Shown here piece by piece: positions 1 to 64,000 of a stretch of DNA of 64,000 nucleotides. The notes beneath the pieces are model-generated. The model was not told where the DNA came from and made no database searches. It saw nothing but the letters and a program-made list of their open reading frames with translations. The stretch covers positions 181,640 to 245,639 of the forward strand of contig FMBT01000355.1 of NCBI GenBank assembly GCA_900095095.1, written 5' to 3'. The translations under genes and the position numbers were made by a program. This DNA comes from Fragilariopsis cylindrus CCMP1102. Taxonomy: Eukaryota; Bacillariophyta; Bacillariophyceae; Bacillariales; Bacillariaceae. How positions within the stretch are numbered: the first letter of the stretch is position 1; each line of letters starts with the position of its first letter.

Positions 1-1572
1 ATGATGTTTGATGTGTCGCAACAGGATCGATCGAATTAATCCAACCTTCATCAACGGACAAGAATGATTGAGTGATAGCTTCTGTAATGGCCGTTATTTC
101 TTCGGGAGAATGTGTCCCAGCCAGAGGCGTACATCCCTCGCTACGCCCAATGATTCTGCCATTTTTACGATGTTTTGACAGATGATCCAGACTGGTTGAT
201 CGACGAGGAAACCTCTACTCTTGGTGGTGTACCAGCTACTATGGAATTTGCATCATCTGGTTGTTGTTGTTGCCGTTGTTGTGATGATGTTGAAGCTGCC
301 GAGGGTGCACTATTATGGGAAGGAATTTCTGCGTGTTGCTGTTCCTGTTGTTTGGGCTGTTTTTGTTTTACCTCCACAATTTTTGTTACGTGATGATCGT
401 TTTTGTCGTGATGGTGGTGGTGGTCGTCGTCATCATCATCTTTCTTATCATTATCAGAATTATCAGTGGTGCTTGTATTCGCTCGCTCGTACGGAGATCG
501 ATAATGTATCGAATTAGAATTTGATTGACTTCGATCGGATCCCGTCGATTTATAAGTCCATCTAAATCTAATGCATTAGCATCTCTGAGTTGACCATTGA
601 CTAAGCAAACCCCCCTTGATACGATATGACAACCGAGAGCTCTAGAAATTGATGCAGCTATATGAGGCAATAATACTTCAGATGCGTACGTTGCGACACA
701 ACCACCCCCATGTCCATCAATGACCGACCATAAGTTTAAACGGATAAGGGAATGATATTCCCCATTATTAAAATTGTCATGGATTTGTGTCTCATTATCA
801 AAGTTGGTGTGAGGGAGAGGCTGGAGCAGGACGTTGACGAGAGATGCACTTCGATCTTCCGACGGTGAGTTCGCGGCATGCGAGGACGTCCACATGCATG
901 CCCTTGGATCCTTGAATGTTGGTAATCTAGTTGGTGCATGACTACAATTTTGTTGTTGTTGTGGTTGTGGTTGTGGAGGCAGAAGTGGCAAGGAAGGAAC
1001 TACTGGTTGGGAATCATTCGGAAGCGTGGTGGTGCACATTTCGGAGGTTATACTATTACTGATGTTACTGTTTTTATTTCCTAGTTGTTCTTCCTGTTGC
1101 TGAATAAGATCTGCGGTAAGTCGTTGCTGCTGCTGCTGCATGGTGATTTTTTCATCATCATCATCATCATCATCACTATCTTCGCGTTTTGTCTCTCGAT
1201 CCGTCGCAGCTGCCAAAACGCCATCAACGCCAATGCCAACGCCAACGTCAACACCGACTTTGACCGAATCTTTACAAGTACCTCATTGACATCAACTTGA
1301 TCATCATGACGATTGTGCCTTCTTCTACTTCTCCTTCTCCTCCTCCTTCATGTTCGGCAACGCTTTCTTCCTGTATATTGTATTGTGAGCGACGATGTAG
1401 TAAATGAGATGTGTTATTATAATATATATATATATAGTTGTTAAGTTAATACGCATTGTATTGAAATTGGAATTAAAATTAAAATGGATTATTCATACTA
1501 TATACTAACAGTCGCCGTACGTAAAGAAAACTTACCTCCGAAGACGCTAATAAAATTTGGCGGTAACACCAT
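1..1572 (-). CDS. PP2C-family Ser/Thr protein phosphatase, 3' end beyond the window
   Basis: Metal-dependent (PPM/PP2C) protein phosphatase; the visible part covers the N-terminal third. The signature is the metal-binding motif VIDGHGGG near 700-720, followed by a helix ATYASEVLLPHIA. Near the left edge the same frame resumes with EAITQSFLSVDEGW, the next conserved PP2C block. Between the blocks (about 165-480) the frame closes, and an Asp/His/Gln-rich stretch is open in another frame. This is either an intron, a low-complexity insertion with an indel, or both. A good intron fits 1210-1281 (72 bp, phase 1), and another near 1367-1535 has a GTAAGT donor. The proposed start at 1572 is the first ATG compatible with that donor. 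An Asp/Asn-rich frame with an ATG at 1965 may be the true N-terminus, but four in-frame triplets (three of them stops) separate it. The family call is secure; the exon map is not. Confidence 0.72.
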
Positions 1573-2471
1573 CACCGACGACGTGGTCGTGGTCTCTTCC
1601 GCCGCCACCTTCACGTTTGTTGCTGTTGCTGTTGTTGCTGTTGTTGCTGCTGCTGCTGCTTCTTATTGTTATTATTTGTTGTTGTTGTTTGTTGTTTTGT
1701 TGTTGTTGTTGTTGTTGTTATTACTGCTTGTAGCAGGATTGACGGTTATCTTCTGCTGATTCGTAGTAGTTCCCGTAACAGCTGTAGTTGTCATTGCCGT
1801 TGTCCATTGTGATGTTGATTCCTCCTTCTCAGTGGAGTCACCCTTTTCGATTTCTATACCTGATTTTTCTTCTCCGTCACGACGATCCTTATTATTATTA
1901 TTATTATTAGTCGCTGTTGTCATTGTGTCGTCGTCGTCGTCGTCCGCCGTTGTATTAGTCGCCATCGTTGTATTTCTTTATCAGACTTTTCTCTTGTATT
2001 ATTTCTCTCTCCCGCTTTATATATCCCTTTATCTTTGACTGTTTTATCGAAGGGAGGGGAAAAGTGTTGTGGTCGTTCGTTTCGATAACAATATCTTATG
2101 CTAGGTACTAGATAATAGTAATAGGCTGTAGTAGCAACAAGGCTCCGACGAACATGATGCCGATAGAAGTCAATCGTTATTAATATTAGAACAATATTGT
2201 TGCTTGTTTAGCAGCGAGAGTGGTGCGTCAAAGATTAAAAGAACGACGACACGGCGGAATGCAATGTTCTTCTTGAATTAATCACGCGGGACTGGTCCAT
2301 CTCAGTACAAATAATTAAATAATCGTACAGTAGGACTAAGTTAGTTTTGTTAGATTTCGAGATTGCCTCAAACAACAACGCGATATATAATTTTTATTTA
2401 AACACCGACAATTTTCATAATTGGTACATTTATTTGTACCAAGTAAAGTCAACACAGTCAACACAACCATC
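1573..2471. other. Low-complexity 5' region and divergent intergenic
   Basis: It separates the leftward PP2C gene from the rightward NUDCD2-like gene. The part 1573-1965 is made of CAA/CAG/AAC repeats on the minus strand. It holds a 97-codon Asn/Thr/Asp-rich frame starting at 1965 that may be the phosphatase N-terminus or 5' leader. From 1966 to 2471 I see only AT-rich sequence, presumably holding both promoters; no TATA box or other element can be assigned with confidence. Confidence 0.5.
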
Positions 2472-3287
2472 ATGAGCAAGCTAACTGATTATTCGAAGTT
2501 CGACCATTTGTTGGAAGAGGACAGCGATGACGAAAACGATGAGAAAAATGACAAGAAAGTGGTAGCAGCTGCTCCTGCTCCTCCAAATAGTAGTACAAGT
2601 AATAGTAATACTAATAGTGGTGGTAACAGTTCCGGTACTACTATTCGACGAGATACTACTACTGGACGGTACCGTTTTGAATACAATGACAATACAATAT
2701 ATGAATTTGAACAAAGTCTTGATGATGTTACTATATACGTAATTCCTCCCCCATTTATAACAAAGGGACGTCAAATTAATTGTATCATATCACCAAATCA
2801 TTTAAAACTTGGATTGGTTGTAAATAATAACAATGGAAACGGAAATAACGCAAACGACGCAAAACAACAACAGCAACAATCATGGTTCCTAAATGAAGAT
2901 ACATATGGAACAGTTGAGGTTGATGCATCAACGTGGACGTTAGAAGATGATGATAACGATGAAGACAATAAATCCAAAGATAAAATTAATAACGACAACG
3001 GAAGTCGAAAAAAAGTTATTGTCATTACATTGACTAAAGCAAATCGTGGAACAGCATGGGAAGCAGCACTAAAGGGTAATCCTAATGCAGCAGCAGCAGC
3101 AGCATCAGCAACAACGGCAAGTTCTGCTTCCTCCAATACTATGGATGCAATTTCTGTAGAACAAGTTAAAAAAGATTTATTATTAGAAAAATTTCAAGAA
3201 GAAAATCCTGGTTTTGATTTTCGTGGTGCTGATTTTAATGGAAGTGTACCTGATGCTAGAAAATTTATGGGTGGTGTACAATATTAA
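2472..3287 (+). CDS. NUDCD2-like CS-domain (p23/NudC) co-chaperone
   Basis: Single-exon, 271-residue protein with a CS (CHORD/SGT1, p23-like) beta-sandwich domain. The order of motifs follows animal NUDCD2: an edge strand with EFEQSLDDVTIYV, a strand with HLKLGLVV, then ASTWTLEDD, then IVITLTKANRGTAWEAAL. After the domain comes the diagnostic C-terminal tail EKFQEENPGFDFRGAD, close to the NUDCD2 tail ENPGFDFSGAE. NudC-like proteins are Hsp90-associated co-chaperones that stabilise dynein regulators and other clients; that role is taken from the family, not shown here. Differences from the roughly 157-residue animal protein are an acidic and Ser/Asn-rich N-terminus and low-complexity inserts (Asn/Gln, Asp, Ala) inside and after the CS fold. 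The start is the first in-frame ATG, before SKLTDYSKF; the frame is open further upstream but has no ATG. Confidence 0.82.
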   Translation: MSKLTDYSKFDHLLEEDSDDENDEKNDKKVVAAAPAPPNSSTSNSNTNSGGNSSGTTIRRDTTTGRYRFEYNDNTIYEFEQSLDDVTIYVIPPPFITKGRQINCIISPNHLKLGLVVNNNNGNGNNANDAKQQQQQSWFLNEDTYGTVEVDASTWTLEDDDNDEDNKSKDKINNDNGSRKKVIVITLTKANRGTAWEAALKGNPNAAAAAASATTASSASSNTMDAISVEQVKKDLLLEKFQEENPGFDFRGADFNGSVPDARKFMGGVQY

Positions 3288-3758
3288 CAGTAATTAATTC
3301 TACTGTATTAAATACGCTAAGGAATGCTATTTCAAGACAATGTCCCATCAAATTATTCTCTATTGACTTGACTTGCTTGACTACACCCTGTATAAGGCCA
3401 GCGGCGACATTGTACATTGTACAAAAGTTGTTGGAGAGGGCAAAAGGTTAAAAACGAGATATAATTACTATTTGAGAATATATAAACTAATAATATGAAA
3501 TTAAATCCAATTGAAAATTGAACTGAATCGAATCGAGTGAAATTTTCCAATGAGATTGGATGGGATCTCGAAAGAATACATAACTTCAAATATTATTATG
3601 ATGTTAGATAACGTTGGCTTTTCTGTCTCTTCAAACTTCAAACCACACGTTCGTGCTCTGAACCTTTTTATTTTGAAATGTTAAATAACTTCTAGATGAT
3701 CTCATCGTATTAATAATATAATGTAACTCTCCAATTTTGCTTTTTCATTCTATCTATT

Positions 3759-4410
3759 TCACCTAAAGTGCCTCATGTAGTGCTTCATGTAAGCCTTCTT
3801 CTCTGCCTTTGTCATTCTAGATTTCTTTTTGGGAACCTTCTTCTTTGCAATCGATGCCTTCTTCTTCTTCATAGGGTCACCACCCGCTGCTCGAATATTG
3901 CTTTCTAATTCTTTCACTAGTACCAACTCTGTAACGTTTCCGAACCGACGTGGACCAGAAGCCGTGCGTGTTTTTGAAAAGGCAGCTTTTGCTGCTTTTC
4001 CTTGCCCTATGAGGGTGGATGATTTAATGTGATTATATCATTATATCACATGTTATAAAATTTTGAGTCGAGTCTCTCGAATCGAGTCAATATATACAAG
4101 CAAGCATACGCGAGAATAAATAAATAGAGCTGTTCAGTTCATCAATTGTAATGTAAAACATACCATAATTTTTCTTCGCCTGCGCTACCGAAAGAACGGC
4201 CCATTCTGATTTACAACCACGGTTGGCATCAGCACAATCATAGTGTACGTAATCTGTTTCGTCATTGCCCACAAAACCGGAACCATATGCGCCAGCGTGA
4301 TAAAAGCGAGATAGAAGGTTGCTTGAGCCAGTAGTGGATTTACAGATACGGCATTCCTCGGGCTGTTCGGCCGAAGAGTAGGATGTTTCGGAATCAGAAT
4401 CTGAGGACAT
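3759..4410 (-). CDS. Small Cys-motif protein with Lys-rich tail, two exons
   Basis: Not assigned to a named family. Exon 1 is 4410-4164 and exon 2 is 4006-3759, joined by a 157-bp phase-1 intron (donor G|GTATGT, acceptor CTCATAG); the product is 164 residues. The N-terminus is acidic and Ser-rich. It is followed by a possible zinc site, CRIC near residue 20, with further His and Cys residues in VHYDCADANRGC. The second half is basic: RFGNVTELVLVKELES, then a Lys-rich tail (DPMKKKKASIAKKK) that could be a nuclear or nucleolar signal. The Cys/His spacing resembles a treble-clef or PHD-like half site, but I cannot name the fold. It could be a chromatin- or RNA-associated protein, judged only from its composition. 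The splice joins the frames exactly and both halves look coding. Confidence 0.62.
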
Positions 4411-4604
4411 GGTATATGAGCATTGCAGAGTGTATCCGCAGATGAAAAGTGGTTGTGATGTGAAATTGAAGAAAAAAGTGTGTCGTTAAGGAGAAATGAG
4501 AATGAGGTATATGTCAGTCAATGTTTACACAAATGACGATTTTTTTTTGGCGCGTATCGATTGGGCTTTCGCGCGCGTAAACGAATTGGCATCAGAATAA
4601 AAGT

Positions 4605-4652
4605 CACCTTGTTTGTCAACAAGGTGAAACATTTCACCTTGTTTCAATGATT
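4605..4652. repeat. Palindromic CACCTTGTT/AACAAGGTG repeat
   Basis: Three alternating-orientation copies of a 9-10 bp word (CACCTTGTT, AACAAGGTG, CACCTTGTT) lie within about 45 bp and can form overlapping hairpins. The layout matches the AACTTGTT hairpin cluster near 14.2 kb, with one base of the word changed. It lies in the intergenic region upstream of the Cys-motif gene. Confidence 0.6.
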
Positions 4653-5149
4653 CTGCCCCTTTATGAAGCTCCCTAAATAAAAATTATTTAAATCGCCGAA
4701 AATGAACGTTTGGCTTACTAACGGAAGCCTGATGAAGAGATTGAATCTTCTATGCTTTTAATTGTGTTTCTGAGGTCAACTTTTTGGTATTGAAAAAGGT
4801 GAGGGTGTCTAATAAAAATAGTTCTCTTTCTATACTTTGCAATACCACGTGCATCCAAGTATGACCAACTATTCGAGCAGATACTTCTTCCTTCTTCTAC
4901 AATACACAGATTACGGGGTTCTCTCTCTCTCTCTCTCTGATATATATATATATATATATTGTAGATAGAATTATCTTTATACAGCACCGGATTTGCTTCA
5001 TCCGTCATAATAGTTTTTGCCTTAGTCCGATGGTAATTTTTCTGGTGCAGTAGCTTTCTCTAAACTATTATTTATATCAGCATTGCTCCTACTGGTGGCT
5101 TTCTTTAAAAACGATTTCTTTTCTTTGCGTTCTTTCGCATCAAGTTTAA

Positions 5150-5236
5150 GTTGTTTTAACTTTTTCCGAATCGATCTTTTCAGTAACGACACGTTGTTTT
5201 ACTTTTTCCGAATCGATCTTTTCAGTAACGACACGT
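5150..5236. repeat. 42/43-bp direct tandem duplication
   Basis: Two adjacent copies of a unit beginning GTTGTTTTA(A)CTTTTTCC and ending CAGTAACGACAC. They are identical except for one missing A in the second copy. The duplication lies in the C-terminal coding part of the small membrane protein and brings a TAA into frame. Confidence 0.85.
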
Positions 5237-5819
5237 ATCTTACTTCTCCTGGTGTGAAACCATATGGTCCTAGGCGTTGTAGATCAAGCCCTGACGATCC
5301 ATCCATAAGGGAAAAATATACTCCCAATCCTATCGATATTGTCAAAGGAAGGATGATCCGAGGAATGATTTTTCGGTTTTCCCCGTTATCGTTGTTAGTA
5401 TTAGTTTTTGTAGAAAATGGAAATGGTGATCGTTTTTGATTTATTTCGTCGTCGTCGTCGTCGTCGTCGTCCTTTGAGAATTTTTCCGCTTTCTGAAAAA
5501 CCTCTATGTATGAAGTAAGGTACGCAGTGGCTAAGAACACTGCAGTTGTTACGATGACGGATGTTACTGGCACGGAAATATCCTCATCAAAAATGGCTAA
5601 GGTTCTAACCCCAACAGCCAAAAGCAACGTCACTAACCCAAAATCGAATGTAATCCGTGCGACAGTAAATTCGTCGCGATAAGTTGTTACTAAACGTCCT
5701 AGGGCAGAGTCTCGAGGATTATCAATATTTTTCTTTTTGCGATATTCTTCTTCGTAGCTTCCATCAGTTAGACGATATATAAGCAATTGGAGGCAGCAAC
5801 GCATGATATCATCAAACAT
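5199..5819 (-). CDS. Small membrane protein, frame interrupted by a tandem duplication
   Basis: Unknown family. The frame encodes 206 residues with three probable membrane helices: FGLVTLLLAVGVRTLAIF, a Val/Thr/Ala-rich helix starting VPVTSVIVTTAVFL, and IIPRIILPLTISIGLGVYF. An eight-Asp linker lies between helices 2 and 3. The frame stops at 5199-5201 inside a 42-bp tandem duplication. Just beyond that TAA the same frame stays open to 5022 and encodes a Lys-rich tail (LKQLKLDAKERKEKKS). With only one copy of the repeat the protein would run straight through to 5022, about 250 residues. Upstream of the chosen ATG the frame is open for 15 more codons (containing CSDICGPRC) back to a TGA, so an upstream exon may exist. 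Plastid or mitochondrial membrane location is possible but not shown. Confidence 0.55.
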   Translation of the reverse strand: MFDDIMRCCLQLLIYRLTDGSYEEEYRKKKNIDNPRDSALGRLVTTYRDEFTVARITFDFGLVTLLLAVGVRTLAIFDEDISVPVTSVIVTTAVFLATAYLTSYIEVFQKAEKFSKDDDDDDDDEINQKRSPFPFSTKTNTNNDNGENRKIIPRIILPLTISIGLGVYFSLMDGSSGLDLQRLGPYGFTPGEVRYVSLLKRSIRKK

Positions 5820-5864
5820 AACGTGGAGACATCGAGGACCACAAATATCCGAACAAGGTCCGTA

Positions 5865-6432
5865 TCAGGCAATGGCCTCGAAATAGAAATAGATGTTGTA
5901 ACACTTGTGACTTTGCTTTCTGATACAGTAGGGTGTTAGGCAAATTAAGCGATCCGTATGCGAATGCGGCAAACAAGCAGCATTTGCCTTCAGTTCTGAT
6001 ACGATACTAATCGCTCTGTCGGGATTGTCGTTGCTGTTGCTGTTCGGGGTGGGGGTGGGGTGGGGCAGTAGTAGTAGCAGAGGAAGAAGAAGTAGTAGTA
6101 GCGGGACCAATTTCTTCTTCGTCTTCGTCGTTGTACGCCAATAGTTCGGGTCGATTTAAGCCATTAGTACTCACTCCGTCGCCTTTGTCCTCGTCCACAT
6201 CGTCACTTCCAATCTTTCTTCTCCCAGGATCGTTGTATGCTTCCTCTTCTTCTCTTTGATGTCCTTGCTTCAAACCTCTTTTTGTTTCTCGTCGTTTGAT
6301 CCATTGGTGGAATGACGATGACGATAACGATGACGATGATGATGAAGGCGACACGACAAACGAAGTAATTGTTGGAAATTCCCCTAAATATACCACGACA
6401 AGTCGAATAAAGAACAATCGAATAATTCTCAT
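5865..6432 (-). CDS. Possible secreted or organelle-targeted protein fragment, frame shift near 6050-6110
   Basis: Unrecognised. The ATG at 6432 opens a frame starting with a hydrophobic leader (MRIIRLFFIRLVVVYLG), then FPTITSFVVSP and a Ser-rich and acidic stretch, which could be a signal peptide with a plastid-type transit region. The frame ends at 6007. From about 6110 an overlapping frame takes over through DNPDRAISIVSELKANAA to CLPHSHTDRLICLTPYC and stops at 5865. The switch falls in a run of CCCC/CCCCC (6049-6066) and GTAGTA repeats, so an indel or small intron is likely. The second frame is the same as that of the membrane protein downstream, separated from it by one TGA. The two may therefore be parts of one gene. 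Low confidence in boundaries. Confidence 0.35.
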
Positions 6433-7597
6433 GATGTTTATGGTTCCTACGTTCCTCTTGTTGGATCGAGACTTTTGGAACTCAGCTTTGAATCACCACA
6501 TTCAAACATTCAAGTTTCTATTCTCGAAAGTAATATCTTACTCGCATACTTGTAGTAGTGTTATTAGGCGTCCTGAGAGTGATATTTGGTTTGCTGATTG
6601 GTGAACATAAATGCTGAATACTTCTTCATTATTAGAATGCACATCACAAAACACAAAACAACTATTTTCTCATAATCATTTTGTTGTGTTGCCGATGAAG
6701 ACAGAAAAATCTTTCTTTCTTCTTTCACGACCGACTGACCGACCGACCCACGAATTCAATAAAAATTTACTGTCCATGAGCAAAGAACCACTTAGCTTTT
6801 GGTAAAGCACAGCACCTCATCTATTTTATCAGTGTGAATTGTTTCATCAATTGCTTTTGGTAGTATGGTGGTGCCAATGGTCTCTGACCTTGAATTGATG
6901 TTCCTGAAATGAACAAACCTAGTTACAAGAAACCAGCTAAGTAATTATCTATATGTTTCTTACTATACTCATAAAAACGCACACCCTCTCCAGAAGAGTA
7001 TAGTCAAGCCAAAAGGGATTGACATCTGAATTATAATGTAAGCCCAATGCTATTAATATCACTTTGATTCCAGGTTTTGAATATTGCAGGGATACAGTTA
7101 TCAGTAGAGTGCTTTAATGTAAAAAAGTAGAAAGAAGAATATATATTAATAGTAATGGGGCAGAGACAGGGGGGAAGTTTGGACAGGATAAAGTATAATA
7201 AGGTCACCATGTAGATCAAAGTTCCAAAGGAATTCAAAGGAAGAATTTTCAGTAATTTTTCCAAGAAAAGAAGAAAATAAATAATCCAAAGAGAGATCAT
7301 GTTGTACAATATATATATATATATATATTCAGTCTTGATCTAGTGGTGGGCTAATTTCTATCCTAAATGCTATTTCATATTATATACGAATGTAGGAATA
7401 TATAAAATATTATATTATAAATTGTAAATACTGTAGGGTGAATTGATTATAAATAATGAATGTTTGAAGGACGTCTCTTCTTGCGTTGTTTGTATTATTA
7501 GTGAAATATTAGAAAGTATGCATCATGTAAGATCTTGTGGGAGTGTTTCGTATAAATTTTGTTGTAAGTTTGTATGGAGTCAAAGGTTGGGTGACCA
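6433..7597. other. Intergenic, nothing recognised
   Basis: AT-rich sequence between two leftward genes. It contains only short spurious frames, a dinucleotide TA run at about 7308-7328, and a short GACC/GACT repeat near 6728-6750. It probably includes the 3' UTR of the PPR gene and the promoter of the gene starting at 6432. No conserved protein or RNA gene was seen. Confidence 0.5.
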
Positions 7598-10500
7598 TCA
7601 TCGGTTGTAGCTTCCTCTTTGTTTATTCCACGACGACCGTCCACTATTTTTGCTGCGGCCTCCTGTACTATTGCCGCCACCACCTCCGGATTTGACAAAG
7701 CGCGTGTTCTTATGACCCACTTTCCGTGACCAAGAAGGAGGTAGTGTACCAGTCCCTTGATAATCCACCAGCGTTAGGTATTCCTGTTCGGATAAAGTTT
7801 GCCGCAACTTTCGAAGAACGTAGTCGTTTACGTGTCCACTTTCGCAGCATTTTATGAAAAACGATTGTGCATGTGAGAACCGAGAGGCCCGGTCTTCGCG
7901 AGGCAGAAGATTAGAACAAACTGATAGGAGAATAGTGTATGTGTATGAATCTGGTTCCATTTTGGATTGAGCTGACAACCAATCGTAGACGCGAAAAGCA
8001 ATCTGTAATGCATCACGTCGGTCTTCGTCCCTTTTGGTGAACGCACAAGCCTATAAAAGTAGTGGAAAATATCGATGATGAAGAAGATAAGAGTCAGCGT
8101 TTTAGCTAGGAGGAAAGAGTCTTTGAATGATTCCAATTTTATGAGAAGAAAAACCAAGAGCATCACATAAACGTACATTGCAAACAGCATTAGCTGTATG
8201 AACATTCGGTTTTGAATCATGGTCACCGGTTTCTTCAAACAGTGCAATCATGTTATTAAGGATTTGTTCGGCGTGTCTTGCTGCACCCTTTTCTCCAGAT
8301 TTTGCCCAAGCATCAATGACGCTTGTGTGAGTTCGTGTGTTTGGTTTGAAATCTTCGTCCCCGTCTAGATAACGTTGCTTCATCACTTGCAAAACATGCT
8401 CAGCTCGAGCAGCAGATCCTTTTTCTGACGACTTCGCATGTGCATTGATGAGAGTATTATAAGTATATGTATCGGGTTTCACTCCCTGATTCCCTGTCCT
8501 ATAAAGTTCATCCATGTGGTCAAGGATTTGTTCTGCGCGATGGGCGGCCATCCGATCTCCAGAGCGAGCCCAAGCATCAAGTACGGCGTTGAAAGTGATT
8601 GTATCGGGTCGAACACCGTAGTTACCAGATTTGTAGAGTCGATCCATCCACTCAAGAATTTCCTCTGCTCTTTCTGCAGCTTTTCTCCCCCCACCACTTT
8701 TTGCCCAGGCATCCAAAACCTATGAAAGATAGCAAAATGAATGTTAGAGTACTGATGATTGAAAGGGCAACAAAGAGAATTTTATTTCAACTTACTGAAT
8801 TAAAATTGATGGTTGTAGGTTTGACATCATCACTAGCACCATGTTTATGTCGATTGACCATGTTGTGTAGTACTCGCTCGGCCTTTTCCGCTGCACTTGG
8901 TTCTCCGCTCTTTGCTAGGGCGTTAATCACCTTTGTAATGGAGGATAAATTGTTAGATAAGATCGTGGTTACTCGATAGTTAAGACTCGTCCCCAGAAAT
9001 ACTTACCGCATTGTATGTAAAAGTGTTTGGCTTTAGGTCCATATCACCTGCCATATACTTCGATTCCATCTTATCCAGAAGTTGATCTGCTCTTGCTGCA
9101 GCACCGCGATATCCACTATGGTTTGATTATGGAGAGAGAAAGAGGTATTTGGTAAGTGCATAATGTTAATTGCACAATATTAAGTTGCAACATAACGACA
9201 TCGCCAATGTGTAGTGAGCAATAGAAATAGATAGCTCACCTTTTTGCCCATGCCTTGATTTAAATAAGTATTCAAATGAAAAATATAAATTAGAGACAGA
9301 AATAATATGGTGATTAAAATAATGACGAAACGATTTATTCGGCAAGGAAGGATTTTCAGCCTGTACATCGACAAGGCACTTACATCAATGACAGCTGTGT
9401 ATGTAAAGGCATCTGGTTTTAGGTTTGGCAGGCCTTGAAGATGGAGCCTATTCATAGCTAAAAGCATTTCTTCAGCTTTCGATGCCGCATCATGCTGTTA
9501 GATAGAGAAGGAAAATAGGCATGTGAGACAGAATTAGCTGATAACATTTGATAACGCATGACAACCATGTACATTATATACTCCTCTTACCTCTTTGCTC
9601 TTGGCGTGTGCGTTAATTACCGTGTTAAAAACATACGTATTTGGTTGTAAGTCTGAATTTGTGACAGGATCCATTTGGTTTAAATGAATCATTTTTGCGA
9701 GCAACGTATCCGCTCGGGCTGCGGCGTACTTTTCTCCGCTCTTTGCGTATGCATCAATGACAGCGCCATATGTAACGACATTCGGCTTTACATGAAGATC
9801 TCCTTCTTCGTAAAGCTTATGCATTTTCCCTAGTAATTTTTCTGCTTCTTTTGCTGCATCCTTTCCTCCACTTTTGGCCAAAGAATTGATAACGACATTG
9901 TACTGGTGATTTGAAAATATATGTGTTAGAAAAAATGGGGGGAAGGAAGGGACTTAAAGAGAACATAAATATTACTAGGATAACTCACAGTTATTGTATC
10001 GGGCCTCGCAAGATGATTGCCTTTTCGGTACATCATATGCATACTAATGAGTAGCTCTTGTGCTTTCTTCGCAGCTCCCACACCTCCTGTTTTGGCGTAA
10101 GCATGGATTACTACAAGTATTTTTAGTATGTAAGAGGGAAATAGACAACAACAGATACATATAAGTAACACAGAAAATATAGAAGGGACAAATGACAATT
10201 TGTATTTCACGTACCCGTGTTAAATGTATACTTGTCTGGTCGTATACTTGGGTTCGTTTTATGCAAGTTATCCATCCATTTTAGAATCTGTTCAGCACGA
10301 TTTGGTGCTATCTTATCTTTAGATCTTGCCCAGGCGTTGATCACGGCATTGAAGATGCCTGTAGTGGGCCTTAAGTTTTCCAGGCCGGTAGATTGGTATC
10401 TTCTATTCATTTGCTGTAATATCGTCTCGGCACGCTGTGCAGCGCCGACCCCTTCTCCACTTTTTGCCCAGGCATCAACGGCCATTGTGAACATCTTATT

Positions 10501-12396
10501 TGTAGGTACTACCTTTGTGTTCCCTGCATCGAATTCTTCTTGGGCCCGATTTAGCCATGCTTCTACCATACTTGCTCCATTAGAAGACTTCGTTTTAGCC
10601 CATGCATTCATGATGGCGGATATTGGTGTGACTGAAGGATCTAATTCACCGATAGGAACTTCCGTAAGTCGACGATTCATTCGCAACAGCCAATCTCTCT
10701 TTTTTGAATGCGTCGATATGGTTGTACCGTCAATAGACGAATCAGCTCCCCAGAAATATGACTCTTCTTCATCGTCGGCATCGTCGTCATCGTGAAATTC
10801 ATCATTACCCACTTCGTGTAGAGAACTTCCTTCGATATCTTTAATAGAGGGTAAGATTGGTCGATCAGACACTTTTGATGCTGCTGCTGTTGCTCCTGCC
10901 GTTGATGCTATAGAAGAATCAACCTGGCTGATATCGTCAGTCAGGCGCTCTAGAGGCAATCGATTCGCAACCAACGCACTTGTATTGGAAGAGGTGAGGC
11001 TAGCAGACGAAGATGTTGGTTCTACTCCTTGAGGATTCATGATCATACGGATAGCGTTCGATCCTGCCAAAGAAGTTCCTTCCTGTGCAGCAGCATACCG
11101 GTAGTCATCTTCGTCATTTCGAGGATGGTGATGATGTCGCTGTGGTTGCTGCGAACGATTCCTTCTATGATGACTACTTCCTTGTTCTCTTTTTGATCCT
11201 GTATATTCCCCAACATGTTCTTTTCGATCCCTGCTTTTTCCCTCTCGATGTCTGCCCCCACCTTGCTTCCTTGTACTTTCACGGTGATTATCGTTCGTGC
11301 TCATGCTTTCTTTGGGATAGATCAAGTTTCTTTCTTCTGGAATTTGTGACGTTGATTTCATACTTGTGTATGTCATTTCGTGACTTTGGTTGAAATAAAA
11401 TCCTGGTGGAGCGTCTCGATCTCTAATGGGCCGAAATAAGCCTATAGACTGATTTGGTGGGTGCCACTGCTGCGGCTGCTGTCGTTGTATAGGATGTTGA
11501 CTAGGGTAGTATGGTTGCCCACCTGGATTCATCATTGAATGAGCACCATGTTGCTGATTACCGTAATTCGATTGATATCGCTGACCTTGCGTCAATGAAC
11601 TTTCGCCGCCTGTAGATCCAGAATTGGCCCCAACAACACCGGGAATAGTGTTACTGCTGTATGAATAACCTGATGTTACAGAAGCACCAGTCACAGTCTT
11701 GCTATTACCTTTCGTACCTGTTGAACATACATTTAGTCTATTCATTGTAACAGACATGTCACGGATGATGCTACTGTCATGATGGGAGGAATACTGCTGC
11801 TGCTGCTGCTGTCCCATGCTGTATTGATGATTCCACGAATGTGCATCCACAGATAACGTACCAGTCGTAGAGCTAGAGGAAGCATCGGGACCTCTTTCGT
11901 TATGAAGGTAAGAAGAATACGAGTCTACATTATGATCATTGTTTTGAACTGGCATTTTATTTGAGGACCATATATTCTTATTGGTATTCGCGTCACGGTG
12001 TTTGTGAGTGGCTCCTCCATGTCCAGATTGCGCAGAATAGTCCTCCCATTTATTGGTAGCAACATCGGGATGAACGTTATGGTGACGTTGTTGGTAAGAA
12101 TCGACGCCGGTAGTATCGTGTTGCGGGTTCAAATGTGGTTGAGCATCAGCGTTGGTCGATGTGTGGGGCGGTGGAGCGGCCCTCATATCCCATGAAGGGG
12201 CCGACGATTCGTGATAGCCACTACGAATGTTGTTACTTGTATTGTTATTATGGCTGGAAAATTTGGAATCAAAATCTTCTCTCGATTCTTCCCCAGAACT
12301 GGAGTGAGGTACTTCTATTGGTGGGTAGAAGGTACCAAGACGTGATTTGTAATTTGGTTGCCGATGACGTGAGTGATAATTACTACCCTTTACCAT
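7598..12396 (-). CDS. Pentatricopeptide (PPR) repeat protein, nine exons
   Basis: PPR proteins bind organellar RNA and act in its processing, editing or translation; the target here is unknown. The exons I can join in frame are 12396-10215, 10110-9989, 9902-9591, 9494-9384, 9253-9240 (14 nt), 9115-9007, 8930-8796, 8719-8177 and 8050-7598. They give 1,326 residues. The first 600 residues are Ser/Gln/His-rich and disordered. About thirteen tandem repeats follow, with consensus PDT.TFN.VI(D/N)AWAKSG followed by AA.RAE.IL..M...Y. Repeats are 43-45 residues long, against 35 for classic PPRs. The C-terminus ends in a Gly/Arg/Ser-rich tail (SGGGGGNSTGGRSKN). No DYW or SMR domain was seen. All junctions have GT..AG and keep the frame. 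The ATG at 12396 begins MVKGSNYHS; no signal peptide is obvious, so targeting is unresolved. Confidence 0.88.
9240..9253 (-). other. 14-nt microexon of the PPR gene
   Basis: The sequence GCATGGGCAAAAAG is preceded by an AG acceptor (AAATCAAG) and followed by a GTGAGC donor. It encodes AWAK plus two bases of Ser. It exactly supplies the missing AWAKS of a PPR repeat whose flanks lie on the exons 9494-9384 and 9115-9007. Without it the repeat and the frame are broken. Confidence 0.85.
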
Positions 12397-12849
12397 TGCA
12401 CAAGGATTATTATCGTCTGGTACACCTTTGGTACCTTTGGTGGAGCAACTTGATATTCGAACGCAGGTTGGAATAGAATGATTAGAAGTTGGTTAATACC
12501 AACAAAAGTAAGTTTGATACAGTGCAGTTGGAAGGCCTTGTCCTACAAGTGTACTACGTGTAGTACGGTGACAGATAATCTGGAAGATAATCTGGGAAAA
12601 TTAGAAAAAAAAGGCAAAAGATAGGCGTACTGTATGTTGTTGGTATAGAAAAAGGTATGTATTTTATGTACTTAGTAAGTTTTGCTAATTTGAAAGTGTA
12701 CGAAGATATGACGTACATTTGCGTTTACTTATTTTTTAAAACTTAAAAATTCAAAGAAAAGAAGCAATTGCCCAAAGAACGCAAACATTCATGCCCAGAG
12801 GTGACTGCCCGGCGCAAAAGAGAGAAAAGAATTTTTCTTCCGTTACTTA

Positions 12850-13492
12850 ATGAGCATTCAAGAGGAGGCCAGTCAAATTCGCAATATTGCAAAGGCGATT
12901 TCAACATTTATTATTTTTGTGTCGTTTACGGTTTACGACAATCCAATGAGCAAGAACACTGTATTTTTCTGGACCATACTACCTCTGTTATCTTCCGTTC
13001 ATACGTGGATAATACAAATACCTTGTTCTATTTTTACACCATTACTGAAAGACAATGATGATATTCAGAAATGTATTAGTCAAGTATGTGGTATGTTTGC
13101 TCCTATGAAAGGAGTACTTTGTAATTTAAAGATATACCAGCCAACCATTGAATTTGGATATACAACGCAACTGTTATCAATATTCTTCTATAATAGGGAA
13201 TGCAAAAATTGGGCACTAACTGAAGAACTACAAAGAAAGCTTGAAGTCTGCCATCATAGATTTTTAAGGAAAATGGTAGATGTGAATCACAATCTCTATG
13301 ATGTAAATGACCATTACATCTCAAATGAACAAGTAAGCAGAAGAGAAGAAGTTGGAAATTGCTGTAGTATATTTCATCAATCATTATGACTTAGAAGGTA
13401 AAAGAGGACCTAGAAATGCACTTCTATCATGGCTTTTAGGAACACCTGGAAAGGCTGGAGGCCAACAAGAATACAGTACTAGATGCTAAGAG
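12850..13492 (+). mobile_element. Non-LTR retrotransposon (LINE-type) reverse transcriptase C-terminal relic
   Basis: A 179-codon frame contains the region just after the reverse transcriptase catalytic core of LINE-like elements: NRECKNWALTEELQRKLEV, then CHHRFLRKMVDV, then YISNEQVSRREEV. This pattern (E.W.LT..L..KLE..HHR.LR, I.N..V..R) is typical of non-LTR elements. After the stop at 13389 another frame continues in character (PRNALLSWLLGTPGKAGGQQ), which matches the final RT tail. No endonuclease, no catalytic YADD and no poly(A) tail were seen here. It is a truncated, frameshifted dead copy. Confidence 0.65.
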
Positions 13493-14149
13493 CTAATTTG
13501 GTTACCATGTGCCTTACTAATTTATAAACTAAAAACATCAAAAATCAAGATTTTTAAAAGATGTACAGTATGAATTCCATTTGGACCTGGACTCTTCTCA
13601 AAATAAATTTTGCATCCTGCAAGCTTTGTTGTCAGTGGTACCTCAATTTACCAACATATTTTGAGGTGATGTTTTGTTTCCTTTTCTGTTCCAGCACTCG
13701 CGTCAGAAGTTTTCAAAGTGTGACGGTTGGAATGTAATTAATCGAACCTCGGTTGGTACTGGTCAGATTACTACATAGTGGATTCAAAAGAAAGCGCTTT
13801 TACTGTTAACAGTTAGGAAGAGGTGTGGTCTAATTCAATCCAGGGTGGAATCTTCAACAGAGGTGCGAATGAATACAGAGTCAAATTTCAAATCTTCACA
13901 AGATGTGCAATATAAGAGAGGAAAAATATGAATCGAATAATAGAGTAAGAGCTAGACAAATGGTAGCGTATAGTCTCTTATAGTTATACTATTAAGTATG
14001 GTAGTTGGTTTTATTATTAGAGTGTTAGAAAAGGACCCTTTGTCAATGGTTATTTGTGTGGTTGTTGTCGTTGTGACATGGTACAAGTATAAAATTATTT
14101 TTTATGTGAAACAAAAAGGGTGCTTTGAGAAATTATGTTTTCTTTTTTC

Positions 14150-14583
14150 TAATAAGTTGAATTTATTCAACTTGTTCGGAGCAAGTTGAATTTATTCAAC
14201 TTGTTCTAAAAACAAGTTGGGAAAATTCAACTTGTTCTAAAAACAAGTTGAATTAATTCAACTTGTTACTTAAATATATTCCATTTAATTTCTGTACCAG
14301 TGTTACAACAATCAATGTCCATTCCATTTTTTGCAATTAACTCATCCACCACTCCATTTTGCGATTAATATGGAAGCCCGAACCCTGAGAAAATTCAACT
14401 TGTTCTAAAAACCAGTTGAATTAAGAACAAGTTGAATTAATTCAACTTGTTACTTAAGTGAGCCATTCGTTACAAATATATTCCATTTAATTTCTGTACC
14501 ACTGTTACAATCAATGTCCATTCCATTTTTTGCAATTTACTCATCCACCACTTCATTTTACGATTAATTTGGAAGCCCGAACC
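14150..14583. repeat. AACTTGTT hairpin cluster with a duplicated ~110-bp module
   Basis: The word CAACTTGTT and its complement AACAAGTTG alternate at least seven times in 14150-14270 and again in 14392-14455, forming stacked hairpins. Each hairpin cluster is followed by a near-identical module of about 110 bp, at 14272-14384 and 14474-14583, running from AAATATATTCCATTTAATTT to GGAAGCCCGAACC. The whole cluster-plus-module unit is thus a direct repeat of about 200 bp. No coding potential. Confidence 0.75.
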
Positions 14584-14732
14584 TGCTGCAACTGTAACGC
14601 AAACTTCGAACCTTGAGCCTTAAACCAATGACTTATTATCTTTCAGGACATAGATATAAGTATATCAGTAACTTTATTTTAGGTCCTACAGATATATTTA
14701 TGATATGCATATGTACAATTCATCAAGATATC

Positions 14733-14880
14733 CACATAAAATTACGATTACAATTCTGAAATCCAACAACCATAAAATTACGATTACAGGTCCGAAATCC
14801 AACAGTCATAAATTACAATTACAGTTCCGAAATTCAACAATCATAAAATTACAGTAACAATTCCGAAATCGAACAATCAT
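14733..14880. repeat. Four ~37-bp tandem repeats
   Basis: Four imperfect copies of a unit like CATAAAATTACGATTACA followed by (A/G)TTCCGAAATCCAACAA lie head to tail and end about 70 bp before the ATG of the cyclase/PDE gene. They could be in its promoter or 5' UTR. Function unknown. Confidence 0.75.
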
Positions 14881-14947
14881 TATTTCAGAAAGGGTCGGAC
14901 TACTTGTACAATTGCAGTAGTATTTATCTTAATATTATTCTCTAACG

Positions 14948-17900
14948 ATGAATCTTTCTGCTGATGGAAGCAATAACGGGAAAGCGGTCATCAATTATGC
15001 CGATATTCCTCTCGTCGGAATCCCTCTTGCTAGTGAACACAGTGTTTCTTCTGCTAATTCTATCCTGTCCGAAACTTCTGAGCGCGCAAGTACAGCCGGT
15101 GATTCAAGCATTAACGGGAAAACAGTACAGAACCTCCAACAATTGGAAATTGCTGAAAAAGAAGAGCGCCATGTTAATATCATTCGTGTTGTAATGATTA
15201 CCTTTATCCTCTTTTCTGCCACTACTGTATGTATTATAGTATACTTCTTTGCCACGGATTACGACAAGAAGCAGCTCGAATTGGAGGTAAGTGTACAAGA
15301 ACAGCTGGCAATTTAACGCAACGCCGAACGCGGAACACGTAGCAGTAGAATTCATTTCACTAACACTCTTACTGTTGTTCTTCTCATACCAATCGTGTCT
15401 TATTCTTAGTACGAATCATTTGTTGAAAACATTCAGCACGATATTGTGTGGGAAGTCCAGTACAATTTTGCCTTGCTTCAACAGCTATCTGCAGGTGTTA
15501 CGTCAGAAATCTTGGCGAGTAATCAAGTGGCTCCTAACATTACATTACCTCGATTCGAAGTCATGGGGGGATTTACTGATGGTTTGAGTGGGGTAATGAC
15601 CGCAATGTTTATTCCTTTACTTGCTGCATCTAAGCTCAAGGAATGGGAAGCATACTCTGTAGAAAATCAAGGATGGCTAGAAGAAAGTGCGAGATTGGCG
15701 ACAGATCACGGTAAACATTTACGTCCACTTGAAGGAACTTATCAGGATCACGAAACGGATGCAATCGATCTCATTGGAGTCGACGGTAATATTCGTGGAA
15801 AAATCGAACCCATTCCGAACAAGATTTGGACATGGAACGAAGGTAACAAAACTGAGCTAGAACCAGTATCCGACGATCAGCTTCTTGCTCCATTCTGGCA
15901 GAGTAGTCCTGCAAATGCAAACACTGTTAACTCGGATATGCTGTCCGATTATCGTGTCGCTAAGTTGTATAAGAACATGCGAGAAACAAACCAAACTGTG
16001 ATGTCGTCTGCAACTATGATAGGAGACCTTTTCGGTTGGATGTACAGTCCCGAAGAGGAAGGAAAAAAAGAAGAACCACATGCGTTCCTAATGGAACCAG
16101 TGTATGCTAATTTATCCAGTACCGAATCGGAACCAATCGGATTGATCATGGGCCTTACGTCTTACAGACATCTCTTCGAGAATATTCTTCCACCGAAAGC
16201 GGATGGTATCTATGTGGTCCTTACTGGATCAAGTGCCTGTACAGCAAACTTAACGTTCTTGTTAAATGGTCCTGAAGCTACATTTATTGGATTTCACGAC
16301 CTACATGAAGGGATGGAAGAATACGAAGCGATGATTCCTATGGAGCTATATAATAATACCTCAGAAGACCTTTGCACTCATGACCTTCATATCTACCCCT
16401 CTCCGGCTTTCGTAGAATCCCTTCACACCAGGAAACCATTGTAAGTTCTACAGTGTATCGGTCGTGATTTTGACGATTTTTCTTCTCTATTGTCTCAACT
16501 ATTTAATCTCTTCCCTTCCTTTGTCGCTTGCTTACATCCAGAATTTATACAAGTATTGTAGCATGCGCATTCGTTGTAACCACGATTTGCTTTTTGATCT
16601 ATGAACGTTTGGTCACAAAGAGAGAAAGTACAAAGACTGCAGCGCTTCAGGTCGTCGCATCTCTTTTTCCTTCTGGAATCCAAGATCAAGTACTCAAAGG
16701 TGTCCATGATGGAACCCATGGAACATCAAACCCAGGGGGTGTTATAGCAACTTTTTTTCCCCAAACCACTGTTCTTTTCGCTGACATTGCGGGCTTCACA
16801 GCATGGAGTAGCTCACGTGAGCCAGAGCAAGTCTTTCAACTGTTAGAGACGGTTTACGGAGCGATGGATCAGATTGCATTAAGGCGAGGGGTTTTTAAGG
16901 TTGAAACTGTAGGCGATTGTTACGTTGCAGTATGTGGTCTACCAGGTAAATTACAACGTTGGCACAACAATTATTATTAACTTTATCTTATTCGAGTATT
17001 CAAATAATTGTTGTCTTACCAAAAAGAATGAACTTGTTTTCGTTCTTGTCATTTCCAGAGCCGAGGGAGGATCATGCTGTAGCCATGACACGTTTTGCAC
17101 GAGACTGTCAACTAAGAATGGCATCTCTTAGCCAGCAACTTGAGGTAGCGCTTGGCCCTGATACCGCAGAACTTTCGTTTAGGTAAGATACGGCACTCGA
17201 AAAATGTCTCCTCCAACCATAACATATCCCAATTATTGTTTCCTCACTTTACATTTCTCTCTTATGCAATTGTACAGAATTGGTATGCACTCAGGACCAG
17301 TAACGGGTGGAGTTTTGCGTGGTCAGGTAAGATACGGCAATCGAAAAAGTCTCCTCCTAACATATTATAAACGCACCAAGCTCCACCCCAATCATTGTTT
17401 CCTCACCTTTCATTTTCCTCCCGTTGCGTGGTCAGAATGCTCGCTTTCAACTATTTGGGGATACAGTGAACCAAGCAAGTAGGATGGAAAGCACTGGTTT
17501 AAAGGATAGAATCCAAATGTCAGAAGCAACGGCTCAGAAGCTCATTGCTGCAGGAAAGGGAAAGTGGATTGAAAAGCGTTCAGAACAAGTCGATGTTAAA
17601 GGTAAAGGTTGGCAGGAAACTTACTTCTTCAAGAAAACCTTTGGTACCAACACCAGTACCTCTGGTGCTAGTACAGATGACAGTCACGCAAGGGCGAAGA
17701 AACCAGTAATAATGCCATTATTGGTGAACAAAAATCAACGGTTAGTCTCTTGGAATACTGAAGTGCTTGTCCGTCGTGTCAAGGCAATTCTAAGCGATCG
17801 CAATAGTCATTTGGATGATGACGGAGTCAAGCATGATGTTGAATTGAGCCCAGCGGTAGCCGACCAACTTCATGATTACGTCGAAGAGATTGCTTCCATG

Positions 17901-18901
17901 TATCGAGATAATCCTTTCCACAATTATGAGCATGCATCACATGTTACTCTTAGTATGGAAAAAATGTTATCCCGTGTCATGGAAACATCGAAAGATAAAC
18001 GATCAGTGGATAGATACCAGAACGATATCACGAGCGATCGACTCGCCCAATTTGCTGTGGTTTTCTCGGCTCTTATTCACGACGTTGACCACACGGGTGT
18101 TTCAAACGGCCAACTTGTGAAAGAAAAAGATCGAGTAGCAGTCCTGTATGATGACAAGTCTCCAGCTGAAAACAATTCTATTTATCTGGCCTGGAATACT
18201 CTTATGCAGCCCCAATACAAAGACCTCGTCGAATGTCTTTGCCAGACCGAGGAAGAAAAAGATCGCTTGAAAAAACTTGTGATAAATGCCGTTCTAGCTA
18301 CAGATTTATTTGATGGCGATCTCAGAAAAAGTAGAAACGAAAGATGGGACCACGTCTTCGGGTCCAAATCAAGTATTGCCGTCCTTAGTAGGGTAGGCGA
18401 GGATGGTTTCGAAGATGTCAACTCCCTCAAGGTAATGATTGTTCTGGAGCATTTGATCCAGGCAAGTGACGTTGCACATACAATGCAGCATTGGCACGTT
18501 TACGTCAAATGGGTAAGTTAGTCTACACTGAAAATTCACTTTGTGCCATCCTTCACCTACCATTTGGCTTACATCTTGCTCACACTTATTTATACCTTTC
18601 GATTCGAAAACAGAATGAACGATTGTTCCACGAAATGAACGAGGCATACAGTAGCGGCCGATTGGGTAAAGATCCACTTACTTTTTGGTACAGTGGAGAG
18701 CTTGGCTTCTTTGACCATTATGTGATTCCGCTTGCTAAGAAACTAAAGGAATGTAATGTGTTTGGTGTATCATGTGATGAATTCCTGGACTATGCAGAAG
18801 CCAACCGCTCAGAATGGAATATGAAGGGAGAGGAAATAGTCAAAGGTTACGCCGCTCGCTACTGCCAAAACAACACAAATACAACATTGATAGAAGAATG
18901 A
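14948..18901 (+). CDS. Receptor-type nucleotide cyclase fused to a class I cyclic-nucleotide phosphodiesterase
   Basis: Bifunctional membrane enzyme that would both make and destroy cGMP (or cAMP). Exons 14948-15286, 15410-16440, 16542-16945, 17059-17182, 17278-17326, 17436-18512 and 18614-18901 join in frame to 1,103 residues. Order: cytosolic N-terminus; TM1 about 78-101; a roughly 350-residue sensor region presumably outside the membrane; TM2 about 460-478; class III cyclase with metal-binding Asp in LFADIAGFTAW (about 538) and ETVGDCYVA (about 582), and FGDTVNQASRMES; then a PDE domain with HNYEH (about 811) and the metal signature HDVDHTGVSN (about 864). The Glu in KVETVGD favours GTP as substrate. 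The other specificity position, Cys in guanylate cyclases, appears to be Gln (ARFQLFGD), so the substrate is uncertain. Bifunctional cyclase/PDE genes respond to sex pheromone in the diatom Seminavis; the role here is inferred. Confidence 0.93.
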
Positions 18902-19421
18902 TCAATGAGAGAGAGAAAATCCAAATAATCTTGCGAAGAATAAGTATAATAAGAATAATAATAATGAGAATATATTGAATATGTAACGAGAATAATGAGA
19001 ATAATAAGAATAATATAAAAAAAAAATATATATGATAAAATATAGTTACATAATACTACTTATAATAGATAGGAGCTAAACGTGTCCGATGAAACTTTTT
19101 GCCCCCTTTTTCTTCTATTATTTTCGAATTTGGGGGGACTCGTGATGTTTTGAGACTTTCTATTAAACCACAAACCATAATGCACAGCTCCATATCACAT
19201 TATTTTGATTGGCCTTAGTGTGGTTGTGGCGTTTTCAAGATGATGCGACGATGAAAAGTGCGATAGAAAGACAAGAGCAGAACAGAGCATAATACAATTA
19301 ATTTGCGGTGAAGGGCGATAGCACTAAAATAAAAACCTAACAACAAAAGATTTGAACGCTCTTGTGGGTGTTGTTGCTGTTGTTGTTGTTGTTGACGTAA
19401 GCAATAATATCATTGACAACA
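18902..19421. other. Intergenic with AATAAG/AATAATG simple repeats
   Basis: From 18940 to 19050 the sequence is made of AATAAGAATAATGAG-type repeats, probably the 3' UTR of the cyclase gene. The remainder is unremarkable and presumably holds the promoter of the TAM41-like gene. A GTTGTTGTT run lies at 19365-19393. Confidence 0.5.
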
Positions 19422-20717
19422 ATGACGACGACGACAACAACAACGAATAATGGCGATTCCGCCGACAAGATTCGTGATGACGATAGTGATGGTCAATTGG
19501 CATCGAAACGTATGATCCGTGACGAAATTCTTTCCAAATTCCCTCAAAATAATTTAGTGTATAGTTTTGGGTACGGGTCGGGTGTGTTTACTCAAACCTT
19601 AAAAAATACAACAACAACGACAACTGCAACAATGGCATCGAATAATAATAATAATAATAATAGTAAAGACAGTAAGAATAAAGACAATTGTGGTGGTGGT
19701 GGTGGTGGTGGTAGTAGTAGTTGTAACGCTGGTAGGGGAATGTTAGATCTAATTTTAGTCGTTGATGATACATATAAATTTCATGAAGAAAATTTGAAAA
19801 TATTTCCTAATCATTACGCACCATGGTTACGTTATGGTGGACCTAATCTTGTAACGAATATCCAACGAATGGGATTATTATTTCCATTATCCTCGCACCT
19901 ATTACTTCCCGATGCGAAGGTTCTATTTCATGTCGTTGATGACAATGATAATAATGACAATAATAATAATCATCTTCCAAAAATGAAATATGGAGTCGTC
20001 GATAAGAAAGATTTGATACAGGACTTAACGGAATGGGATTCATTATACTTAGCAGGACGGTTACACAAACCTACTTTACCGATTATTATTCCAGATGATG
20101 ATAATGACGAATTAATGGTAGCACAAATGAAAAATTTAAAGTCAGCTACGGCTGCAGCACTATTACTATCATCCTCGTCATCATCATTATCGTCGCCGTC
20201 GTCAAACAACACATCATTATCTTGGTCATCATTTTACAAACAAATATCTTCTTTGAGTTATACTGGTGATTTTCGTATGAAAGTTGGTGGAGAAGATCCA
20301 TATAAAATTGATAAATTAGTACAAGGACCTGGACAAATACAACGATTCAATTCATTGTATCAACCAATATTACAGGATTCTTTTCAAAAAATGGGATTAA
20401 TATCGATAAATAAAGATGGTGGTCTCGAATGGGATTCCAATGATCCATCTACGATATCATATCTACAACAACAATTACCACAATCGTTACAACAACGTAT
20501 GAATAATCACAACAAAAACAAAAACAATAACTCATCATCACAAAAAGTAGATCGCGATGTACAAGTACAAGTATTAGCAACAACGTTAGCGGGTATTGTA
20601 GCACCCGCTGCTCGGAATCAATCCTTCAAAGGAATTTTTACATTAGGATTACGTAAATCTATACAATATGCTAAAGCTAAACTATCAAAGGGTCGTTTTG
20701 GTAGAGGAGGAGGATAG
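19422..20717 (+). CDS. TAM41: Mitochondrial phosphatidate cytidylyltransferase (TAM41/Mmp37 family)
   Basis: Makes CDP-diacylglycerol from phosphatidic acid and CTP at the matrix side of the mitochondrial inner membrane, the first step towards cardiolipin. The single exon encodes 431 residues. The nucleotidyltransferase core is clear: FGYGSGVF (about 49-56), MLDLILVVDD (about 107, the metal-binding Asp pair region), then PNHYAPWLRYGG, KYGVVDKKDLIQDL, LYLAGRLHKP (about 207-216), YTGDFRM and GEDPYKI (about 280-292), and FNSLYQPIL. Low-complexity inserts (Thr, Asn, Gly, Ser, Asn/Lys) separate the blocks and make it longer than the yeast protein (385). The start is the first ATG of the frame; a TTG lies 9 bases earlier. 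I see no strong mitochondrial presequence, because the N-terminus is a Thr run. Confidence 0.9.
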   Translation: MTTTTTTTNNGDSADKIRDDDSDGQLASKRMIRDEILSKFPQNNLVYSFGYGSGVFTQTLKNTTTTTTATMASNNNNNNNSKDSKNKDNCGGGGGGGSSSCNAGRGMLDLILVVDDTYKFHEENLKIFPNHYAPWLRYGGPNLVTNIQRMGLLFPLSSHLLLPDAKVLFHVVDDNDNNDNNNNHLPKMKYGVVDKKDLIQDLTEWDSLYLAGRLHKPTLPIIIPDDDNDELMVAQMKNLKSATAAALLLSSSSSSLSSPSSNNTSLSWSSFYKQISSLSYTGDFRMKVGGEDPYKIDKLVQGPGQIQRFNSLYQPILQDSFQKMGLISINKDGGLEWDSNDPSTISYLQQQLPQSLQQRMNNHNKNKNNNSSSQKVDRDVQVQVLATTLAGIVAPAARNQSFKGIFTLGLRKSIQYAKAKLSKGRFGRGGG

Positions 20718-21185
20718 ATAAGATAAGATTGATTGTCATCATCATCATCATATACTGTTATCTTCATCTTTTCGAAAATAAAATGCTACTACTAAAATAA
20801 AATAAAAACAGAACAAAATTGAACTAAATTGAACTAAGTCAAATTAAAACGTAGAGTTTCCATCCGTATTTCATCATAAATATGTTTATTTCCCTCTTTT
20901 ATCATTATCACTTATCGTTCACCGTCGCCAAAGCTATCGACACCAGATGTTGGTATTGATAGTGATAGTGTTGGATTCTACTCTCGTCACGTCACGTTAT
21001 TGCTTTAGCTGTTGTTGTGTTTTAGCTGTTGTCGTCATCGTCGTCGTCGTCGTCGTCATTCCAATTACAGTATGTATCAGTATCTACTGTTGCTTTTTTG
21101 TGATACGATATCATTATTATTTTCATTTACATTTTCATTTACATTTGCATTTTCATTTTGACTTGATATTTCATTCGTATCATTA
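20718..21185. other. Convergent intergenic, nothing recognised
   Basis: 3' ends of the TAM41-like gene and of the small leftward gene meet here. The sequence holds ATC/CATCAT runs and TTTACATTTTCATT repeats (21123-21165). No gene-like signal. Confidence 0.5.
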
Positions 21186-21751
21186 TTACTTGAAGTATTT
21201 TTCATTTGATTTTGAACTGGAATTTATATTCGGTGTATCATTATTATCAGTATCATTATCATTATTATCATTATTCTTTGTATTATTTGTAAATTGCGCA
21301 CATTCTACTAAGTATCCATAAACTAAATCACATGTTGAACCAATCGCACCAGCTGCTATCATAGGTATTAATCCCTTTTTATATTTTAATGAATATGCTG
21401 TTCCTAAACCAATACCGGATGCAGTTAATCGATATTGTGATAACAAACTATTAGTTAGTGAATTCGTATCGTACGGGGAATGGAAGTTACGAGATATATC
21501 CATGTCATACAAGATAAGAGTACGTTTATATAGAAATTTTGTGAGTGCGGTAATCGTTATGTCATAAATCAAAGCAAAAACGAGTAGAAGTCAATACTCA
21601 ATACTGAATTCAAATTATGGGACGACGATTTATTAACGTTGTCGAGAAAAAGACAAACGTACCAATCCGTCAGGGCTGTATCATCCTTCTGTGGCGGTGG
21701 TGGTAGTGGTAATGATGGTGACAGTGGATTACTATCATTTGTTGATGACAT
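21186..21751 (-). CDS. Small conserved-looking membrane protein, N-terminal join unresolved
   Basis: The C-terminal frame (from an ATG at 21503, or further up to about 21595 without ATG) reads MDISRNFHSPYD, then YRLTASGIGLGTAYSLKYKK, then the hydrophobic hairpin GLIPMIAAGAIGSTCDLVYGY, and ends in an Asn/Asp tail. It looks like a small organellar or inner-membrane protein with two closely spaced helices, loosely like MICOS or other Gly-rich hairpin proteins, but I cannot name it. Upstream, a different frame from an ATG at 21751 encodes a Pro-rich start and ALTDWYVCLFLDNV. It runs out at 21569, where the second frame begins. No AG acceptor fits the junction, so either a one-base indel joins them or the first part is a separate leader. 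Confidence 0.45.
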
Positions 21752-22204
21752 CGTCCTCGTATCGTGTTCTTTTTGGTACAGTGTATGGTACTGTCTATCG
21801 ATCTCTATCATCTATCATCATCTGACTTGCTACGATCGCATATCTTTTATTTTAATTCAGGGGTCATAAATAAATTATTACCCCCTGTTTTAATTTTTGT
21901 GATTATGAGTCCCGTTATAAAAATTAATCACGAAGGGCAATACCGGTATTGATGAAAAAACAACGATCTTGAGATTTCGATAAATTCAACCGCGAAAAAA
22001 ATCTTGCTGCCGAAAAGCACTACGAAGCGAAGGGTAGCATTGTGATAGTGTGAAAGCCGAACAATTGCAACAAAAATGAGTATTAAGCCTACTACGTATT
22101 ATTACATTACCGTATTCATCTTGTTCGATGAATCTTCGATTCGACTCGACACACTCGACACGACTCACTCACACATACATCTGACTCATCGCACACACTC
22201 TGCC

Positions 22205-23386
22205 ATGATGAGAGACTCCTGCCTTTTTCTTTTCATCGCAATGTGGTCGTCGATCTGTTTGAAGCAAGTATTAAAAGTGTCGAAACAACAACAACAACGA
22301 CGTTCACAACAACAACAACAACAATATCATTTTTATTATAGTCCCAACTATATGATTATTACAAGAATTCTACTACTATACGTATTGAAAAACAATATGC
22401 TTGCCGTTGAAGGTACAAGTAATGCTGTTAATGTTAATAATGTTGCAGCAGAAGAATGTGCTGCTACAGGAGGAATGTCGTCATCTTCGTCTTGTTCGTC
22501 TTCGTCGGCAACAACAACAACAACAACAATAGCAGCTACGCGCGCAACAGCAACGACAACGACAACCACGATCGATTCTTCCTCTTCTTTACCAGAACTA
22601 TCTGTACAGCAGCAAGGACAGCAAGAATCAACATCAACATCAACATCAACATCGAAAATAATATCAGTGGAAGGTGTTGACCTGCCGGGTATGAGAATAC
22701 TGGATGGGGTATCTTTATATAGAAATGGACACGGGATGCGATTTATACCATTTTTTGGTCTGAGTATAAAAATTTATGTTGCAAGTTTATATAGTTCAAT
22801 ACCTATATTGACCGTAGAACAAATTATGGGGAAAGAAAACGAAAATGAAAAAGTAGATGGCAATGGGGATGGAAACGGAGAATATAATAATAATAATAAT
22901 AATGTCGATAATAATCATCATTATCATCATCATCATCATCATCATGGTCCTATCCAACTTGATTTTACATTTTTACGATATGTAGGAAAATCAAGAGTAG
23001 TTTCGGCATGGAAACAACAATTGGATCATAGTGTTACATATACAGATTATGATGAATATGAAACTGAAAAAGCAAAATTTATACAATTATTATCAAGTCA
23101 ACCAATTGAAAATTTGGGAACACAATCGGTACAATTAATTGATGGTGAAACACGTATCATCGATCAGGGTAAATTAATGGGTATAATACGTGGAAAAAAA
23201 TTTCAACGTTCCTTTTTAAGTATGTGGTTTGGTCCAATGGCTGTGTCAGATGAATTGAAATTAAATTTTCTACGTGGTGATGCACATCCAACAACGACAT
23301 CAACAGCAGCAACAACAACAATTCTACAGCAACAGCAACAGCAGGAAACACTGCAACGATCGACTCAAATACCGGTTGAGGCATGA
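22205..23386 (+). CDS. Secreted or membrane-anchored chalcone-isomerase-fold protein
   Basis: Contains a chalcone isomerase-like domain (type without the flavonoid active site; such proteins often bind fatty acids or have no known ligand). The key stretch is GVSLYRNGHGMRFIPFFG followed by SIKIYVASLYSS, about residues 168-198. Then comes LDFTFLRYVGKSRVVSAWKQ, and the closing part has LMGIIRGKKFQRSFLSMWFG. The N-terminus MMRDSCLFLFIAMWSSICL looks like a signal peptide. This is why the ATG at 22205 was chosen over an in-frame ATG at 22076, whose extra 43 codons are Thr/His/Ser-rich and read like 5' UTR. A second hydrophobic stretch (ITRILLLYVLK) follows. Inserts of Thr/Ser, Asn and eight His interrupt the protein, the last one inside the domain. 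Canonical CHI activity is not expected. Confidence 0.72.
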   Translation: MMRDSCLFLFIAMWSSICLKQVLKVSKQQQQRRSQQQQQQYHFYYSPNYMIITRILLLYVLKNNMLAVEGTSNAVNVNNVAAEECAATGGMSSSSSCSSSSATTTTTTIAATRATATTTTTTIDSSSSLPELSVQQQGQQESTSTSTSTSKIISVEGVDLPGMRILDGVSLYRNGHGMRFIPFFGLSIKIYVASLYSSIPILTVEQIMGKENENEKVDGNGDGNGEYNNNNNNVDNNHHYHHHHHHHGPIQLDFTFLRYVGKSRVVSAWKQQLDHSVTYTDYDEYETEKAKFIQLLSSQPIENLGTQSVQLIDGETRIIDQGKLMGIIRGKKFQRSFLSMWFGPMAVSDELKLNFLRGDAHPTTTSTAATTTILQQQQQQETLQRSTQIPVEA

Positions 23387-23905
23387 ATATTAAAGGTCGC
23401 TACGCTACTTCTTGTGTAGTCACTGCATAATGTATGGTGCGATTGATGCGATTTAGATTCCAATTTGTATATAGGTAAAATAAATGATAGCTACAATGAT
23501 AGTACTGCACTACAGTAGGTAGATAATATGTCGGAGGTTTATTTCTTCTCATTAAAATAGAGGTTAACTCTTATCTCTCTTCAACCAGATTCCACTCCAC
23601 ACATTCCCTCCCTCCCCTAGAAAAAGGAAATGAATTATGTAAGAAAAATAATAATGTTAAAAAATATGCATACATTCCGACAAATCTATGAATACAATGC
23701 ACATACAATTGCAATGTAATTAAAGCTGGATTTTAATATTAATCTAAAACAATTCTCTTAGAAAATTATGGCGCTATTTCTATGTTCATTCTCTTTATTG
23801 TTATGAGTGCGTGCGTGTGATGTTAAGTGTGTGTTTTTTGTAATCTACTGTACAGTACTTCTAGCTGGTCAATGTGTGTGTGTGTGAAGCCGGGATGAAT
23901 TATTA
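23387..23905. other. Convergent intergenic, nothing recognised
   Basis: AT-rich 3' flank between the chalcone-isomerase-like gene and the EamA gene. A short GTGTGTGT run lies near 23873-23885. No coding or RNA signal seen. Confidence 0.5.
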
Positions 23906-25900
23906 TTAGCTGGGATTGATTGATTGACCCTTTTCTTTTATCGAATCAATACCCTGTTTCAACATGCTCTGTAACCCGTCGATGCCTAAGTTACTATATA
24001 GACATGCTGCTAATATCAACGAACCACCCACAGCAGCATTCATTCCTACTTGTTCTCCCATTAATGCAACAGCAACGGCTGTTCCCCATAATGGTTCTGT
24101 TGAAAAAATCAATGTCGTTTCTGATGCCGATAAAGTTTCGAGAGCTAAAGTTTCCATATATATCGTCAATGCTGTTGTGATACATCCTGTCCAAAATAAT
24201 GAGAACAATATAGATGGATCCGTAAACCATTCTTTCCATGGAAAGGACGTTTCAATTGTTGCTATTGATGACTGTAAACCAGCAAGGCTAGTACTATCAA
24301 AAACATCCAATGTATATAGTCCGTACATTAACGAAGAAATAAATACAGCCATTAATTGCGCAGCTGTCATCCGAGGAGCCTCTTCGGGGTATAGATTCAT
24401 AGCTTTTTCCATCCTCCAGAACCCTAGTCCGAATGCGAATGGTTGTACCATTGATAATAAGTCACCAGGTGTGATCTCACTAGTAAGTGCCGAAAAACCA
24501 CTTACGGCAACTCCTGTATCACTAACACCAGCACTAACACTAACACTAGCACCACCCAATTCAAGAAAGGCAACTCCCACCAAAGCCACCATCGCTCCGA
24601 TCCATTGACGAGGTATTAACTTTTTTCCAGCTATCCAATCTAATAATGGAACAATAACAACCGCCATACTACAAAGAAATGCAGATTTAGAAGCCAATGT
24701 GGTTTCTAACCCAACAGCTTGAGCGACATACCCAAATGAATTCCACATACCAACCTCTAATCCCCATAATGTTGCCATAACACGAGAATTGTCAAAAATA
24801 GCATTATGATTGATATTGTTTATGATTGTGCCTGTGTTAATCTTGTTGATATCTTCAAGTTGTTGACTATTGCTATTGCTATTGCTGTTGTTGTTGTTAG
24901 TATTGTCCTTATTGTTGTTGTTCTTGTTTTTACCGGGAAATATTGGTAAAAAACCATCCAGTAACCATGGTAATGTAGCGAAGGTTGCTAAACCAAATCG
25001 TAATGAGGAAGAGATACTCACAGGCATTTCATCACCTAATAATTTCACCACACTAAAATTTGTTCCATACAATGCAGCAGCAGCAACTAATAACCATCGT
25101 GCACGCCATATCGCTGCTATTTTTTCATCTTCTACTGGATCCACAACGTCGACATTCACAACAACAACAACATCACCACCATTATCGTCACTGATGCTGT
25201 TGCTGCTACTGCTGCTGAGGCTTATATCTAGTTGATCCTCGTTATCACGGATTATGCTAATAATAGACGTAGCAGAAGAAGGACTATTGTTGTTACTATT
25301 ATTGACAATTTGTTGTTTTTGTTGCGGTATTTTACTTTCAGGAAATAACAATGATACCTCGTCGAGAGACGTGGTAGAGGAAGATGCTGTAGCAGTTGCT
25401 TGGAATGATTCCAGTTCTGATAAAGCTTCATCCATAAATCGTTGTAATCTTATTTGATCATCATCTTCATCTTCACTCCTCCCCTGGTAAATGTTCACAG
25501 TGTTATCAGTGTCGGTGGTGGAATTAGTAGTAGTAGTAGCTGCTGTAGGAGCATAAGAGGATGTAGATGTAGAATTAACGTTATTGTTATTGTTATTGTT
25601 CTTTTGGGCTAAAAGAGGTGATGATAGTCGTGATAATAATTGCAGAGTAGTACCACTCGTCGATTTGTGTTGGTGTACTGATTGAATTCTCCTTCCTATT
25701 TCTCCTCCTCCTCTTCGTTGTTGTTGTTGTTGTTGTTGTGGAACGAACGACGATGATAGATCAAAGGATGCTAAACAGCAGAGTAAGAAAGGAAAAAGTA
25801 GTATCATGGAACTATTATTATTAATAATTGATGTTCGTGATGATACTTGTACTTGTACTTGTACTTGTACTGATAGTTTTCGTTGGCTATGTATCGTCAT
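23906..25900 (-). CDS. Plastid-targeted EamA/DMT-superfamily transporter
   Basis: Drug/metabolite transporter family membrane protein of 664 residues in one exon; the substrate is unknown. About ten helices in two EamA halves: the first from WLLVAAAALYGTNFSVVKLLG through FLCSMAVVIVPLL and WIGAMVALVGVAFLELGG, the second from LLSMVQPFAFGLGFW through a characteristic LETLSASETTLIFSTEPLWG and GSLILAACLYSNLG. The N-terminus carries a hydrophobic signal peptide (MILLFPFLLCCLASFDL) followed by SSSFVP. This fits the diatom plastid pre-sequence rule of a signal peptide, then Phe at the cleavage site and a transit peptide, so the inner plastid envelope is likely. Around 250 residues of Gln/Asn/Thr/Ser-rich sequence precede the first helix. 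The ATG at 25900 is the first of the frame; an internal Met 31 residues in would also leave an intact signal peptide. Confidence 0.85.
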   Translation of the reverse strand: MTIHSQRKLSVQVQVQVQVSSRTSIINNNSSMILLFPFLLCCLASFDLSSSFVPQQQQQQQRRGGGEIGRRIQSVHQHKSTSGTTLQLLSRLSSPLLAQKNNNNNNNVNSTSTSSYAPTAATTTTNSTTDTDNTVNIYQGRSEDEDDDQIRLQRFMDEALSELESFQATATASSSTTSLDEVSLLFPESKIPQQKQQIVNNSNNNSPSSATSIISIIRDNEDQLDISLSSSSSNSISDDNGGDVVVVVNVDVVDPVEDEKIAAIWRARWLLVAAAALYGTNFSVVKLLGDEMPVSISSSLRFGLATFATLPWLLDGFLPIFPGKNKNNNNKDNTNNNNSNSNSNSQQLEDINKINTGTIINNINHNAIFDNSRVMATLWGLEVGMWNSFGYVAQAVGLETTLASKSAFLCSMAVVIVPLLDWIAGKKLIPRQWIGAMVALVGVAFLELGGASVSVSAGVSDTGVAVSGFSALTSEITPGDLLSMVQPFAFGLGFWRMEKAMNLYPEEAPRMTAAQLMAVFISSLMYGLYTLDVFDSTSLAGLQSSIATIETSFPWKEWFTDPSILFSLFWTGCITTALTIYMETLALETLSASETTLIFSTEPLWGTAVAVALMGEQVGMNAAVGGSLILAACLYSNLGIDGLQSMLKQGIDSIKEKGQSINPS

Positions 25901-26150
25901 CGTAATTGTTGTTATTGTTTCCTGTTGCTTGTTTGTTTGCTTTGTTCCCTTGTTAGTTAGTTAGTTCCCTTGTTTGTTAGTTTTGTAAACGAAATAAAGA
26001 TGTTCCAGATAAAATTCCAACTCGTTAACACAATTGTAATGGGATTTTATATTTTATAATAAACGCTCCGGTCTCATACGGTACTCGTTTCTGAGCTCTT
26101 CTCGTTTCTAAGTGTGTACCAGTGTATCGATTATAAAGAAGGAGGATTGA

Positions 26151-26284
26151 TGTTCTACGCCTAGAACGGTGGTGTTTTACTGTCTGGTGTGTCTTTCCTG
26201 AGATAATAAAGAAAAGGATTTATATAATTATTATGTTCTACGCGCATAGAACGGTCGTGTTTTACTGTCTGGTGTGTCTTTCTT
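26151..26284. repeat. Direct repeat pair, ~50 bp
   Basis: Copies at 26151-26200 and 26234-26284 share TGTTCTACGC, TAGAACGGT and GTGTTTTACTGTCTGGTGTG with few changes. Each copy also contains the small inverted repeat GTTCTA(CGC..)TAGAAC. A following word, TTCCTGAGAT, is also repeated. Non-coding; purpose unknown. Confidence 0.7.
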
Positions 26285-27741
26285 AGACACCACGGAAGCT
26301 TTTCCTGAGATTACAACACGGAGTTGTGCTTGACAAGCAGATTGTGGGTGACGAACAATCGTTAAAAATCTGCTGACGACGCGGTTTAATGAAGCGGATT
26401 TTATGTAAAAGCTGGCCCCGAATCAAAATAAATGACGGGTTTTTGATTAAAATGTTTGTGATTGGTGGATAGGCGTAGAAGAGAACCCTTGTTCTATCAT
26501 TCTACTGTACGTTGCAGTTGCACGTGTACTATCTTTTGTGATTGCGATCGTACAACACTACCTAGTGAAGTATTTGCTTGGCGGGAAAGCATCGCGTAGC
26601 AGCTGGTTTTGAAAAAAAAATCGAAATATTATCCGAAACCTCCTCGCATCCCCCAACACCAACATCTGTCTCATAATATATTATGATGAGTGGAAAACAA
26701 AATCACAACTCCAAGGAACCAGAGTTGGTAGTCCTTCTTTTTGTAAAGCTGTAAGTAACAAGCATCTCCCTATGTAAAGAAGGCGATTCATTCTGCTTGC
26801 TTGCAGAACTGCCTGCAGAAATATGATGTGAGAGCTCTTATTACATTCAAGTCCCAATTGATCCATTATCCAGGATCAAATCAATTATTTCCTAGGAAGA
26901 ACATTATTATGCCACTACAAATGCAATCAATAAGAGGACCATATACCACACATCTCATTATTTTTTCATCATCATTGTTATCCAAAGTTTCTTCCTGTTA
27001 TTTTTTCTTCTTTAGAGTGCTGACTTGATCCAAATCCTCCTCCTCTCTCTGTCTGTTATGTATGGTCAATATTTACTATTTCTCTTATTCTTCTTCAATC
27101 TTCTGTCTTCTTCTTCTTTCTTAGATACAAGAAACTGGATGAGCCTTTTCTCTTTGCAGTAGCAGTATTAGTAGTATTAGTAGTACAGTCCCAATCATAA
27201 TAAAATAAATGCAAAAACACTCAGATGATGCTTCCATGTACGTACTCTTGAGTAATAATAGACTCTGGAACAACCAGCCAGATAGCCTGCAAAGTGTAGT
27301 CAACTAGAGGGGGGGGGGGTCACACATACCCGTATGTAACAGAATCAAACCACATACTTTTAAGAAATGGAGATTACTGACATGCATCACTAATAAAAAC
27401 AACACAGCAATCTTGTGCTGAGATAGTTTCATCTGTGGAAAATTACTCAAAAAGGCTATCATTGGTGGTACATTGAGAGACACACCAAGATACTAGTATA
27501 TTGGAAATCTAGTGGTAGTGCCCATCCAAGAAAACAAAATACTATTTTAACTGATGATATATATTTTATGCTATCATTATATTTTAATAGTAGTGTAATA
27601 TATATAATGTATGCATGATACTGTTTGTATAAACCAATAGCCAAATTTTTTGATTGGTCTGTATTATTAACTGCACCATCGTATTGTATTTGTTGTCCTC
27701 TTATATCATACACATATAAATTACTACTTTTGCATTGCACC

Positions 27742-28030
27742 TCAACAACAGAACCGGTCTTGCATCTTCATCATTCCACCTCTTTCTTCCGTCCTTGTAT
27801 TCAAGGCAATTTGGTATCTCCCGTGCATCCTACTCAAGACTTCCACACATCTAGCACTATTGTCATAAGTTGCCTTGCCTCCCGGAAACTCCACTTCTAC
27901 TTTCAATTTTGTACAGATTTCCTTATATTTTGCATAAAATCATTCTTTTGACACTCTCTACTGCAATACTCTACAAAGCAACTGCGACTGCAGATCGTAA
28001 GCTTTGTATTGTCATCTCCCTTACCTAAAA
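27742..28030 (-). pseudogene. MYND-type zinc finger protein fragment
   Basis: One frame reads GKGDDNTKLTICSRSCFVEY, then CSRECQKNDF, matching the second half of a MYND zinc finger (CS.C....YCSRECQ..DW). It is then shifted, and another frame carries on plausibly with YAKYKEICTKLKVEVEFPGG to RYQIALNTRTEE and stops at 27742. MYND fingers are protein-protein interaction modules and are abundant in diatom genomes. With no start, an incomplete finger and a frameshift, this is best read as a decayed copy. A small exon of a live gene is a weaker alternative. Confidence 0.5.
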
Positions 28031-29170
28031 GAAGAAGAAAATTTTCTGTAGGAATAGCTGAGTGTTGTGGTGAAAATAATTGTGGTATGGCTTTCACAAA
28101 ATGCACACGCACACACACACACACACATTTCTTCAGATCTCCTGATGGCGCCTGATAACTCATGCTTTGAGTTTTGATATGTAATATTTCACATCACAGC
28201 TGTAAATTCCACATGACTATAGACTCTGTCCCCTAGATAGAACAAGGGGAAAACAATGTACTTTTTACACAAAGCAAATTGTTCTCTGGGTGGAATGAAA
28301 TATCACAAGGTAAACCATTTACATTCTATCAACTTGTAAACAAAAACTAAATGGCATTGACATTCATTTCTTAAAGCTTACCAGGGTGTTTACTGTCTGT
28401 TTTTGCTGGATATATATATATATATATTTCTTCTGACCATTCAAATAGAAAAGGTCAACTCATTTTATGTAGCTTGTTACACATAGGGTATATTTCCTTT
28501 AGTTTTTTTGAAGATAGAAAATTGAGAATGTAGATCTATGTTAATGATGATGTGCATTATCTATCTGTAGGAGAAATTTAGCAATATGTATGAAGTATTA
28601 GCTTCAATGTTTTGGATGCTATTGAAGTCTCTCATTGTCAACTCAATAACTAAACCATTCTTTTGTTTAGTGAAGGTAGAATTGTAATTGCAGTTTGTAT
28701 GTTTTTTGTGCTCAAGTAGTGTATGCATACTATTTTTTGATCTATGTGGAAGTGTTAATGGATCAAAGTACACGGTGCACTGCGTACTTTGCACTGGGTG
28801 TTGACTTTTGTACCATTTTCTACAGGGATTTCATAGTGATAACAGTGTGCTAAAAAATCCCTATATAGTAGATTAAATTCAGTGCTTTTCTTTCATCCTA
28901 TCCTAAAGTTAATAATATTATTATGTACCAATGATTCTGAGAATAGGTTGGGTAGACTATAATTGTGTTGTTTATCTGTATCTAATATCATTCACACTAG
29001 GAATAAAGAATAGATGCAAAAATGACTGTTGATCATGATGCTATTCTACTTGAAAAATGGTAGAATTAGAAATATTATTCTATGATTTCTCTATTTTTTA
29101 GTCATAACCATTCTAAAACCTCTATAAAGTAGTATGGATTGTATTGTCAAGTGTGACCCCATTAGATTGT

Positions 29171-32100
29171 TTATACTGTTACAATTGCATTATCACTGAT
29201 GCTGCTACTACTTGTAGCCACATTGACGAGAGTACCTTGATTGCTTCCTTCATGCGACAATTTTTCTCCGTTTCCATCAACTTTCTCATCTATTAATGCA
29301 TCAGTAGTTGTTGTGCCTTGCCTGAATTTCTGTTTACACATAATCAAAGCAACGAAAACAGTAATCAAGAGGCATGCAGTGGACAATAAAGCCTTGCCTG
29401 CAGTACTTATTGTTGACCCTAAATTCTTGCTCATATTCATGATTGCTGAGCTACTCGAAGAATCGTTATTTCGAAGGCTTGATGGTCCAGAGTTCGACAA
29501 GGCTGTAGTAGGAGCTGTTGGTGGAGGACTTATTTCTTCTTCCAAAGGCTCGAAAGGTTCGATAGGTTCGGTCATAGGTGGTATTTTTATTGGTACTACG
29601 CATGCGCCATCAGCGTTGCATTCTCCAATACAGCAGGATATAGATCCCATAAGACAAGTACCACCATCCTCCACGCAAAAGATTGCCTCAAATATTGGTT
29701 CGCTATAATTCATCCTTGCAACGCGTTCTGGATCTCTAACACCATCTGACCAAGAATCAAAAACATATGGTGGATAATTCTCTACTTTCAAATGCATATC
29801 TTGTTCTTTCCACGACCAGACTTGCTCAGGTGTTGTTATAGGTTCATCTTCGATGAGGATTTTCGTACCCGGGGCGTTACTTCTGACATCAACCATAACA
29901 AGTGTTGGTTGAATTTGACGACTAGTTTGTGATACAAGACCATTCTCATCTGTAGCATACAGAATAACCTCTAGGTAGCTGTTCAAGGAAGCATAAAAGT
30001 CCTCAGGTTCAGGAGCTGGATAAATATCAAAGTCATTACCAAGTGTTAGACCAAGAAAAGGATGATAATGCTCATCATGATGTTTGCGGACCTCCCATTC
30101 TAACTTAAACTCATTGAAAGCTGTTCCATTGGCATAGAACGCTTCTCCCCTTAGACGCAAGATTTGGCCGACATAGAATTGATCTCCTTCGATAGGAGAA
30201 AGAATCTTAACACTAGGTGGAGTACCTATCTGAATTGTTTTTGATTTTTCTTGAATTTGACTGAACGAATCAGTGACAATTAAAGTAACAGTGTATGCCC
30301 CTGGCTCTCTATACGTATGCCCGGGATTGATATCAGTAGATTTCCCCCCATCCCCAAAGAACCATTTAAAGTTAAGCTCGTCACCTTCAGGATCCTCCGT
30401 CAAACTTCCATCGAATAGGACTTCCTCGTCGACATCATAGTATTTATCTACGAAATCAAAGTTGACCGAAGGTGGCTCATTATGAATACCGGTATATCGA
30501 ATGCGTATCACTGTATCGTGATTGCCAAATTTGACGATATATAGAGCTTGTGTATCCTGAATAAAAAAGATCGAAGAAGAACAGTTGAGAATAATACTGA
30601 TACTGATAACAGTACAACACCATCGCCACTATGACATGACTACTGAACTTGGCCACGCACCTTATAGGGACCGAAGAACATGTCGACCATCTTAGCTTCG
30701 TTTTTACCATCTCCTGGATATGTAATTGAGTGGTAAAACTATAATACGCGTGGCAAAAGATGTGAGATTAGAAAGAAATACAGCTCGATTATGTTGCTAC
30801 CAAACAAAAATAAAAGTATAATCTAAGAGCAGGTTGTATTCTCACTGTAGAAATTGAATGAAAAGTATTACTGGAACTTACAGTTTCATTTTTGTATTTT
30901 GGAATAGGGGGAATGCATGTTCTACATGCATTCTCGTTATCTTCGATTAAAGTGTAAATATCGTAAAATACAAACTGTAGTATAAGTCCGAATGAAGAGG
31001 ACAAGACAAGATATTACTCGGTTAGATCCATATTCGAATTCAAACACGGTCAAAACGAAGTGGTAGCTGTACACAATATGGATTAATAAAATCGAGCACA
31101 CTGAACTTACATCGATAAAGAGAAATTTAAATTCTTCTGGCCAAAGTCCTTCCGGTACAAATGCCGATCCTGCAACACATCCATCTTTATTCTCTCTGTG
31201 TTGGTACCAGTAAAATGGTTCCTCGAATTCATCAGAAACAGGGCACTCGTCTGCAGAATGTCGAAGACATGGACCTTCGTAGGGTTTATGACCATAATTC
31301 GCACCTACATTACAAATACAGAAGCAGTTCCACGAGCAGCAATAGCACAAACAAGACGAAGAATAAGTACGAGCGAAAGTAGCAGCAGTTCAATGCGAAT
31401 AGACACAATAGCAGGAATCCAATAAGCAGAAAAACTAATGTAATATTCGCACCTTCATAGTCTGTTCCAGCGTAATTAATTTCTTCCCACGTTCTTCCCC
31501 CGACATCGGATATGGCTAATCTAGTCTTTTCCTTCTCGTTTGGATCCATACTTAGACGAAAGGGATTACGAAGACCAGTAGCGAAGATTTCGCTACAGAT
31601 AGCGTTATCCGATGCATCCAATGGGACTTTCCCCTTTGTATTACGACAGTGATAAGATTCATACCCACTAGCTGTTGTGTATGGATTGTCATCCGGTGAA
31701 CTTCCATCATCATTTAATCGGATCAAACTACCAAGAGCACTTTTACTATCTTGAGCATTTTCCGGCGTACCGCCATCGCCAGTCGCTACGTAAAGTTTAT
31801 CGTCGTTTCCAAAAGTCATCGCGCCACCATTATGAACGCTATCATGGAGTGGAGCTCCTCTCCAAATTTCCTCTCTTTCATCGTAGTCAAGCATCAATGT
31901 CTCTGGGTTCATTACAAATCGAGAGATAACATTCCACGGTCCATCTTCTGAGTTATCTGCCAAACAGTCATCCTTATGTTTGGTGTAATATAAATATACA
32001 TAACGATTATCTTCAAAGTTTGGATGGATCGCTATACTTTGAAGCCCTCTTTCAACGTTTGTACATATTTTATCATCCATATCAAGAATTTCGGTAGTAT

Positions 32101-32452
32101 CAGATGACTCGTCAGGATCTTCAACAGCACTGACTTTCCCACCCTGGTTAACAAGCAACATCATCGGCTTCCAATCATTTCTTGGGTTTTTTGCAAATGT
32201 TCCAGAAATAGCATTCTTCGAAGTCACAGTCTCTGCAATAAAACCTGATGGGAGAGCGTGTGCCTCTTTCACAATATAAGTTGCTAGAAGCAACAGAAAG
32301 CCTACTGAAACGGCGTGAAAGAACATATTCGGTAATTGATGCAAGGAAACAACAATAGCACCTACTGTAATATATACTATTGAATTGATACCGTAAGTTA
32401 CTGAATCGTATGGAATAATTGGTAAAGGTATGTACGGTTGTTTGGTTTCCAT
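29171..32452 (-). CDS. Glucose/sorbosone-dehydrogenase-like beta-propeller with PKD domain and membrane anchor
   Basis: Exons 32452-31453, 31304-31111, 30974-30882, 30738-30661 and 30556-29171 join in frame to 916 residues. The N-terminus carries a hydrophobic signal or anchor (AVSVGFLLLLATYIV, about 47-61). The propeller is of the GSDH/HHIP type: GLQSIAIHPNFEDNRYVYLYYT, then DSVHNGGAMTFGNDDKLYVATGDGG, and FATGLRNPFRLSMDP with SDVGGRTWEEINYA. A PKD domain follows (FDGSLTEDPEGDELNFKWFF, then GAYTVTLIVTD). Near the C-terminus lie a Pro-rich stretch and a single helix (LSTACLLITVFVALIMC). The likely picture is a surface or secretory-pathway protein with its propeller and PKD outside. Quinoprotein sugar dehydrogenase activity is possible but no cofactor-binding residues were verified. 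PKD domains usually mediate protein or carbohydrate contacts. Confidence 0.85.
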
Positions 32453-32766
32453 GGAATCTTTTTCACTATTACATTTTAGTCACATGAAGATATTTATTTT
32501 TGAAATTTAAATTTGAGAAAATTTGTTAATTACAAACGTGAAGTCAATTTACAATTTAAGCTCGGTATAACGGTCGAATAATCAAAAATGAGGTAAACGC
32601 GACCGTACAAATTCGAGTCGAGTGAGTCGAGGGTCTCGACAGTCTGTACAGCGTAGCATCAATCTGATATATTTATCTATGAATTCTGAAATATCATACT
32701 TCACTATTATCAAATTTGAAGACATACAACATATTCAATATGCGCAAATTCTTCACAACAACTCAT

Positions 32767-35700
32767 TTAACACTTCTCAGCATTATTTTTCTCATCCCGC
32801 AATTTTTTGCCTTTACGCCGACTTCCTCTTCGTTTCTTGCTTTTGACCCCTTCTCCTTCTAAAGATTCTCCTCCCTTTACCATACTGCATTGCAAGTATT
32901 GTAAAATAGAGCCGAAACGATCAGCTGCGAAGACGATATCAAATCTATACTTATGAAGAAACTCACGTGCCACATATTCCCATGTAACCCATTGCTGGGC
33001 TTGTCTCGTATCAAATTGGTTCTCGGAGATTGATAATCCCTTGTACATGTATTCGATTTCTCCACTAAAAGCCTCGCATACGTATTCTCCCAATTTTGGA
33101 GGCAGATTGTACCGAACAAAATATTCCACGAGGAAAAAGAACACCGTCGTGCCTACCGCCACGCAAAATGCACCAAGAGCAATCCAAATGGGTATAGACT
33201 CACCGTACCATTTTTTTTCGGGAAAGGCATTCTGGACAACGGACCAAGGCAAAGCTACCGTAGACCCCAAAACTGCACAAAGCCGAGCCATTGTTAACAA
33301 AATTTGAATGAAGGTGACGTTTCTGATTCTTCTCAGTGCATCATGTGTGCTCGTATCCAGCGTGCCAACTTTGACCTTTTTGACGAGCGTGATCCAGAGA
33401 CCAAGCAAGATAAAGAGCCTACGTACAAAATGAAAGGTAGCCAAAATGGCACCAATCACAGAAGCTAGTTGCGACCAGAATGCAATATCTGCTACTACTG
33501 AAGGTTCACCAGCCCATGTAATTATTCTTGCTATTATAAAGATCCAGGATACGACGAAAACAAGGAAAGCAGAGACAAAAAGCATCGAACCAACATCCCT
33601 TTCTCGTGTAGCCCAATATAGATATTCCATGTCGCGAATTTCGCGCCTGAGGATCGCACCTTTATATGCTTTGCTCACGATTCGAGTCTCCTTGATTATG
33701 CCGTAAGTCTCGTTTTCGATCGAAGATAGGGGAATTTTCTTATCTGAAGAAGAACAGCAGATGAGACTCAAAAAGTATCTGAAAACAACACAGACGTTCC
33801 AATCGAAATATTTCCGGTGTTGTAAAAATCCCCAATATATATGACCCCGTTGAAGGGACTTTTCTAAACGAGGACCAAATTCGACGATGCGCTCGAATAG
33901 ATATGGAAGCTTTTCATTTCCTTTCCGATTGCTCTTGATATCATCTTGAGTCAACAGCGAGTGTATTGCCCCACAAATTTTGTAAAGTTCAACAAGACTC
34001 TCTTGGACGTATGAATTGATATGGTAAACGTCAGAGATGTAATAAGTGACCAGTAGCTTCTGGAAATGTTTGAAGGCAGCTGGCTGATCGTTTTGTTCCA
34101 TAAGCCTCCTATAGTCATATATAAATTCATCTGGATTTTCTAGGCCATAATACACGACATCTTCTACGAATTGCTGTTTTCTATTCTCTAGATCTTCAAA
34201 GAACGGATTATGGTCCTCAGAGATATTCTCTCTATCGTCCTTGTCTATCGCACTGAAGATGGCCTTCCTCACAGTCAAGAACCGTTTGTCAAAAAATATT
34301 GTACGGGCTTCTTCGTTTCGAATCTTGTACCGTGCACTATTCGTCATAGTCTCAAACGACAGGACAATATTAAGGATAGAAATAATCGCACCCCATATTG
34401 TTCCCATATTGGTTAGGTCATCCTGTCTTACGTCGTATAGAACGAAGGCTACTGCTGCTGCTGAAAATACAGCAGAAAGGGCAAGTGAATTGGCAAGATC
34501 CTGGGCCTCGACAGCAAAATTGTCGATAATAGAATCCACAGGTTTGGGTTGGTTCCATAGCTCTTGACTGAATCTTTGATCATACAAATATGACTCTTTC
34601 GCAAAATCAATAACTTCACTAACAACTTGCTCCATTCGCTTAGCGATCTCACAATGGAAGTCTTGTAGTCGCTTCTGACTCGCGTCATCAAGTAATGTTT
34701 TCAAGCCAGCTAAATATTCTTTCCAATAGTCTGCATGTTTTGTTTTACTGCGAATCTTTGAGATTTTCTTTCTTTGTGCTAACAGAATATCTTCAATTCC
34801 TGTATAAATTATATCCTTGTCGTTCATTACTTCCACAAGAAACAAGTGGAAAATAATTGAATCTATGTCTTCCTTCAATGTTTTTAGGAATTTATCATTT
34901 AGCTCCATTCCGCGTGGGACCATCGACGCAGCAAATTTTATCTTCCAATCTCGTGATAGAATATTATCAAGATTCTGCTTTGTTTCAATCAACTCAGTCA
35001 CCTTGGATTGCAGGTATTTCATACCATGCTTATATGAAAAACCTGGGCGCAAAAATCCATCTTGACCGAAACATGTCATTGTCCCACGTTGAATGACTTC
35101 TCCGTTTGACCAATTTGTTTCGTGCGAATAAAGTCGGAGCCTATCAATAAATGGGACTCCATCAACTGCAGATCTAACGAAGTTATCGAATTGCATAGCA
35201 TTGATGCACCCACCCGAAAGTTCACTATAACGCATGAAGTGAGGCGTAGATTGTCCATCTCCAAGAACAGCAACGGCGTATCCTTTAGATTCGTTATTTA
35301 GACGAATGGAACGATGATTTACATAGTGCGAGACAGGAAATGTTGCAATGGCGACCTTTGATTCCGTGTTACCGTCAGGTGACCTAGTAAGATTACCTTC
35401 GCGGAAGACTTTTGTGGCTGTCTCGAATGTTGTTAATAAACCTTCAACATTTCTAGCCAATATGTCTGTTTTTTTCTTAACAATAATTTCGTATTTTTCT
35501 TTCATATTATCCTTGAGTCTAAAACTATCACCAGCTGATAAATTTTCCAAGTCTTCCTCGATGTAGGAATTAATCAAATGCAACCTTGGGGCTCGACGCC
35601 ATGCACCTGGATTGTAGACATGACCTAGGCGTATTACTTCAAGGCATGCTTCATACCAGAGTCGATCAATGTTATGCCTCAGGATCCCCTTTAGTTTCTC

Positions 35701-38644
35701 GATATTTCTTTTTTCTTTTAACTTAATTCTCTTTTTTTGTTTGAGAGGGGAAACCAGCTTGTCGACTGTTTCATTTTTCCATTTTTCGTACTCACGGGTG
35801 AATTCCATGCCTAAGTAGAAATTATCACAAGTTTCATATAACTGAGTCTGAAGAGTCTGACGACGAAATTCCCCTGCATGATTAGCATGCCACACTACAG
35901 CTTCGACTAGTTTTGGAACAATAGGTTCTTTGTCATTCAATGAGCTGAAATTTGATTCCTCCACTAATGCTTCAAAATGTAGCTGCCAGTTCTCGGTGTG
36001 AATTAATTCAACCATCCCCTCTGCAATTCTTGGTTGACGAACCATTTTGGTAAAGTCGCCAATGATTCTAGTATTCTTGTCATCAATGGTCCGGAAATCA
36101 TCGAGTAGACCCTGCCCCCAGCGTTTCTCCCCAAAATTGTGCATTTCCATTGATATTTTGAGGCCGGAACAGCAACAAATTCCGTACGGCTCAGCAGTCG
36201 TAGTCTGAAAATGATTAGAAGAAGGAGCATTTGGTTTTCTAATTTAATAGCAGTAGAAGGAGCGTGTTAGAATAAAATCACTATGTTCGTCATCAAATAT
36301 ATATTCTGTTTGATGTTTTAATCACTCACCCGGTACAATCCACAACATGGGCATAACCAATATCAATCACAAATTGCTGCCCCTTTAGCTCATCGATCGG
36401 AAAGTGTTCACAGTAGAAACTTTCCTCATCTCCTTTCGCCAAACATGTGGTAACGACCATATCGGCATCGGCATGACTAGTCCCCTTTGGATAGATCGAC
36501 GGTAGATCATGAGCTGTAGCTGCAAGATTCTCTATTTTCTTTCTGTGGGACTTGAAATTATAAATTCTTGTTTGAAGATCAACTCCTGTCAACGTGAATT
36601 GAAATATTGCGTTTTCTTGCCTTACATAAACGCCGTACTCCTCCCCCACACGAAGATCCTCGATACCCAACGCTTCAGCGTAGAGTATCTCGGATATCTT
36701 CCAACGATGAAACTCTTTGGAAGGATTTCCGTTTGCATCCACTCGGCGAAGAATTTTGTCTCCTAATTTAAGATGTTCTCCAAATTTCGTCAAGGAATTC
36801 GATGCGACGTCATACTGGGCCTTTGACTCGGTAAAAACTCCAATAACTCCCTTAGACCAGAGTTTCGATACCTCTGTATGTAACATGCACTCTAAATCTT
36901 TAATAGTAATTTCAACATATCCTTGTGCTGGTAGATTATTACCCAGTTTAGCATTTGTCTCACCTGATGCAGGAATAAATGCATCCTCAAAACCGGTCCC
37001 TAAATAATACCGAAGCATGGCGATCCATCGTGCATCGAGGCGTACAATTTGAGCCCGCTCAAAGGTCGACCCTCCCATTGCAGATTCAACTCGAGAATTG
37101 TATAATTTCATTTCCCCACCACTAACAAGAACATTTTCAGTGCAGTGGATAACAGTAATTAATCCTGTTGGTCCACCACCTACGACAGCAACATTTTGTG
37201 GAGTAGTTGAAACTATTTCTACCTGTTCCAATTTTTTCCATTCGGGATCTGACGGTAGATATTTCTTTTTGCACATGAATGGAGCATATACATCGTAAAA
37301 GCTGTCGTGGATGAAATACATTTTTCCTGGTTCCAAATCCTCAGTTTTCACTTTGACTTGATTGAAAGCTTTTATTTCTCGCAAAACATTGAGACGAGCG
37401 GCATCGAGCTCTTCGCAAAATATCTGGGAAACTACAGCCAGTCGACGGAGGGCCGTACGAAGAAAGGAAAACTCCATGAAAGCATTGTATTTGAATTTAT
37501 GACCGTGGTCCAATTCAAGATTCATATAACATCTCTGAGCACGAACAATAGACTCGGCAACAGGAATGTACCTCCGACACTTCAAACCTTCGGGATCATC
37601 GAAAGTTACAAACCTATCAACACTAGAGTCAACATGGACAAAACGATAAATCGAAGTTCCATCTTTTCTCTTATCATTCTCCCTATATATATGGACAGAT
37701 TTTTTATCTTTCTCCTCCAACCAGTACCAATCGTCTATTTCTAGATTATTCCCAAGTACTACTTCTCCCATAGACAATTCCCGAATAGATTCATTCAAAT
37801 ATTGACGCCGGATATTCCGCTTCAACAACTTTGCAACGCGTCCAAGTAAGAGTTTGATTGGTCTGCTTTTTTGTTGACCACTGGACACCAATCGACCACG
37901 GGACGCCAATTCAATCAATGTCCGTTTGTCTCGAGGAGTTATTGAAAGCAAAGCACTACGAATACTACGTTCACCGACAACTTCTCCAGGATATTTCCCT
38001 TCCAGTTGAAGCAGTATGGCTTTTTTTAGCTCTAAGTCTGATGGGATCTTCCAACTCACTTGCGTGATTAAATCATGGCCAAATCGAAGCCCGATTTCCA
38101 CACCTGTAATTTTTTCATAGACTTCTTTGGCCTCTATTTCCACGGCAAGCCATGCTTCTTGGATGGCCTCTATCCAACTCATTAGTGGCTCTTCAACAAA
38201 TGCTACACCGGCACACAAATCGGGGACGATCTTTGACAGCATTTCCTTCGTCAGGTTTAGACATTCATTGGTCGTGAACGACGTTGTCAACCTCTGACAT
38301 TTATTCAAAAATGGTCCTAAAATGCGTGCATCCCACGTGTTACGTCCACGTAAGGATGATAAGACAATACAGACGACGGGTATGTGGGAACGCATCGTCT
38401 CAAACGGATCGAGTTGTTCCATACGTTGGTGAGCAAAGTCACCAAAAGGCTGCGCTAATATATTTTGCCAATGCTTCGCAAGTTGTCGCAACACATGAAC
38501 GACTCCGTTATCTATCATGGTCGACATCGGGGAATCAACAAATGTTCGCACAATCGATTCATCTACCGGTAGTCGATTCATAATACGGAACTCGTTCGTT
38601 TTCAAAACGACCAACGTGTGTTCCGAATTGATTCCGGTTTGTGA
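32767..38644 (-). CDS. Very large Rossmann-fold (FAD/NAD-type) protein with C-terminal multi-pass membrane region
   Basis: Exon 38644-36330 and exon 36204-32767 are separated by a 125-bp intron with a strong GTGAGTG donor and TTTTCAG acceptor in phase 2. After splicing the frame reads CTGLRLLSRTEFVAVPASKY to KCTILG, then needs one extra G in a GGGG run (36129-36132) to enter the 1,127-codon frame GEKRWGQGLLDDF; both total lengths then fit. The product is about 1,900 residues. A dinucleotide-binding motif, VAVVGGGPTGLITVIHC, lies near residue 475-490, and VVDCTG about 280 residues later is the typical second FAD contact. The C-terminal 550 residues hold about six or seven helices (LALSAVFSAAAVAFVLYDV to WIALGAFCVAVGTTVFFFLV) and a basic tail. 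Family not recognised. The 5' end probably lies in an upstream exon: the AG before 38644 is a good acceptor. ATG 38581 is the first in-frame Met. Confidence 0.65.
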
Positions 38645-38797
38645 CTACGATAACAAATGCATTGGAGTAAATAATAGTAACAACGAAAGGTAAGTAATGC
38701 TATCAATATATATATATATATATATATGGCAATTGCCGATAAATAGAACAAAAAGACCGAATCTAAAAACCACAAATTGTATTATTCTTGAATACTC

Positions 38798-40396
38798 TCA
38801 CAAATAATGTTGGAGGAATCGAGGAAGAATGATCTTACACGTACCTTCAAACCCATTACTCTCGGCAGCTAGATTTTGTGCAATGTTCTTATTGGGATCA
38901 TCAGTAATCAGTCCCTGCCTATTTTGCGTCAAAACTCGAGTGAACCAATTATCAGATCCAAGAAAGATACGAAAGATAGACGCCAACACGTGATTACGGG
39001 TCGCTGGAAAATTTTCTGTGACTGGAAATCTTGTAAATCCTATTATCGGTATTTGTCCCCAAGCATCGTACCAGCGACTTCTGCAAATTTGGTTGAACCA
39101 ATGCCAAAGAAAATCCCATCTAGAACCAACATTCTGAACAATTATACGAGATACGTTGCGATTTTTGAAGGCAATCTTTAGGATATAATTCGTCTCATCT
39201 TTGTTTCTCCTTCTTCTTTGACGCTTCCTTTTTCTTGATGACACATCCTCCGTTGACGACGACGACGGTGCCATCCCATCCAGTACCTCAATGATTTGTC
39301 CAACTAAATATGCCTCATATCCAGTCAAAAAAGGTATCGATACTTGCATCTGTCTCCCTAAACTAAGCGCATTTACGTCATCGATGGACCACATCATACG
39401 CCATCGCAAAAATCCTCGCCATGCACCGCCTGCTATACCACATTCCGTACTTGCTGCTTCAAAATCTCGAACATCACCTGAGGCGATTTTTTTACTGAGT
39501 GAAGGATTATTTCTTGTAATTGTTGTTACCTCAGCAGGAGTTATGGGTGCTGACGTTGCCGTAGCTGCAGCTACAGTCATGGTACTACTAGAAGTCCCTG
39601 GTCCGTTTTTTGTTGTACTTGTTGTTGTTGTGTTGCAATTTATTGCTGCAGTTACTAGTATGGCCCGTCCACTTTCAATTTCCAATAAACGACGAGGTGA
39701 TGCAAAAGTAATGGTATCTTTGTCTGGCTGTATATCATGAAGGATGCCTTTCCTTTGAGCGTCTAATAATCTTTTTTTGTGATCGTTACGATTACGATTA
39801 CGATTACTGTTGCGTGTCGTCGTCGTCGTTGCCGGCAAAGGCAACGGCAATACACTCAACTCAACCAACTTCCGTCCTTGTATGACACTCATAAGCCGCT
39901 GATTCGATCGATCAATGTGACCAGTGCTATTTTTGGATGTTAATCCTTCGTTATCATCATCATCGTCGTCAAAATCGTCCATACTTAATTCGTCATCATC
40001 AACGTCATCATCATTATTATTATCATCATCATCGCTGTCGTCGTCGTCCTTTTTTTCGTAGTACGAAGGAAATAATCTCGGATCGACAACCGCGTGTTTA
40101 TTTTTACTTTTTTGTAATTTTTCACGTTTCTTTTGTTTCTTTCGATTCAATTTCATTTGTTCTTCAACGTCGATCACTTCGGCTAATTCATCATCATTAT
40201 AATCAATGTCGTTGCTGTTGTCGTCGTCGTCGTCATCGTCGTCGTCATTCTTCTTCTTCGACGAGGAAGTACTAGATACGATATTACTACTTGTAACGAG
40301 TGACGTTTCGATCCGATCTAAGAAGGTACCACTACCTGACACGGTCGTAGACGGTACAGAAACCGCCGAAGATTTTCTACCCTTTGTTCTGCTCAT
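38798..40396 (-). CDS. Acidic N-terminal protein, possibly the first exon of the gene downstream
   Basis: A 532-codon frame. The first 180 residues are Ser/Asp/Lys-rich with long Asp runs; basic stretches (RKKQKKREKLQKSK, RKRKRQRRRRNK) look like nuclear signals. The second half is compact and looks conserved: WRGFLRWRMMWSIDDVNALS, VSIPFLTGYEAYLVGQIIEV, then WDFLWHWFNQICRSRWYDAW and IFRIFLGSDNWFTRVLTQN, ending AAESNGFEG. At that point a GTACGT donor (phase 1) occurs at 38844 and the frame dies 14 codons later. If spliced to the acceptor before 38644, the frame of the large Rossmann protein is reached only with one A fewer in an AAA run. The two may thus be one gene of about 2,430 residues, or this may end at 38798. 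Family not recognised. Confidence 0.55.
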   Translation of the reverse strand: MSRTKGRKSSAVSVPSTTVSGSGTFLDRIETSLVTSSNIVSSTSSSKKKNDDDDDDDDDNSNDIDYNDDELAEVIDVEEQMKLNRKKQKKREKLQKSKNKHAVVDPRLFPSYYEKKDDDDSDDDDNNNDDDVDDDELSMDDFDDDDDDNEGLTSKNSTGHIDRSNQRLMSVIQGRKLVELSVLPLPLPATTTTTRNSNRNRNRNDHKKRLLDAQRKGILHDIQPDKDTITFASPRRLLEIESGRAILVTAAINCNTTTTSTTKNGPGTSSSTMTVAAATATSAPITPAEVTTITRNNPSLSKKIASGDVRDFEAASTECGIAGGAWRGFLRWRMMWSIDDVNALSLGRQMQVSIPFLTGYEAYLVGQIIEVLDGMAPSSSSTEDVSSRKRKRQRRRRNKDETNYILKIAFKNRNVSRIIVQNVGSRWDFLWHWFNQICRSRWYDAWGQIPIIGFTRFPVTENFPATRNHVLASIFRIFLGSDNWFTRVLTQNRQGLITDDPNKNIAQNLAAESNGFEGTCKIILPRFLQHYL

Positions 40397-41293
40397 TGTT
40401 TTTGACGACAGCGATGGTTTCGTCTAAGTTGTTTTTGTTGTCTACCGGTATCACCTGCTGCTCGTCGTCGTCGTCGTCGTCACCATCCTTTTTGGCGTTC
40501 TAAACGTTAGGACTAGCTATTAGCTACAGTCTGTCATAAATACCGTAGCTTGATGCTTGCTCGAGTTAAACTCTACAGATAAATGTAGTTTATTATCTAA
40601 ATGAACGCTACTGTATTTAATAATATTCAATATACTGTAGCTATCATGGTACTAAGTAGTAGTACAGTACAATTTGTTAGGAACAAAGAAAGGTAGGTGA
40701 TGTTTTTTCTACGCCACATTTTTACCACCGGCCCTTTATTTTACTTGATCGTAACATCATTTAACGCAGATCTTTGACTAGATCGATTAAATTTCGAAAT
40801 CGTGAAAAAAATATGTTGATTCTTTTTATTGATAATTTGCGATCTACTTTTTTGACTTAAGGTGCTAGTACTGTACGTGATGTGATTGATTCTTCTGATT
40901 GATTCGACAAACAAACATACATACTACCGTAGTACTGTACCACTTTTAGCGTTTGGTAGCGTGAAACAAACATTCTTCGCTTACATCATCGTCGGATTAA
41001 TACCGCATACATTCTCCTGGTAATGGTGTATTAATAATGTGTTACTTGTTCCGACAATAATGGCGGTTGTGCTTCACGCAATTGCAAACGTGAAGCAAAC
41101 CTGTCAGATTTTGCCGATTGCCGATACGTGATGTTAAATTAAAATGATACGTGATGATAAATTATAACATTGAAAAACTTGAAGTAGCTGATAGTATATT
41201 GTAGCTATATTATCACTCGACGATCGAAGATTTACAGGAAAGGAGAGCATTATAAATTGTGGTGAGTAACCAAAGAAAAAGAGTAGTAGGATA
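40397..41293. other. Divergent intergenic, ~900 bp
   Basis: It lies between two genes transcribed away from each other, so it probably holds both promoters. Several copies of GTAGTACTGTAC-like words occur (near 40660, 40870 and 40930). Otherwise AT-rich with no coding signal. Confidence 0.5.
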
Positions 41294-42253
41294 ATGAGCG
41301 ACAACAAGAAAGTAGCAGCAGATTCAGCATTGCCTCCTTCTACTTCTGCTAAAGAAGGAAAAGGCAATTCTACTATCAATACCGCCCATCAATACAGAAC
41401 GACGCAATATTTATGGAGTCTAAGGACGGCTGACGCTGTACTCTCAGCGGCGGGTGCTGCAGGTAGTTTAATTCTACTTCAATGGATACAAGATTATCTT
41501 ATTTTGACTAACTATAATATGACAACAAATATCGTTGGTGGATTCCTTGGTGGTAGTGCAATCAAATTCTTTTTGAATCAAAATCCACCAACACTAGAGG
41601 CATTCTTTAAAAGTACCGCCGCTTCAATCGTTATTGGAAGTTCGATTCATTCATTCCTATGGTCGTACGATGACGAAACAAAGACCAGTACAACGATCAT
41701 ACCCAATGAGTACAGTACTCATTTGATTCTGTTCCTAATGATATTATTTTGGAAATTAGATGTTGGATCTATCTGGGGTGCAGGAAATTCACTTGCAATG
41801 TACATCGCATGTGGATCCGGATTTTGGGGAGACATTAATAACAATAATCTCCAATCATTAATGAAAGACTTTCCGATCGTATACATTCTACGACCGTATC
41901 TGTTAGGACATTTGTGTTTATACCTAATGGCATTAGGAATGGCACGGATCCGTCGAATTGTTAGGATTACTATATTACGAAGAGAACATCATATTCAGAA
42001 AGTTGATAACGATGTTATTAAGTTGATTAATGATCGAAAAAAACTTCGTATGCTATTTGATCGGATGGATACAGGTGGTGACGGACGATTAGATGAACAT
42101 GAATTGAAACTTACCTTACGCTGCACTGTGGGTGAAGATATTACATTAGAAGCTTGTCGATACATCATCAGGTCTGTAGACACAGATGGGGATGGGCAAA
42201 TTGACTTCGATGAATTCTGTGCATCGGCTGAAGAGATAACACTTCTACAGTAA
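41294..42253 (+). CDS. Multi-pass membrane protein with C-terminal pair of EF-hands
   Basis: A 319-residue single-exon protein. The first two-thirds hold about five hydrophobic segments (LSAAGAAGSLILLQWI, IVGGFLGGSAIKFFL, ASIVIGSSIHSFLW, HLILFLMILFWKL, YLLGHLCLYLMALGMA). Two canonical calcium loops follow: DTGGDGRLDEHE (about 257-268) and DTDGDGQIDFDE (about 294-305), each with Asp at 1, Asp at 5, Gly at 6 and Glu at 12. A calcium-sensing membrane protein is the obvious reading. The membrane part does not match a channel family I know, and no pore or transport motif was found. The start is the first ATG after an in-frame stop. Confidence 0.8.
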   Translation: MSDNKKVAADSALPPSTSAKEGKGNSTINTAHQYRTTQYLWSLRTADAVLSAAGAAGSLILLQWIQDYLILTNYNMTTNIVGGFLGGSAIKFFLNQNPPTLEAFFKSTAASIVIGSSIHSFLWSYDDETKTSTTIIPNEYSTHLILFLMILFWKLDVGSIWGAGNSLAMYIACGSGFWGDINNNNLQSLMKDFPIVYILRPYLLGHLCLYLMALGMARIRRIVRITILRREHHIQKVDNDVIKLINDRKKLRMLFDRMDTGGDGRLDEHELKLTLRCTVGEDITLEACRYIIRSVDTDGDGQIDFDEFCASAEEITLLQ

Positions 42254-42979
42254 CTATTTTCTACGTATATGAAAGAAAAGCAAAATATGAGAAAGGAAAA
42301 AGAAAAATACAGATACGAATAACATGTTCCATCGTTTCTGGAACCAACGTGAAGCAAGCAGATTTCTTCTCCTTATTTCCCCTCGCAATGTCTTGCACTC
42401 TTTCAATGAAGGACTAACTTTGCGGTACATGTGTGTACCAACAATATTTATGCATAGCAATGTTACTGATAACGATCCAAGTCATTCAGCTGACGCTGAT
42501 TTAATATTTAATGTTATCAGCCGTTCGTGTTTATCTATAGAACAAAATAAGGAATAGTGTGTGTGTAAATAATATATAAATATATATGTATGCAAATCTT
42601 GTCCTAATGCTATGCTATATAAAAGTATACAGGAAGAGCTGCAAGTTCTTGTATATATTTGTTTAGGTCGAAGAGAGAGAAGTTTAGGTTTGGGTTTAGA
42701 TTTTAGATTTTTTTGTTCCTGAAACACGACTGACTTCAAGACTAACTTAAGCTCTTTCTCAGCTCATAACCCAATCGCTGACAGATGATCGATTTTGATG
42801 TTTTTCTTCGATATTATTTATTTCTATTTTTTTCTGTCAATTTTAATTTAAATTCTAACACACTCTCGACCTTTTAAGACATGATCAAGCTAGGTATATA
42901 GTTCGACAAGACAGTAGTAGAGATTGACTATAGGATATCATCGTTTTTAAATCTGGAAATCTCTTACTTGTGATATATT
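42254..42979. other. Intergenic, nothing recognised
   Basis: About 730 bp between two rightward genes. It holds AT-rich 3' UTR sequence and the promoter region of the GTPase gene. No gene-like frame or structured RNA seen. Confidence 0.5.
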
Positions 42980-44998
42980 ATGCAAAATTATACTCAACTC
43001 AGTTATAAGAGGTCAACACGACGTGGAGGACGTTCAATGTTAGTAAATTTTCTTTTTTTATCGGTAATATTAACGACGACAACGACGATAATGCGGTTTC
43101 CATTCCCAAGAGCTGCTGCATTTGTTTCTCAATTTCCGAAAGTGACGACAAAAATGCAAAGGTCCAGAATAAGTATACGGACGACATCACCGATATCACG
43201 AGAATATTCTTATCTCCAACAAAAGAATAGTAGACTGAATAATAATAGCAATTTCAACAATATGAGTGAGGATATCGTAGCAGAATTTTCCTCAAAAGCA
43301 GGTGGCGGATACAACCGTCCTGGTGTTCAGTGGTATCCTGGTCATATTGCTAAGGCTGAGCGGCAATTATCCGAAACATTAAAGGCTGTTGACGTGGTAG
43401 TAGAAGTACGGGACGCTAGAGCATGTAAAGCCACATCTCATCCACGGGTAGGTGAATGGTGCGCTGGACGGCCTCGGATTGTCGTATTGACACATCTTGA
43501 TATGATTCCCAAGGCGGCAGCGAACTCATGGAGAAAAGCTTACGAAAAAATTTGGAGCGGAAGATATGGATGATGCACCAATTAATCGACAAGTAGCAAA
43601 TCAAGCAAAACAAGCAAGAGATATTCGTTATCAGTTTGATGATAATAAAGAATCTAATGCCGAGAAGAAGAAGAACAAGAAGTTGTTGTCGACGACGAAA
43701 TCACCATCAGCTACTGGAAACATAACTCCCGTGGAACAGGTCCTATTCGTTAACGCTAAACAAGGACAAGGCATCCATGCTTTACATCGAGCTATATTCA
43801 AGGCGGGTAGTCATGTTCAAGAACGTCGAGAACGGAGAGGTTTAAACCCACGTGCTTTACGGGTAGGCATTATTGGTTATCCTAATGTTGGAAAGGTAAG
43901 TTGCATTTGAAAGATTGTAGCTCTGCATGCATTTCAATTTTTCTAATCATACAGCAAGTACCATATTCAGTATCAGTGCAAAAATAATATTCATCTCACT
44001 ATTTACATATATTTTCTTTCTTTCTTTTTAAAAATGTATTTACAAAACAAACCAACAAACAAAAAAACCATTTATGCTGGGAATTGATTAAAAACCCTGA
44101 TTATTGAAATGGAATACATTATCTGATCATTATATGACAATTTTTTATTTAGTCGGCATTGATCAACAAAATTTTGGGACGAAAACGAGCAAAGACAGCA
44201 AATACACCCGGTGTGACACGATCTTTGCAATGGATTAGGGTCCGTGCAGAGGGAAAGGCATATGCAAGTGGAAAATCATCAGCCTCAGTATTGACATCAT
44301 CATCGTCTAAATCTTCGAATACTATGAAAAAGGAATTTGAATTATTGGATAGTCCTGGAATTATTCCAGCTAAAATGGTAGATCAATCGGATGCCCTATT
44401 ATTAGCAGCCTGTAATTGTATTGGACAGGCAGCATACGACAATCAGGCTGTGGCTGCCTATCTTTATGAGTGGCTTAAAGCCGTTTATCTGATGGACAAA
44501 CAAGCTTTAACAGCACCCAATTGGCGGGACAAGTGTATTGACCGTTACGGATTCGATCCGTTGGAGAAGGTCCAACGAGACGAAGATGACATCGTCCAAG
44601 ACGAATATCTTACTGGAGAAGATATGCTGTTCAAAGTTGCCGACGATCTCTGTCGTGGTGATGCTGAAGATGCGGCCAGAAAGATGCTTCAAGACTTTCG
44701 ACAAGGACGGATGGGCCCTATATCATTACAAATGGCTCCAGAATCTGAAGAGGACGGTGGAATGCTTTCCGTATCAGTGGGTGATGGTACCATTTTGGGA
44801 AGACAATCGATGCGTGGTAGTGAGAATGGTGGATTTGATGCAGAATATCAACAACAAATCCAAGACGAACGAGCACGAATTGCACTAGAAACTGCCAAGG
44901 AACGTGGATTGGAGCTACCGCCTATCGTTGACGATCCAGAAAGAGCAAAAGAGGAGGCAGAGGCCGATGTCGGGAAGGGTATGTTTGATGGTTGGTAA
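42980..44998 (+). CDS. Plastid-targeted circularly permuted GTPase, RbgA/YlqF family, with a one-base frameshift
   Basis: RbgA/YlqF GTPases promote late assembly of the large ribosomal subunit. Exons are 42980-43895 and 44153-44998; 586 residues if the frameshift is repaired. The G motifs run in the permuted order: G4-like LTHLDMIP, G5-like VNAKQGQGI, G1 GYPNVGKS (split by the intron after Lys), G2 TANTPGVTRS, G3 LLDSPGI. Before G4 lies the family's N-terminal QWYPGHIAKAERQL. The leader has a hydrophobic segment and AAAFVSQFP, a diatom-type plastid signal, so the substrate is probably the plastid 50S subunit. The frame breaks at an A6 run (43545-43550): with five A the reading continues KFGAEDMDDAPINRQ, as expected. 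The C-terminus extends past the usual RbgA length with an acidic and Gln-rich tail. Confidence 0.87.
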
Positions 44999-45539
44999 AA
45001 AAATGTAGTGATAAACATCCGAATAATGCAACATCTTATCTTTTATAGAATATAACTGCTAACATTCAACATAGGATGGATATATACTATCGATATAGGT
45101 AAATTTTCTTCAATCATTATTTCTATGTTGTCTTGTTCTTCGTTCTCTTTTGACGTAGTAAGCCCATCAACCTCAGCCTCTGCAAGGCAAGATGCAGTGA
45201 TGTTTGCAATTGACTTGTTAATTTTATAACTTCACACCCAGATTATGTATTACTGATAACGAATGTATCTTTGCAGAAGATTATGGGTTGTCGCTACAGT
45301 ATTTGATATATTAGTAAATTGTGTAGATTATGCCTAGGACAGACATAACTTAGTCCCTTAATATCATAATTTCTACAGTATACACTAATCCTCGCAGCAA
45401 ATTGGAAAATCAATCATAAACGACCAATTAATAAAATTGTGTTTTAGAATAAATTGTGTTGATTCTAGTTGACTACAATTACAACTTTAATTATCATACT
45501 CACGAATACAACTAGTAATAGGTGGTACTGGGAAGAAAA
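44999..45539. other. Intergenic, nothing recognised
   Basis: About 540 bp of AT-rich sequence between two rightward genes. No coding or RNA signal; it presumably holds the 3' UTR and the next promoter. Confidence 0.5.
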
Positions 45540-47136
45540 ATGGCGAGAAAACATAAAGTTAAGGATCGACGGAAGAATGGCGACAATGAAGATGTCGTGG
45601 TCGACAAAGATGTAGAAGGGGAGCAGCAGCAGCAGCTAGTAGTGCCATCACTGCCACCAACACGAGAAACAGACCAATTATACGCCTCGTACGAAACTTT
45701 CGCATGTGCCATGGATCAGGGATGCATCCCCTGCGCCTATAAAGTTGGCTGTTTGTGAGTTGGAATATTTTTTGATTTTTCTTCCTGCATCGATCTTATT
45801 TTTTTGAGCTTTCTCTCATCATCGTCGTCTTCGTCTCTCATGGAAAAAAATATGCAATTACTTGTGCTTCCTACAATGCAATTATTCTCCATCCAGCGAT
45901 GTTGCACTCGATAAGGAGTTTAGTAAATCTGTTCCCAATCAGCGACCCGAACAGTGTCCTCGAAACAACAACACTGGCAGCAATGATAATGGTATATTGG
46001 GTTTTCGTCGTGGAATGTCAATTTTGACAGTTGGTAAGCATTAACCGTCTATAGGGAAAGAAAAAAGACTGCACAAAAAACCCTCTTCCATCTCAACCTT
46101 TATCTTTCTGATCCATCCCATCCTCAGGCGATGGCGATTTTACTTTCTCCCTGGGCCTTGCTCGACGACTGCTACTACTTAAAGAACCATCTGATAGCAA
46201 TAACGACGACAATACGAAAAAGAAAAATCTTAACGAAAATGACGACAACGAAACATTCATAGTTGCGACAAGTTACGAATCGGAAGCCACGCTTCGTAAG
46301 GTATATCCAAACTTCGATCAGACTCTTCAAGAGTTGGACGATCTAGGAGTTGCTGTTGCGTACAACGTAGATGCTACTCAGATACCCGAAACATATAAGA
46401 ACACCACCAACAACAACAAAAAATTTCATAGGATATGTTGGAACTTTCCATGTACAAATATCACTAAGGGGCAAGATGGACAAAATAAGGATATGGAACA
46501 AAATAAGGATTTAGTACGCAACTTTGTAAAAAGTGCACAATCGATCTTAACAAATCATGGAGATGGGAACTTTACATTTGTCACAAAACAAAACCACCGT
46601 TCAATCAATGGAATTTGGAAGAGGTGGCACTTGAAAATATGGTTCAAAATGAAGCAGAAGGGAAATGTACGTTCTCGTCGCCTCGATCACTGTTCTATAC
46701 CGGACGTATCGTTTTAGATAAATTTCTACTCCCACCATACGTACCACGTAAAGCTTTGGACCAAAAATCTTTTCCTTGTCACGATGCTTGTTTCTACATC
46801 TTTGCACAAAAACAATCACAGAGAGAAGACGATGATCTAAGCATGAAATTATTCCCACCCACAATTATCCAACACAATGATGGTGACAATATTCACAATG
46901 GACGAAGTGACGAACGAGGAGATGTAACAGCAGCAGCAGTAGCAGCCGAACAAAATTTAGGTCAGATGTGTAATTCTACGACACTAATTAAAATATATCC
47001 GGATCTTATACAACTTATTCGACGACGGCACATTCACGCAACTACTACAAGAAAAAGAGGAAACAGTACGTCGTATGGAGCTACCAAGAGTAAACGAAGT
47101 ACAAAACGAATCAAAAGAAGCTTACTATTATTTTGA
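45540..47136 (+). CDS. BMT5-like rRNA (uridine-N3)-methyltransferase (DUF2431), with a one-base frameshift
   Basis: The family includes yeast Bmt5, which methylates N3 of a uridine in large-subunit rRNA using S-adenosylmethionine. Exons are 45540-45754, 45897-46033 and 46128-47136; about 453 residues after repair. The SAM-binding start is ILTVGDGDFTFSLGLARRL, split by the last intron. Then come FIVATSYESEATLRKVYPNF, LGVAVAYNVDAT, and ICWNFPC followed by KDLVRNFVKSAQSIL, all in the family order. In the AAAACC at about 46590-46595 one A seems to be missing. With it the reading is KPPFNQWNLEEVALE, exactly the family motif, and this second frame stays open to 47136 through YVPRKALDQKSFPCHDACFY. 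Low-complexity inserts enlarge it. The ATG at 45540 begins ARKHKVKDRRK, a basic stretch fitting nuclear or nucleolar entry. Confidence 0.82.
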
Positions 47137-47620
47137 ATGTTCAATGATACGAAGTGTTGTGCTGCGATTGGATTTCAACGCCAGCATGAAATATTAAATT
47201 TATTGATTATCTATATACTGTACTACGCGTTCGAAAATCCGATTCTCAAAGAGACTTTCCAAGCGCGAGATGAACTTTAGGTTCGACAAGTAAACATTAG
47301 CAAAAATATTCCCAAATAATTTTTGATATTAGACGTCAGAGTAGCTAGATACTATCTACTCTTTACTGTACTCTTTTCACGAGCTTACTCGCAATGATGC
47401 TTTCGATTTTGTACTAGATGTCAATTCTTAGACAGGCAAGCGTGAGGATTGAGGATGCACTTGAGAGATTGAGTTCAATTTTAACTCCTTTTGTCTCGCG
47501 ATTGACGACCATAATACTTGTATTACCGATCGATTCGATTCTCCAACAATCGCATCGTATCTTTTTTTCTAGTACAGTCTGATATATTCTTTTATTTTCG
47601 CCGTCGTCGAACAACCAGCA
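47137..47620. other. Convergent intergenic, nothing recognised
   Basis: About 480 bp where the 3' ends of the methyltransferase and rhomboid genes face each other. No coding or RNA signal. Confidence 0.45.
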
Positions 47621-48642
47621 TCATCGCCCAAATATTTTTTTAGTTGGAATTATCTCATTATATTGTTGCTTCCTCCAGCTGTTTATCACATTTTGATAAT
47701 ACAGAAGACCAAAGATTAATCCACCAAGATGAGCTAAGTGAGCGATGGGAGATGATGGAAGGAATAAAGACCCAGCAAGACTAAAAACCAACAAGAATTG
47801 TACAGGGTTCCTGCCTTAATTGATACGGGAATAATCCCACCCAACATAATTCGTAACATTCGATCAGGAGCATCACTTGCATACACTCCCAACATTGCCA
47901 TCGTTACACCACTAAGTCCCAAGCATGAACCCGCAGGTCGGAACAGGAGGAAAAGTAAATTTCCAAATGTACCACCTCCCAAAAGTAATGGCCACATGGC
48001 TGGTGATGAAAGACGAGTCCTCCTTGATGATAACGACGACGACGAAACCAACAATGCCGATATTGCAGGAGATAAATTTAGAAATACAAACATGTTAACT
48101 AATAAATGTCGAAAGGATGTGTGCGAGATTGTTGATAACACCAACGATAGGCCATAACTTCTAACAACGGTCTGCCGACTCGCAAGGAAGAATTGTAACA
48201 GCATAGGACGGGCGAATGATGGTAATACTTGCCAAAATAGAAATATAATGAGTGAACTTGACGTCGTCCAAAATGCAGTAGGACAGTCGTGATACAACCG
48301 TTCACAATAAATCCGTGCCGTACCAAAAATTGAGTGAGATGCCGTCGTTAGACTTTTCGTCGAAACGAATGATGGCAGGATACCATTGTCATTCCATCTC
48401 CTCCTTTTTCGACCATTCTTCGTCTGTGGTGTGGTGGTGGTTGTGGATTGGAATTGCTGATACTGATTTGATGGACTTAACTGCTGCTGTTGATATTGTT
48501 GTTGAAGCCATTCGTTGTGTTCATTGTGATTATTTTCTCCTCCTCGATATAATCCAATGACAGGAGAAGATTTAATTTGAATATTTCGAGATGTTTGTTG
48601 TTGTTGTTGTTGTTGTTGTTTTGTTTTTGTTTGAGACGAACA
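47621..48642 (-). CDS. Rhomboid-family intramembrane serine protease, with a one-base frameshift; 5' end unresolved
   Basis: Rhomboids cleave membrane helices using a Ser-His dyad. The frame holds HTSFRHLLVNMFVFLNLSP, the catalytic GSCLGLSGVTMAMLG (Ser of GLSG), then LGGIIPVSIKAG. A switch near 47813 to another frame gives RNPVQFLLVFSLAGSLF and the second catalytic block PIAHLAHLGGLIFGLLYY (His), ending at 47621. One A too few (GCAGG in place of GCAAGG) would explain the switch. Upstream the frame is open without an ATG to 48642 through Gln-rich sequence and KNGRKRRRW. A first exon is therefore missing, possibly the frame starting at 48772 with a hydrophobic leader. The Asn, His and GxSG positions fit an active protease. 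Organellar location (PARL-like) is possible but not shown. Confidence 0.78.
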
Positions 48643-49026
48643 TTATTGTTGTGATCGTCAGCTTGTACACCGACCAAGAAGAAGACGCTGCCGCTGCCGC
48701 AATTAAAATTATCGCCTCCAATGAAACATTGACATAGAAGCAAACACATACAGGACAGCAACTAATGAGCAATAGCGGATCATTTCCTGTTTGTTTCCTA
48801 TTTAGTTTTTTAGGCCTTCAAAATGAGAGCACCACCGTCGATACATGCGATACTGTAAATACATAAAATAATGTAGATGTTGTTGTCATTCTTTTTTGAT
48901 CCAATATTAAATAAAATAAAATAAAAAGCAAAAAGTGTGCGACGGACGGACGTCATAAAATCAAAATTGTTTGTTTGTTTGTTTTTGTTGGTTCTTTTTG
49001 TTAAATTCAATTCAATTCAAGCTAAA
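48643..49026. other. Low-complexity 5' flank of the rhomboid gene
   Basis: It may contain the first exon of the rhomboid gene: a minus-strand ATG at 48772 opens a Cys/Ala-rich hydrophobic leader of about 30 codons before a GTGTAC donor-like site. The rest is AT-rich and abuts the inverted-repeat element. TTGTTTGTTTG and TTCAATTCAA runs occur at 48965-49018. Confidence 0.4.
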
Positions 49027-49521
49027 AGTGAAAGTAGAAATAATAGTAAAATTTGCTTACATGTCAGAAAAGATGATAGGCTCAACTGATCTAATGAGAG
49101 AAATGGTGGCATTTTGGACTAGAATAGATGAGAGAACTGATGAATAAGCCCATTTTGTTTCTAAACATTCAAAAAACCATTGCCGCTTTTTTCAATTAGT
49201 CTTTTTAGCATGGTGATATTTTCTCATTTTCGATTTTTTGCTTATCAAATAAATCACAACAATACACCTTCCGTTCCCAACAATACTATCTGCAACATGA
49301 CAGCAATAATGCCAAAACTTGATGACATCACAACAATATATATCACCATAATAAGCAAGGCGTTCAGCAATTTACGAAAAATGATCACAAGAGCTGATAG
49401 AGCAAAGTCGTATTTTGTGAGTACTGTAAGTCAAGTATAACATATCTCAATTTTTAGTGGGGGTTGAGTATATTTCAAAAATGTCACCCTCAAACACGTT
49501 TCCCTTTCCCCACCCATTTTA
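49027..49521 (+). repeat. Left terminal inverted repeat
   Basis: Starts AGTGAAAGTAGAAATAATAG and ends CACCCATTTTA. Its reverse complement occurs at the other end with scattered differences. Long blocks are identical, e.g. the part around CAATACTATCTGCAACATGA and the stretch with TCAATTTTTAGTGGGGGTTG. Confidence 0.85.
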
Positions 49522-50366
49522 CTGTTTTTTAGATTTTATTGACGAACCTCTAAAAACCAACTTGATGCGAAAGATACCATATTCAATAGATTAAATCGAA
49601 ACACACTAACATCATGCGATTGTGAACGAGAAAGACGCCATGAACTTGCTGCGAATCGTATCGAATCGCATCGAATCGCATCAACATTTTGAAATCGAAA
49701 CTCGAAACTCGAAGCGGAACGTGAGAAACGCACAAAACGGTATTGCGTGTGTGTGTGTGTGTGTGTGTGTTGAAGTTTGGGCCATTCATTTTTTGAGAAA
49801 CTGCCATCGTCATATCATCACATGAGTATGGAGGTGTGTTAGATAGGAAAGCACAAACAAAAACAAAACATCAATAACAACCTACACATTGGCACTAGAC
49901 CAGCCATACTTATAGCTAGTCACAGATAATAAATAGAACCAAATACAAACTACTTCGAAGTATTAACAAATAAAGCTACTTCTCACAGTATAGTTCACAT
50001 ACTTTCAAATTAGGGGTAATAAAATATAAAGTATTGATCATTATTTCGAGACTTATGGTACATGCATTATTTGATCCCCTCGTCATCATGTCCACACTTC
50101 TGAATAGAAAAAGGGCTCTCGTTTGATGGATACAAAATAGCTTGCCGTGGACATACTAAAGATGGTTGCGATAATTATCAATTCTGAAGGGAATGAACCA
50201 ATCTGCTGGATGAAGGTTGGCTACCCCTGCAATCTTTCCCGCATCACCCCATAAATATTAGTAAGGAGAGGACCGGGAGTATACCTGTCTACTTCGTCAT
50301 TATTATTTCCGAAAAATTCCTCCACTGTGTCCGTTGTCTCCATCCTCAAATAGCATGAGTACATCT

Positions 50367-51838
50367 TCATCCTCCACGACGTTTTTCTCTAAGGAGACCA
50401 AAGTTTTGGTCGTTCTTAAACTTGACGAAAGATTCATTCGCTTCGTATTCGTCATCAGCTTCGGCCATACTAATGATGTTGTGAAGGGCCATCTCCTCGC
50501 CAGTGCAATTAGGAGAAGGATGAAGCCCCTTGGATAGCCTCACAGCAATTCTCATGTGACACTCCACGAATGCCTTCCGCCACATGGGTGATTTTTTGTA
50601 GAATGGTATCGCAATCTTTGGGGAGTTTGCCTGTATACCAAGGCTCGTCAATCGTATCTAAGTGAAGATGTGCCATAAAACGAGCTTGGCAGTGGAGATG
50701 CTTTGCCATCTGGGGAGTCAGCCACGAGCCGTCAAATCTATCTTCATCGTTGTCGTCATAGTACCCTTCTGGGGCAGCGGAGAAGTGGCGAGCCCAATGA
50801 TTATGTTCACCACTACGATTTATTACGCGGAAGCATCTAGGCCAATGAGGCACGAGCGATACCGACTCGTCGTAGTATTGCTGTGGTGGTTCTTGGTTAG
50901 CATCTGTAGTAGTATCGTTGGCGATTTTCGAGTTTGCTCGCAACATGAGTGAATTTGACCAACTATCAAATCGAAGGCAAAAACAATGAATTATAAACAT
51001 TGCATTTGTGCTGCACGGGGCAAGGTGTGCTTAGCCAAATAAACCGTCTCGAGCCAACGTCAGCGCCGCCTGTATATTGTAAAAATCCTTTGTCTCAAAG
51101 GATCCGAACTGCAGTACCTGCAGTTTACCCATTGCCCTGAAAACGCCACGCTTAAAACGATCGTTATCCCAGTTGTCATCAATTTTGGCCATATTGGCGC
51201 ACACGGTGTTGACATAGTCATTGCAGATAGAGGACAAAGAACGGCTGGATGTTTTGCACAGCATCTACTAAGGTAATAGTTGTGTTGATTGCATCACCGT
51301 CATCTTCGACTTCACCGTCACTGTAGTTGTGTGGCCTATTTTTCGTGCCCGTCGTTATCGGGAGTCATCCATAAGCGCGATTATCTCTCCAAGCGACCAT
51401 CCGCTCCAGGCCTTTGCGACCGTTTCAGAGGCGTTTTCAGATATATCGGGGGCGATATTGAACGTGTCGGCATCCGCAAATTGACGTACTATCGCTTGAA
51501 GGTCCAATATACCACAGTATTCCATCATCATGACACGGGCGTAATTTCTAGATCGAGAGCTCACAGCCACATGACGGTCGTGGTCGAAAGGGAGAGAAGA
51601 TTGTCTGCCCCCCAGAAGGAAGGACCGGGACATGCCAGACAACTTCATCCGGAAAATTTCCCAGACCTGTCGCCAATGCTGTCCCGGGTCGATCTTGGTT
51701 GACAGTAGTCGCATCCGCCGGAGGAGCTCCCGTCTGGCTTTGAATTTCATTGTTCTGTGTTGGTATTGATTGTGATGCTAATTGAAGAGTTACTGAAGAA
51801 GAGATAGCATCATAGTTCCTTTTTGTTGCTTTGGTCAT
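50367..51838 (-). CDS. Unrecognised protein inside the inverted-repeat element, several frameshifts
   Basis: An ATG at 51838 starts TKATKRNYDAISSS. The reading must change frame at a G6 run (51608-51613) to continue RQSSLPFDHDRHVAVSS and YCGILDLQAIVRQFADADTF. It passes through a DGEVEDDGDAINTT stretch, changes again at a T4 (51252-51255) into SSRSLSSICNDYVNTV and DDNWDNDRFKRGVFRAMGKL, and meets a stop at 51031. After a gap or intron it resumes with PHWPRCFRVINRSGEHNHWA and MAKHLHCQARFMAHLHLD, with a further shift at a G4 (50526-50529) before a C-terminus GEEMALHNIISMAEADDE. In total about 480 residues. No motif of a known transposase, nuclease or helicase was recognised. It may be the element's own mobility protein of an unfamiliar type, or captured cargo. 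Confidence 0.5.
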
Positions 51839-51954
51839 GGTTTACTACGCAATTTTTGAAAAAAGTTAGTTCTCGTTTTTATTATGATCAGCAATGATGA
51901 TTGTTGTCGAGACGCGTAATCACAATGATTTCGATCACAATCGAAAGTTGATCT

Positions 51955-52493
51955 TAAAATGGGTGGGGGAAGGGAAACGTGTTTGAGGGTGATATTTTTT
52001 GAAAAATAAACTCAACCCCCACTAAAAATTGAGATATGTTATACTTGACTTACAGTACTCACAAAATACGACTTTGGTCTATCAGCTCCTGTGATCATTT
52101 TCGTAAATTGCTGAACGCCTTGCTTACTATGGTGATAGTATACTTGTTGTGATGTCATCAAGTTTTGGCATTATTGCTGTCATGTTGCAGATAGTATTGT
52201 TGGGGACGGAAGGTGTATTGTTGTGATTAATTTGATGAGCAAAAAATTGAAAAATGAATGAATATCACCACGCTACTAATAAAGACTAATTGAAAAAAGC
52301 CGCAATGGTTTCTTATGTTAGAAACAAAACAAATGGGACAAGCTGAATTGCTTATTCATCAGTTCTCTCATCTATTCTAGTCCAAAATGCCACCGTTTTC
52401 ATTCTTCTTATTGTCATATCTCTCATTAGATCGGTTGAGCCTATCATCTTTTCTGACAGGATGTAAACAAATTTTACTATTATTTCTTTCACT
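51955..52493 (-). repeat. Right terminal inverted repeat
   Basis: Reverse complement of the left repeat, about 45 bp longer because of small insertions (near 52342-52360 and 52393-52410). The divergence shows the two ends have aged since insertion, so this copy is not brand new. Confidence 0.85.
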
Positions 52494-52760
52494 CAAAAAG
52501 TTTTTGCCTATAATTTACTTGTTCAAACGTGGAAGAAGTCTGTTCTCGTCAAGTTGAACCACATAACGACGACTCAATGATTTGGTTTCTTATTTTCGAT
52601 TATTCATTAAAAAAAAATTCCATTGATAATAATACCGAATATAGATAGACTGGTTAGACAATAAGGTAGCTACGATACTGTGCTACTGGAAATAATATAT
52701 GTATGGATAGATGACTATAGTCTTTGAACAGAGAGCGAGAAAAAAAGACGCACAGAAACA

Positions 52761-55700
52761 ATGGGCCGAACCAAGACGAACGGCAAACAAAAATCGAACG
52801 TACCAATTCCCTTTCCACACGACGGTCCGGTCTTTCGTCATTATAATAATAGTCGTCATCATCAAGACAAGCAACATACATTGTCCTTGCTCGAACGACA
52901 AGATAGCTCACTCGAATTGGCTGTATGGGTTCTTGATATTAGCAGTGATAATACTGTCGACGATGATGACACCTGTGACAGTTACCGTAGTAGTGACAAT
53001 GCTCTATTAATTATTAATTTAATTCGAAGTCTTCAAAAAACCAACACAACCACGAAAGAGCAACTACAGGCATTACAATTATATAAATGCAGCTCCCTCA
53101 ATTTATCGAAACAACAACAATTAGCGAAGAAAGGCGTCGAGGAGTTGTTGTCCCGTGCAGATCTAAATCTTGCTATTGGATTGTATCGGCTACTATTGGA
53201 ATGGTCTTTATCAAAAATTACGCCACTTCCATTTCAACGTGCTATTCAATCGAATCTAAAAACTCTCGGATCTTCTATAATCTCTATCGAAGACGAGACA
53301 ATCTGTCAGGAGGTTCTGGAATCGATATGGAAAACACCAGAGAAATGGGAGGATCCATTGCATTCGTTGGACGTTTCTGTGAATCACGTACAACTGCGAG
53401 AGAAAATAATACTGTCGAACAATCATTATCTACTGGCAGACTGTTTGTCATTTCTTGGTCAATGTCGACCAGTATCCAATATTTTATTAGAAGTAGATAT
53501 ACAAAAGGAAAAAAAGTCATTATCGTTATCGACATCATCTTCTTTGTCGTCACAAGTAGTCGATGATGCGCTGTATATTGTTACCATGCTGAAGGTTTTA
53601 CTAGGGAGTTTGGACACGAACGCCTTTTCGATAGAAACAGAAACAGAAAACGATTCACGTCTATTGTTGGAAAGGTTTGAAGCCTTCGTCTTTGCACTGT
53701 TGACCTGCTCAAATTTACCAAGTGATGGATTTAACGCACTTGGTATATTATACGGTAAACTTCTTATCTTGAGCATCGGTTCCGGTTCCGGTACAGAGCC
53801 AAGAGAGAAAACACAAACGACGACGACGATGAAAATGATCGAGTTATGCAATAATACGGTAGCTGCATTGGGTTCGAATCAGCAGGAGTACGAAAGCTTG
53901 TCACCTCTAGCCCGTCTTTCTATGGTACAAGGAATTGCGGCAACCTTAGATGCTGATATTTTGTTGATGTCGACACCCGTAGACGAGGCAAACTTGTCGT
54001 CATCGTCGTCATTATCATCATCATCATCGTCGTCATCATCGATATCATCCCCTCTTGAAGTTTGTTGGACTTACTCTCTCCAAGTAGGTCAAACATCGAC
54101 TGATCCTCTAGTTCGATGGGCCGCTCTCAAAGGACTTTCTACGTTAGCAGGTCGATGGAAACAGCAACAATCCAAAATGCAAACCAGTGCGATTAAAAAC
54201 ACTGATGTCAGACAGTCGAATAGTATTTTGTCATCTGATGATCAGCAGCAGCAACATTTCCACTATGGAACCTTGATTCAAAAAACTCTTGTTCTTGTTT
54301 TTAATTCCTGGGAGAATCCACCGCTACGTAAACTTGGTATGGCAATCCCGGGTCTATTTAAAGCTTTGGTCCAGCTGTTGCCACAGAAATCACTTCAAGG
54401 TTTGTGCCAGCAAGTTTTAGACCAACCACAAAATCGGAAGGGACGATACTTGGCACTGGAAATATTACTTCCCTATATCCCTATCACAAGAGGGCAAGAA
54501 CAACCGTCATCCTCCTCTGCAATGATCCCTGTAGAATCTTTGCTGGAAGGAATAGGATCGAAAGGCTCCAACGCTGGTTCTATCGCTAACTTGTGGATTA
54601 AGATGTTGAAACGCGCTTGGAACGAAATCTCTCAAAATGACGCGACAGCCAGTGCATTTAGTGACTCTTTTGACAAATGGAAATGCTATTGGATACCTTC
54701 ATTCTGTCAAGCAATCTTCGTTCCAAGTCTGAATCGTAGAAAACAAGTCATTGCCTTCTGTATACCTCGTATTGTTGATTTGATGCGGGAGATTGAGAGC
54801 TTGAAAGAACAAATACCTCTTGTATTTGTAGGATTACTAAATGAAATCGAGACGTATTTGGCAGAATCTAACCATGTTTCTACTTTTAAGACCACATATT
54901 TATTTGATAGTCTTTCAGACCGAATTCTTTGGGCTCAATTGGAGGTGAGTTTTATGATTAAAAAAAAAGGAAAAGAAGACTAATACGCCTGACGTTATAG
55001 AATAATACGATTCTAATATTTTATCTTTCCTTGTAGATCGCGAGGTATTCATCTTTGATAAAATTTTCCGATAGAAGATTAGAGGAAACAATATCGAGAA
55101 GCTTACCAAGGGAAAGATTTCAATTCGCATTGGTGCATTCTCTACCTTTCGTCCGTATAGTTGCGTTTAAAGCAATGAAATACGTTGTTTCGTCTTACGA
55201 CAGCACTCGAGGACTCGAGGAGGAAGCGATAATGTGGAAATTTGCCCTTCCCTATTCGATCAAAACGACAGAGAGCAAGGAATTTCTCTCTAATTTACTC
55301 CAGTGTCTCTGTCACTTCTTGGATCGTTTATCCATGTGTGAAGCTGAAAGCAATGCGGATTCAGGATGTGATGTACTTCCTGTTGTTAATGCTTTTGTCG
55401 TTGATTTTCTTGTTGGTGATGTAATTCTTGATAAAGGAGCGTACTCTGGTACGATTGCTGACAAGGAAATATTTGGAGTTTCTCTATTGGACTGTTTGTT
55501 GGCATTTGCACTACAAGATGAATCCTTTAGTGGTGACAACACAATCGTTAAGAAAAATGCAATTTTCAATCGAAAGCGGTTACCGAAAGAAAAAGCTACT
55601 ATGAATGAGATACTGAAAGTACTTGTAAACAGAGATGTACTGTCTTCTTTATTTGGACTGCTACATTCTGTGTGGGACAATACTCGGGAAATGTCCTTCC

Positions 55701-58700
55701 AGTACTTGATCAAAATGGTAGTTGCCTGTCAATCGAGAAAGTTGGCGCTAGCGGCAGAATATTGTGACCAAAATCAAAGAAGGCATCTCCTTGCTCGTGG
55801 TGTTTATCTAGCGTCATCCCCCCGTCAAAGAGAATCCGACACTGGCGCTCGGATACTTTGCTTCTTATATGCCTCCTTACCAGAGAGAGCCGATAAAGAT
55901 TCATTTCTTGCTACATTAATCGATATTTCAATGGATCGTGTTTCGTCTATGAAAAGCGCATTGAATGATACGAAGATATTCGGTAAATCAGCTTCGACGA
56001 AGAATAGTGATGGTTCTTGTCTTCCACTTGCGCACGGTTTGATTCACGCTATCCGCCTGTGTATCGAACACGACAAAACTTCACGGAGACTACGCTCTGC
56101 GGCTCCAAACAATAATAATGTCAACCTAAATGAATCGATGATTGAAGTATTCTGCAAAGCACTGCAACTTTCGTTGTCCGTTGTTGCTGACGTGAGAGAC
56201 GGGGAAACTGTCGATGGCATCGACGAAGAAGCGCTTTCTGACTCGACGCCTCTCAATGTCAACACTGGTGCTATTGGTGCAAATGGTACATTTTCTTCAG
56301 TTTCTGCAACGAATACAGAAGAGACACAAGCACGTCTTGCGATGCAAAGAATAGTGGTGCGTAAATCTTGTCTTCCTCCGTTGGTCTAACCCATTCGTAT
56401 TGACTTTTCTCATATTTGTTTTGATCTTGTTGTATATCTTCAGGTTGGAAGTTGGCTATTAACCAAGGAGACCTGCGCTGCGTTGTCCGTTGTTATCACG
56501 GTGGAAGGGTATGTAGCAAGTCAAATCTTAGTTTCGAAGGTTGGACAGCTCTTACTCAGCACACTGACAACCCTGAAACATGCGGGTGCAGCATTTTCTG
56601 CCCGTGATGCTTTGCAACTGATTGCTACGAATTCCTTACATCAAAATAAACCCTTAGATATTCGTTTTCTTCCCGATACATGGTCGCGTCGTCTCATAGA
56701 TGAAATATCTTTGAATGAAAAGGTCCGCAATTCTACTCTTCGAAGAAGCACGGGCTATGCATTGGGATTTCTTGCCATAATGAGATCTGATGTAGCTAAT
56801 AAATCCGAACCATGCAATATATGCAACTATATATTGCAACAGCTTTTTAAGTTATCATTGCCACCAGAAAGGAGAACCGAAGAAGCATTGGTGAAATTGA
56901 ATATGTCCGAAGACAAGATTAATCCAAGCCAAATTTTTGTATATGCTACGACTTCATGCATGCTCCAGCCATACATGCTTGATAGTCAATATGAGGTACG
57001 TAGGCTGCAACAGCCAATATTTATCAACAATAGTTCTTAACTTGTTATATTAATTACTAACGACTCGTGTATGCACCAATACCCAGACTCGATGTCGTGT
57101 TCACGCCTTGAATGTACTAAGAATGATAATTCTTGACGCCCCTTTAGCATCTGTAATAGGTCCATTGGTAGGAGATACGATCATAGCTTCGATTCTTGGG
57201 TACGACGATCCTTCATGGGCTATTCGTAATTCATCAACGATGGTTTTTGCAGCAGCCATGTTACGAGTGATCGATTCAGACAAAAACGCGTCGAATAGTG
57301 ACAGAACGTCCAGCAACGCAATTACTCTAACTGAGCTATTCCGACGTTACCCTCCACTTGCTGCATTTATCCCTTCCGTCCTTCGAATATGTCTTGAAGA
57401 GATGGAATATAAAGGGAATGTTAAATCGGAAATGTTCCCAATCCTCTTGCTACTTTCAAGAGTGCAGCCAGTCATAGCCTCTAGTGCTGCAATATCGGAG
57501 GAATTCGTTCCACTTCTTTTCCGATGCCTAGGAAGCAAAGATAATGGTATTCGACATGCAGCGGCACGATCTCTAGCTAATTTGAGTTCAAAAGATACCT
57601 CTATCGTTGTTTTGTCTGACTGCAAGCAGTATATCGAGAGAGTGGCATGCAACAGTATGCATCATGATTGGAACCGTTTGGATGGCATGCTACTTGTTAT
57701 GGATTCCTTGGATCTTTCATCATCCAATAACGAGCTTTTCGATATGAAGACGCAACAAAACCTCATGAAAATCGTAAATTCGAATGGGGTTCCTCCTCCA
57801 TGTAGGAGCCGTGCCTTGGCAATACTACTGTCGTCGTCGACCTATATTGAAATTGGCGACAATGCAGTGTGTCGCGCCTGCGAGGAAATTTCCAAATGCG
57901 ATAGAATTGGGTCTATGCTTATGATTGGTGGAAGTATTCTATATAAAACGGCATCGGAAGCATTGTGTCGTATGTACCAGGGTGACCTATGGGAACCAAA
58001 GAGTGAATTAGCTTCGGAAAATAGTTTATCACATTTGAAAAATATTTTCGTCAGCAATATAATTGATATCCGACTTTATGGAGTAAAATGCTTCAAGAAA
58101 GGTATATACGACAATTTAGATCGAATAAAAATGGCTGAGAACAATGCGATGGATGTCACTGAAGATGTCACCGTTATACTTTCACCGGATACAATCCTGG
58201 TTGGATTAGCCAAGATGCTTTTAGACTGCGTAGCGGATGAATTGAATCGCGATATAGTAGAAAATATAGGAGGAGGTGCTCATGTTCCAACACTTCGCCG
58301 TCTTTCGAGATGCTTTCTGGAAACTGTGGATGCAATTCCGACGCCTGTTTTATCCACTTTGAACAGTTCTGAACTAGTATGGTCGGTATCCAATAAGATT
58401 GTAGAAAGAGAAGAGTCTTTGTTTTCGACGGAAGGCACAGGTAACGCTTTAGAGTCCAACGGGGGTACAGTACTGTCTAGTAATGCAGCTGAAATGATGG
58501 CTCTAGCTATTGTTATGGGACATAACAATAATAATGATGGTCTCGTTGAAAGTAAGAACGGAACAGAAGGCTGTCATTATTATGAGCGTATAAAAGTTCT
58601 TTTAGTGGTGGTTGACGGTTTGAATGACCCCGTGTGTTCTTGGAGGTCGAGATATAGTGCAGCTCTTTCACTGGAAAGATGCTGCCACGTAGTGTTGAGT

Positions 58701-59757
58701 AGTAATGATGACAACGAGGTCGACGACGATGAGAACGAGGACCAACGAGTAATCCTACGACGAAAAATTCTAATCCATATATTGAAATTGCTACAAGATT
58801 CTGATCCCGACGTCCGAACGGTAGCTGTTCGTGCTGCTACAAAGTTTAATAGAAAGAGAGGACAATGCGTACAAGATCAAAATCATATGCCATCATCATC
58901 TTGCCATCATCTGCTTCTTCCCGAATGGACACTTGAAAGGACATTTCCTTCGACGTTTGCTCCAGATGATGCTAGAAAATGTCGAGAACAATATTCCACA
59001 ACGGAAACATTGATGGGTATGATCCCTTGATCATTGTCGTGGTATCATCGATATTATCAAGAATGTACAAGATGAATTCCGTCATACGAATCAATTTTGT
59101 GGTTATAATGATAGTGGTTTAAAACTCTTGGTCAATGTCAATACGACTCGGATGATTTTTGAAGAAGAAGATCCTAATCCCTTCCAAGAAAAGATCTTAT
59201 TAAATCAATTGGCAATCCGTTCCCTTTTGGATTTGGATTTGGTATTGGTAACAACACCGGGGCAACAGCTGCAGCAGCAGCAATTCAATTTTCTGCTACC
59301 AGCTAACTTGATCCATGATGTATTGATAATGTGTGATTCTGTTCTTAATCTACTACTTGAGAGTCAAAAAACCGGTGGTGGTATGGTTCATGAAATTACA
59401 CGATTTCCTACTGTTTTCCCATCTCTTCATAGTATCCTTTGCGCGAGTATTGCGTCAGTATATCTCATGGGGGGAGTAGAAGCAGCAGCAGCAGTAGTAA
59501 CCAACAACGGCGACAGTAGTAGTAACGAGAGCGATATATCTTCATTACGATCAGTACTACGTTTACGAACAAAGATCCGAAACTCAGCCGAACAACTACT
59601 ACTCGTTTCTACTTCTTCGTTCTTAATGCATCCAACGATTCATTCCGCTCTTCGAGTTTTTATCGATTTAGTCGATAATACGCAGCACGAGCAGAAGACC
59701 AAACATGATATTATCGAACTTTTGTTCCTCTTGAAACATCATACTAATGAGGAATGA
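52761..59757 (+). CDS. THADA/Trm732 homologue (DUF2428), tRNA 2'-O-methylation partner, with a one-base frameshift
   Basis: Trm732/THADA is the scaffold partner of Trm7/FTSJ1 for 2'-O-methylation of nucleotide 32 in the tRNA anticodon loop. Exons are 52761-54944, 55037-56356, 56444-56995 and 57087-59757, all in phase 0; about 2,240 residues once repaired, a length close to human THADA (1,953). An armadillo/HEAT-like alpha-solenoid is expected. Key family blocks are HLLARGVYLASSPRQRESDT, STLRRSTGYALGFLAIM, the signature RVHALNVLRMIILDAPL, then ASILGYDDPSWAIRNSSTMVF and FRRYPPLAAFIPSVL. Near 59024-59026 the frame ends (ETLMGMIP, stop). With one C fewer it runs on as DHCRGIIDIIKNVQDEF to 59757. 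The C-terminal 240 residues therefore belong to this gene rather than to a separate one starting at 59128. Confidence 0.88.
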
Positions 59758-60032
59758 AAGGAATTTAACGCCATGTAAAATAAGTTTAAAAAATGACTTC
59801 AATAATAAAAACGACTACTGTACAAAGTGCATTGTATTATACTATTGCACTACCATGTTAATATTATTATTTCGATTCTATGATATGATATATTCTTGGT
59901 TCAAAACTTAGCTTAGTCATGTTTAGGATTCTACCATACATACATGTATTATTAATATTATTGGCAGTGATGGAGGAGGAGAGATAGAGAAACTATTTAA
60001 GTTCTGGTAGTTTTCATAGATCATCATCGTAG

Positions 60033-60701
60033 TCATAGATCATAAGCATTATTATCATCATCGTCGTCATCATCGTCACCATTATCTTCTTCATCACCAG
60101 ATAATAATATTTCAACATCACCAGATGATAATCCTTCAAATTCTGATTTCATTGCCTGTATAGCATCATATATTTCTGACGCGTCATCTAAAAGTAATTC
60201 ATTACGACGTTTACCAGCAATAGATGTTTTATTTTTTGATATTATCTGTCGTTTGTTAACATAGTTATCATATTGGATTGGTTCAGTCGTAATTTCTTCC
60301 TCCTCCTCATCATCATCACGTTTAGTATTACGTCTTTGTTGTTTCTCTCTTATACCAGGAAGCGTACTATATAATCCTCGAAGAAATTTCATTGACTTTT
60401 CACTATCATTAATATCATTATTGTCAATGCTAATGCTGTCGTTCCTCATGAGAGTCTTTGGGATCTCAAATTGGGGTCGTAAAGATCTACTACTACTACT
60501 ACTACTACCATTACTCTGTATCATCTTCTTTTGATGAAACATACTTTCGAGACGATTATCGGTAGTAGTATTCATATTAGTAGTACAGTTCCTATTCTTT
60601 TCCAATGAATACCGGTATTCTACATTATTATGATTGCTGTGGTTGTTTCGATGTTGATCATGATGCTCATGATGGTCGTCTTGTTGCTTTGATATTGGCA
60701 T
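60033..60701 (-). CDS. Low-complexity acidic-tailed protein, function unknown
   Basis: A 222-residue single-exon frame with an ATG at 60701. The N-terminus is His/Asn-rich, followed by a Ser run. A compact middle, SMKFLRGLYSTLPGIREKQQ, may form amphipathic helices. After a Glu run come EPIQYDNYVNKRQI and a predicted helix, ASEIYDAIQAMKSEFEGL, then an Asp-rich tail. No domain recognised. The steady amino-acid bias and absence of stops argue for a real gene, most likely a disordered nuclear protein, but that is only a guess from composition. Confidence 0.55.
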   Translation of the reverse strand: MPISKQQDDHHEHHDQHRNNHSNHNNVEYRYSLEKNRNCTTNMNTTTDNRLESMFHQKKMIQSNGSSSSSSRSLRPQFEIPKTLMRNDSISIDNNDINDSEKSMKFLRGLYSTLPGIREKQQRRNTKRDDDEEEEEITTEPIQYDNYVNKRQIISKNKTSIAGKRRNELLLDDASEIYDAIQAMKSEFEGLSSGDVEILLSGDEEDNGDDDDDDDDNNAYDL

Positions 60702-62423
60702 TGTTATTCTAATCGTTTATAGAATACCTTTTCTATTATTACGACCCTGGATTTATGTGCTTTTCCTTCCACAATTAAGAAATAGAGTTGCAGCTCATGC
60801 AATTGTAATGATCAAAAAAGCAAACTACAACGGTTGTATATCGCTCATGTTGTCGCGTTATTTGCGGTATGATTGAAGAGAGGAAAGAAATGTTTCTCGT
60901 TATTTGCGGAGAGGGAAAAACAAGTTTCTTTACAACTTCACGCGACGGACAAATTTTAATTTGTTTAACAATCTAGATGAAATATTATTAATAATTAATT
61001 AAGATTCTTGGTCATGCATGATCCGATTAGATCCTAGGTCCTATATATCTTAATACCGGATAATAAATTTGGTATTGAAGTTTTTCTTTTTATGACTGAA
61101 ATGTTTTGGTAGTGCGTATAAATAATTTTTATTCGTTAATTAAAGCGGTATTGAGTTGAAGTTTTTTTTCCAACAAGACGTCCTGAGTTCTTTAAACAAT
61201 TTTTTTTAATTGAGCAGTGCATAGATTATCGCCTGTCGAAGCGTCTCGTTACTGTATTTACATATCTTGTTGTTTTCTTTTATGCTGTTTCAACTTTTGG
61301 GAATAAAATAGAACAAGTGTTAACGTGTATGTTATATGATTGTTGCCCTTTTACACGGTAACAAATCATAGTAAATGCATAAGGAAATATAATATAAGTC
61401 ATAATAATAATATATATTATAATATTTCGTATGTAAAATGCAGCGTCCCTATTGTGTGTATGTTGAACAGCACAGTAGTTGTTTTCTATTATGCTGTTTT
61501 AGCTCATTGGTGCTCCTTGTGGACGTGTATGTTATGTGATTGATGTGCGCTGGAAATAGTTCATTTAGTGTGATCTGAATACCCTAAATTTTCAAAGATA
61601 CTATTATGATTCGCCGCTAAATTATGAAATTAATTTGCTTGAAGAACACAACATTGTAAAACATCAATCTAAAACCGTATTTTCAGCTTCAATAGAAGAA
61701 AACAAAAAAATGACGGGGGAGTTTCCCCTTACTAGATATAATACAGCTGCAGCCCTGCTGATAGAATTTTTGAGGTGATTATGATACTGTAACAAGTTAA
61801 CGTTAGTAGAAATTATTCATGTGAGAAGCAAATTTTGTTGTTTTTGAATGAGTCACACGGGATTCATTTTTCGTGTAAAGGAATGACAAAACAAAGAAAG
61901 CAACACGAAAAAATGACAATATACATAACAAGGTGTTCATCAACTCAGCAAAACAACAATTGTAGTCGAGATGGCAATGTTCATATAGACTGCATGCCAG
62001 ATATGATGGGCCGTCCCGATAATATTATCATGACGGTTGTGTTCGACGTCGTATAGAGCGAAGAACAATTATCAGGTTTTTTTTTTCGGTCGTTCGTTGT
62101 CGGCTAAATAAAACCTGATCGTGTTCATTTCATTTCATCGAAGAAAAAGAAACGGCGTCGTCGTCGATTAAAAAATAAACGTTTTATCTTTCATGTTATT
62201 GGTTTCCAATCATCGCCGAATGAAGTTTTCAAAAAACAATATGCTTTAATCATGTCTCTTCTACTACTATTTACTACGAATATACAAATCTCGCTTTCTA
62301 TTTTCATCAGTTGTTTTTATTCTCTTGTCATAATTTTCATTTTTGATAAAGTTCAAAAGGCTTGTCTATACGCTATTACACGAATCGCACCAACAAAACA
62401 ACTACGACAAAATTAAAATTAAA
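60702..62423. other. Divergent intergenic, 1.7 kb
   Basis: AT-rich, no convincing frame. Two diverged copies of a segment (around 61268-61345 and 61477-61546) share TTGTTTTCT(T/A)TTATGCTGTTT and CGTGTATGTTAT(A/G)TGATTG. The promoters of both flanking genes must lie here. Confidence 0.45.
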
Positions 62424-63209
62424 ATGAGCTCCTCATCATCGTCCTCGTCAAAATTGTCTTTCGAAGAACGATTAACCATCCTTGAAGGTAGTAACCGTGA
62501 GTTACAAGGTACTAATCGTGAGTTACAAGATACTGTCGATTATCAGCATAGTGTCCTTCGTCGACTGTTGAGTGGTGATCGCAATCATACCGACAGTATC
62601 GATCGATTGTTTGATATGAAAAATCACCATGCCGATTCAATTTCATTCCTACATAATACAACGATTAATCAACGAACTGACATTCGTCGTTTACAAGAAG
62701 AAAGTCGTCGTGACGAAGATATGATTGTACATGTACAAAATCAAGTTGAAACACTACAAGAACGTAGCGTCAAGGACAACTTCGTCTCTCTTCCGTCGTC
62801 ATCGCAAAAAAAGATACAAGGAAAGCTCAAACGTGACGACGACAACGATGGCAACGTCTACCCTGGTCGAAACAATCGTGGTCAAGTCTTTGGTACTGAT
62901 GAGGGGTACTATCATCCCAATAAAAGATCACGCCTCGAAGAAGTAAATGGCGGTCCACCTTGCCCCAACCCAGGCGTCAACATAAGTAGAGCGACAGGTC
63001 GTCGTCTACCACCACCTCCTGGTCGTCCTCTTCTTCCATTTGATCCTCGCTCTCTTTCTAATCCACCACCACCGCGACCACCAATTCGTAACAACAACGA
63101 CAACGAAAGGAAGTTGCCACACGAGTACTATAATTCTCCTTCTCCTTCTCCTTGTTACTCTCCTTCCTCTTATAGTTGTGGCACCCCTTATGATAGTTTT
63201 AGTCCATAA
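62424..63209 (+). CDS. Coiled-coil protein with proline-rich C-terminus
   Basis: A 261-residue protein. After an initial Ser run, residues about 12-120 look like a long coiled coil (SFEERLTILEGSNRELQ, with a short internal repeat GTNRELQ/DTNRELQ-like, then RRLQEESRRDEDMIVHVQNQ and VETLQERS). The second half is disordered, with PGRNNRGQVFG, a basic HPNKRSRLEE that could be a nuclear signal, and polyproline (RRLPPPPGRPLLPF, NPPPPRPPI). A C-terminal Ser/Pro/Tyr repeat region follows. Polyproline could bind SH3, WW or profilin partners. No enzymatic domain. The first ATG of the translated region (after an AAATTAAAATTAAA leader) is used. Confidence 0.68.
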   Translation: MSSSSSSSSKLSFEERLTILEGSNRELQGTNRELQDTVDYQHSVLRRLLSGDRNHTDSIDRLFDMKNHHADSISFLHNTTINQRTDIRRLQEESRRDEDMIVHVQNQVETLQERSVKDNFVSLPSSSQKKIQGKLKRDDDNDGNVYPGRNNRGQVFGTDEGYYHPNKRSRLEEVNGGPPCPNPGVNISRATGRRLPPPPGRPLLPFDPRSLSNPPPPRPPIRNNNDNERKLPHEYYNSPSPSPCYSPSSYSCGTPYDSFSP

Positions 63210-63230
63210 GACAGCAGTGATGAATAGACA

Positions 63231-63261
<31 letters not shown>

Positions 63262-63579
63262 CAATACCGTACATTACTTCTTCAAACTACATATTCCTAC
63301 AAATTGCCTAATTAATACATACCAATAATAAAAAATTCCGTAACCTACATAGCGAGCTAGATAAATGTAAATGTTTTCGACAATCTATTACAATTTTTTT
63401 TAAGTATAATAGTAGTTGAACATGGTATTAGTAGCTACTTCCTTCGTCTAGATGCTGTCTTAATTAAGCTGAATACTTTTTCTTCGTACTTTCATCACTT
63501 ATTTTACTATTTCAATGAGTGAATTTTTGTGTCGTGCATGTCGTGCATAGTTGTATTATAGTCACCCTATTTCTATTGT
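63210..63579. other. Convergent intergenic with (TA)n microsatellite
   Basis: A TA run at 63233-63260 is followed by AT-rich sequence. 3' ends of the two flanking genes; nothing else seen. Confidence 0.55.
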
Positions 63580-64000
63580 CTATACGATATTTAAGTTTGG
63601 CTTGTCAATAGATTTGTACCGTATTGGAGGAACTTCATTATTGTCGTTTCTTTGGATTAAACTTGTTGTTTCGTCACCATTACCATCATCATCATCATCA
63701 TCATCGTCGTCGTTACCTGTACCTTCTGTTACCATGGGGAGCATTGTTGTTGCATGTGGATTTTGCTGTATTACTTGTCCCTGCTTTTGATTCAAGATTT
63801 TCTCCATCAAATCGGGCCGACGTTTTGCAATTTCTCTCAAGTGTGGTGGCATTCCGTCTAACATATTTTCCAGAATATTAGGCGACGAACCACCACCACC
63901 ACTACCACCACCACCACCTATTGATGAATCTGATCGAGGTTGATTCGTTTTGATGTGGCCATTACCAATACCAATACCATTACCATTACCACGAGCATCA
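63580..64000 (-). CDS. C-terminal part of a Gly-rich, low-complexity protein, cut by the window edge
   Basis: The frame is open from the right edge (64000) to a stop at 63580. It encodes Gly/Asn/Ile repeats, a Gly-rich linker, then a compact segment NILENMLDGMPPHLREIAKR with RPDLMEKILNQKQGQ, a likely helical pair. An Asp run and a C-terminus EVPPIRYKSIDKPNLNIV follow. An internal ATG at 63864 is not needed as a start because the frame continues upstream in the same style. Family unknown; the helical segment may be a docking motif. Confidence 0.55.
   Translation of the reverse strand, partial: DARGNGNGIGIGNGHIKTNQPRSDSSIGGGGGSGGGGSSPNILENMLDGMPPHLREIAKRRPDLMEKILNQKQGQVIQQNPHATTMLPMVTEGTGNDDDDDDDDDGNGDETTSLIQRNDNNEVPPIRYKSIDKPNLNIV

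What the first reader, a model, noticed from the sequence alone, without database searches (positions are those of the whole stretch)
17183..17435. Two neighbouring introns in the cyclase/PDE gene are copies of each other
Introns 17183-17277 (95 bp) and 17327-17435 (109 bp) both begin GTAAGATACGGCA(C/A)TCGA, both contain GTCTCCTCC, and both contain CCCAAT(T/C)ATTGTTTCCTCA at the same place, although the 49-nt exon between them is unrelated. Independent introns in one gene should not share sequence. This is the hallmark of recent intron gain by copying: introner-like elements, reverse splicing, or local duplication.
Basis: partly seen in the sequence, partly recalled or inferred. Interest (0 to 1): 0.78.

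Follow-up and report, generated by a model that had tools for sequence, protein, structure and literature searches.

The report
Intron copied from its neighbour intron
In a diatom signalling gene, one intron looks like a partial copy of the intron just upstream, inserted into an exon with a 12-letter duplication of the target site that now supplies one of its splice sites, which is a rare readable record of how a new intron can be born.

Summary
Introns 17183-17277 and 17327-17435 of a cyclase/PDE gene share sequence far beyond chance (local score 64; best of 5000 shuffle pairs 32). So intron 2 looks like the first ~80 nt of intron 1 inserted into an exon with a 12-bp target duplication: the copy brings the 5' splice site, the duplicated exon brings the 3' AG. 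Intron 1 has no such repeat, so intron 2 is probably the copy. Nine of nine paralogous loci aligned lack both introns. Whole-assembly searches (67.9 Mb) found only near-identical contig copies of this gene, against an introner family. Reverse splicing predicts a full-length copy without target duplication. Best reading: local templated insertion during staggered-break repair. A second intron (minus strand, 31305-31452) has a 10-nt flanking repeat; among 92 introns predicted by my own gene finder, only these two exceed 5 nt. No RNA or ortholog DNA was available.

The parts
14948..18901 (+). cyclase/PDE gene, 7 exons in a hand-made model (14948-15286, 15410-16440, 16542-16945, 17059-17182, 17278-17326, 17436-18512, 18614-18901), 1103 aa
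   Evidence: Pfam; homologues
17183..17277 (+). intron 1 (phase 2), inferred donor of the copy; no flanking direct repeat beyond AG
17278..17326 (+). 49-nt exon between the two introns, not part of the copy
17315..17326 (+). left (exonic) copy of the 12-bp duplicated target TTGCGTGGTCAG
   Evidence: also present in the three other contig copies
17327..17435 (+). intron 2 (phase 0), inferred new intron
17327..17357 (+). 5' homologous block, aligned to the start of intron 1 (from 17183)
   Evidence: 2 of 31 differences in the C743 copy
17358..17386 (+). middle of intron 2, about 16 nt longer than in intron 1; its end is a weak inverted near-copy of exon 17305-17320 (possible snap-back synthesis, a lead only)
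   Evidence: (21 of 2000 shuffles, post hoc)
17387..17420 (+). 3' homologous block with the pyrimidine tract, aligned to intron 1 from 17228
   Evidence: (85% of 34 nt)
17424..17435 (+). right (intronic) copy of the 12-bp target; supplies the 3' splice-site AG
31305..31452 (-). second repeat-flanked intron in another gene; 10-nt repeat AGGTGCGAAT straddles both splice sites

Best explanation
Intron 2 is a new intron made by copying about the first 80 nt of the neighbouring intron 1 into the exon downstream of it, in the same orientation, at a break with a 12-nt stagger. Filling in the stagger duplicated the target TTGCGTGGTCAG. The copied piece brought a working GTAAG 5' splice site and a pyrimidine tract; the right-hand target copy supplied the AG acceptor, so splicing removes the insert plus one target copy and restores the coding sequence exactly. 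SHOWN by sequence: the homology, where it stops, the 12-nt repeat, the restored reading frame, and the absence of both introns from the paralogues aligned. INFERRED: direction (1 to 2), a DNA-repair mechanism with templated synthesis, and that both introns are really spliced.
For: Similarity beyond chance. The 12-nt direct repeat flanks intron 2 only; the gene's other five introns have 0-4 nt. Among 92 introns predicted in 154 kb, 90 have 0-5 nt; the two outliers are 12 (this intron) and 10; 0 of 8372 mismatched donor/acceptor pairs reach 10. Intron 2's last 12 nt match the exon 12/12 and intron 1's end 5/12. Nine of nine paralogous loci aligned read through both positions with no intron. The 15 homologous proteins that I aligned there (of 25 hits; 3 do not reach the region and 7 are distant) have no gap within 12 residues of either position, as expected if both introns are removed exactly. 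P0008, a JGI protein matching a Pseudo-nitzschia pungens record at 886 of 891 aligned positions, is open across both positions and later runs into what looks like an unspliced intron, as expected of genomic DNA lacking both introns. No other source was found in the assembly.
Against: No ortholog DNA, RNA or population data. Direction rests on the repeat being at intron 2 only; a flanking repeat of intron 1 could have decayed. The copy starts exactly at the 5' splice site, which an RNA intermediate would also give; in the repair model this needs selection for clean splicing. The extra ~16 nt in intron 2 have no firm source. P0008 could be a partly spliced RNA. All four contig copies carry both introns, so no empty allele was seen. 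The raw scan of all GT-AG pairs for repeats of 10 nt or more is not above every control (4 of 34,573 against up to 8 of 57,089).
Confidence: 0.66

Rival explanations
1. RNA-mediated copying: the excised intron 1 RNA, trimmed at its 3' end, was reverse transcribed into a staggered nick (target-primed), giving an exact 5' end and a target duplication.
For: The copy begins exactly at intron nt 1 and lacks roughly the last 15 nt of intron 1; a staggered nick also gives a 12-bp duplication.
Against: No poly(A) tract at the right junction; the shared AG before GT makes the left edge ambiguous by 2 nt; the target lies only 49 nt beyond the donor's end, which suggests a local DNA event.
Confidence: 0.15
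2. Introner or introner-like element: both introns are copies of a dispersed intron-making transposon that carries its 5' splice site and takes the 3' site from the target duplication.
For: Same architecture as introner families described to carry the 5' site and co-opt the 3' site (PMC9860276, passages).
Against: No other copies found in the 67.9-Mb assembly; no terminal inverted repeat seen by eye; intron 1 has no target duplication; in an all-against-all comparison of the 92 predicted introns this pair has E 3e-10 and the other 8 pairs listed have E 0.02-0.05.
Confidence: 0.05
3. Reverse splicing / intron transposition of intron 1 into the same transcript, followed by reverse transcription and recombination.
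For: The copied sequence is an intron, in the same gene and orientation.
Against: Predicts a full-length copy with its own 3' end and no duplication of the target; both are contradicted.
Confidence: 0.05
4. Both introns are old and unrelated; gene conversion later made them alike.
For: Short tracts can be converted between neighbours (general knowledge, no call).
Against: Does not explain the 12-bp exon duplication; neither intron exists in the 9 of 9 paralogous loci aligned.
Confidence: 0.05

Closest known systems
Intron gain at staggered double-strand breaks (Daphnia pulex neointrons; PMC4202315, passages and one section seen)
   Same: [quoted passage not shown] 33 such repeats of 4-12 bp are reported there
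   Different: There the insert's source was rarely found (mitochondrial DNA, an rRNA gene, three doubtful foreign hits); here the source is the neighbouring intron. There gain is supported by population data
Introners with target duplications (PMC9860276, passages seen)
   Same: Insert carries the 5' splice site and the target duplication supplies the 3' site, as reported for Chrysochromulina
   Different: No dispersed family found; one donor and one copy; 12-bp duplication, against 3-9 bp cited there
Intron transposition / reverse splicing (review PMC3443670, passages seen)
   Same: New intron homologous to an existing intron
   Different: 3' end not copied, and target duplicated
Tandem genomic duplication creating an intron (PMC3443670, passages seen)
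   Same: Local duplication of sequence makes a GT-AG intron
   Different: The duplicated piece is intron sequence inserted 49 nt away, not a tandem exon segment

Membership tests
[quoted passage not shown]
   12/12 nt; outlier among 92 predicted introns
Staggered-break-repair intron gain | Intron absent in relatives or in other alleles | tested here: inconclusive
   Absent in the 9 of 9 paralogous loci aligned and apparently in a P. pungens-like ORF; no ortholog DNA; present in all four contig copies
Staggered-break-repair intron gain | Gain by DNA repair, without an RNA intermediate | not testable with these tools
   needs experiment or many events
Introner | Many similar introns in unrelated genes | tested here: not met
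   diverged copies could be missed
Introner | Target duplication with splice-site co-option | tested here: met
   intron 2 only, not intron 1
Reverse-spliced (transposed) intron | Full-length copy including the 3' end, no target duplication | tested here: not met
Tandem genomic duplication | Adjacent exon segment duplicated, with AGGT at the junctions | tested here: not met
   the 49-nt exon is not duplicated

The most novel reading that the evidence does not exclude
This diatom lineage gains introns at a noticeable rate by break repair that copies nearby sequence, including existing introns, so that one intron seeds another next to it by a DNA route. Two of 92 predicted introns in 154 kb carry a 10-12 bp target duplication, and both are missing from the paralogous loci that were aligned.
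Probability: 0.3. Interest if true: 0.72.

Novelty: new variant of a known kind. Interest (0 to 1): 0.56.

Why it matters
How new spliceosomal introns arise is an open question because the source and the insertion mark are seldom both still readable. Here donor, copy, target duplication and splice-site assignment can all be read in about 250 bp. I saw no report of such a case in diatoms in the listings (titles and starts of abstracts) of seven searches of the held library; I opened six of those papers in part and not their supplements, so this is weak evidence of absence. The case makes local templated copying of an intron directly testable.

Tried and rejected
An alignment of the contig copies in the wrong orientation was useless and redone. 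A first home-made gene finder (22 predictions, many wrong because longer introns were rewarded) was discarded for a Viterbi version. Against my hand-made model of this gene, that one finds all six donor sites and five of six introns exactly, but gives the last intron a wrong acceptor and adds a false intron (15099-15239), so its 92 introns include errors. The exact GTAAGATACGGCA hit on C411 is not followed by intron 1 or 2 sequence. A survey of 154 kb for similar GT-starting segments within 3 kb used a low-complexity filter that wrongly dropped this very pair; rerun with a mended filter it gives 4 pairs: this one and three short tandem repeats that do not coincide with predicted introns (window minus 26265/26180 and 14852/14781; L058 5720/5861). 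Its controls gave 0 (CT starts) and 5 (GA starts, one of them this same pair read on the other strand), so local repeats as such are common. A repeat-flanked GT-AG pair in L059 has no open reading frame across it on that strand. Snap-back origin of intron 2's middle is only a lead: 21 of 2000 shuffles in one of 10 overlapping comparisons, and a better-scoring match exists elsewhere in the window. RNA folding of exon 5 plus intron 2 was weakly stable (z -1.69, 12 of 200 shuffles as good; around intron 1 z was +1.81). The viral-contig search for the gene confirmed none.

Full report
WHAT IS THERE. The window lies on contig C678 of a 67.9-Mb assembly in 818 contigs. The gene on the + strand (14948-18901, seven exons, 1103 aa, hand-made model) encodes a class III nucleotide cyclase domain (PF00211) and a PDEase_I domain (PF00233). 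Its closest named proteins are from Pseudo-nitzschia pungens (taxid checked), a 'Psemu1' gene model (Pseudo-nitzschia multiseries, name recalled) and Nitzschia inconspicua, so the source is a diatom near the Bacillariales; the species was not determined.

THE SIMILARITY IS REAL. Introns 17183-17277 and 17327-17435 align with score 64 against at most 32 in 5000 shuffles. Of the 15 pairs among the gene's six introns, 14 score 13-18 and this pair 52. In the C743 contig copy the two conserved blocks differ at 6 of 64 sites, a Jukes-Cantor distance of about 0.10, against 0 substitutions between the contig copies in either intron (small indels only). The copying is therefore probably older than the sequence differences between these contigs.

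THE KEY FEATURE. Intron 2 ends in TTGCGTGGTCAG, exactly the 12 exon bases before its 5' splice site; all three other contig copies show it too, and the 12-mer occurs only twice in the window. The end of intron 2 matches the exon 12/12 but the end of intron 1 only 5/12. The unit inserted is thus about 97 nt that begins with intron 1's GTAAG and follows intron 1 to about its nt 80, with some 16 extra nt in the middle, and is followed by a duplicate of the target. Intron 1 has only AG in common with its flank, which suggests that intron 1 is the donor.

HOW UNUSUAL. My own gene finder predicted 92 introns in 154 kb (the window plus nine 10-kb stretches); it makes errors, two of them in this gene. 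The repeat straddling the two splice sites is 0-5 nt in 90 introns and 12 and 10 nt in the other two; 0 of 8372 swapped donor/acceptor pairs reached 10, the longest being 9. Without the given finding, 1 of 91 remains. Over all GT-AG pairs 60-220 nt apart, 4 of 34,573 have a repeat of 10 nt or more (one of them simply pairs the two intron starts, and one has no open frame around it); five control dinucleotide sets gave 2 of 41,488, 1 of 39,951, 0 of 30,186, 8 of 57,089 and 0 of 64,408. The raw scan alone is therefore not striking; what stands out is that two of the four hits are introns of real reading frames. In a survey of similar GT-starting segments within 3 kb, mended after its filter had dropped this pair, this is the only pair of the four found in which both copies are predicted introns (controls 0 and 5).

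PRESENCE AND ABSENCE. All nine paralogous loci that I aligned (C90, C88, C260, C462, C411, C660, C459, C379, C205; other places are the gene's own copies or, as C182 and C707, look like copies of these and were not aligned) read through both intron positions without an intron. C660 looks like a frame-shifted copy of C260; C205 has in-frame stops, a 7-residue insertion near the intron 2 position and a poor alignment. Four (C260, C660, C411, C459) have an intron about ten residues further on, at FGDT. The 15 homologous proteins aligned are continuous at both positions. Protein records cannot show introns, with one partial exception: P0008, a JGI protein that matches the P. pungens record P0002 at 886 of 891 aligned positions, is open over both positions and then runs after HDVDHT into VSD..., which is compatible with a read-through GTRAGT donor. 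That is what genomic DNA without introns 1 and 2 would look like, though a partly spliced RNA is possible.

NOT A DISPERSED FAMILY. Searches of the whole assembly with either intron return only the window and three contig copies of this gene at E up to 10; these searches skip very common words and score only the best candidates, so diverged copies could be missed. The 13-nt start with up to one mismatch occurs at 59 places, eight of them in the copies of this gene, against 73 for the reversed control.

SECOND CASE. On the minus strand, intron 31452..31305 (148 nt) in a gene whose product reads ...NYAGTDYE|GANYGHKPYEGPC... is flanked by AGGTGCGAAT at both splice junctions. The homologous loci C311/C358 and C273/C158 (each pair looks like two copies) are uninterrupted there; C139 and C532 were seen only as continuous matches, and further, shorter matches listed there were not examined. 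Its only DNA relative found is a 97% copy on C684, in which the intronic repeat has changed to GTACGAAT. No source for its insert was found.

MECHANISM AND KNOWN KINDS. Direct repeats of 4-12 bp made from an adjacent exon end, as here, are reported for new Daphnia introns and attributed to staggered breaks (PMC4202315, passages and one section). A review warns that flanking repeats must be compared with background, since in Drosophila 25% of gained and 26% of conserved introns have repeats of 5 bp or more (PMC3443670, passages); such a comparison, though without knowing which introns are old, was made here. Another paper reports direct repeats at or near the borders of each of 213 introns (PMC11782384, abstract only); my test required the repeat to lie exactly on the splice junctions. 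Introners that carry the 5' site and take the 3' site from the target duplication are known (PMC9860276, passages). Fungal sequence-similar stwintrons show no target duplication (PMC12403724, passages), and break repair with intron RNA has been proposed for them (PMC8469720, passages). A staggered break repaired with synthesis templated by the nearby intron explains the features; reverse transcription of a trimmed intron RNA at a staggered nick is the main rival.

LIMITS. No RNA, no ortholog DNA and no empty allele. The age is not calibrated. Direction and repair route are inferences.

Noticed in passing
window 31305-31452 (-): Second intron with a 10-nt direct repeat (AGGTGCGAAT) straddling both splice sites, absent from the homologous loci aligned in the same genome; the C684 copy has a mutated repeat.
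   Followed up: partly
window 14144-14590: Cluster of palindromic AAGTTGAATTNATTCAACTTGTT repeats inside an imperfect ~200-bp tandem duplication, just upstream of the cyclase gene.
   Followed up: no
window 26150-26270 (-), window 14703-14880 and L058:5680-5890: Short imperfect tandem duplications with 85-, 71- and 141-nt spacing that do not coincide with predicted introns.
   Followed up: partly
L002, L003, L004 (contigs C743, C641, C21): The assembly holds three more near-identical copies of the cyclase gene on small contigs, differing from the window mainly by indels, some inside exons; probably haplotigs or unpolished duplicates.
   Followed up: partly
window 17305-17320 and 17371-17388: End of intron 2's middle part is a weak inverted near-copy of the exon end next to the insertion site and could pair with it in RNA (z -1.69).
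   Followed up: partly
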